38,354 bases of DNA from the NCBI GenBank assembly GCA_945885475.1, contig CAMCYR010000030.1, forward strand, positions 1-38,354, in the 5' to 3' direction. This stretch comes from Chitinophaga pinensis (lineage in GTDB: Bacteria > Bacteroidota > Bacteroidia > 2-12-FULL-35-15). Below the pieces are notes generated by a model, which did not search any database, was not told where the DNA came from, and was given only the letters and a program-made list of their open reading frames with translations. Of the stretch, positions 1 to 38,354 are shown one piece after another. A program made the translations under genes and the position numbers. Numbering within the stretch: the stretch's first letter is position 1; every line of letters begins with the position of its first letter.

Positions 1-2
1 GC

Positions 3-125
3 GGCACTGACGATCAATTTTGGAACGAAGCACAAAAAGCGACTGTTGAATCTCTTCAGAAACGTATTGACTTATGGGACGGTGCATACAGGCAAATAAT
101 GAGTAGGAAAACTACTTATAAGTAG
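3..125 (+). CDS. C-terminal end of an unidentified protein (cut by window edge)
   Basis: Reading frame 3 is open from the window edge to a TAG stop at 123-125, giving the last 40 residues of a protein. The piece is polar and mixed in charge (it begins GTDDQFWNEAQKATVESLQK and ends SRKTTYK). It looks like a soluble helical tail, with no membrane segment or T9SS sorting signature. The fragment is too short to assign a family. That it is a real gene end rests on the uninterrupted frame, the balanced composition and the abrupt change to AT-rich non-coding DNA after the stop. Confidence 0.55.
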   Translation, partial: GTDDQFWNEAQKATVESLQKRIDLWDGAYRQIMSRKTTYK

Positions 126-310
126 ATTTTTTTCATTTTGAAGGCCTTGCCAATAAAATATTTAATAAATATTTTTGCTGGTATTCAGTTGACAGTATCA
201 AAAAAACAATGAAAAAATAGATCAATAAAATAAGTATCTACAAAAAATATTTTCAGTGCTTACTGAATAACATATCTAAGCTAGCAAAAAAATACGAAGC
301 AGATAAAATT

Positions 311-2596
311 CTATTTTAGCAAGCTGACAATGCGTCTAATGGCATCTTGATTTTCTGGGAGTCGTATGGACGCAAATACTTTCTTTTTTTCTTTATTGGT
401 TAAATGCCAGCTCAAGGAGATTCGGTCGTTCAATTCGTTTCGCAGTTGCAAATCGATTATATCAATTTGTGATTTACACCATAAGTCAGCCATTTGCATT
501 TGTTGATTTTGATTGTAGTCCTGCACTTCAAAAAGATGTCCGTAAAAACTTCCCATTGGTCGTGTTAATGCTTTTGCCAATGTTTGTGACGGGTTCTCAT
601 CGATCGGAATATTCTTATGCTTATCGCGGATCTGTATGATCACAATACCGCTCGTATTCTCTGCGATCCAGTCGTTAAATGCTTTCACAAAACGCAGACT
701 AGTTTCTAATCCATAGTTATCTCTTAATCCTGCATCCATGATTTCGATACGCGGTTCACTTGGTAATGAAACAATCGGTGAAATATAAGGGAAGGTCGCG
801 CTCATCCGTAAAACACTTGAAAATAAGGTTTGCTCGGCACTTTGCTGTTGAAAGAAACGGCAATATTCAATGGCGTCAAAAAGTTTATTAAACTGTGTTT
901 TATTTGTTTTTGAATTTTGTGTCAAGTACGAAATTCCCTGCGGAGAGATCAGCATTTTCCGGCCGTCATTTACAATAGAGGGGGAGAAAACCATCATTGG
1001 GATATAGGCATTTGCTTCGGGCTGCTTGTAAGCTATCAGACGTTTTTTTAAGATGCCATTGGTGTTTTCATCTAACTTTTGTTCAAAGGCAAATCCTCGG
1101 TCGTAAGAATAGCGGTGATTGTCTACAGTAAAACTTTTCAATGGAAAAAGCCACTCGCTTGTTGCAACTGTAAATGCAATTGGATTCAGGATGTCTTTCG
1201 ACATATTGGTGCAATAGTTTTTATCGTAAAGCGATGGGATTTTGTTTTTTATCTTCAGTAACGCTAATTCTCTGAAATAGGCTGCACCAACCATTCCCCC
1301 GGATGAACCGCTGATGAGTTGTGTTTGGCTGAACAATTTACCATTTAATAAACTGTCGGTGATTTGTAAAGTATACAATGTCCATAATGAAGAACGCAAA
1401 CCACCGCCACTCACATTGATCAAAACCAATTTCGGTTTCTTGTTTGGATTTGCAGGATCTGTATTTTTAACTTTCCACTTGTTTAAAATTGAAAGTGTGG
1501 CATCCAGATCTTTTGACAAAGTTGCATAGTCTTTGTCGATCTTTTTAAAATTATCATAACTGTATGACGCTTTTACCGTGCTGTAATTTAAACCGTAGGA
1601 ACGATTTTGGGTAGACAGAAATTCTATTTTATGAAGGTAATTGAAAGCCACTAGGAAAAGAACGAATATGAGTGTCGACCAGCCTCTGAACCAGGTATAG
1701 AACGAACTGAATAACATAATGAACATGGTGAACAGCAGAAATAAACTAGCGCTTGCGGGAATTTCGAACGCTGCAATTTTTGAAAATAAACCCAGCGTGA
1801 TCAAACTGATGATCGATAAGATCTGAAATACAAAAGCCGCTTTGTGATTTTGTTTTAAAACTGCTTTCAGCATTTCTTTTTTATAATGACGTACCGAGCG
1901 CACCAATCGTCTTTTAAAGGGATTACTGAAATAGGTTTCAACATACCAGTCGCGGGATTCTTTTATCAGATTAGGGTTTCGCTCTCCGCTATGTTCCTTT
2001 GAAGGGATGCTTTTTTTTGTAACGGGATCTGAAATATGAATTCCGTATAATTTACTGATGTCTTTGTTTGTTCCGAAGAAATAGGTGAACGCGATAAAGA
2101 TGAAAAATAAATTGCCGCAAACAAATCCCATGATCAGCAATAAAATATCCTGCGTTGTAAAGTTACCTTCGCTCTTTAAGAAAAAGTAGATCTGAAAACA
2201 ATAAAGAATTGTGAAGAGAGACGGTAAGAAAAAATTATTGAGGCAATAACGCATAAAAGGATTCCTGAGCGTTGCTAGGAATGGAAAGCGGAATCCGTTT
2301 TTAATATAGCTGGCAATGTTATAGGCCATAATAAATCCTCCGCAGGCAAAGCCGGTAATGAAGTAGGAGAGGAAGCTTATTTTATCAAAATATTCGGGAC
2401 CCCAGAACAAATAGGCCATTCCGTAGCGGGGAGCAACATTGTTTGTGATGATTCCGAAAAATAACAGCCAAAAGATCAACAGTGTTTGATTCTTTTTTAT
2501 GTCGAGGAGAATCAAGCGAAAGTGAAACGAAAAAAAGAATCTACGGAAAACGCGATGCTTCAGTAGTTGTCTTTTTATTAGCGCTACGAATGACAT
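311..2596 (-). CDS. Membrane-anchored patatin-like phospholipase family protein
   Basis: A 761-residue protein with two parts. Residues 1-325 hold about seven hydrophobic segments (near 36-56, 72-98, 120-140, 150-172, 255-275, 280-300 and 305-325), split by a basic stretch at 200-250. Residues about 388-755 form a patatin-like serine acyl-hydrolase domain. The glycine-rich oxyanion loop GGGLRS is at 397-402, the nucleophile elbow GSSGG at 430-434 (predicted nucleophile Ser432), and DAGLRDNYG at 621 supplies the predicted catalytic Asp621. Family knowledge predicts a Ser-Asp dyad that removes acyl chains from lipids at the membrane. The actual substrate cannot be read from sequence. The large integral-membrane N-terminal half is unusual for patatins, most of which are soluble. 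The gene stands alone on its strand, 93 bp upstream of the ftcD stop. Confidence 0.85.
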   Translation of the reverse strand: MSFVALIKRQLLKHRVFRRFFFSFHFRLILLDIKKNQTLLIFWLLFFGIITNNVAPRYGMAYLFWGPEYFDKISFLSYFITGFACGGFIMAYNIASYIKNGFRFPFLATLRNPFMRYCLNNFFLPSLFTILYCFQIYFFLKSEGNFTTQDILLLIMGFVCGNLFFIFIAFTYFFGTNKDISKLYGIHISDPVTKKSIPSKEHSGERNPNLIKESRDWYVETYFSNPFKRRLVRSVRHYKKEMLKAVLKQNHKAAFVFQILSIISLITLGLFSKIAAFEIPASASLFLLFTMFIMLFSSFYTWFRGWSTLIFVLFLVAFNYLHKIEFLSTQNRSYGLNYSTVKASYSYDNFKKIDKDYATLSKDLDATLSILNKWKVKNTDPANPNKKPKLVLINVSGGGLRSSLWTLYTLQITDSLLNGKLFSQTQLISGSSGGMVGAAYFRELALLKIKNKIPSLYDKNYCTNMSKDILNPIAFTVATSEWLFPLKSFTVDNHRYSYDRGFAFEQKLDENTNGILKKRLIAYKQPEANAYIPMMVFSPSIVNDGRKMLISPQGISYLTQNSKTNKTQFNKLFDAIEYCRFFQQQSAEQTLFSSVLRMSATFPYISPIVSLPSEPRIEIMDAGLRDNYGLETSLRFVKAFNDWIAENTSGIVIIQIRDKHKNIPIDENPSQTLAKALTRPMGSFYGHLFEVQDYNQNQQMQMADLWCKSQIDIIDLQLRNELNDRISLSWHLTNKEKKKVFASIRLPENQDAIRRIVSLLK

Positions 2597-2689
2597 AGTT
2601 TATAATGTGTTTGTCTCTTTACTTTTCATCCTCTACTTTTGTTAACATTATTGCAAAATTTATCTGAAAAAAATAATCGTTTTTTGCAA

Positions 2690-4375
2690 TTAGATCTTTC
2701 CGTTCACAATCTTTAGAATCTCTTCCTCCAAAGCATTTGTTTTATCTTCTAATACGTGTCCTTGGGAAATTAGTTTCTCTGTAAATGCTTTATCAGTTAA
2801 TCCCGCTGCATTTATTTTTACATTCAGGAATGCACCCATCACCGCGGAACGGGCGCATAACGCTCCAACACCGGCGTCGGTCACTGAGTTCGGATTACCA
2901 ATCTCAGCCATTGCTTTGATTACTTCCATTGAATCGTAAGAAAGTTGCATCACTTTGAATGGAACTTCAGTTGCGTATCGGGTGGCATCCTGTATAGCTT
3001 GTGTACGCGCTTTTTTCTCTTCTTCGCTCCCCTTCGGTAAACCAAATGCAGACATGATCTTATTGAAGGCATTCGTGTCCTCATCCACCATTTTCAACAG
3101 CTCATTTTTATAATATTGCCCTTTTTCTGCCCAATCCGAAAACTCTTTCCAGCGTTCTTCCCATCCCGGCTTGTGTGACGATAGGTTGGCAACCATTGTC
3201 CCTAAAGAGATTCCCAAGGAACCAATATAAGCGGATATCGAACCACCACCTGGGGCCGGACTTTCGCTTGCGGTTTCATCAGCGAATGCAACAAGATCCA
3301 TTTTTATTAAACGTGATTTTGTATCATCTTTCAATAGGTATTCAATGATCCGCTCTTCCGGTTTGAATGGTGATAATTCATCCAGGCCTAAAGATTTTAC
3401 TGCAATCTTGATTAATTCTTTTTCTGAAACGCCGGTTGAACGATTTTGTTTTTCCAGGAAATATTTCCCTGCATCCAACATCGATTGTAATGGAACAAGT
3501 CCGACCAACTCCGATCCTGTAACGCGTATTCCTTTTTCATTGGCTTTGTTACATACTTCGTCAAATGCTTTGTGCACTGAAGTGATATTGATGTTCGTAA
3601 GGTTCATAGAAATTTGGGCAATACCATATTCCTCGATGTACCAGCCGATCGCTTTAACCGATTTTAATGAACCGGGAATGTTAACAGGATTTCCTTTGTC
3701 ATCCGTAACAATTTTTCCAGTAACCGGATTTCCTTCACGCTTTACTCTTCCTGCTTCGCGAACATCAAAAGCAATAGAATTTGCTCTGCGTGTAGATGTT
3801 GTATTCAGATTGATATTGTAAGCAACTAAAAAATCTCTCGCGCCAATCACGGTAGATCCAGCTTTGACTGAATGTTCAGCCGGACCGAAATCAGGTTTCC
3901 ATTCAGGTAATTTTATTTTTTTGAAAAAACCTTCATACTCTCCAGCACGTATCAGGGAAAGATTATTTCTTTTTTTATCTACCTGGGCAGCTTCGTATAA
4001 ATAAATGGCAATACTAAGTTCTTTCCCAACACGTTCACCTAACTTTTTTGCATACGCTGCAGTTTCTTCCATCGAAATGCCCGCAATGGGTATAAGCGGG
4101 CAAACATCGGTTGCACCCATGCGAGGATGTTCTCCTTTGTGTTTGCTCATATCAATTAATTCACTGGCTTTTTTTATCGCTAAAAATGCAGCATCGATAA
4201 CGGCCTGTGGATTACCAACAAAGGTTACAACAGTTCTGTTAGTCGCTTTACCCGGATCGACATTTAATAATTTCACACCTTCCACCGATTCGATTTCGTT
4301 GGTAATTTGTTTGATGATGTTCATATCGTTCCCTTCAGAGAAATTCGGAACACATTCGATTAATTGATCACTCAT
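2690..4375 (-). CDS. ftcD: Bifunctional glutamate formimidoyltransferase / formimidoyltetrahydrofolate cyclodeaminase
   Basis: A 561-residue cytosolic enzyme for the last step of histidine breakdown. The formimidoyl group of N-formimidoyl-L-glutamate is passed to tetrahydrofolate, releasing glutamate; the cyclodeaminase part then makes 5,10-methenyl-THF plus ammonia. The formimidoyltransferase N and C subdomains span roughly 1-180 and 181-300. GEHPRMGATDV at 81-91 holds His83, which matches the catalytic histidine (His82) described for the porcine enzyme. The cyclodeaminase helical domain runs from about 355 to the end, beginning near SPAPGGGSISAY. Length and order match the fused mammalian enzyme (541 residues). 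The gene lies 80 bp downstream of hutI on the same strand, so cotranscription is likely. hutH and hutU are not in the window. Confidence 0.95.
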   Translation of the reverse strand: MSDQLIECVPNFSEGNDMNIIKQITNEIESVEGVKLLNVDPGKATNRTVVTFVGNPQAVIDAAFLAIKKASELIDMSKHKGEHPRMGATDVCPLIPIAGISMEETAAYAKKLGERVGKELSIAIYLYEAAQVDKKRNNLSLIRAGEYEGFFKKIKLPEWKPDFGPAEHSVKAGSTVIGARDFLVAYNINLNTTSTRRANSIAFDVREAGRVKREGNPVTGKIVTDDKGNPVNIPGSLKSVKAIGWYIEEYGIAQISMNLTNINITSVHKAFDEVCNKANEKGIRVTGSELVGLVPLQSMLDAGKYFLEKQNRSTGVSEKELIKIAVKSLGLDELSPFKPEERIIEYLLKDDTKSRLIKMDLVAFADETASESPAPGGGSISAYIGSLGISLGTMVANLSSHKPGWEERWKEFSDWAEKGQYYKNELLKMVDEDTNAFNKIMSAFGLPKGSEEEKKARTQAIQDATRYATEVPFKVMQLSYDSMEVIKAMAEIGNPNSVTDAGVGALCARSAVMGAFLNVKINAAGLTDKAFTEKLISQGHVLEDKTNALEEEILKIVNGKI

Positions 4376-4455
4376 GTTATATTTTATTTGTTTTTATATT
4401 CGTCATTGCTTTGTTCTTTTGAATAACACATTTTTTTGTTTATTTTTTTAATAGT

Positions 4456-5712
4456 CTATTGTCTGCCGGTAACAATTTTTCCGCTAATGATCACTGTCTC
4501 AATTAAGTTGCTTCCAAATGAATATGGAATATACGCATAGCTCGGAATTTCTTTTGTGATAAATACATTTGCTTGTTTGCCAACAGCAATGCTTCCATGA
4601 GTTTTACTAAGATCCATTGCATACGCTGAATTTATTGTTGCTGCATTGATTGCTTCTTCCGGAGTCATTTTATATTGCAAACAACAAAGGGAAAGCATAA
4701 AGTTCATATTGCCACTCGGACTGCTCCCAGGGTTATAATCGCTTGCAACAGCCAGTGCTAAGCCTGCATCCATCATTTTGCGTGCAGGCGGAAATGGTAA
4801 GTTCAAAAAGAAAGCTGCACCCGGTAAAATGGTTGGCATTGTCTTCGAATTTCTTAATGCATCAATTTCTTTATCTCCAACAAATTCTAAATGATCAACA
4901 CTTAGCGCACCCACTTCAACTCCTGCTAATACTCCACCCGAATTACTTAATTGTTCAGCATGTACTTTGGGTGTCATACCGTGTTTCTTTCCAGCAGTGA
5001 GGATTTTAATAGCTTCTTCTTTTGTAAAATAATTTTGTTCACAAAAAATATCGCAATAATCTGCGAGTTGTTCTGCTTCAATTCTAGGCATCATTTCATT
5101 GATGATGATGTCGATATACGTTTGTTTATCATTTTTGTATTCGGAAGGAACAGCATGTGCACCAAGGAAAGTCGCTTTTATTGTTAGTGGTGAAATTGCT
5201 TTTAGCTTTTTAATGACACGCAGCATTTTTAATTCAGCTTCAATACTTAATCCATAGCCGCTCTTTATTTCAACCGCTCCTGTTCCTTGCAACATTATTT
5301 CATTCAAACGCTTTAAGGCACTTTCAATAAGTTCATCCTCTGTTGCGTCCGATAATTTTTTTGCGGAGTTGAGAATGCCTCCCCCACGTTCAAATATCTG
5401 TTCATAGGAAAGTCCGTTGATCCTGTCCACAAATTCTCCTTCACGGCTTCCAGCATAAACAATATGTGTATGGCTGTCGCAATAACAAGGCATCACAATT
5501 TTATCACTTGCATCTATTATTGTTAAATTGGTCCAATCTGAAATCCCTTCCCAGTCTTCCATTTTACCGAATCCCGCAATTTTATCATCTTCAATGGCAA
5601 GCCAGGCATCAGAAACAGAAGCGATATTTTTCATCTCAGCGCCTGTTACTTTAATGCGCGGAAGTTCCTCGGTTTGAACTAATTGTTTTATATTTTTAAT
5701 AAGAATCTTCAT
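4456..5712 (-). CDS. hutI: Imidazolonepropionase
   Basis: A 418-residue amidohydrolase-superfamily enzyme that hydrolyses 4-imidazolone-5-propanoate to N-formimidoyl-L-glutamate, the substrate of the next gene's product. The metal-binding HTH motif is at 81-83 (CDSHTHIVYAGSREGEF). Downstream are HAEQLSN with a predicted metal-ligand histidine, the SVDHLEF segment, and VASDYNPGSSP with the predicted metal-ligand aspartate. Length is typical for HutI (about 400-420). It is the first gene of a predicted two-gene hutI-ftcD unit, with a promoter-like sequence 20-48 bp upstream. The pathway is incomplete here: histidase and urocanase must be encoded elsewhere if histidine is used. Confidence 0.96.
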   Translation of the reverse strand: MKILIKNIKQLVQTEELPRIKVTGAEMKNIASVSDAWLAIEDDKIAGFGKMEDWEGISDWTNLTIIDASDKIVMPCYCDSHTHIVYAGSREGEFVDRINGLSYEQIFERGGGILNSAKKLSDATEDELIESALKRLNEIMLQGTGAVEIKSGYGLSIEAELKMLRVIKKLKAISPLTIKATFLGAHAVPSEYKNDKQTYIDIIINEMMPRIEAEQLADYCDIFCEQNYFTKEEAIKILTAGKKHGMTPKVHAEQLSNSGGVLAGVEVGALSVDHLEFVGDKEIDALRNSKTMPTILPGAAFFLNLPFPPARKMMDAGLALAVASDYNPGSSPSGNMNFMLSLCCLQYKMTPEEAINAATINSAYAMDLSKTHGSIAVGKQANVFITKEIPSYAYIPYSFGSNLIETVIISGKIVTGRQ

Positions 5713-5730
5713 TGCAGACTAATTATTGCT

Positions 5731-5760
5731 GAAAGATACTAAATTGAGAAGTATTTTCAA
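5731..5760 (-). promoter_or_regulatory. Predicted promoter of hutI-ftcD
   Basis: Read on the minus strand, TTG (5760-5758) is followed after 19 bases by TATCTTTC (5738-5731). This matches the Bacteroidota pattern TTG-N(17-23)-TAnnTTTG except for the last base. It would place the transcript start about 15 bases before the hutI ATG. No other candidate is seen in the 207 bp gap shared with the divergent T9SS cargo gene. Confidence 0.4.
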
Positions 5761-5895
5761 TTATTTTATCTAAAAGACACCCTTTTATTTTTCTTTAGTA
5801 CTTCTGAATACTTCATAATTAACTCGGTTAAATCTACTTGGTTTTAGCCCTTCAATTCTTCTCTCGATTTATTAGAAATTAGTTGCCAATAATAC

Positions 5896-5903
5896 TATCT
5901 TTG
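5896..5903 (+). promoter_or_regulatory. Predicted -7 element for the T9SS cargo gene
   Basis: TATCTTTG is an exact match to the Bacteroidota -7 consensus TAnnTTTG, ending 17 bases before the ATG at 5920. No good -33 TTG lies at the usual spacing (TAG/TTAG at 5872-5875 is the nearest), so the call rests on the -7 element and its position. Confidence 0.4.
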
Positions 5904-5919
5904 GTAAAAATACTTTAAT

Positions 5920-6993
5920 ATGAAAAAATATATACTTATATTATTCTTGTCTATTCAATTAAACAGTTTATATATAAAAGCACAGGACAGTTGCATAACC
6001 GCATTGCCGTTTTGTACGGGTACCGCATATGATTATGATGCACCAACAGGTTTCCCTGCGCCAGGCGGACCTGATTACGGTTGTTTGGGCAGTGTTGCGA
6101 ATCCTTTTTGGTTTTCCATTGAAGTGGTTGTGCCCGGTGCGATCACTATAACCGGTTCAGCGCTTGATTTCGCTACGGTTCCTACACCTATTGATGTTGA
6201 TTTTATTTACTGGGGTCCTTTTTCCACCTTGTCGGGAGCATGCTATGCAATGCTTGATGCAGCGCATATTTTAGGATGTGATTATTCTGCGAGTAACCTG
6301 ATCAATATTTCAATCCCGGCAGCCCTTCCCGGAGAATTTTATATTGCAATGATTTCTAATTATGCAGATGAGACAGGTAATATACATTACGAACAAACAG
6401 CAGGGTCAGGTACTACAGCATGTGGTTATTCTTGTTCATTCGTTTCACTAACAGCATCACCTTCTGTTTGTGATAGCGCTGATAATTCGTATTCAGTTTC
6501 CGGTTCTGTTACTTTTAATAACGCACCTTCTACCGGCACACTTACAATATTTGGAAGTTGCGGAGGAAGTCAAACATTTAATGCACCGTTCACAAGTCCT
6601 ACCGTTTATACCTTAAGCGGATTGCCTTCAAATGCTTCCTCATGTTTTGTGGCAGCAGGCTTCTCTGCTGATGGGACTTGCAGCATCAATAAAATATATA
6701 CGTCCCCGGCAGTTTGTAATTCAAATTCCATTGATGAAAAGGCGATTACAGAATTTAAATTATCTCCGAATCCTTCAAACGGAATTTTTGATTTAAGTTT
6801 CGCATCGGTTTCCCAAGATATTTCTATTTTTATTACAGATGTTTTAGGTCGTAGCATTTATCAAGAAACACATAGAAACATTTCAGGTTTTTACCAAAAA
6901 CAATTGGATATTTCAGCAAATGGAAAAGGGCTTTATTTTGTAAGAATTCTTGCTGAAAATGGCTCGTATACCCAGAAAATAATTTGCAATTAA
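5920..6993 (+). CDS. Secreted protein with T9SS type A C-terminal sorting domain
   Basis: A 357-residue exported protein of unknown function. Residues 1-21 form a signal peptide ending about IKAQ. The body (22-280) is rich in Cys, Ser, Thr and aromatic residues and looks like beta-sandwich material. It has about 15 cysteines, which suggests disulfides outside the cell. The last 70 or so residues carry the T9SS sorting-domain pattern: LSPNPSNGIFDLSF, then a central IFITDVLGRSIY, then GLYFVRI near the end. Family knowledge says such tails direct passage through the outer membrane and are then removed, with attachment to the surface or release. No catalytic motif is visible, so a structural or adhesive role is only a guess. 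The gene is single and diverges from hutI. Confidence 0.85.
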   Translation: MKKYILILFLSIQLNSLYIKAQDSCITALPFCTGTAYDYDAPTGFPAPGGPDYGCLGSVANPFWFSIEVVVPGAITITGSALDFATVPTPIDVDFIYWGPFSTLSGACYAMLDAAHILGCDYSASNLINISIPAALPGEFYIAMISNYADETGNIHYEQTAGSGTTACGYSCSFVSLTASPSVCDSADNSYSVSGSVTFNNAPSTGTLTIFGSCGGSQTFNAPFTSPTVYTLSGLPSNASSCFVAAGFSADGTCSINKIYTSPAVCNSNSIDEKAITEFKLSPNPSNGIFDLSFASVSQDISIFITDVLGRSIYQETHRNISGFYQKQLDISANGKGLYFVRILAENGSYTQKIICN

Positions 6994-7019
6994 ATCCTGT
7001 TTTTGCAGCCAATTTTCAT

Positions 7020-7027
7020 TAAATTTG
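7020..7027 (+). promoter_or_regulatory. Predicted -7 element for aroC
   Basis: TAAATTTG fits TAnnTTTG exactly and ends 22 bases before the aroC ATG. A TTTG at 7002-7005 lies upstream, but the spacing (14 bases) is short of the usual 17-23, so the -33 part is uncertain. Confidence 0.4.
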
Positions 7028-7048
7028 TCTGTTTTGTAAAAACATTTT

Positions 7049-8131
7049 ATGGCAGGCAATACATTCGGAAAACTATTTACTTTAACCACTTTTGGCGAGT
7101 CGCATGGCGCTGCTTTGGGTGGTATTCTTGATGGCTGTCCTTCTGGCCTATTTATCGATATTGATTTTGTACAATCAGAATTGGACAGGAGGCGTCCGGG
7201 GCAATCTCACATTGTTACCCAGCGGAAAGAAAGTGATAAAGTGGAATTCCTTTCAGGGATATTTGAAGGTAAAACAATGGGGACACCTATCGGTTTTATT
7301 ATCCGAAATGAAAATCAAAAGCCAACAGATTATGAGCATAACACGGATGTTTATCGTCCTTCACATGCGGATTATACATATGATGCAAAGTATGGTATGC
7401 GCGATCATCGCGGTGGCGGAAGGTCTTCTGCCCGTGAAACGGTTAGCCGTGTTGTTGCCGGGGCAATTGCAAAATTGATCCTCAGAGAATATGGAATCAC
7501 TATTCAAGCTTATACTTCTCAAGTGGGCGATATTAAACTGCTAAAAGATTATCACGATATGGATCTTTCTAAGATCGATTCAAGCATTGTGCGTTGTCCG
7601 GATGCGCTTATTGCAGATACGATGATCCAAAAAATTGAACAGGTTCGAAAGTCTGGTGATACGATCGGTGGCGTTATTTCCTGTATTATCAAAGGAACAC
7701 CGGTTGGATTGGGCGAACCTGTTTTTGATAAATTGCATGCGGATATCGGTAAGGCCATGTTAAGTATCAATGCAGTTAAAGGTTTTGAGTATGGTAGTGG
7801 TTTTGAAGGGGTAAAAATGAACGGTTCGCAACACAACGATTCATTTAACATTGAAAATGATAAAGTAATCACAAAAACAAATCATTCCGGTGGTATTCAA
7901 GGCGGGATCAGCAATGGTCAGGATATTTATTTTAAAGTAGCCTTTAAACCTGTTGCAACCATTATGCAAAAGCAGGAAACGGTGAATTCAAAAAATGAAA
8001 ACGTTGACATGACCGGTAAAGGAAGGCATGATCCTTGTGTATTGCCGCGTGCAGTTCCTATTGTGGAAGCAATGGCTGCACTGGTGATCGTGGATCATTT
8101 ATTAAGAAATAAAAGTTTGCAATTTAAATAA
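7049..8131 (+). CDS. aroC: Chorismate synthase
   Basis: A 360-residue enzyme, typical length for the family. It catalyses the last step of the shikimate pathway: anti-1,4-elimination of phosphate from 5-enolpyruvylshikimate-3-phosphate to give chorismate, using reduced FMN as cofactor. Family signatures seen are [11 protein letters not shown] near residue 15, the [13 protein letters not shown] block around 120-132, [12 protein letters not shown] near 280, and [21 protein letters not shown] close to the C-terminus. Arginines and histidines of the FMN and substrate site are present in these blocks. The gene stands alone with its own -7 element. Other aro genes are not nearby. Confidence 0.97.
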
Positions 8132-8160
8132 TAAACAATATTAGAATCATCATTTGATTA

Positions 8161-8230
8161 ACGAAGCAATCTTTCATGAAGAGGAGAATAGCAACTATTT
8201 GTTTGATATGACTTCTTTCCTCGCAATGAC
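8161..8230. repeat. Degenerate copy of a dispersed palindromic repeat (GTCATTGCGAGGA... family)
   Basis: On the minus strand the segment begins GTCATTGCGAGGAAAGAAG and ends AGATTGCTTCGT. These are the two arms of the widely seen intergenic palindrome GTCATTGCGAGGAACGAAGCAATCT with its inverted partner. Here the distal arm stops after TTCGT, so the copy is truncated and would fold poorly. In one minus-strand frame it encodes CHCEERS, a peptide familiar from spurious gene calls over this repeat. It lies between aroC and the AsmA-like gene, directly before the latter's leader. Confidence 0.6.
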
Positions 8231-8268
8231 ATATAAAGGAAATTACTAAGAGTAAAAAACGAACCACC

Positions 8269-11088
8269 ATGACAAGCGAAACCCCCAAAAAGAAAAAAAG
8301 CGTACTTAGAAGAATCCTTAAGTGGACCGGAATAACATTTTTAGTGCTAATCATTTTTCTGATTGCTGCTCCCTTTTTGTTCAAAAAACAAATTGTACAG
8401 TTTGTAAAGGATACAGCAAACGAACAGTTGAACGCGAAGGTTAATTTTGGTGAGTTCGATCTTACGCTAATTAGTTCTTTTCCTGATTTTACTTTATCGG
8501 TAGATAGCGTGAGTGTTGCTAATGTTGGTGATTTTGAAGGTGATACCTTGTTGTACGCAAAGAATTTAACTGTGGGTTTGAATCTGATGAGTGTCATAAA
8601 AGGTGAACAATATAAGATCAATTCTATCCTGATCAATCAGCCACGGATTCACGCATTGGTATTGAAAGACGGTAAAGTCAATTGGGATATTGTAAAGCCA
8701 AGTCTGGACACAACTACTGCTGCTGTTGATACAACTAAAGCGGCTCCGTTTAAAATGACCTTAAAAAAATTCGAGATAAAAAATGCATATATCGTTTACG
8801 ATGATGCATCTATGGGTTTCTATACAGAGTTATATAATATGACACATTCCCTTAGCGGTGATTTTACGTCTGATAACTTTGTGTTGGAGACATTAACCGA
8901 GATTGAACGTTTTACGATGAACTATGGTGGTGTTGTGTATATGAATAAAGTGAAAACAAGCATAAAAGCTGATCTTGATGCAGATATGCCGAAGTTCAAA
9001 TTTACGTTCAAAGAAAATGAATTTTCATTGAATGAATTAACATTAGGATTAGATGGTTTTTTTGCAATGCCGGGTGATGACATGGACATGGATCTGAAGT
9101 TTAAAGCAAATCAAACCGAATTCAAAAATATATTATCCTTGGTTCCCGGTGTTTATACTGCAGATTTTAAAGATGTGAAAACATCCGGTTCGTTAGCGTT
9201 AGATGGTTTCGCGAAAGGTATTTACAATGATAAAAAAATGCCTGCATTCGGTTGTAAGCTTTTGATTAAGGATGCAATGTTCCAATATCCGGCTTTACCG
9301 AAATCTGCTACAAATATTCAGATAGATTTATTAGTTGATAATAAAATCGGTGATCCGGATGCAACAGTTATCGATTTAAATAAGTTTCATGTGGAGCTGG
9401 GAGGAAATCCAATTGATGCAACAATGCATGTTTCAACTCCAATATCTGATGCAAACATCAATGCAGCTGTATTGGCTAAAATTAATTTAGCAACTGTGAA
9501 AGATGTTATTCCTTTGGAAAAAGGAGACGATCTCAATGGTATGATTACTATTGATGTGAAAATGAAGGGTTGTATGAGCTCAATTGAAAAAGAACACTAT
9601 GAGGAATTTAATGCTGCAGGTAAATTAGCCGTGTTGGATATGAATTATCAGACAAAATCATTATCTTATCCTACTCAGATTAGTGCCTTATACCTAGAGT
9701 TCAATCCCAAGACTGTTGACCTAACAAAATTTGAGGCGAAGATTGGTAAAAGTGATATTCAATTAGATGGTAAAATTGAAAATTTCCTTCAATATGCCTT
9801 GAAAGATTCTTTACTGAAAGGTTCTTTTAATTTGAATTCAGGTTTATTGGACGTAAATGAGTTAATGAGCAGTAGTGATACATCTACGTCTGCAGCTGCT
9901 GCTTCTGCTGATACGGCAGCGATGACTGTTGCGGAAGTGCCCTCTAATTTGAATGTTCGCTTGAATGCGAATATTGGAAAATTAGTATATGATAATCTTA
10001 CAATCACTAAAGTTACCGGTGGGTTAGCTATTAAAGATAGTAAAATGACATTGGATAATTTAAAAATGACTTTGGATGAAGTGGAAGGAACGATGTCCCT
10101 GACCGGAGTATACAATACTCAGAATATTAAAAAACCTACCGTAGATTTTGATATTGATCTCGCGAATTTTGATATTCCTAAAACAATTAAAATGTTTAAT
10201 ACCGTTGAAAAACTTGCTCCAATCTCAAAATATTCAAAAGGTAAATTCGGCACCAAATTGAAATTTACTTCGCTTCTGGATGAACACATGGAACCTGTAA
10301 TGAATACATTGACCGGTGGTGGTAAATTGCAAACCAACAGTGTAACTGTTGAAGGTTTTGAACCGATCAATAAATTTGCGGATGCATTGAAACAAGAGAA
10401 ATATAAAAAATTAAAATTCGAAAATATAAACGCTTCCTATTCATTTAAGGATGGCAGGTTGTTTGTTGAAGAGATGCCGATCAAATTCGGAAACATTATA
10501 GGAACGGTTAAAGGTTCAACTGGTTTTGATGAGACAATTGATTACATCTGGAAATTAGAAATTCCTCGTGCTGAATTCGGATCACAAGTGAATGCTGCAG
10601 CCGGAAGTTTGATAGCTCAACTAAATGCACAGGTCGGAACAAATGTGAAACTAGGAGATAAGGTGAAAATTAAGGCATTGTTTGGTGGAACTGTTACCAA
10701 GCCAACGTTGAAGACGGATTTGTTCAACTCCGAGCAAGGCGTTAAAGAGCAAGTGAAAGAGATAATTGGTCAGGGTATAGATCTGGCGAAACAGAAAGCC
10801 CGTGAAGAGGCTGAAAAAATAATGAAGGATGCTCAGGCTCAAGCTGATAAAATAAAAGCTGAGGCAAAAGTATTGTTAGACAAAACAAAAGCAGAGGGAT
10901 ATGCAGCCATCGATAAAAATATCGAGGACTTGAAAAACCCTATTGCTAAAATGGCTGCAAAAGCTGCTGCACCTGCTCTTAAAAAAGAAGTAGATAAAAA
11001 AGCACAGATCATCCTGGATGAAGCAAATAAAAAAGCAGATCAGGTTTTGATCAATGCGAAAGCCGAATCGGATAAGAAATTGCAGTAA
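8269..11088 (+). CDS. AsmA-like family inner-membrane/envelope protein
   Basis: A 939-residue protein with a short basic cytoplasmic tail (1-15), one membrane anchor (about 17-38, WTGITFLVLIIFLIAAPFLF) and a long beta-rich periplasmic part. The early block NEQLNAKVNFGEFDLTLISS, with SFPDFTLSVDSVSV after it, is the standard AsmA N-terminal pattern. The region 600-830 carries the AsmA_2-like repeats. Family knowledge places such proteins as bridge-like or lipid-homeostasis factors between the two membranes. An unusual Ala/Lys/Glu-rich helical tail (about 840-939, with repeated KAxAExxKI-type segments and AEAKV/ADKI motifs) looks like coiled coil. ATG at 8269 is chosen because the basic region and anchor follow directly. 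A dispersed repeat lies on each side of the gene. Confidence 0.85.
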   Translation: MTSETPKKKKSVLRRILKWTGITFLVLIIFLIAAPFLFKKQIVQFVKDTANEQLNAKVNFGEFDLTLISSFPDFTLSVDSVSVANVGDFEGDTLLYAKNLTVGLNLMSVIKGEQYKINSILINQPRIHALVLKDGKVNWDIVKPSLDTTTAAVDTTKAAPFKMTLKKFEIKNAYIVYDDASMGFYTELYNMTHSLSGDFTSDNFVLETLTEIERFTMNYGGVVYMNKVKTSIKADLDADMPKFKFTFKENEFSLNELTLGLDGFFAMPGDDMDMDLKFKANQTEFKNILSLVPGVYTADFKDVKTSGSLALDGFAKGIYNDKKMPAFGCKLLIKDAMFQYPALPKSATNIQIDLLVDNKIGDPDATVIDLNKFHVELGGNPIDATMHVSTPISDANINAAVLAKINLATVKDVIPLEKGDDLNGMITIDVKMKGCMSSIEKEHYEEFNAAGKLAVLDMNYQTKSLSYPTQISALYLEFNPKTVDLTKFEAKIGKSDIQLDGKIENFLQYALKDSLLKGSFNLNSGLLDVNELMSSSDTSTSAAAASADTAAMTVAEVPSNLNVRLNANIGKLVYDNLTITKVTGGLAIKDSKMTLDNLKMTLDEVEGTMSLTGVYNTQNIKKPTVDFDIDLANFDIPKTIKMFNTVEKLAPISKYSKGKFGTKLKFTSLLDEHMEPVMNTLTGGGKLQTNSVTVEGFEPINKFADALKQEKYKKLKFENINASYSFKDGRLFVEEMPIKFGNIIGTVKGSTGFDETIDYIWKLEIPRAEFGSQVNAAAGSLIAQLNAQVGTNVKLGDKVKIKALFGGTVTKPTLKTDLFNSEQGVKEQVKEIIGQGIDLAKQKAREEAEKIMKDAQAQADKIKAEAKVLLDKTKAEGYAAIDKNIEDLKNPIAKMAAKAAAPALKKEVDKKAQIILDEANKKADQVLINAKAESDKKLQ

Positions 11089-11110
11089 GTTGTAAGCTAT
11101 TGAGTAAAAT

Positions 11111-11235
11111 GTCGTTTCGAGTATTTCTTGACTTATAACGAAAGAAATGTATCGAGAATTTTTAGGAAAGAACGATTCCTTAAAAAAATCCTCGATATGT
11201 TTAGCTTCCTCTGTGAGAGAAGCATTCGAACTGAC
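11111..11235. repeat. Dispersed imperfect inverted repeat (GTCnnTTCGAG...TATCGAG family)
   Basis: The left arm 11111-11156 starts GTCGTTTCGAGTATTTCTTG and ends GTATCGAG. The right arm 11191-11235 starts CTCGATATG and ends ATTCGAACTGAC. The reverse complement of the right arm matches the left one at both ends (GTCnnTTCGAnTnnTTCT outside, ATCGAG inside), with a diverged middle. The centre holds a small AGGAA/TTCCT hairpin (11164-11180). This resembles a class of intergenic repeats common in Bacteroidota. It follows the AsmA-like stop by 22 bases and may fold in the transcript, perhaps helping termination or RNA stability. Confidence 0.65.
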
Positions 11236-11289
11236 CTACTGTTATCGATTATTGTATATCGTTTGTTAAATTTTATAGTTTAAAAGTAA

Positions 11290-13299
11290 ATGAAATACTT
11301 GTCAGCCATTTTTTCCTTTTTATTCTTAGCAAGTTTCATTTCCTTCGCTCAGGATGAAACGAAATGTCAGGAAATCGAAAATAAAAAGGCGAAGAAGTTA
11401 TATGAACAGGGTATTGATAAGAAATACAAGAAGGAGGAACGCCTTGCTTTTTTAAAACAGGCAATGGAGCTGGAGCCTGATTATGTTGATGCCAATTTTT
11501 CGTTTGCGGCTGAACGATTGCGTACGTTAAGCATCAACGAGGAGAAATATAAACCTGTTGAGCCTTACCTCAAAAAGGTAGTTGAAATTTGTCCGAAATA
11601 CCACTCTGATCCCTATTATTACTTGGGCTTTATTGCTTGGGAAGATGAAAATTACGATGACTGTATTAAATACCTGAAACAGTATCTTGATTTTAAGGAT
11701 GATGATGAAAAAAAATTCAATAAAGATTACGAAGCTTTATTATCTCAATCCAAACAAATGATTCGTTATGCAAAGGTATACAGCGACTTGTTCAAGAATA
11801 AAGTTCCTTTTGATCCCAAGCCGGTAGAAGGTATCTCTACTGAAAAGGATGAATATCTGCCGATCATTACTTCGGATGATGAAATGATGTTGTTTACGAG
11901 GAAACAAGCGTATGTCAATAAAGATATGATTTATGAAACGGATAAAGAAATGGAACTATTCAGTTATGCCATCCGCAGTAAAACAACAGGATTGTTTAAT
12001 AAAGGGCAACGGATGCCATATCCATTTAATAAAAATGGAAGTGAAGGTGGTGCAACCATGTCGATCGATAATAAACATGTTTTTTTTACTTCCTGCAAAG
12101 ATGAAGGAGGGCCAACTATCAATTGTGATATTTATACTGCCGATAATATTAATGGGGAATGGACTGAGGCAAAAAAGGTAGAAGGAATAAATGACCCGAT
12201 CTATTGGGATTCTCAGCCGAGTATTGCCTCGGATGGGAAAACATTGTATTTTGCTAGCGACAGAAAAGGTGGCAGAGGAGGAGTGGATCTATATGTAACG
12301 ATCAAAGATCTTGTGACCGGAATATGGAGTAAACCTGAAAATTTAGGATCAGTTATTAATACAAATGCCGATGAAAAATCTGCCTTTATCCATTCTGATT
12401 TTCAAACTTTATATTTTTCTAGTGATGGTCATCCAGGTGTTGGCGGTTTCGATATTTTTTTCTCGAAAAAGGGAGACGATGGCAAATGGTCTGAGCCTAA
12501 AAATATTGGAATTCCTATAAATACGAATCGTGACGATTTAGGTTTTTTTGTAAGTACTGACGGACATTTAGGTTATTTTGCTTCCAACGAACCGTCCCGT
12601 TCTAACGGCAAATCTGTTGGGAAATATGATATTTTTTCTTTTGACCTTTATAAAGAAGCGCGTCCGGATGAAGTTGCATTTTTTAGAGGAAAGATCGAAG
12701 ATCATGATCAGGGCGATCTCAAAGGATTTAAAGTCGAAGTAAAAGATGCTGCAACTAATAAAATCACCGAAGCAATTGTGGATACGATTACCGGAAATTA
12801 TGCGGTTATTGTGAATACGAAAATAAAAAGTGATTTGATTATTACTGTTAAAAAGGATAATTATGCTTTTAGTTCACAACTGGTAAAAAAAGATTCGCTG
12901 ATCAGCGCGAAACCTGTAAAAATAAATATGGCGGTTGATACTATAAAGGTTGGGAAAACATACACCTTAAATAATATTTATTACAACACTAATTCAGCAG
13001 ATCTGGATCCTAGTTCAGCTTTTGTGATCAACGAGTTCGCTGATTTTTTAAAAACGAGTCCTTCATTGAAAATTGAAGTACGGGGGCATACCGATAATGT
13101 AGGAGATCAGAAATCCAATTTGGCATTATCAACCGATCGTGCATTTAGTGTCAGAGATTTATTGATTTCTAAAGGAATTGAAGAAAAACGACTGATCAAT
13201 TTCAAAGGTTATGGAGCTTCTCTTCCAGTCGCTGACAATGCTACAGAGGCAGGACGAGCAAAGAACAGAAGAACGGAGTTTGTGATTGTAGAGAAGTAA
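11290..13299 (+). CDS. PorE-like OmpA-family protein (TPR, PD40 propeller, CRD, OmpA domains)
   Basis: A 669-residue exported protein. A signal peptide (1-20, ending SFAQ) is followed by TPR-like helices (about 30-165), and WD40-like PD40 propeller repeats (about 180-450; examples TLYFASDRKGGRGGVDLYV and TLYFSSDGHPGVGGFDIFF). Then comes a carboxypeptidase-regulatory-like beta domain (about 465-545) and an OmpA peptidoglycan-binding domain (about 555-669, with GHTDNVG and the AKNRRTEF end). This domain order is that of PorE of the T9SS, which links the trans-envelope machine to peptidoglycan. Against a strict PorE call, the signal peptide has no lipobox cysteine, and OmpA paralogs with this layout exist near PorP/SprF genes, none of which are seen here. 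It has its own gap upstream. Confidence 0.85.
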   Translation: MKYLSAIFSFLFLASFISFAQDETKCQEIENKKAKKLYEQGIDKKYKKEERLAFLKQAMELEPDYVDANFSFAAERLRTLSINEEKYKPVEPYLKKVVEICPKYHSDPYYYLGFIAWEDENYDDCIKYLKQYLDFKDDDEKKFNKDYEALLSQSKQMIRYAKVYSDLFKNKVPFDPKPVEGISTEKDEYLPIITSDDEMMLFTRKQAYVNKDMIYETDKEMELFSYAIRSKTTGLFNKGQRMPYPFNKNGSEGGATMSIDNKHVFFTSCKDEGGPTINCDIYTADNINGEWTEAKKVEGINDPIYWDSQPSIASDGKTLYFASDRKGGRGGVDLYVTIKDLVTGIWSKPENLGSVINTNADEKSAFIHSDFQTLYFSSDGHPGVGGFDIFFSKKGDDGKWSEPKNIGIPINTNRDDLGFFVSTDGHLGYFASNEPSRSNGKSVGKYDIFSFDLYKEARPDEVAFFRGKIEDHDQGDLKGFKVEVKDAATNKITEAIVDTITGNYAVIVNTKIKSDLIITVKKDNYAFSSQLVKKDSLISAKPVKINMAVDTIKVGKTYTLNNIYYNTNSADLDPSSAFVINEFADFLKTSPSLKIEVRGHTDNVGDQKSNLALSTDRAFSVRDLLISKGIEEKRLINFKGYGASLPVADNATEAGRAKNRRTEFVIVEK

Positions 13300-13309
13300 A
13301 GACATCTAC

Positions 13310-13669
13310 TTATTCTATATCATCCATATGCAATATATGCATGATCCTGTGAACGATCGGAGCAAAAAAAACCGCTGTGATGCTCAAAAAAGCAAGGCCA
13401 CTGTAAAGCGCATAAAGTGAATCGAAAATTTTAGCTCCTGATGTGCGCATTTCCACAACAGGCCCCATTGCCGTCAATATCAAACAAGCCATATGAAAAC
13501 TGTCGAGCCAACCAAGGTTGGCGAAATAGTGATAACCTACTACTCCAAATCCAACGGACAGAATAATCAATACGATTGCAAAAATAGAAAAGCGTAACAT
13601 GCGAATAATAAATATTGAAAAGGATACTACTTTTTGTTTTCGATGCTCCAGTTTTAATTTTAGTTTCAC
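13310..13669 (-). CDS. Small two-helix ion-channel-like membrane protein
   Basis: A 119-residue protein with a basic N-terminus (1-15), membrane helix 1 at about 25-46, a re-entrant pore-helix-like stretch at about 54-68 (WLDSFHMACLILTAMGPV), helix 2 at about 82-105, and a His-rich tail (HRIMHILHMD, 107-116). The layout is that of a two-helix potassium-channel pore domain. The TVGYG selectivity filter is replaced by TAMGP, so potassium selectivity is doubtful. The sequence resembles conserved bacterial proteins sometimes labelled two-pore-domain channel family. The start codon overlaps the stop of the upstream hydrolase by 4 bp (ATGA), which suggests translational coupling. Function is unknown. 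Confidence 0.75.
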   Translation of the reverse strand: MKLKLKLEHRKQKVVSFSIFIIRMLRFSIFAIVLIILSVGFGVVGYHYFANLGWLDSFHMACLILTAMGPVVEMRTSGAKIFDSLYALYSGLAFLSITAVFFAPIVHRIMHILHMDDIE

Positions 13670-15672
13670 TGTTTTATGATTTTATAATTTTTTGAATCTT
13701 TGGTGCTGATAACATTAAGAATATAAATACTATTTTCATAGTTACTCAGATCCATGTCGATAATCTCCTCCCTTATTTTTTCAATATGAAGTAACAACTT
13801 ACCTTGTATATCAAATAAATTTACTGCTGTTATACTTTTGAATTCGGATCCTAATTTTATTTGTATGCTGTTGTTTGTAGGATTGGGATAAACCGAAGCA
13901 ACAGGAGCCGGAAAATTGAATGAAACTGAAGTGGTAAGAGGGCTTAGCCCGCTTAGCATCACGTCTGTAATATAAATGGATCCGGCAACCGTTTTGTTGT
14001 AGAGAAATTTCACTTTTTGAATTTGAGTCAAATCAACTCCTATAAAATCTGTAAGAGGAATTTTGATGCTGTTGAAACACACTTTCGGTAATTCAAATGG
14101 TTCTGTTCCGGGAGGATAATACATAACGTTTGTGTAGTTTTTTACTTGCAGACTGCTAATCGCTCCGGATACATCGATCAACTGGATTGTATAGTTAAAT
14201 GTTTGTCCCGATGTTGCTTCGGAAAAATCTACTGCTGCCCTGAACTGAAAGTTTTGATAGATCGTAAAGTTCTGATAAGAAACAGGAATTATATTCTGGT
14301 AGAAATCCGTTGCCCCGTCCCACCGCATTCCTAATTGTGGCATTCCTAATATACCGGATGTTCCGCTGTGAGGCTCTTTGTCATTCGAAAAACTTACGCT
14401 GCAATTAATTTCTGCTGCATCATCAGAACAGATATCGAATTTTAAAAGTCCACCAGAGGATACTGCTCCGCTCAATGTATTTGTCAGTTCAGAAGCTTCC
14501 ACTAAGTGCCGATTGATATCAAGGCGCTTGGATGCAGGTGCATGATAAGAAACAAAAATACCATTCGTATCCAATGTCGAAGATATAGGTGGCACAATAT
14601 CATCCGCTTCGAGTATAGGAGCAAAGGCTGTTTCGTTACCGATGTATAATCTGAAAAAAGCACTTGCATACGTCACTAATACTGCTTGCTGCTCTGAGGG
14701 AGTTAATCTTTTACTTTGTGTTCCGACTGTTCCGCAATGTATATCGTTGTTACCGTAATTGTCGTCCCAATCATCTGATGTTGCAGCAATATAAGAGCCT
14801 GGAGTCCATACTGTATTAAAGAAGTTGTGATTGGCACCCATCACTAAAACGGAATGCTTTGGTGATTCATCTGTTAGATCATTGTAACGGATATCGTCAT
14901 AAAAATGTACACCCTGCAAATCAGAAACATCTCCATCACAATAGGGTGCAATGTTCATTAGTGGCATTCCATTTAATATTTCGCGTGAAAAATCAACAGG
15001 TGCAAGTGGTAATACCGCTTTGATCCCGTAAGGATTTCCCAATGATCTGTTTAAAAGTGCATGAGCGACAACACCTTCACCACCGCGTGAATGCCCCATT
15101 GTCCCAATATTCTGAAGATCTAATTTTCCAATAAAAGTTGTTCCGAATGGCGTCCCTCCGACAGTATTCCATGTATTCCAAAGATCCAAATGATGCTGTA
15201 TGAGAGCTGCACGTGCAGGCATTCCCCGGTTCGTCAAACTATTATCATCGGCATTGATTGCATTTGCAGAGATTGAAATTACGATGTAACCGTGACTTGC
15301 CATTTGTTGTGCGAGGTAATCATAACCTTGAAAACTGGTGACAGATTGATAACCCGCAGCGCAGGGCCATGCCAATGCATCATTTGACGGATTGCTAGTT
15401 TGGTAGCAAGTTGTATGACGTCCGTGTAAAAAAACCAAAACAGGGAATGGTCCTGAACTTAACAATGTTGGATAATGAACCGAACCTCGAACTTCCATCG
15501 GATTCGGGAACGAGGGATCTGTAAATGCGAGATCTCCCAGATCATAAGAGGAGTAACTTACAGCGAATGTGCCGGGTAATCCTGGATCAGGCGTGGTTTG
15601 TGCAAAACCTGAAAATAGCTGGGTAACAAAAGCAACTACAATTAAGGATGCTCGTAGGTATTTATTTATCAT
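13666..15672 (-). CDS. Secreted alpha/beta-hydrolase (chlorophyllase/PET-hydrolase-like fold) with T9SS tail
   Basis: A 668-residue exported enzyme. The signal peptide ends near residue 24 (SGFAQ). The alpha/beta-hydrolase domain (about 35-350) has FPVLVFLHGRHTTC as the oxyanion region, GHSRGGEG with nucleophile Ser195, a likely acid at Asp246 or Asp248 in PYCDGDVSD, and His282 in GANHNFFNTVW. A beta-sandwich region follows (about 380-585), with features of a carbohydrate-binding-type module. A T9SS type A sorting domain closes the protein (about 595-668; VYPNPTNNSIQIKL, FDIQGKLL). The product is expected outside the cell and probably cleaves esters; the substrate is unknown. It is the middle gene of a three-gene run: 26 bp after the small secreted protein gene and overlapping the channel-like gene by 4 bp. 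Confidence 0.8.
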   Translation of the reverse strand: MINKYLRASLIVVAFVTQLFSGFAQTTPDPGLPGTFAVSYSSYDLGDLAFTDPSFPNPMEVRGSVHYPTLLSSGPFPVLVFLHGRHTTCYQTSNPSNDALAWPCAAGYQSVTSFQGYDYLAQQMASHGYIVISISANAINADDNSLTNRGMPARAALIQHHLDLWNTWNTVGGTPFGTTFIGKLDLQNIGTMGHSRGGEGVVAHALLNRSLGNPYGIKAVLPLAPVDFSREILNGMPLMNIAPYCDGDVSDLQGVHFYDDIRYNDLTDESPKHSVLVMGANHNFFNTVWTPGSYIAATSDDWDDNYGNNDIHCGTVGTQSKRLTPSEQQAVLVTYASAFFRLYIGNETAFAPILEADDIVPPISSTLDTNGIFVSYHAPASKRLDINRHLVEASELTNTLSGAVSSGGLLKFDICSDDAAEINCSVSFSNDKEPHSGTSGILGMPQLGMRWDGATDFYQNIIPVSYQNFTIYQNFQFRAAVDFSEATSGQTFNYTIQLIDVSGAISSLQVKNYTNVMYYPPGTEPFELPKVCFNSIKIPLTDFIGVDLTQIQKVKFLYNKTVAGSIYITDVMLSGLSPLTTSVSFNFPAPVASVYPNPTNNSIQIKLGSEFKSITAVNLFDIQGKLLLHIEKIREEIIDMDLSNYENSIYILNVISTKDSKNYKIIKQ

Positions 15673-15698
15673 TGGAAGGAGCGTTAACTTAAATGCGT

Positions 15699-16109
15699 TT
15701 AGTTTTCTGATAATTTTTTACTGAATTTGCCTAATGCCCAGCACGTTTTTGAATTTTTTCTGCAAAATTTTTCTGGGTCCTCAGTACTTGCGGGTGTTTT
15801 TTTAAACTTCTTTCCGTAACTCATCCAGATGTAATCACCTTCGTTAAGGCTGTTGAATTCATCAGTTGAAATATAAAAAACAATTGCTCCTCTACCATTC
15901 ATATTGAGTTGTTTACTCAGCGAGAAAGACTGTTTCCCAATATGTAAAATGTGAATATTCCCGCCCACATAAAATGGTTTTTCGCCGGTAATAGTTAATT
16001 CGAATCGTTGTCCGTTTTGTATGATTTTTGAAACAACTGCTGTTGATTGTGCAAAAGAAAAATAGTAAAAGAGGATGTTCAGAATAAGTAGCAGGGATAT
16101 TTTTTTCAT
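15699..16109 (-). CDS. Small exported protein of unknown function
   Basis: A 136-residue protein with a clear signal peptide (1-20, MKKISLLLILNILFYYFSFA then Q). The mature part is about 115 residues, basic and probably beta-rich in its first half (VSKIIQNGQRFELTITG, YVGGNIHILHIG). It has two cysteines near the end (KFCRKNSKTCWALG) that could form a disulfide. No lipobox or T9SS sorting domain is visible, so it is predicted to be periplasmic. I do not recognise a family. It is the first gene of the run with the secreted hydrolase and the channel-like protein, just after the pruA terminator. Confidence 0.65.
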   Translation of the reverse strand: MKKISLLLILNILFYYFSFAQSTAVVSKIIQNGQRFELTITGEKPFYVGGNIHILHIGKQSFSLSKQLNMNGRGAIVFYISTDEFNSLNEGDYIWMSYGKKFKKTPASTEDPEKFCRKNSKTCWALGKFSKKLSEN

Positions 16110-16177
16110 AGTAGTTTAATAAATCCAACATTAGAAGTCCGTTTGGATACGTCTAAAGTACAGAATATATTTTAATC

Positions 16178-16220
16178 AAAAAAAATACCTCTAATCCATT
16201 TTACTAATGGAAACAGAGGC
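16178..16220 (-). terminator. Rho-independent terminator of pruA
   Basis: Read on the minus strand, GCCTCT...TCCATT pairs with AATGGA...AGAGG. The outer stem is 16219-16215 with 16192-16188, an internal loop separates it from the inner stem 16210-16206 with 16200-16196, and the loop is 5 bases. A run of eight T follows after TA (16185-16178). It sits 31 bp after the pruA stop and separates pruA from the downstream secreted-hydrolase unit. Confidence 0.75.
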
Positions 16221-16250
16221 ATTTCTTAAATGCTTATTGTAAAATTGTTA

Positions 16251-17891
16251 TTAATCTGCTTGTAAAAACGGATATCTGTAATCTGTTGGCGGAACGAATG
16301 TTTCTTTGATTGTGCGGGGAGAAACCCAACGCAATAAATTAACCATTGCACCCGCTTTATCATTTGTGCCTGAACCGCGAGCACCACCAAATGGCTGCTG
16401 TCCGACAACTGCACCAGTACATTTATCATTGATATAAAAGTTTCCGGCAGCATTACGCAATGCCTTTGTAGCATGTTCAATCGCATACCGATCCTGTGCA
16501 ATGATCGCACCTGTTAATGCATATATAGAAGTTGTATCTACGGTATGCAAGATCTCATCAAATTTTTCTGCATCATAAACATGTAATGTTAATACCGGTC
16601 CGAATAATTCTTCGCACATAGTTACATATTTCGGATCTTTTGCTACTATGACCGTTGGTTCAATGAACCATCCATTTGATTTATCGTAATTTCCACCGGC
16701 AATAATTTCTACATTTTTATCTGCCTTTGCAGCATCAATATATTTTGCTAATTTATCAAAAGACTTTTCATCGATTACTGCATTTATAAAGTTTGTGAAA
16801 TCTTCTGTCGGACCCATTTTGAATGATTTTAGATCTTCGATCAACATCTTCTTAACATCATCCCATAAGTTAGAGGGAACATATGCTCTCGAACATGCTG
16901 AACATTTTTGTCCCTGATACTCAAATGCGCCTCTACTGATAGCTGTTGCAAGAATTTTCGCATCAGCAGATTTGTGAGCAAGGATAAAATCTTTACCACC
17001 AGTTTCACCCACAATGCGCGGGTAGGTTTTGTATTTATGAATATTGTTTCCGATTGTTTTCCAAATGTTTTGAAAAACTTCAGTAGAACCAGTAAAATGA
17101 ATTCCTGCGAAATCAGGGTGTGAGAATACAACATCTGCAGCATCCGGTCCGCTAGGGTAGATCAAGTTGATCACTCCATCAGGAACACCTGCCTTTATAA
17201 ATATTTCCATCAATACATTCGCAGCATACACTTGAGTATTAGATGGTTTCCAAACAACCACATTTCCCATCATTGCGCAAGATGTAGGTAAATTTCCGGC
17301 AATTGCAGTAAAGTTAAAAGGAGTCAAGGCATATAAAAATCCTTCTAATGGCCTTTGTTCAACCCGATTCCAAACACCAAATCCAGTTCCTGCAACTGGT
17401 GGCTGCTGTCCGTAGATTTCAGTCATATACATGACATTAAAACGAAGGAAATCAATGATCTCGCATGCTGAATCAATTTCTGCCTGAAAAGCATTTTTTG
17501 ATTGTCCGAGCATGGTTGCAGCATTTAATTTAGCACGGTAAGGACCTGCAATTAACTCAGCAGCTTTTAAGAAAATACTTGCACGGTGTTCCCAAGCCAA
17601 TGCTTCCCATTTTGGTTTTGCAGCCAAAGCAGCGTTGATGGCTTGTGTTACATGTTCTTTATTGCTTTTGTGAAAGTGTCCTAATGTATGTTTGTGATCA
17701 TGAGGAGGAGCAAGACGAACTTTATCATTGCTGCGAACTTCTTTTCCGCCAATATACATTGGAATGTCTATTTCTTGTGCACGCAGTTCTTTTAGCATTG
17801 CTTGAAGAGATGCTCTTTCCGAACTTCCGGATGCATAACTTTTTATTGGCTCGTTCACCGGACCAGGTACAGTATAAATTCCTTTAGGCAT
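16251..17891 (-). CDS. pruA: L-glutamate gamma-semialdehyde dehydrogenase (1-pyrroline-5-carboxylate dehydrogenase)
   Basis: A 546-residue aldehyde dehydrogenase of the ALDH4A1 type, which oxidises glutamate 5-semialdehyde to glutamate with NAD+ in proline (and arginine/ornithine) breakdown. Seen: LTPFNFTAIAGNLPTSCAMM at about 189-208, the cofactor segment FTGSTEVF at about 266, GETGGKDF with Glu296, and QGQKCSACSRAYV with catalytic Cys330. The QQPFGGARGSGTNDKAG block near the C-terminus is also typical. Length matches the single-function enzyme; there is no proline dehydrogenase domain, and no such gene nearby. A perfect -7 element lies 54 bp upstream and a strong terminator follows, so it is probably transcribed alone. 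Confidence 0.95.
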   Translation of the reverse strand: MPKGIYTVPGPVNEPIKSYASGSSERASLQAMLKELRAQEIDIPMYIGGKEVRSNDKVRLAPPHDHKHTLGHFHKSNKEHVTQAINAALAAKPKWEALAWEHRASIFLKAAELIAGPYRAKLNAATMLGQSKNAFQAEIDSACEIIDFLRFNVMYMTEIYGQQPPVAGTGFGVWNRVEQRPLEGFLYALTPFNFTAIAGNLPTSCAMMGNVVVWKPSNTQVYAANVLMEIFIKAGVPDGVINLIYPSGPDAADVVFSHPDFAGIHFTGSTEVFQNIWKTIGNNIHKYKTYPRIVGETGGKDFILAHKSADAKILATAISRGAFEYQGQKCSACSRAYVPSNLWDDVKKMLIEDLKSFKMGPTEDFTNFINAVIDEKSFDKLAKYIDAAKADKNVEIIAGGNYDKSNGWFIEPTVIVAKDPKYVTMCEELFGPVLTLHVYDAEKFDEILHTVDTTSIYALTGAIIAQDRYAIEHATKALRNAAGNFYINDKCTGAVVGQQPFGGARGSGTNDKAGAMVNLLRWVSPRTIKETFVPPTDYRYPFLQAD

Positions 17892-17944
17892 AATGTGATG
17901 TTATTAGTGTTGAATACTAAAATGTAGACTATAAAACTGAGTTG

Positions 17945-17952
17945 CAAATATA
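17945..17952 (-). promoter_or_regulatory. Predicted -7 element for pruA
   Basis: On the minus strand this reads TATATTTG, an exact TAnnTTTG match, 53 bases before the pruA ATG. No TTG is found at the expected -33 distance. The same octamer precedes the genes at 24010 and 24811. Confidence 0.45.
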
Positions 17953-18053
17953 AGGAAAAAAGAAATCGGATTCTCCCAGCTTTCCTAAATACCACTTGCG
18001 CTCCAAATGCTGATTCGGTAGTTTGAATGCCTTTAAAGACCGAGATTTACTGT

Positions 18054-20096
18054 TTAGTAGTTTTTTAGATCCGGCAACTTATCCGAATTAGAAAGAATGA
18101 TTTTGTCGATTAAAAGACCATCAGTGAGTGAAAGTATGCGAATACTTTCAGAAAGTTCTGCTTGTTGTTTTAGTTCAAACGGGAATTTGATCCATTCCCA
18201 ATTGTCTGTTTTTTTTGAAGAAATTAAATATTCGCTTCCTAGAATGGTTGTATTCAAACGAATCTGATTAGTACATTTTGCATAGATCATCAAAACCAGA
18301 TTGTTTCCTAACTGTTCGGCATCTCTTTTAGAAAAGCTATATTCCGTCCATTCTTTTTGATCGAGTTGGATGTAAGATTCAGCAAGTGAAAAATCAATTG
18401 TTGAATTTGATTTTAAATAAACAGAATGGATGAGTTTGTTTTGTTCGGATGATGCATTATCAAACACTTCAGCTTCGCAAATCCATTCTTTTCTCCAGCG
18501 CTCCGGGTGTTCGTATTGATGCCAGCGGTCGAGTTGGAAGAACAATGCCGGTTCAACACTTTTATCGTATACATAAACACTTCCTTGTCTACGGGCATTT
18601 ATTTTAATATTATCACCGGCAACAGTTAATTCAATATTCTTTTCTAAAGGAAATTTTTCATTATTTGATGACGGTTGAACAGTTGTTGCAATGACATATT
18701 TTTCTTTCGTATCCTGTTTCCGAACAGCAACCAAGACGTCTTTTTCTTTTGTAGGGAATGTGACAATAGGTTCTTTTTTTGCATCGAATAAAACATTTCC
18801 ATTAAAAAAAACATCAGAATAATGTGTGGAAACGGCTTGCGCATATGCAGGCATTGCTGCTTGCCAGACATAATTTTCAGGTTTAGAGAAAGGCTTTTTA
18901 AGGTTAAAATAACCGGCATAAAAAAATTCGGCACCAACAACGGATAAACATTTCAGAAGTCCGAGCCATTGTGCAGGACGCATATCCCTTTCAGGATTAA
19001 ATGCCCATCCAGCTGCGACAAAAGGTGAGAAAAAACGATCACCACTTTTTATTTCAATTTTTCTTCCGTCATTGATCCATTTCCAACCGTGCCATGCGCC
19101 TTTCCATGTTTTCCAATTGTCGGGAGTACGCGGATAAAAATCGGGGGTAGAGTAGTAGTTGCCTTTTATTTTAGAGCAGGATGCTTTACTCGTTTGCCAA
19201 TCGAATCGGTTGATCGGACCGCCTTCAACATTGTAAATAGTGAACACGGTGTTTTTTAATTCCGGCATTTTCATAAATTGATCCGAATAGAGTTTCCGCA
19301 TATTCTTTTTTCTGTTTGCAGCATAAATATTCCAATCGTTGATGCCTGATCTATTTTTATCGGCAATCATATCTTTGTCTTGTGAAATACTTCCTATGTG
19401 ATGAGCCCCAGGAGGTTCCTCCCCATTTTCATTTATGATGTTGATAGGCCTGGTAAGGTGCGATAAAATATTGCTGATGCATATTTTTTGCAACTGTCCA
19501 TCCTTTATAAAAATAGAATCAGGTGCAGCAAAATTTAAAATTCTTTTTATTACGTTTCCCGAAGCATCTTTTATATAGAAAGAATCAGGATAATCCTTTT
19601 TTAAAATCCGGGGTGTTTTGTCTGAATATCCCATCTTTGAAGGAGCCAGCTGCATCCAGAATGTAGTTAAAGCTAATGGGATTTGTGGGTATTTATTTGC
19701 CAGATCAATATAAGCCCTGAATATTCCATTTGGATTGTTATAACTATCGGAACTTGTTGCCATTCCGGAATTTTGAATTGTCAGAAAATAATTCCAATGC
19801 AGTATTAACTCTTCCTGGATCTTCATTGCATCCTTGATCGCATTTTGTTCTTTCACTTCCTTTTGACCACCACCTGCCATGTATCTTGAATTCATCCAGT
19901 TAAATAAGCGGATAAAGGAATTGTTTGCCACGTATCTTGGTGATGGATAAGATTGCAGTTGCTGTATGGCTGTTGAATGAACATTCGGGTAACCCACTTG
20001 AAATTCAAGTGTGTCAATTGCAGGAGTTACTTCTTGAGAAAAAGCAAAGGTTATAAGAACAATGAAGGCAAAAAGGGAGCTAATTATTTTTTTCAT
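18054..20096 (-). CDS. Exported protein of unknown function, glycoside-hydrolase-like
   Basis: I do not recognise this family. The chosen ATG at 20096 gives 680 residues beginning with a good signal peptide (MKKIISSLFAFIVLITFAFSQ). A longer frame to 20117 would add seven residues in front of the signal peptide and overlap the upstream stop, so it is less likely. The mature protein is rich in Trp, Tyr, Phe and Asn, as in secreted carbohydrate-active enzymes. Segments such as LALTTFWMQLAP and RFFSPFVAAGWAFNPERDMR suggest a TIM-barrel-like fold over about 70-470. The last 120 residues look like a beta-sandwich of binding-module type. No catalytic acid pair can be named with confidence. It follows the 188-residue gene by 13 bp. 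Confidence 0.7.
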   Translation of the reverse strand: MKKIISSLFAFIVLITFAFSQEVTPAIDTLEFQVGYPNVHSTAIQQLQSYPSPRYVANNSFIRLFNWMNSRYMAGGGQKEVKEQNAIKDAMKIQEELILHWNYFLTIQNSGMATSSDSYNNPNGIFRAYIDLANKYPQIPLALTTFWMQLAPSKMGYSDKTPRILKKDYPDSFYIKDASGNVIKRILNFAAPDSIFIKDGQLQKICISNILSHLTRPINIINENGEEPPGAHHIGSISQDKDMIADKNRSGINDWNIYAANRKKNMRKLYSDQFMKMPELKNTVFTIYNVEGGPINRFDWQTSKASCSKIKGNYYSTPDFYPRTPDNWKTWKGAWHGWKWINDGRKIEIKSGDRFFSPFVAAGWAFNPERDMRPAQWLGLLKCLSVVGAEFFYAGYFNLKKPFSKPENYVWQAAMPAYAQAVSTHYSDVFFNGNVLFDAKKEPIVTFPTKEKDVLVAVRKQDTKEKYVIATTVQPSSNNEKFPLEKNIELTVAGDNIKINARRQGSVYVYDKSVEPALFFQLDRWHQYEHPERWRKEWICEAEVFDNASSEQNKLIHSVYLKSNSTIDFSLAESYIQLDQKEWTEYSFSKRDAEQLGNNLVLMIYAKCTNQIRLNTTILGSEYLISSKKTDNWEWIKFPFELKQQAELSESIRILSLTDGLLIDKIILSNSDKLPDLKNY

Positions 20097-20109
20097 AGCA
20101 GGAGACTGA

Positions 20110-20676
20110 TTATCCAATTCGTTTTTGAACTAGCTGTTCTACTTTTTCAAATAGTTGTGATGGAGTGGAAGTGCGCCAACCGATATCGTTCAGTTGACCT
20201 CCTGATACAATATAATAATCGATATTTGCCTTTTGAAACTCCTCCAGCACATGTTTTCTGAAATTAAGAAAAGCAATCCAACCATCTTCAATTTCATCAA
20301 ACCACTCTTCATAATAACAGTCATCTGAAGCATGAAAATTTAGAACATTTTCACCAATCAGAATAAATTTATTTACACCATATTGCATAATCAATTCGAT
20401 GATATCTCTTTTCAGAAGCATGATATCATTGTTGATTGCGTCATTCCATTCACCAATAAGTTCGATGATTGTAAAATTCTGATCATAATCCACGCACAGT
20501 ATCTTGATATACAAAGTCGGGGAATCAATATCATCCCATTGCGGATGTATCAGATAATTATAAATAACATTGGTATACTCAAACTCACTGTATTCGCGTC
20601 CGTAAAATGGAGATTGATCATCTTCAGACGCGATATAGATATGTCGCCAATTATAAAATGGTTCTATGTCTTGCAT
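20110..20676 (-). CDS. Conserved acidic cytosolic protein of unknown function
   Basis: A 188-residue soluble protein, strongly acidic and aromatic (IEPFYNWRHIYIASEDDQSP at 4-23; CYYEEWFDEIEDGWIAFLNF in the middle). There is no signal peptide or membrane segment. The pattern of alternating beta strands (LYIKILCVDY, NFTIIELIGEW, KFILIGENVLNF, YYIVSGG) and helices suggests a Rossmann-like alpha/beta fold. I do not recognise a function. It is separated by 50 bp from murQ upstream and 13 bp from the exported protein gene downstream, so the three may be cotranscribed. Confidence 0.65.
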   Translation of the reverse strand: MQDIEPFYNWRHIYIASEDDQSPFYGREYSEFEYTNVIYNYLIHPQWDDIDSPTLYIKILCVDYDQNFTIIELIGEWNDAINNDIMLLKRDIIELIMQYGVNKFILIGENVLNFHASDDCYYEEWFDEIEDGWIAFLNFRKHVLEEFQKANIDYYIVSGGQLNDIGWRTSTPSQLFEKVEQLVQKRIG

Positions 20677-20726
20677 GCGTTAATTGGAGTAATTTAGTTT
20701 GATCCGAATTGCTTCAGCAACTTAAT

Positions 20727-21548
20727 TTACTTTTTAGGATTTACTTTTTTGTAATAATCGACAGCCTTTCTAACGCTGCCATATTTTAGCAACAATTCCT
20801 GTGCTTTTTTGTAGGGTACTTTTAATTCAGCAGCAACCATATTGGTTCCTCGATCAACGAGCTTATTGTTGCTCAATTGCATATCTACCATTTTATTTCC
20901 TTTTACTTTTCCGAGTTTAATCATCACGGAAGTAGAGATCATATTCAAAGCAAGTTTTTGAGCAGTGCCTGATTTCATTCGAGTGCTGCCTGTTACAAAT
21001 TCGGGTCCGACAATAATTTCAATCTTGTGTTTGGCTACTTTGGCAACATTGCTCCCTTTATTACAAACGATACATGCCGTTAAAATTCTAATTTTGTTGC
21101 AGGCCTCCAATGCTCCAATTACGTATGGTGTTGATCCGGATGCAGCAATACCGATGACCACATCTTTTTTTGTGATCTTATATTTCTGTAGATCTTTCCA
21201 TCCCTGTTCTGTGTCATCTTCAGCAAATTCAACCGCTTTACGGATGGCTTTGTCACCTCCGGCAATTATTCCGATCACTATGCCCTGAGGCACACCATAA
21301 GTTGGTGGGCATTCGCTGGCATCAACAATTCCAAGTCTCCCGCTGGTACCTGCGCCCATATAAAATAACCGGCCGCCAAGCTTCATTTGTTTAACAATAG
21401 CATTCACTAATTTTTCAATTTTAGGAATTTCTTTTTGTATCGCAAGCGGAACAGTTTTGTCTTCTTTATTGATATTATTCAATAATTCACGCACACTCAT
21501 TTTTTCGAGTGAATTATATTTTGAATCTGCTTCTGTAGTTCTTTTCAT
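20727..21548 (-). CDS. murQ: N-acetylmuramic acid 6-phosphate etherase
   Basis: A 273-residue SIS-domain enzyme that cleaves the D-lactyl ether of MurNAc-6-phosphate to give GlcNAc-6-phosphate and D-lactate, in peptidoglycan recycling. Seen: the sugar-phosphate-binding loop GAGTSGRLG at 65-73, DASECPPTYG with Glu79 (matching E. coli Glu83), and Glu110 in AVEFAEDD (matching Glu114). TGSTRMKSGTAQKLALNMIS near 190-210 is the other family signature. It is slightly shorter than the roughly 300-residue E. coli protein. No anmK, murP or nagA lies nearby. A terminator hairpin ends only 10 bases before its ATG. Confidence 0.95.
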   Translation of the reverse strand: MKRTTEADSKYNSLEKMSVRELLNNINKEDKTVPLAIQKEIPKIEKLVNAIVKQMKLGGRLFYMGAGTSGRLGIVDASECPPTYGVPQGIVIGIIAGGDKAIRKAVEFAEDDTEQGWKDLQKYKITKKDVVIGIAASGSTPYVIGALEACNKIRILTACIVCNKGSNVAKVAKHKIEIIVGPEFVTGSTRMKSGTAQKLALNMISTSVMIKLGKVKGNKMVDMQLSNNKLVDRGTNMVAAELKVPYKKAQELLLKYGSVRKAVDYYKKVNPKK

Positions 21549-21549
21549 A

Positions 21550-21581
21550 TTAAAAATAAAGGGCGAAAAAATTCCGCCCTT
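21550..21581 (-). terminator. Terminator of the E1 gene, abutting the murQ start
   Basis: On the minus strand AAGGGCG (21581-21575) pairs perfectly with CGCCCTT (21565-21559) around a 9-base loop. The T-rich tail TATTTTTAA (21558-21550) follows and runs to within one base of the murQ ATG. It begins 5 bp after the E1 stop. It is a good Rho-independent terminator, but it leaves no room for a separate murQ promoter downstream of it. Confidence 0.75.
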
Positions 21582-21586
21582 CTGTA

Positions 21587-24010
21587 TTAGTATATTCTTG
21601 GAAATTTATTCGGATTGCTTTCGTGCATCATTTCATAAATTGTATCGAAAACATCATCAGCACTCGGCTTAGAGAAATAATCCCCATCGGAACCATAGGC
21701 AGGACGATGATCCTTTGCAGCCAATGTGCGTGGTTCTGAATCTAAGAATTGATAAGCACCTTGTTCTTCCAAAACTTTTTGCAAAATATATGCACTTGCA
21801 CCACCCGTAACGTCTTCATCCAAAACAATTAAACGATTTGTTTTCTTAACTGATTCAACAATCGAATGATCCATATCGAAGGGCAATAATGTTTGAACGT
21901 CAATTACTTCGACTGAAATATCAGCTTCTGCTAATTGTTTAACCGCTTCCATTGCAATTCTGCAGCAGGAGCCATAAGTGACAAGAGTTACATCTGCACC
22001 TTCGTTGATTGTTTCAACTACTCCCAACGGAATTTTATATTCTCCTAAGTTAGAAGGTAATTGCTCTTTTAATCTGTATCCGTTTAAAGGTTCAATGACC
22101 AATGCCGGTTCGTCTGCAGCTAACAATGTATTATAGAAACCAGCAGCTTGTTGCATGTTACGTGGCACACATACATGAATACCACGTATTGAATTAATGA
22201 TCATTCCCATTGGTGAACCGCTGTGCCAAATCCCTTCTAGACGATGCCCGCGGGTTCGAATAATTACAGGCGACTTTTGTGCTCCTTTCGTACGATATTG
22301 AACAGTTGCTAAGTCGTCACTCATGATTTGCAAGGCATACAATAAATAGTCCAAGTATTGGATCTCTGCAATTGGCCGGATACCTCTCATGGCTAATCCG
22401 ATTGCTTGACCCATAATAGTTGCTTCGCGGATACCGGTATCAAACACTCTGATTTCTCCGAATTTTTCCTGAAGTCCTTCTAAGCCTTGATTTACGCCTC
22501 CGATCTTTCCTGCATCTTCACCAAAAATTACAACTTCAGGATATTTCGAAAGTATCGCATTAAAATTTTCTCTTAGTAATTCTCTTCCGTCCACTAATTT
22601 TGCTTCGCCTTCAAATTCGGCTTTCACCGGTTTTGTTTTTAAGGCGTTCTGCTCCGATTCACTATGCAAATAAGAGCTGTATCGATCGTGATTTGCTAAT
22701 TTGGATTCGCTGATCCACTCAACCAATTGTTTCTTCGAAGAAATATTTTCATTACGTGTTAAGCGCAATACACTTTTTGCCGCAACAATTATATCTTTAC
22801 GGATCGGTTCAAGAATAGAGTAGAGGTCATTTTTAATTTTGCTAATGAATACTGCATTGCTCGATTGAGCAGCAATATTGTCCATTAGTGTACTCACTTC
22901 TTTTAGTTCAGCTTTGATCGGATTTAAGTAGGCACTCCATGCAGCAGATTTCGCTTCACGCACTACTTTTTTTGAATTCTCCTCGACCTCATTCAATTCA
23001 TTTTCAGTCGCTAGTTTATTGGAAAGGATCCATTCGCGCAACTTTTTAATGCCGTCAAAATCTGATTCCCACTGCAATCGTTCTTTTGATTTGTAGCGTT
23101 CGTGGGAGCCCGATGTACTGTGGCCTTGCGGTTGAGTAACTTCTTCAACATGAACTAATACAGGAACATGTTGTTCTCTACACACCTTACTAGCCTTTTC
23201 ATATGTATCGCAAAGATGAACATAATCCCATCCTTTTGTTTTAAATATTTCATATCCATTTCCGCCATTTTCACGCTGAAATCCTTTTAATATTTCGGAG
23301 ATACTTTCTTTCGTTGTTTGATATTTTTTAGGAACAGAGATTCCGTGGCCATCATCCCAAACGGAGACAAGCATCGGGATTTGCATAACACCTGCAGCAT
23401 TGATCGTTTCCCAGAAAAGTCCTTCAGAAGTACTCGCATCGCCAATAGTTCCAAAAGCAATCTCGGTACCTTTGTTTGAAAATTTATGAAATTGTTCTTT
23501 TTGTAATTCAGGGTTTAATTTATAATGTTTGGATGCCATTGCTAGTCCAAGCAAGCGCGGCATTTGTCCGCCAGTAGGTGAAATATCAGGAGATGAATTT
23601 TTGATTTTTGTGAGATCTTTCCAGGTACCATCAGCGTTTAAACTACGGGTTCCAAAATGTCCTCCCATTTGTCGGCCGGCACTCATTGGTTCTGCATCAG
23701 CATCTGTATGACCGTATAAACCTGCAAACCATTCTTGTAAAGTAAGGTTACCGGAAGCAAACATAAATGTTTGATCGCGGTAATATCCAGAGCGGAAGTC
23801 ACCAAATTGAAAAACTTTTGCCATTGCCAGCTGAGCAATTTCTTTCCCATCACCAAATATTCCGAATTTTGCTTTCCCGGTTAACACTTCTCTTCTTCCC
23901 ATTAAACTGGCTTCGCGGCTTTCATTCGCTATACGGTAATCGTTCAGTACTTCTTTGATATAGTCTGTTACTTTTACTTTACCGGTTGACATTGTTTCTT
24001 CTTTTGACAT
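21587..24010 (-). CDS. Fused alpha/beta 2-oxoacid dehydrogenase E1 (branched-chain-type, thiamine-diphosphate-dependent)
   Basis: An 807-residue fusion of the E1 alpha and beta subunits, which decarboxylate a 2-oxoacid and transfer the acyl group to lipoyl-E2. The alpha part (about 1-400) has GTIGDASTSEGLFWET and, 28 residues after GDAS, WDDGHGISVP (about 218-227) as the thiamine-diphosphate motif. The usual asparagine pair is replaced by Asp-Asp. The beta part (about 480-807) begins near VDGRELLRENFNAILSKYP and has VIFGEDAGKIGG, and IVLDEDVTGG in its transketolase C-domain. Substrate is inferred as branched-chain or similar oxoacid; pyruvate cannot be excluded. ATG at 24010 is preferred over one at 24064, because a perfect -7 element (24040-24047) lies between them. 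E2 and E3 are not in the window. Confidence 0.88.
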   Translation of the reverse strand: MSKEETMSTGKVKVTDYIKEVLNDYRIANESREASLMGRREVLTGKAKFGIFGDGKEIAQLAMAKVFQFGDFRSGYYRDQTFMFASGNLTLQEWFAGLYGHTDADAEPMSAGRQMGGHFGTRSLNADGTWKDLTKIKNSSPDISPTGGQMPRLLGLAMASKHYKLNPELQKEQFHKFSNKGTEIAFGTIGDASTSEGLFWETINAAGVMQIPMLVSVWDDGHGISVPKKYQTTKESISEILKGFQRENGGNGYEIFKTKGWDYVHLCDTYEKASKVCREQHVPVLVHVEEVTQPQGHSTSGSHERYKSKERLQWESDFDGIKKLREWILSNKLATENELNEVEENSKKVVREAKSAAWSAYLNPIKAELKEVSTLMDNIAAQSSNAVFISKIKNDLYSILEPIRKDIIVAAKSVLRLTRNENISSKKQLVEWISESKLANHDRYSSYLHSESEQNALKTKPVKAEFEGEAKLVDGRELLRENFNAILSKYPEVVIFGEDAGKIGGVNQGLEGLQEKFGEIRVFDTGIREATIMGQAIGLAMRGIRPIAEIQYLDYLLYALQIMSDDLATVQYRTKGAQKSPVIIRTRGHRLEGIWHSGSPMGMIINSIRGIHVCVPRNMQQAAGFYNTLLAADEPALVIEPLNGYRLKEQLPSNLGEYKIPLGVVETINEGADVTLVTYGSCCRIAMEAVKQLAEADISVEVIDVQTLLPFDMDHSIVESVKKTNRLIVLDEDVTGGASAYILQKVLEEQGAYQFLDSEPRTLAAKDHRPAYGSDGDYFSKPSADDVFDTIYEMMHESNPNKFPRIY

Positions 24011-24039
24011 AGTAATGTAGGCATTAGGATCTCTGTTTA

Positions 24040-24047
24040 CAAATATA
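24040..24047 (-). promoter_or_regulatory. Predicted -7 element for the E1 gene
   Basis: On the minus strand this reads TATATTTG, an exact TAnnTTTG match, 30 bases before the ATG at 24010. It lies inside the possible longer reading frame to 24064, so it argues for the shorter start. A TTTG at 24065-24062 is nearer (14 bases) than the usual -33 spacing. Confidence 0.45.
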
Positions 24048-24130
24048 AGTATTTGTAAGTGCAAAAAAGAGCGTTTTTGAAATTTGTGAAAAAAATGAGA
24101 AATGTTTGAAAGGAAATGATTTTGTTACAA

Positions 24131-24811
24131 CTAATATTTTTCGTTGTATAGTTTTACTGCAGCTCTGTTGCAGGTTGTACGTTTTCTTTTGAAAGATGCA
24201 GATGTAATAGGGCAGGCAACAGCGGCAACCAGACAAACAGCACTACCGGTTAAATAAGTGGAGTCGAATCCTTGGGAACGGAATAAAGGTTTAGGTATAC
24301 TTTTTATAAAAAGAAGTAAAGCAGCCATTCCAACTGGTATTCCTGCAAAGCCAATGTATTGCAAAGCCTTTGCATCTTTTGAACTGGATACAAGATCAAC
24401 TAATTTTTTATCTTTGGTATTGATCAAGAGGTTGTGAAATTCTCTTTCATTTAAGATAACATTTTTGTGACGGAATTTACCTGCTCCCCGCTCCTCAATT
24501 TTTGTTGAAACAACGGCTGGTTCCCTATAATAATCATTGCTCTCTAAAACACGTGCTTCAATTTTTCCCCCCGGTTCCTGTTTAAATTCTTCTTTCATAC
24601 CATTAGAGAAAACAATCATTTGTATATCCGATTTTTTATCAGTGAAGGTTGGACCATCAAGGAAATTGAATTTTTTATATTTAATTTCTGTTGGTGAAAT
24701 TTCAAGAATTTTTGCGATGATCTTTTCGTTGTTAAACTTTGTAATTGTATCTTGTGCAAAATTTGCAGATAGAATAAAAGTAAAAAGGATAGCAAGAAAG
24801 GGATTTTTCAT
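24131..24811 (-). CDS. Exported/membrane protein of unknown function (Bacteroidota-type)
   Basis: A 226-residue protein. The signal peptide (1-20, ending SANFAQ) is followed by a compact beta-like domain (21-75: DTITKFNNEKIIAKILEISP, TEIKYKKFNFLDGPTF, IQMIVFSNGMKEEF). This pattern is seen in many Bacteroidota proteins of unknown role. A polar linker (80-145) follows, then two hydrophobic helices (about 151-169 and 186-207) and a basic tail. The N-terminal domain is predicted to face the periplasm. No enzyme motif is visible. It is divergent from the TerC-family gene and carries a perfect -7 element just upstream. Confidence 0.7.
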   Translation of the reverse strand: MKNPFLAILFTFILSANFAQDTITKFNNEKIIAKILEISPTEIKYKKFNFLDGPTFTDKKSDIQMIVFSNGMKEEFKQEPGGKIEARVLESNDYYREPAVVSTKIEERGAGKFRHKNVILNEREFHNLLINTKDKKLVDLVSSSKDAKALQYIGFAGIPVGMAALLLFIKSIPKPLFRSQGFDSTYLTGSAVCLVAAVACPITSASFKRKRTTCNRAAVKLYNEKY

Positions 24812-24827
24812 TTTAGGTTTGTTTTCA

Positions 24828-24835
24828 CAAATATA
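24828..24835 (-). promoter_or_regulatory. Predicted -7 element for the 226-residue exported protein
   Basis: On the minus strand this reads TATATTTG, an exact TAnnTTTG match, 16 bases before the ATG at 24811, giving a very short leader. No TTG at -33 spacing is seen (nearest at 33 bases). Confidence 0.4.
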
Positions 24836-24939
24836 TAGAAATAAAGCTAAAAAAATATCTAATTGCTACAAGTTCATAAATGCAAAAAAATAGAACCGAT
24901 TCTGAAAATTCTACGTAATATTGTTTAAATTTTAATTTT

Positions 24940-25704
24940 ATGCATTTATTCCAGGATTTTAATGAGCTTTTTACGGTTGCATCGCTCATCAGTCTTCTTA
25001 CTTTATCAGTTTTAGAAATTGTATTAGGTATAGACAATATTATTTTCATCTCCATAATTGCAGGGAAACTTCCGAAAGCGAAGCAGGGCAAGGCTCGTGC
25101 AATCGGTTTGATGATGGCGCTTGTAATGCGTGTTATTTTGCTTTTTAGTATTTCTTGGATCGTTGGTTTGAAAGAAGCTCTTTTTAACATTGGAGATTTT
25201 GGGGTAACAGGACGAGATCTTATTCTTTTTTCGGGTGGTGTTTTTTTGTTATATAAAACAACAATCGAACTGCACAACAAGATTCAGGGATATGGTGAAG
25301 AGGCTATGAGTGTTAAAAAGATTAGTTTTAATGCTATTGTAATGCAGATCGTATTGATTGATATTGTTTTCTCATTTGATTCGATCTTAACGGCTGTTGG
25401 TTTGGTAAGTAATTTGTTGATCATGATTCTGGCTGTAATAATTGCCATGATCATTATGATTATTTTTTCAGGTAAAGTGGCTGATTTCATCAATGACAAC
25501 CCAACAATTAAGGTGCTTGCACTTTCTTTTTTATTAATGATCGGAGTAATTTTGATACTTGAATCCTTCCACGAACATGTAGATAAAAAGTTCATTTATA
25601 TTTCAATAGCATTCTCTTTGTTTGTTGAAATGCTGAATATACGTATGCGAAGAAAAGGAGAGAAAGCCAGGGATTTAAATAACGATCCCCGCGATGTTAT
25701 TTAA
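24940..25704 (+). CDS. TerC-family integral membrane protein
   Basis: A 254-residue protein with about seven hydrophobic helices. The two conserved acidic motifs of the family are seen: LEIVLGIDNIIFISI in the first helix (Asp32) and LIDIVFSFDSILTAVGL in the fifth. Related TerC/Alx/YkoY proteins act in manganese or other metal export and in metalation of exported proteins; tellurite resistance is the historical name. Which role applies here cannot be told. The 3' end overlaps the stop of the convergent YihY-family gene by 8 bp (25697-25704). Confidence 0.9.
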   Translation: MHLFQDFNELFTVASLISLLTLSVLEIVLGIDNIIFISIIAGKLPKAKQGKARAIGLMMALVMRVILLFSISWIVGLKEALFNIGDFGVTGRDLILFSGGVFLLYKTTIELHNKIQGYGEEAMSVKKISFNAIVMQIVLIDIVFSFDSILTAVGLVSNLLIMILAVIIAMIIMIIFSGKVADFINDNPTIKVLALSFLLMIGVILILESFHEHVDKKFIYISIAFSLFVEMLNIRMRRKGEKARDLNNDPRDVI

Positions 25705-26638
25705 TTTTTGAGCGTATTTTACGGTCAACATGGTATTTTTTTGCGCTGTGGATGCTGGCGTTCAGATCAAAGCCCAATAGCAATATCAACGAGTTGATAT
25801 AGATCATCATAAGAATCACAATCAATGTTCCGATTGAGCCATACAGTTTATTGTAATTGCCAAAATTGTTTACATAATAAGTAAAACCAACAGTAGCAAT
25901 TATAATAAGAACCGATGCCAACATAGAACCTGCGGAAAAGAACCGCCAACCTTGTTTTCGTTTCGGTCCTAAAAAATAATTGATAGAAACGATCGCATAA
26001 CATAATCCACCAAGAACCAGCCATTTTAAAAAGGAGAGCACATAAAAGAGTATTTTGTTGCTTTTTAGGATATGTGATAATCCAAATTCTCCATAGATAA
26101 GAATGGCAACTGATGTCGAAATTAATAAGATTGTCAGAAAAAGCATATATAATGAAGTCAAGCGCTGCTCTATTGGTTTTCTTGTTTCAATTTCATGAAA
26201 CGTCTCATTGAACGCATTTATCATTGCATTAAAACCATTGGTAGAAAAATACAATGCAGTGATAAAACCGAATGATAATAAACCGCCTCTTTGATTGCCG
26301 ATAATATCACTTATGGTTTCTTCCGTTGCTTCAAATGCTGCCGTAGGCATAACTCTTTGCAATAGATTAAAGAGGTTATCCTGAAAGTCTTCAATAGGAA
26401 TATACGGTATCAGGGTAAATAAAAAGATGATCGTTGGGAAGAGTGCAAGAAAAAAGCTGAAAGACAATGCGGCTGCACGGGTATTTAACGTTCCATTTTG
26501 AATACTCTTAAAAAAAAATTTTGTGACTACATAAAGTGATAAACCTTCAAATCCCGGAAGTACTATTTTCCGGCTTGCTTTAATAATTTTTAAAATTGGT
26601 TTTATTTTAAGTAAAAGCTTTATCGATTTACGTTGCAT
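25697..26638 (-). CDS. YihY/BrkB-family inner membrane protein
   Basis: A 313-residue protein with six predicted membrane helices. Family patterns are AAALSFSFFLALFPTIIFLF near 75, FITALYFSTNGFNAMINAFN near 140-160, and a later block GSIGTLIVILMMIYINSLIL near 268-287. The family was once mislabelled ribonuclease BN; its function is not settled. The C-terminus is very basic (HSAKKYHVDRKIRSKIK). It is the last gene of the DUF4783-like, nadC, brkB unit, starting one base after the nadC stop, and it overlaps the convergent TerC gene by 8 bp. Confidence 0.9.
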   Translation of the reverse strand: MQRKSIKLLLKIKPILKIIKASRKIVLPGFEGLSLYVVTKFFFKSIQNGTLNTRAAALSFSFFLALFPTIIFLFTLIPYIPIEDFQDNLFNLLQRVMPTAAFEATEETISDIIGNQRGGLLSFGFITALYFSTNGFNAMINAFNETFHEIETRKPIEQRLTSLYMLFLTILLISTSVAILIYGEFGLSHILKSNKILFYVLSFLKWLVLGGLCYAIVSINYFLGPKRKQGWRFFSAGSMLASVLIIIATVGFTYYVNNFGNYNKLYGSIGTLIVILMMIYINSLILLLGFDLNASIHSAKKYHVDRKIRSKIK

Positions 26639-26639
26639 C

Positions 26640-27509
26640 TTAAATCGCTTTTAAACTAAGATCTAAACTTTTGATATGATGCGTAAGAGCTCCGACAGAA
26701 ATAAAATCAACTCCACACGCTGCATATTTGCCAATGTTCTGCTCTGTGATTCCTCCAGAGGCCTCGGTTTCAAATTTACCGTTAATAAGTTTAAGGGCCT
26801 TTTTTATATCGGAAATTGAAAAGTTATCGAGCATTATGCGGTGAATTCCTCCGACAGAAAGTATTTCTTTTACCTCATTCAAATTACGGGATTCAACTTC
26901 AATTTTTAATTTTTTATTTTTTGATTTCAGGTATTTTTTTGAAGCATCAATGGCTTGTTTTATTCCTCCTGCATAGTCAATATGGTTATCTTTTATTAGG
27001 ATCATATCGTATAATCCGATTCTGTGATTTGCGCCACCGCCGATGACTACCGCCCATTTTTCTAATCCGCGAACAGTAGGTGTTGTTTTTCGGGTATCAA
27101 TTACTTTTGTTTTTGTTCCTTTGCAAAGTTGAACCAAGTGATTTGTTTTAGTTGCGATTCCGCTCATCCGTTGCATGCAATTCAGTACAAGTCGCTCTGC
27201 CACTAATATTGATTGAGATTTGCCTTCAACAAGCAAAACAATATCGCCAACCTTAATTTTGCTTCCGTCTTTCAGTAGTATTTTTACTTTTAATGATGGG
27301 TCTACTGTTCTGAAAATCTCCAAGGCCAAATCAACACCAGCAAGAATTCCATTTTCTTTTACAAGCAATTGTGCTTTACCTTTCGCACTAGAAGGAATAC
27401 AAGCATTTGAAGTATGGTCTCCATCTCCTATATCTTCAGCCAATGCTGCAGTTATAAAATTTTGAATATTAAAATGGTATAGTTGCTCGGGGATTAATCG
27501 TTTACTCAT
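26640..27509 (-). CDS. nadC: Nicotinate-nucleotide diphosphorylase (carboxylating), quinolinate phosphoribosyltransferase
   Basis: A 289-residue enzyme of de novo NAD synthesis. Quinolinate plus PRPP gives nicotinate mononucleotide, CO2 and diphosphate. Seen: EDIGDGDHTSNACIP near 20-34, LNCMQRMSGIATKT near 108-121, DTRKTTPTVRGLEKWAV near 138-154, GGGANHRIGLYDMILIKDNH near 157-176, and the C-terminal IMLDNFS and EASGGI segments. All key Arg/Lys/His substrate-binding blocks are present and length is normal. Its start overlaps the stop of the upstream DUF4783-like gene by 8 bp and it abuts brkB, so the three are one transcription unit. nadA and nadB are elsewhere. Confidence 0.97.
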   Translation of the reverse strand: MSKRLIPEQLYHFNIQNFITAALAEDIGDGDHTSNACIPSSAKGKAQLLVKENGILAGVDLALEIFRTVDPSLKVKILLKDGSKIKVGDIVLLVEGKSQSILVAERLVLNCMQRMSGIATKTNHLVQLCKGTKTKVIDTRKTTPTVRGLEKWAVVIGGGANHRIGLYDMILIKDNHIDYAGGIKQAIDASKKYLKSKNKKLKIEVESRNLNEVKEILSVGGIHRIMLDNFSISDIKKALKLINGKFETEASGGITEQNIGKYAACGVDFISVGALTHHIKSLDLSLKAI

Positions 27510-27894
27510 TTTCTGTTTCTATTCTAAATTGCTGAATAAGCGTTAGCGTGCCCACTGTTTTGATAAGGAAAGAGGTTCTGAATTTTCCGTTTAGCGTTTC
27601 TAATGTGCCAATCACATATTGGGAACCTGCTTTAGTCTGGCTCTTGTGTGCGGTAGTATACGATTTTACAGGATGTTTTGTGAAAAAATCTTTCAGGATC
27701 ATTTCCGCTTGTTGTTTGCTGTAAACATCTTCTTGCTCAATGACTTTCAGATCGATATTGTCAATGAAAAATTTTGAAATATTTTTAGGATTTCCCGAAC
27801 GGATGGCCGTGGCGATGTCATCGATTACATCGATTTTAAATGCAAAAGCGGATAAGGATATGAGGAACAATACTATAGCTGATCTAGTTTTCAT
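27502..27894 (-). CDS. DUF4783-like small exported protein
   Basis: A 130-residue protein from the ATG at 27894, which places a signal peptide at the start (MKTRSAIVLFLISLSAFAFK). A frame to 27927 would add 11 polar residues before it and is less likely. The mature domain (about 20-130) has the small cone-like fold pattern of DUF4783/NTF2-like proteins: a helix DDIATAIRSGNPKNISKFF, then LKVIEQEDVYSKQQAEMILK, then strands QYVIGTLETLNGKFRTSF and TLTLIQQFRIE. Function is unknown. It leads the nadC-brkB unit and its 3' end overlaps nadC by 8 bp. Confidence 0.75.
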   Translation of the reverse strand: MKTRSAIVLFLISLSAFAFKIDVIDDIATAIRSGNPKNISKFFIDNIDLKVIEQEDVYSKQQAEMILKDFFTKHPVKSYTTAHKSQTKAGSQYVIGTLETLNGKFRTSFLIKTVGTLTLIQQFRIETENE

Positions 27895-27986
27895 GTTAAA
27901 TTTTTTTGTTTCGTCTGAAATAGACAATTATTAAGCCATTTTTAGCTTAAAATGGAATGTTCGCACATTTATGTTTTGCTATGCCA

Positions 27987-28019
27987 CAAAAATATAGTTT
28001 TTTTGCATTGATAAACAAA
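27987..28019 (-). promoter_or_regulatory. Predicted promoter of the DUF4783-like, nadC, brkB operon
   Basis: On the minus strand TTTG (28019-28016) is followed after 21 bases by TATTTTTG (27994-27987), matching both elements of the Bacteroidota promoter. It lies in the 131 bp gap between divergent genes and gives a leader of about 85 bases. The leader contains a CCATTTT/AAAATGG hairpin at 27936-27955. Confidence 0.5.
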
Positions 28020-28025
28020 CGATCT

Positions 28026-28499
28026 ATGAAAATTACGCTTATTCTTAATGGTAAAACGGAGGATGATTATCTTTTAACAGGTATTTCAGCCTATGAGAAA
28101 AGGTTAAAACATTACATTCCGTTTGAAACAGTAGTAATTCCTGCCTTAAAAAACACAAAGGCATTGAGTATTGAACAGCAAAAAGAAAAGGAAGGGGAAT
28201 TACTTTTTAAGGAGATTCAAAGTACAGACCGGCTGATATTGCTAGATGAAGGGGGGAAAGAGTATAATTCTGTCGATTTTTCAGGTTTTCTTCAGCAGCA
28301 AATGAACACAGGAATCAAGAACTTAGTTTTTGTTGTAGGAGGTCCTTACGGGTTTTCTGATGAAGTATACAAAAGAGCCAATGGGAAAATATCCTTGTCC
28401 AGAATGACCTTTTCACATCAGATGGTCCGATTGTTTTTTGTTGAACAACTTTACAGAGGCATGACGATTTTGAAGAATGAGCCGTATCACCACCAATAA
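28026..28499 (+). CDS. rlmH: 23S rRNA (pseudouridine(1915)-N(3))-methyltransferase
   Basis: A 157-residue SPOUT methyltransferase that uses S-adenosylmethionine to methylate pseudouridine 1915 in helix 69 of 23S rRNA, acting on the assembled 70S ribosome. The ATG at 28026 is chosen because it gives the family's usual length (155-159) and the standard start MKITLILNGKT. An upstream ATG at 27957 would add 23 non-conserved residues. The knot-forming parts are seen: LILLDEGGKEYNSVDFSGFL, FVVGGPYGFSDEV, then ISLSRMTFSHQMVRLFFVEQ and the C-terminal NEPYHHQ. It converges with the CvfB-like gene, 17 bp apart. Confidence 0.96.
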   Translation: MKITLILNGKTEDDYLLTGISAYEKRLKHYIPFETVVIPALKNTKALSIEQQKEKEGELLFKEIQSTDRLILLDEGGKEYNSVDFSGFLQQQMNTGIKNLVFVVGGPYGFSDEVYKRANGKISLSRMTFSHQMVRLFFVEQLYRGMTILKNEPYHHQ

Positions 28500-28516
28500 A
28501 ATAGATTGGTCATGAA

Positions 28517-29341
28517 TCAAATGAGCTCAACTCCTTTGTCTGTGAGCTTAACAAGTCGTTCGCGGTATAGTGCTCCAACTGCCTTTTTAAAAGCTTTTTT
28601 ACTGATCTGTAATTTAGATTTTATTTCTTCGGGGCTACTGTTGTCGTTAAGTGCAAGTATCCCGTTTTGATCCTTGATCAATTTTAATATTCTCCATTTT
28701 ACATCATCAACTAGCTCATAACCGCTTTTTTGGAGACTTAAATCTATTTTCTCATCCTCGCGGACGCGTTTCACATACCCTTGTAATTTATCGCCAATCC
28801 GGATGGATTCATAAATTTCATTTTTATAAATCAAACCGGAATAAAGGTTGTTTACAATAGCATTAAATCCTAGATCAGTTTCAGAATAAATCAGCAGATC
28901 AACAATATCTCCTTCCATCACATCAATGTCTTCACGGATAATAAATCTGCTGAGTTTTGTCGAACCCACTAAACGATCTGTTTCTTCATCTAAATAGACG
29001 AATACCACATAACTTTTTCCGGGTTCCATCCGCTGCGCTTGTTCACGGAAAGGAACCAAGAGATCTTTGTCCATTCCCCAATCCATAAATGCTCCAATTT
29101 CATTTACCTGTTTTGCCGTTAAGTATGCAAACGTATCTGCTATAGCAAAGGGTTTAACGGTTGTGGCAATAAGTCTGTCATCAGAATCTCTAAAGACAAA
29201 TACATTTAATGTATCACCGATTTTTGTTCCTTCCGGAATCCATTTTGTAGGCATTAAAATTTCTACATCACCCTCTCGGAAATAAATCCCAAAGTCCAAT
29301 TCCTTTACTACTACCAATTCGTTGTATTCGCCTACTTTCAT
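28517..29341 (-). CDS. CvfB-like S1 RNA-binding protein
   Basis: A 274-residue cytosolic protein built from tandem S1-type OB folds and a C-terminal winged helix, as in the CvfB/YitL family (a regulator of virulence and RNA metabolism in Firmicutes). The first S1-like units cover about 1-60 (GEYNELVVVKELDFGIYFRE) and 65-140 (AFMDWGMDKDLLVPFREQA, a typical S1 loop). A further S1 unit covers about 150-215 (DLGFNAIVNNLYSGLIYKNE, GYVKRVREDEKIDLSLQKSG). The winged helix is at about 225-274 (SKLQISKKAFKKAVGALYRE). The RNA target is unknown. The gene appears to be single. Confidence 0.88.
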   Translation of the reverse strand: MKVGEYNELVVVKELDFGIYFREGDVEILMPTKWIPEGTKIGDTLNVFVFRDSDDRLIATTVKPFAIADTFAYLTAKQVNEIGAFMDWGMDKDLLVPFREQAQRMEPGKSYVVFVYLDEETDRLVGSTKLSRFIIREDIDVMEGDIVDLLIYSETDLGFNAIVNNLYSGLIYKNEIYESIRIGDKLQGYVKRVREDEKIDLSLQKSGYELVDDVKWRILKLIKDQNGILALNDNSSPEEIKSKLQISKKAFKKAVGALYRERLVKLTDKGVELI

Positions 29342-29383
29342 ACTATTTTTTCTAAATCCTAAATGATGATTTTACTAATAACT

Positions 29384-29441
29384 GAGATTCTCTCAATCTC
29401 CCTAGCTTTCTTTTCAAAGAGGGTATTGGATTTTCTCCACG
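29384..29441. repeat. Hairpin and possible degenerate intergenic repeat
   Basis: GAGATT (29384-29389) and AATCTC (29395-29400) form a 6-bp stem with a 5-base loop. They are followed by CTAGCTTTCTTTTCAAAGAGGG, which on the minus strand resembles the CCCTCTTTGAAAAG intergenic repeats found in some Bacteroidota. It lies in the 141 bp gap between the CvfB-like and holin-family genes. Confidence 0.3.
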
Positions 29442-29482
29442 ACTATGTCTAAAGCAAACAATTAATATCCAAAAACTCACAA

Positions 29483-29848
29483 CTATATATTCCCTTCGTG
29501 CTCATCACGTTTCTTTACACCTTCAAGAATAGAAGTTACAATTGATAAAATGAAGCTAAATAATAATGCATACCAGAATCCTTCTACATGAAAGCCATCA
29601 ACAATTTTAGCCGCAATCAGAATCATAAGTGCATTGATCACCAAAAGAAAAAAACCAAAAGTGAAAATGGTCACCGGAATAGTAAGGATGATCATGATTG
29701 GTTTAACAACTGCATTTAAAAAAGACAATACAGCAGCAACAACTAAGGCTGTTAGGAAATTGTTCCCTTCAATACTCACTCCGGGTAGGATATAGGAAGA
29801 AATAAGCACTGCGAGGGTAACGATTACCAGTTGGATGATGAATTTCAT
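29483..29848 (-). CDS. Small phage-holin-4/DUF360-family inner membrane protein
   Basis: A 121-residue protein with four predicted membrane helices. The ATG at 29848 is preferred over one at 29905: the shorter form begins with the normal family start (MKFIIQLVIVTLAVLISSYI, then LPGVSIEG), whereas the extra 19 residues are Cys/Asn/Lys-rich and unlike a leader, and a perfect -7 element lies at 29865-29872. Family blocks seen are FLTALVVAAVLSFLNAVVKP, then IPVTIFTFGFFLLVINALMI and a last helix LLFSFILSIVTSILEG. Although named holin-like, these are chromosomal proteins of unknown role with no phage context here. Confidence 0.88.
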   Translation of the reverse strand: MKFIIQLVIVTLAVLISSYILPGVSIEGNNFLTALVVAAVLSFLNAVVKPIMIILTIPVTIFTFGFFLLVINALMILIAAKIVDGFHVEGFWYALLFSFILSIVTSILEGVKKRDEHEGNI

Positions 29849-29864
29849 TGTTGAATATTTTTTG

Positions 29865-29872
29865 CAAAGGTA
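29865..29872 (-). promoter_or_regulatory. Predicted -7 element for the holin-family gene
   Basis: On the minus strand this reads TACCTTTG, an exact TAnnTTTG match, 17 bases before the ATG at 29848. TTG triplets lie 16 and 22 bases further upstream, inside the 3' end of the FAD-dependent oxidoreductase gene, so the promoter straddles that gene's end. Confidence 0.5.
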
Positions 29873-29874
29873 CT

Positions 29875-31461
29875 TTATTTTATAGTTGCAATTGCAATTG
29901 CGCATTTTTGCCCGTCAATAGCTGCAGAAACAATTCCTCCTGCATATCCTGCGCCTTCTCCGCAAGGGTACAAGCCTTTAATCTGCGGATGTTCTAAGGT
30001 TTCTTTATCGCGGGGAATCCTTATCGGAGAGGATGTTCGGGATTCAACACCCACAATTACAGCGTCATTACTAAGGTAACCGCGCATTTTTTTTCCGAAT
30101 TCGGTAAAACCCAATTGCAAACGTTTTCCGATCTCGGAGGGAAGCAATTCATGCAATGGCGCCGATTTAATTCCGGGTTGATAAGAAACATCGGGCAGGA
30201 GGGGAGACAATTTATTATTTACAAAATCTTGCAAGCGTTGCGCGGGAGCAACTTGTCCGTTGTTTCCACCGGCATTGTAGGCCATTTTTTCCAATGCTTG
30301 CTGATAACGCAATCCTGCCAGAGGACCGTGCTCAGAAAACTTCTGATAATCTTCCGGTTCGACGGTAACAACAATTCCAGAATTAGCATACGGATTATTT
30401 CGTTTGGAAGGTGACCAGCCGTTGGTTACAATTTCTCCGGGTGCAGTTGCGCAAGGAGCGATAATTCCACCGGGGCACATGCAAAATGAATAAACTCCTC
30501 GTCCAAGTGCTTGATGCACTAAGCTATATGAGGATGCAGGGAGGTAGTCCCGTTTTTTTACGACTTCATTTAAGGAGCAGTGGTACTGCAACGAGTCGAT
30601 TAATGCTTGTGGATGTTCAACACGCACTCCCATTGCAAATGTTTTTCCTTCGATCAAAATGTTCTTCGAATGCAGTAATTCAAAGATGTCGCGCGCACTG
30701 TGTCCTGTTGCTAAAATTACCGAATCGGCAATAAATTCCGTTCTTGAGTTTGTATCCGTATTATTGCAAATAACACCTTTTATTGCACTGTTTTTTATGA
30801 TCAGATCATTTACATGATAATTGAAATGAACTTCTCCACCCTGTTCGATAATGGTTTGACGCATCGCTTCAATAATTTTCGGAAGTTTATTGGTTCCGAT
30901 GTGCGGATGAGCTTCAATTAAAATAGTTGAATCCGCGCCATGAGCGACAAATAATTCAAGCACTTTTGTTATGTCGCCGCGTTTAGTTGAACGGGTATAT
31001 AATTTGCCATCGCTATAGGTACCCGCACCACCTTCACCAAAACAATAATTAGAATGTGGATCAACAATTCCTACTTTATTGATTGCTGCCAGATCTCTTC
31101 TGCGGTCTTTCACATTTTTTCCGCGTTCAATGACAATAGGTTTAAAGCCATTTTCAATCAGTTGAAGTGCAGCAAACAATCCAGCAGGTCCGGCTCCGAT
31201 AACAATCACCGGTGTTTTTGAAGAAACGTTGGAATAGTTGGGCTTATAGTCGGGTTCAGCTGGAATTTGTTCGTTTATATAGATATCGATCCTTAAATTG
31301 ATTTTAATGTTCCGCGAGCGAGCATCTATAGATCGTTTGATGATCTTAACAAACGTAATGTTGTTTTCGGGAATGTGTAATTGCCTTGCAGCGATTGTTT
31401 TGATTACACTTTCATTGGCAGCCTCTTCCGGAGAGAGAACTAAGTTAAGTTCGTTTTTCAT
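29875..31461 (-). CDS. FAD-dependent oxidoreductase (COG2509-like)
   Basis: A 528-residue flavoprotein. A small N-terminal domain (1-75, with SIDARSRNIKINLRIDIYI) precedes the dinucleotide-binding motif VIGAGPAGLFAALQLIENG (GxGxxG at 89-94). Next are ERGKNVKDRRRD (the first part of the FAD-binding fold), NYCFGEGGAGTYSDGKLYTR at about 138-157, VILATGHSARDIF at about 245, MGVRVEHPQ at about 275, and a C-terminal LYPCGEGAGYAGGIVSAAID that closes over FAD. This is the pattern of the uncharacterised FAD-utilising dehydrogenase family. The substrate is unknown. It lies 60 bp downstream of porT in a minus-strand run. Confidence 0.85.
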   Translation of the reverse strand: MKNELNLVLSPEEAANESVIKTIAARQLHIPENNITFVKIIKRSIDARSRNIKINLRIDIYINEQIPAEPDYKPNYSNVSSKTPVIVIGAGPAGLFAALQLIENGFKPIVIERGKNVKDRRRDLAAINKVGIVDPHSNYCFGEGGAGTYSDGKLYTRSTKRGDITKVLELFVAHGADSTILIEAHPHIGTNKLPKIIEAMRQTIIEQGGEVHFNYHVNDLIIKNSAIKGVICNNTDTNSRTEFIADSVILATGHSARDIFELLHSKNILIEGKTFAMGVRVEHPQALIDSLQYHCSLNEVVKKRDYLPASSYSLVHQALGRGVYSFCMCPGGIIAPCATAPGEIVTNGWSPSKRNNPYANSGIVVTVEPEDYQKFSEHGPLAGLRYQQALEKMAYNAGGNNGQVAPAQRLQDFVNNKLSPLLPDVSYQPGIKSAPLHELLPSEIGKRLQLGFTEFGKKMRGYLSNDAVIVGVESRTSSPIRIPRDKETLEHPQIKGLYPCGEGAGYAGGIVSAAIDGQKCAIAIATIK

Positions 31462-31521
31462 TTATAGTGGCACGTATTATCGTGCAATGTTTATACAATT
31501 GTTTCGACTTTAACTGAAGCC

Positions 31522-32235
31522 TTATCCTTCAAAGGTTATTGAAATCAAAAACACTTTTGAATTTAGTTTGTCAATCGAATTGGAATAGATTGTATTGTCT
31601 TTTATCAATAGATTCTTTGTTCCGATGCTCAATTTTCCTTCGATAGCGAATTTAAAATACTCGAGATAAAATTCGGCTCCGGCACCTACTTCATAGAAAA
31701 AATCATCCCTTATTAATTTAACGATCTGTTCATTTTGATCCGTGCTTGTCACCGTATTCCGTTTCGATGCGAGATCGAGATTATAACCACCACCAGCAAG
31801 AATATAGGCTCCGAAATTATTGACTCGTTTCGAACGAAGTTTCAGATTCAGTGGAAAATTAAGAAAAGTCGATTCAATGGATTTCTTTCTTACAATGGTA
31901 TCGAAGCCTTCAAATGAATATTGAATGTTTCTTTCCGCAAAAGAAAGGTTAGGAATAAAACGAAGAGTAACATATTCATGCAGCATTAATTCAGAAACGA
32001 TCCCGAGATTAAATCCGTATTTCGGAATTGATACAACACTTTTTAGTGTATCAAAACGTTCGAAGTGAGGAGCTGGATGAATAATAAAGTTCGCTCTGTT
32101 TACGCCAATGGTAAATCCAAAGTGCATCCGCGCCTTATAATAAGTCGGTAAGTTGCCTCGCTGCTCTTGTGCTGAAGTATAAATGGCAGCAAAAACAAAG
32201 AGGATAAGAAGTGTATGCCGATGGTTGATTTTCAA
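31522..32235 (-). CDS. porT: PorT-family outer membrane beta-barrel protein of the type IX secretion system
   Basis: A 237-residue protein with a signal peptide (about 1-22, ending TSAQ) and alternating amphipathic strands over the rest. Strands include ARMHFGFTIGVN, SIPKYGFNLGIVSELML, VTLRFIPNLSFAERNIQYSF, and a last strand VFLISITFEG ending in an aromatic-rich barrel pattern. The match to PorT is inferred from length, barrel pattern and position directly after ubiE/menG, an arrangement I recall from other Bacteroidota (porT/sprT next to ubiE). PorT is required for T9SS export in Porphyromonas and Flavobacterium. It starts 35 bp after ubiE. A more general PorT-like barrel remains possible. 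Confidence 0.8.
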   Translation of the reverse strand: MKINHRHTLLILFVFAAIYTSAQEQRGNLPTYYKARMHFGFTIGVNRANFIIHPAPHFERFDTLKSVVSIPKYGFNLGIVSELMLHEYVTLRFIPNLSFAERNIQYSFEGFDTIVRKKSIESTFLNFPLNLKLRSKRVNNFGAYILAGGGYNLDLASKRNTVTSTDQNEQIVKLIRDDFFYEVGAGAEFYLEYFKFAIEGKLSIGTKNLLIKDNTIYSNSIDKLNSKVFLISITFEG

Positions 32236-32270
32236 GTGTAAATTTATTTGTAAACGTAAATATCGGTTAT

Positions 32271-32999
32271 TTATTTTCGTGCAACATAAATGGATGCAAT
32301 TCCAAAGGAAACCGGAATGGCTTTTGAGTCTTTAAATCCAGATTTTCGTAACACATTTAAGAAATCTTCGCCATCAGGAAACGCTTTCACAGATTCGGGT
32401 AAATAGGTGTATGCAGAGCTGTCTTTAGAGAATGTTTTTCCTATCAAAGGAGTAACAAAACGGAAGTAAAAATGATAAATTTGTTTGATAGGGAATTTGC
32501 GAGGCTTAGAAAATTCAAGAATAGAAACCAATCCGTTCGGGCTCAATACTCTGTAAATATCGTTGATTCCTTTTTCTAGGTTCTCAAAGTTTCGCACTCC
32601 AAATCCAACGGTAATGGCATCGAATGAATTGTCAGAAAATGGCAGGTTTTCGGAATCACCAAGCTTTAATTCAATTTTGTTCTGTAGCCCTAGTTTATTG
32701 ATCTTCACAACTCCGAACTTCAGCATTCCTTCTGAAATATCAACTCCCACTACTTTGTCGGGATTGAGTTTCATTGCTTCAATAGCAAAATCTCCTGTGC
32801 CTGTAGCGATGTCTAAGATGGTTTTCGGATTATTGCCTTTTAAAAGCTGAACCGCTTTTCTTCTCCAACCTTTGTGAATACCCATTGAAAGCAATTGATT
32901 CAGAAAATCATATTTCGGAGCAATATTGTTGAACATGGTTGCAACCTGTTCTTTTTTACTGGTCGTCTGATCTTTATAAGGGGTAACGTTATTGTTCAT
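32271..32999 (-). CDS. ubiE: Demethylmenaquinone methyltransferase
   Basis: A 242-residue SAM-dependent methyltransferase that makes menaquinone from demethylmenaquinone (named ubiE or menG). Bacteroidota respire with menaquinone, so menG activity is expected. Seen: ATMFNNIAPKYDFLNQLLSM near 20-39, the SAM motif ILDIATGTGDFAIEA near 60-74, GVDISEGML near 84, NSFDAITVGFGVRNFENLEK near 122-141, and ILEFSKP with the later YTYLPESVKAFPDGEDF near 197-213. All are family signatures and length is normal. It sits 53 bp downstream of the heptose kinase gene and 35 bp upstream of porT. Confidence 0.95.
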   Translation of the reverse strand: MNNNVTPYKDQTTSKKEQVATMFNNIAPKYDFLNQLLSMGIHKGWRRKAVQLLKGNNPKTILDIATGTGDFAIEAMKLNPDKVVGVDISEGMLKFGVVKINKLGLQNKIELKLGDSENLPFSDNSFDAITVGFGVRNFENLEKGINDIYRVLSPNGLVSILEFSKPRKFPIKQIYHFYFRFVTPLIGKTFSKDSSAYTYLPESVKAFPDGEDFLNVLRKSGFKDSKAIPVSFGIASIYVARK

Positions 33000-33052
33000 T
33001 TATATTCAGGTTCAGAATCAACTTGATCTATTTGGTTTGCTTAATAAAGCGC

Positions 33053-34042
33053 TTACATTTTTAATTTGAGAGCTTCTTCAAGTAATTGTTTTTTATCTAT
33101 TGGAACAACGCCTACTTTTTCACAAACGAGTCCTCCAGCTAAATTAGCAAGCGTCGCTGTTTGAATAGGAGAGAGGTTTGCCGCAATGCAAAGTGCCGCA
33201 ATACTTACTACCGTGTCGCCAGCTCCGGAAACATCTGCAATATTGCGAATGTGCGCAGGAACCACTGCTTTTGTTTTTGTGCTATGCGTGTACACACCTT
33301 TTTCAGAAAGTGTAATCAAAGCTGTTTGGATGTTTTGTTTTTTTATAAAACGATCCACAATTTTTTCAAGTTCTTTAATGTTGTTGTGATTGAATTCAAT
33401 TTTTAATCCTTCTTTTAGTTCCTTTAAATTTGGCTTGAACAATGTAACACCGGTATAAGCCAAAAAGTTTTTCTTCTTCGGATCTACAACAGTTGGAATC
33501 CCTTTTTGTTTTGCAAAAGTAGCAACAGAATTAATTAAATCTTCATTGATGCAGCCTTTGTCATAATCTTCAAAAATGATCACATGTATCTTTTCAGATG
33601 CGATTAGTTTTTTGATTTCAGCACTGAGTGATTTAATTTCCTTACTGTCAATTGTGCTTTCAATTTCTTCATCCACACGAAGCATCTGATGATTATTGCT
33701 GATCACACGGGTTTTAACGGTTGTTATTCGGTTTTTACTTTTAAAGATTCCTTTAGAAGACAGTTTCTGCGTTTTTAATAAATTTAAAAACGTTTTTGCA
33801 CCGTCATCATCACCAATTACAGAGCACAGGATCGGATTTGCGCCCATCGCCTGAATGTTCAGGGCAACATTTGCAGCACCACCCAGACGGTTTTCTTTTT
33901 TATTAACAGCAACAATAGGTACGGGAGCTTCAGGAGAAATGCGGTTTACATTCCCCCACATATATGCGTCAATCATCACATCACCAATGATAAGCACATT
34001 GATTTTGTTAAATGCTTTGAAGGTTTCCTTGAAATTTGTCAT
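33053..34042 (-). CDS. hldE: D-glycero-beta-D-manno-heptose 7-phosphate kinase (HldE kinase-domain type)
   Basis: A 329-residue PfkB-family kinase that phosphorylates heptose 7-phosphate at C1 for synthesis of the ADP-heptose used in LPS core. Seen: NVNRISPEAPVPIVAV at 31-46, RLGGAANVALNI at 52-63, VVDPKKKNF at about 185-193, and the catalytic GAGDT with Asp276. Only the kinase domain is present; the cytidylyltransferase-like domain of E. coli HldE is missing, so the adenylyltransferase (HldC type) must be separate. It follows the aminotransferase by 12 bp, which suggests cotranscription. Other sugar kinases of the PfkB family are the main alternative. Confidence 0.85.
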   Translation of the reverse strand: MTNFKETFKAFNKINVLIIGDVMIDAYMWGNVNRISPEAPVPIVAVNKKENRLGGAANVALNIQAMGANPILCSVIGDDDGAKTFLNLLKTQKLSSKGIFKSKNRITTVKTRVISNNHQMLRVDEEIESTIDSKEIKSLSAEIKKLIASEKIHVIIFEDYDKGCINEDLINSVATFAKQKGIPTVVDPKKKNFLAYTGVTLFKPNLKELKEGLKIEFNHNNIKELEKIVDRFIKKQNIQTALITLSEKGVYTHSTKTKAVVPAHIRNIADVSGAGDTVVSIAALCIAANLSPIQTATLANLAGGLVCEKVGVVPIDKKQLLEEALKLKM

Positions 34043-34054
34043 TGCCCGAAAAAA

Positions 34055-35248
34055 TTAGTTCAATTTTGCTAAAGATTCTTTGATTCTTTTTACAGCCTCA
34101 ATTAACGTTTTTTCTGCAGCAGCGTATGAAAAACGAATACAGTTGTCGTCACCAAATGCATCACCTGAAACAAGCGCAATATTGCCTTCTTCAAGCAAAA
34201 ACATGCTGAGGTCGTGCGAGTTTTTTATTGTGTAGGTGTTATATGATTTTCCAAAATAGGAAGAAATATCAAAGAAAATATAGAATGCGCCATCAGGGGT
34301 ATTTGTTTTTAAACCAGGAATCTCATTTAATGCAGCCAAAACAAGATCTCTGCGTTTTTTAAACGCGTCACGCATTTCGACTGTAACAGAAGGATCAGCC
34401 TTGGCTGCTTCAAGAGCGGCCATTTGAGAAATGGAAGAAGTACCGGAAGTAAATTGTCCCTGCATTTTTTCACAGGCCTGAGCAATCCATAATGGGGCAC
34501 CTATGTAACCAATCCTCCATCCCGTCATTGCAAATCCTTTCGACATTCCATTAACGGTTATCACACGGTCGTATATAAAATCGAATTGAGCGATACTTTC
34601 GTGTTTGCCAATAAAATTGATGTATTCATAGATCTCATCTGAAATGATATACAGATCAGGGAATTGAATGATCACTTCAGCAAGTGCTTTTAATTCTTCC
34701 TTATTATAAACAGATCCACTTGGGTTACAAGGAGTACTGAAAACGATCATTTTAGTTTTTGGAGTGATCGCCTTTTTTAACTGTTCAGGAGAAATTTTAA
34801 AATTTGATTCAACAGAAGTTGAAATTGTAACCGGAACGCCTTCAGCGAGTTTAATAGTTTCTATGTAGCTAACCCAATAAGGGATAGGAACAATTACTTC
34901 TTCGCCTGGATTAACAAGACTTAAAATTATATTTGCGATCGATTGTTTAGCTCCCGTAGAAACAATAATTTGTTCGGGAGTATACGTTAAATGATTGTCG
35001 CGTTTAAATTTTTCAGAGATAGCCTTCCGGAGATCAAGATACCCGGCAACCGGAGAATAGCGCGTAATATTATTGTCGATGGCTGCTTTAGCCGCATCTT
35101 TAATAAATTGAGGGGTATCGAAATCGGGTTCACCAATACTCAGACTAATGATATCTTTTCCTTGTGCTTGCAATTCTCGGCTTTTTTTAGCCATTGCCAG
35201 CGTTTGTGATTCTGCTAGGTTATTTATTCTATCAGATAGTTTGCTCAT
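34055..35248 (-). CDS. PLP-dependent class I aminotransferase (aspartate aminotransferase-like)
   Basis: A 397-residue fold-type I enzyme, probably aspartate or aromatic/aspartate aminotransferase of the Igamma-type. Seen: GEPDFDTPQFIKDAAKAAI near 39-57, ITRYSPVAGYLDLRKAI near 61-77, STPCNPSGSVY with Asn175, SDEIYEYI with Asp204, and NGMSKGFAMTGWRIGY with PLP lysine Lys237. IRFSYAAAEKTL near the end carries the substrate-binding arginine. The amino-acid range cannot be fixed from sequence. It is first in the minus-strand run that continues with the heptose kinase, ubiE and porT. Confidence 0.92.
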   Translation of the reverse strand: MSKLSDRINNLAESQTLAMAKKSRELQAQGKDIISLSIGEPDFDTPQFIKDAAKAAIDNNITRYSPVAGYLDLRKAISEKFKRDNHLTYTPEQIIVSTGAKQSIANIILSLVNPGEEVIVPIPYWVSYIETIKLAEGVPVTISTSVESNFKISPEQLKKAITPKTKMIVFSTPCNPSGSVYNKEELKALAEVIIQFPDLYIISDEIYEYINFIGKHESIAQFDFIYDRVITVNGMSKGFAMTGWRIGYIGAPLWIAQACEKMQGQFTSGTSSISQMAALEAAKADPSVTVEMRDAFKKRRDLVLAALNEIPGLKTNTPDGAFYIFFDISSYFGKSYNTYTIKNSHDLSMFLLEEGNIALVSGDAFGDDNCIRFSYAAAEKTLIEAVKRIKESLAKLN

Positions 35249-35270
35249 AATACTTAGAGTTTATAGAACA

Positions 35271-35278
35271 CAAATCTA
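35271..35278 (-). promoter_or_regulatory. Predicted -7 element for the aminotransferase run
   Basis: On the minus strand this reads TAGATTTG, an exact TAnnTTTG match, 22 bases before the ATG at 35248. A TTG lies 16 bases upstream (35297-35295), slightly close. It may drive the run aminotransferase, heptose kinase, ubiE, porT and the oxidoreductase. Confidence 0.45.
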
Positions 35279-35332
35279 CTAAAATTGTGTCATTCAAGTG
35301 TGTTAAAAACGATTTATACCAAATATTAACGA

Positions 35333-35833
35333 CTACTCCGCTGGAGGTAGATTAAATTTTGCCCAATCTTCCTTTGCAGGACCGTATACAGATGGAACCA
35401 TTAGTCCGGATTGGCGCATTAAAATGGTTAATTGTCCACGGTGATGAACTTGGTGCTTTATTAAAGCAGAGAGCGTTACACCATTCTTCCAATTTTCACC
35501 ATATAAGTTCACTTCATCTAGTAATGCCTTGTCATCCCAATGTTTTTCAACTTGTTCAGTTACAGATAAAGCTGACTTTTCATATGCTTCGATAATTTCT
35601 TCGATTGTTGCGGGAGCTTTGCTGTGTTCTTCCGGTCCTTCAACTGAAAGTCCGGTTCTATTCATCATTTCATTTAATGTAATGGTGATGTGCCAGCATA
35701 AATTGGCAATACTCCTTACATTTTCATGGTCTTTTTTGTTGAGTGCTTCATTTGTAATGTTTTTTAAAACACTAAGTGTAGCTTCACTTTCATTAACCCA
35801 TTCTGTTAAAAAGTCTGTTGTATTTCTGAACAT
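35333..35833 (-). CDS. DinB-family protein
   Basis: A 166-residue four-helix-bundle protein of the DinB/YfiT type, predicted metal-binding and possibly a thiol transferase. Likely metal ligands are His48 in IANLCWHITITLNEMM and the histidines in the late block ALIKHQVHHRGQLTILMRQS at about 124-143. VYGPAKEDW follows near 154, as in many Bacteroidota DinB proteins. The gene is single, on the same strand as the aminotransferase with an 84 bp gap, and divergent from the gene at 36049. The substrate is unknown. Confidence 0.88.
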   Translation of the reverse strand: MFRNTTDFLTEWVNESEATLSVLKNITNEALNKKDHENVRSIANLCWHITITLNEMMNRTGLSVEGPEEHSKAPATIEEIIEAYEKSALSVTEQVEKHWDDKALLDEVNLYGENWKNGVTLSALIKHQVHHRGQLTILMRQSGLMVPSVYGPAKEDWAKFNLPPAE

Positions 35834-36048
35834 AAATTTAATTTTATTGTCCGCAAGTTTAGGTAAAAATATGATTGGTCGTATTCGTTTTGTGAATCTT
35901 CCCGATTGATTTAATTATGTGTTGAAAAATTGCGATATTTAGCCACTAGTTAAGATTAAATAGAAGAAGGCTAATTTGAAGATTATAGAACAATAGATTT
36001 TCTGTCAACTTTGCTATTTCATTAAAAAAATACCTAAAACAAAAAAAT

Positions 36049-36567
36049 ATGGATCCATTATTTGAGATTATGAAAATACTTTTGCCATCGGCAATTGTTT
36101 TTTTAACAGCATATTATTTAGTAAAGAATTTTTTGGATCACGAAAGCAGAAAGAGGGTGCTGGATTTAAAATTGGCGAATCAAACGGTAATCACTCCCAT
36201 TCGTTTGCAGGCATATGAGCGCGTGATTCTTCTTTTAGAGAGAATCAATCCTACAAGTATGGTAATGCGACTGAATAAAGTAGGAGGCGCAGCTACATTT
36301 CAGGGAGAGTTGTTAAAAACGGTGAGAACGGAGTATGAGCATAATTTGTCGCAACAGATCTACATGAGTACAAAATCCTGGGATGCCGTTGTTAAGGCAA
36401 AAGAAGAAACAATTAAACTGATCAATGTTGCATCAACAAGAGTTACAGCAGATTCCTCCGCGATGGAATTAGCGCAGGCAATTATTACTGTTTCCGCACA
36501 ATTAACTGAATTACCAACAAAAGCTGCAATTGAACTCATCAAAAAGGAAATAGGGAAAGAATTCTAA
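36049..36567 (+). CDS. Membrane-anchored conserved protein of unknown function
   Basis: A 172-residue protein with an N-terminal membrane helix (about 6-26, EIMKILLPSAIVFLTAYYLV) and a helical cytosolic part that looks like coiled coil or a helical bundle. Recognisable stretches are RLQAYERVILLLERINPTSM at about 52-71 and LRTEYEHNLSQQIYMS-like residues at about 90-110. This pattern occurs in a conserved Bacteroidota family with no known function (DUF7935-like; that label is from memory). It is 83 bp upstream of the mutase gene on the same strand, with no clear promoter between, so they may share a transcript. Confidence 0.75.
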   Translation: MDPLFEIMKILLPSAIVFLTAYYLVKNFLDHESRKRVLDLKLANQTVITPIRLQAYERVILLLERINPTSMVMRLNKVGGAATFQGELLKTVRTEYEHNLSQQIYMSTKSWDAVVKAKEETIKLINVASTRVTADSSAMELAQAIITVSAQLTELPTKAAIELIKKEIGKEF

Positions 36568-36650
36568 GATCAAGAAAGTTGAATTTTTAAATATGGAATT
36601 TGGAAAAGCATTCATTAACCAAATTCTCAATTGATGAATAACCTAACATT

Positions 36651-38216
36651 ATGGAAGAAAAAGAATTAAAAGACAAGTTTTTAACAGATTCGAGCATTGA
36701 AATAAAGCGTGTTTACTCCAAACTTGATGTGGCAGATGAGCAGCCCGGTGAGTTTCCATTTACCCGCGGTGTGCAGTCTACCATGTACCGCAGTAAATTA
36801 TGGACCATGCGTCAATACGCAGGATTCTCAACAGCTGAAGAGTCAAATAAACGTTACCATTACTTGTTGAATAACGGTACAACCGGTTTGTCGGTTGCTT
36901 TTGATTTGCCTACTCAAATTGGTTACGACAGCAGCCATGATTTTGCAGATGGGGAAGTAGGGAAAGCAGGAGTTGCAATTGATTCCTTGAGGGATATTGA
37001 AATATTATTTGATGGAATTAAACTGGAGAATATAACCACTTCAATGACCATTAATTCAACAGCATCCATTCTTTTGTCAATGTATGTTGCATTGGCAAAA
37101 AAGCAGGGAGCCGATTTAAAAAAGATCTCCGGAACAATTCAAAATGACATCTTAAAAGAGTATGCGGCAAGGGGAACATATATTTATCCTCCGAAACCAA
37201 GCATGCGGATCATTACTGATATTTTTGAATATTGCAGCAAAGAAGTTCCAAAATGGAATACGATCTCCATATCTGGTTACCATATCCGCGAGGCAGGTTC
37301 AACTGCAGTTCAGGAACTGGCTTTTACGCTTGCAAATGGTAAAGCATATCTAAAGGCTGCAATCGATAAAGGTTTGGATATCAATATTTTTGCTAAACGA
37401 TTATCTTTCTTTTTTAATGCACATAACAATATGTTTGAAGAGGTGGCAAAGTTCAGAGCTGCTCGAAGAATGTGGGCAAAAATAACGAAAGAGCTGGGTG
37501 CGACAGATCCGAGAGCTCAAATGTTGCGTTTTCATACACAAACAGGCGGTTCTACCTTAACTGCTCAACAACCGCAAAACAATATTCCAAGAGTAACTAT
37601 TCAGGCGATGTCGGCTGTTTTGGGCGGAACCCAGAGTTTGCATACGAATGGATTCGACGAGGCAATAGCATTACCAACAGAAGAAGCTGCAAGAATCGCC
37701 CTGCGAACACAGCAAATCATTGCTTTTGAAAGTGGAATTACAGATACCGTTGATCCGTTGGCGGGTTCTTATTTTGTCGAGGCCTTGACAAATGAAGTAG
37801 AAGCAGCAGCTTGGGATTATATCCATAAAATTGATGCGATGGGCGGCTCTGTCGATGCGATAGAGCAGGGGTACTTGCAAAATGAAATTGCCGCATCTGC
37901 ATATAAATACCAAAAAGATATTCAAACAGGTGAAAAAGTAATTGTTGGTGTAAATAAATTCACAAGTGAGGAAGCGCCTTTAAAAGATGTTTTCACCGTA
38001 GATGATTCTATTCGTCAATTGCAAATAGATAAAATCAATAAAGTGAAGTCGGAGAGGGATAACGACAAAGTACAGAACTTGTTAAAAAAATTAGATGAGC
38101 ATGCACGTGCAGATGTGAATGTGATGCCTGTAATTCTCGAATCGGCTGAGAGTTACGCAACCTTGGGAGAAATTGCAGATACCATGAGGAATGTTTTTGG
38201 GGAATATGCAGGGTAA
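36651..38216 (+). CDS. Methylmalonyl-CoA mutase catalytic subunit lacking the B12-binding domain
   Basis: A 521-residue protein equal to the catalytic (TIM-barrel) half of methylmalonyl-CoA mutase. This enzyme interconverts (R)-methylmalonyl-CoA and succinyl-CoA with adenosylcobalamin. Seen: [20 protein letters not shown] at 38-57, [20 protein letters not shown] in the middle, and [20 protein letters not shown]. Tyr56, Arg174 and His211 have the same spacing (118 and 37) as Tyr89, Arg207 and His244 of the P. shermanii enzyme, which supports methylmalonyl-CoA rather than isobutyryl-CoA as substrate. The protein stops where the B12 domain would begin; no DxHxxG motif is present. The cobalamin subunit must be separate and is not in this window. 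Confidence 0.9.
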
Positions 38217-38244
38217 TCATAAGTTAAAAATAATCGAATAAAAA

Positions 38245-38276
38245 TTTGGTTAATAATATTAACTAGTTTACATTTG
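38245..38276 (+). promoter_or_regulatory. Predicted promoter of the gene cut at the right edge
   Basis: TTTG (38245-38248) is followed after 20 bases by TACATTTG (38269-38276), matching both elements of the Bacteroidota promoter. It lies 28 bases before the ATG at 38305. This is the clearest promoter in the window. Confidence 0.6.
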
Positions 38277-38304
38277 TGATCTAATAATTTAAAAAAACAA
38301 AAAA

Positions 38305-38354
38305 ATGGAAAATCAAAATTTAACTTCGGAAGAACAAATTTCTATCATTGAAAA
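38305..38354 (+). CDS. Start of an unidentified protein (cut by window edge)
   Basis: An ATG after an A-rich leader opens a frame of 16 complete codons (MENQNLTSEEQISIIE) that continues past the window. The start resembles small Bacteroidota membrane proteins beginning LTxEESLxIIxxM, but this is a weak impression from very few residues. A strong promoter match just upstream supports that a gene begins here. Confidence 0.55.
   Translation, partial: MENQNLTSEEQISIIE

Follow-up and report, generated by a model that had tools for sequence, protein, structure and literature searches.

The window analysed here, a stretch of 38,354 nucleotides of Chitinophaga pinensis DNA (contig CAMCYR010000030.1), contains three open reading frames that follow pruA on the minus strand, at the coordinates given to them in a first-pass annotation. 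From upstream to downstream, the features of the locus are:

16180–16227, minus strand: terminator-like hairpin and U run 3' of pruA, recognized from folding against shuffles.
15699–16109, minus strand: small exported protein (136 aa), the putative partner of the hydrolase, always just upstream of it in the Bacteroidota copies found.
About 16047–16109, minus strand: predicted signal peptide of the small protein, whose mature part would be 115 aa.
13666–15672, minus strand: T9SS-exported alpha/beta-hydrolase (668 aa), placed by sequence in the protein-asparaginase (9XG1) family (9XG1 match, PF12740, Por_Secre_tail).
15088–15090, minus strand: codon of the putative nucleophile Ser195 (GHSRGG), invariant in a 10-sequence alignment that includes 9XG1.
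14929–14937, minus strand: codons of Asp246 and Asp248 (PYCDGD), one of which is the putative catalytic acid, invariant in the same alignment.
14827–14829, minus strand: codon of the putative catalytic His282 (MGANHNF), likewise invariant there.
13675–13893, minus strand: T9SS type A C-terminal sorting domain (hydrolase residues 594–666), from Pfam and NCBIfam profile matches.
13310–13669, minus strand: two-TM pore-domain-like protein without a selectivity filter (119 aa, GTG start), here called the 2TM protein; its gene is separable from the other two.

The small gene and the hydrolase gene are separated by 26 bp, as had been described, and the hydrolase and 2TM genes do overlap by 4 bp, but the shared sequence is GTGA rather than the ATGA first reported, the start codon of the 2TM gene being GTG. 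The annotated strong terminator that cuts off pruA was also borne out: the hairpin and its U run lie in a region with z = -3.6, and none of 200 shuffles was equally stable. Just past this terminator, and upstream of the small gene, a promoter-like pair of the Bacteroidota type can be picked out by eye (TTTG-N16-TACTTTAG, minus strand, window positions 16153–16180), with one mismatch to TAnnTTTG. A gene for a 687-aa exported protein with no Pfam match (18054–20117) adjoins pruA in the window and in genome G035; none was detected at the matching place in G003, G031, G033, G027, G030 or G016.

How far do the three genes belong together? Among 36 genomes of the window's genus, the small gene lies directly upstream of the hydrolase gene in all seven that carry a hydrolase. 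Across 84,980 species genomes, a scan for the hydrolase turned up 80 loci, and in every one of those from Bacteroidota (L055–L075 and L077, more than 15 of them outside the genus) the small gene again stands directly upstream, even in L074, where it is too diverged for tblastn. The gap between the two genes is mostly 16–55 bp, and the outer neighbours of the pair vary by lineage. Apart from one remnant, the small gene was not found without the hydrolase: its profile had no match in 344 other Bacteroidota genomes, and an hmmsearch with it against the ORFs at these 80 loci recovered its own family only. A profile search for the full-length hydrolase found none in 394 other Bacteroidota genomes. 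Up to five genomes of the genus show the order pruA, small gene, hydrolase, 2TM gene, ompA, so this arrangement is not due to chance. The locus is a conserved two-gene pair, the small gene and the hydrolase gene, with the 2TM gene as a neighbour.

The pair (13666–16109) evolves much faster than its flanks, with about 60–78% identity between sister genomes, compared with about 94–97% for pruA.

The description of the 2TM product as a filterless, two-helix, channel-like protein has stood up well. It has two hydrophobic segments and a match to pore-domain profiles; the profile of its family matches the NaK channel (E 5e-6), and the Pfam Ion_trans_2 match falls below the cut-off. According to the profile match, it shares with the NaK and Ion_trans_2 two-TM cation channels a pair of TM segments around a pore-loop region, but where these channels carry the TVGYG filter, which is absent here, the 2TM family has MGP, invariant in 40 sequences. 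A lysine and a C-terminal H-R-x-x-H are nearly invariant. The family is widespread across Bacteroidota, commonly in genomes without the hydrolase, and apparently has no name in Pfam or NCBIfam (neither NCBIfam nor PHROGs supplied a usable name for the 2TM protein or the small protein).

The first-pass annotation had treated all three genes as a unit and coupled the hydrolase to the pore, which might pass a product or sense a change in pH or charge. Such cooperation would accord with the 4-bp overlap in the window and with the near-abutting of the two genes in G003, G009 and G035, and it would be tempting to pair an ammonia-releasing enzyme with the pore-like protein beside it. The 2TM gene, however, is beside the hydrolase only in the window's genus (G000, G003, G009, G033 and G035), with about 120 bp between them in G033, and no 2TM gene was found within 5 kb of a hydrolase outside the genus, wherever the contig reaches that far. 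G030 has an intact pair but no 2TM gene beside it, and four genomes (G031, G027, G022 and G029) carry the 2TM gene but no hydrolase. The nearest relative, G031, whose pruA is 97.6% identical, has neither the small gene nor the hydrolase, and its pruA is followed by the 2TM gene; in G027 (L193, 8663–9229), an in-frame deletion has run the first part of the small gene directly into the end of the hydrolase tail, of which the last codons remain (..YILNVVSTKDATNYKIVKQ*), and has left the 2TM gene intact, from which it follows that an ancestor of G027 had all three genes. (In G016, the contig ends within the hydrolase.) The 2TM gene, which G031 and G027 have kept although they lost the hydrolase, is thus separable from the pair in both directions. 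It belongs to an independent pore-like family, probably lies outside the functional pair and is its neighbour in this genus only, and we think it very unlikely that a pore works with the surface hydrolase in a three-gene unit. The side-by-side comparison with other Bacteroidota, which the annotation had proposed with the proviso that families usually found apart would count against the unit, therefore divides the three genes: the small gene and the hydrolase are adjacent in every Bacteroidota copy found, whereas the 2TM gene usually lies apart. What had looked like the most original grouping in the window is, as regards hydrolase and pore, a local neighbourhood, and the unusual link is the one between hydrolase and small protein.

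The hydrolase had been taken for a T9SS-secreted ester hydrolase of the alpha/beta type. Secretion and fold both hold. Its C-terminus matches PF18962 (Por_Secre_tail, 8.3e-11) and TIGR04183 (1.5e-9), which identify a T9SS type A sorting domain, and its N-terminus has a signal-like stretch (judged by eye), the two together being the criteria for T9SS type A cargo. The ester reading fares less well. The best match among solved structures is PDB 9XG1, a protein of the actinobacterial type (E 5.4e-88), named 'Protein-asparaginase' by its depositors (literature searches for protein-asparaginase found no paper describing 9XG1). Residues 26–574 of the hydrolase align to chain residues 128–666 of 9XG1, that is, to the catalytic part and the beta domain that follows it; within the former, 45% of 323 aligned residues are identical. 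The Ser, Asp and His motifs (GHSRGG, PYCDGD and GANHNF) and several Cys residues are common to the hydrolase, to 9XG1 and to homologues from Bacteroidota, Acidobacteria and actinobacteria. Since its nearest solved relative bears the name protein-asparaginase, 'ester hydrolase' is no longer the best guess; the sequence places the enzyme with the protein-asparaginase kind, a placement that is not meant as a claim about activity. The two proteins also differ in architecture: 9XG1 has a fused N-terminal domain and a C-terminal part, both of which are lacking from the window hydrolase, which has the T9SS tail instead. The mature hydrolase begins at the catalytic part, with no beta domain fused at its N-terminus; such a domain is present in 9XG1 and in most actinobacterial homologues but need not define the family.

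There remains a case for a promiscuous or polyester-type surface esterase, akin to PETases and cutinases, with the small protein as an accessory domain that binds the substrate in the manner of a carbohydrate- or polymer-binding module. The Pfam PETase family (PF12740) matches the hydrolase at 5e-10, with 39.7 bits against a gathering score of 28; the two share the alpha/beta-hydrolase superfamily, and Bacteroidetes, some of whose PETases belong to this PET hydrolase/cutinase family, are known to include PET-active esterases (PMC8767016). Among solved structures, though, PET hydrolases come next after 9XG1 with E values of only about 1e-7 to 5e-7; the match to 9XG1 is far stronger and extends through the following beta domain, an element which, like the conserved partner gene, sets the window hydrolase apart from the PET hydrolases. 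The small protein, too, bears on this alternative. Its predicted beta-sandwich weakly resembles the folds of starch- and glycogen-binding modules, but only at the level of a generic Ig-like sandwich, and with no T9SS tail it would not be expected at the surface together with the enzyme. On balance, an esterase with a binding module seems to us unlikely.

What, then, might the small protein be? It was correctly recognized as exported, since it begins with a signal-peptide-like stretch. Its AlphaFold2 model is a beta-sandwich (pLDDT 86), for which Foldseek and VIA-align 2 returned generic Ig-like or CBM-like sandwiches, none of them significant; searches of solved structures with its sequence gave chance matches only. 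A more specific suggestion comes from relatives of the hydrolase. In 9XG1 and in most actinobacterial homologues, an extra domain precedes the catalytic part (L084, for one, seems to lack it), and in Acidobacteria a separate exported gene lies just upstream of the hydrolase in all four cases (one in L076 and three in G507). Comparison of the Acidobacterial partner profile with the actinobacterial N-domain by hhalign (Prob 95.9, P 5.3e-9) makes their homology well supported at the sequence level. The Acidobacterial partner also matches the Bacteroidota small-protein profile, but weakly (P 0.0012 over 62 columns, equalled by one of 300 column-shuffled controls), and when the Bacteroidota small protein and the actinobacterial N-domain were compared directly by hhalign, the match was not significant (P 0.34–0.68).

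Two further observations concern the arrangement of such genes elsewhere. Each of the three Acidobacterial hydrolase copies in G507 (L186, L187) has its own partner gene, and two of the pairs are in tandem. In Kutzneria viridogrisea (L085), a hydrolase without a fused N-domain is accompanied by a separate upstream ORF (4429–4899) with a lipobox-like LLSAC, which may be the N-domain in the form of a lipoprotein; as a bridge, this ORF, which hhalign matches to the actinobacterial domain with P 0.007, is suggestive only.

Structural models bring the Bacteroidota small protein closer to the N-domain. The AlphaFold2 model of the actinobacterial N-domain (pLDDT 89, from an input alignment that included four Acidobacterial rows) has the strand order and spacing of the small-protein model, both running from two strands through a loop of about 10 residues to three or four further strands, then a short helix and one more strand. 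When the two are aligned in register, 72% of secondary-structure states agree, compared with at most 66% for shifted versions, and the alignment is unchanged when secondary-structure scoring is turned off. Foldseek found no significant match for either model, and 9XG1 was absent among the matches listed. Because the direct sequence comparison is not significant, the case for homology depends on the Acidobacterial bridge, on gene position and on the topology of the models; taken together, these make it quite probable, although not proven, that the Bacteroidota small protein is the N-domain encoded as a separate gene, so that what is fused in 9XG1 would here be a distinct upstream gene. The small protein might instead have nothing to do with the N-domain and be a lineage-specific inhibitor, comparable to an immunity protein, that guards the cell from its own hydrolase. 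Its gene is always paired with that of the enzyme, its product has no surface-export tail, and the non-significant direct profile comparison would be as expected; but such an origin would leave aside the Acidobacterial bridge, the identical position and the shared strand order, and we consider it rather improbable.

The N-domain interpretation leads to a model of the pair in operation, in which a small Sec-exported beta-sandwich protein, the counterpart of the N-domain, serves a T9SS-exported hydrolase of the protein-asparaginase family, with the 2TM gene a neighbour; we give this model an even chance of being right. The partner would be produced before the hydrolase and be exported into the periplasm, where, having a signal peptide and no T9SS tail, it is expected to stay. 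There it would bind the hydrolase as a fused domain would (the fusion in actinobacteria suggests physical contact between the two), either assisting its folding or keeping it inactive as long as it is inside the cell. As the sole carrier of a T9SS tail, the hydrolase would then be moved to the cell surface, to act on amide bonds of external proteins, possibly those of asparagine side-chains. A substrate-binding role for the partner is less likely, because it is not predicted to reach the surface, and a folding helper, or an inhibitor shielding the cell's own proteins until export, may fit it best. A partial parallel, drawn from published description, is the protein-glutaminase of Chryseobacterium, a Bacteroidota enzyme that is secreted, deamidates proteins and comes with an additional exported domain about as large; it is made with a signal peptide and a 114-aa pro-sequence ahead of the mature enzyme (PMC6132073); there the extra segment is in the same polypeptide, whereas at the present locus it would be a separate protein. 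At its most far-reaching, the model would have a dedicated periplasmic partner, the N-domain acting in trans, keep a protein-deamidating enzyme destined for the surface silent or foldable until export, with the leaving behind of the partner in the periplasm as the activation step. This last extension is possible but doubtful.

The attractive pairing of hydrolase and pore is, then, a matter of one genus, and the 2TM proteins make up a conserved Bacteroidota family worth study in its own right. If our interpretation of the pair is right, the protein-asparaginase family would extend to surface enzymes of Bacteroidota, and one and the same domain would be part of the enzyme chain in Actinobacteria and have a gene of its own in Acidobacteria and Bacteroidota. 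It would also provide an example of T9SS cargo with a cargo-specific partner, through which the inactivity of secreted enzymes before T9SS export would become directly testable.
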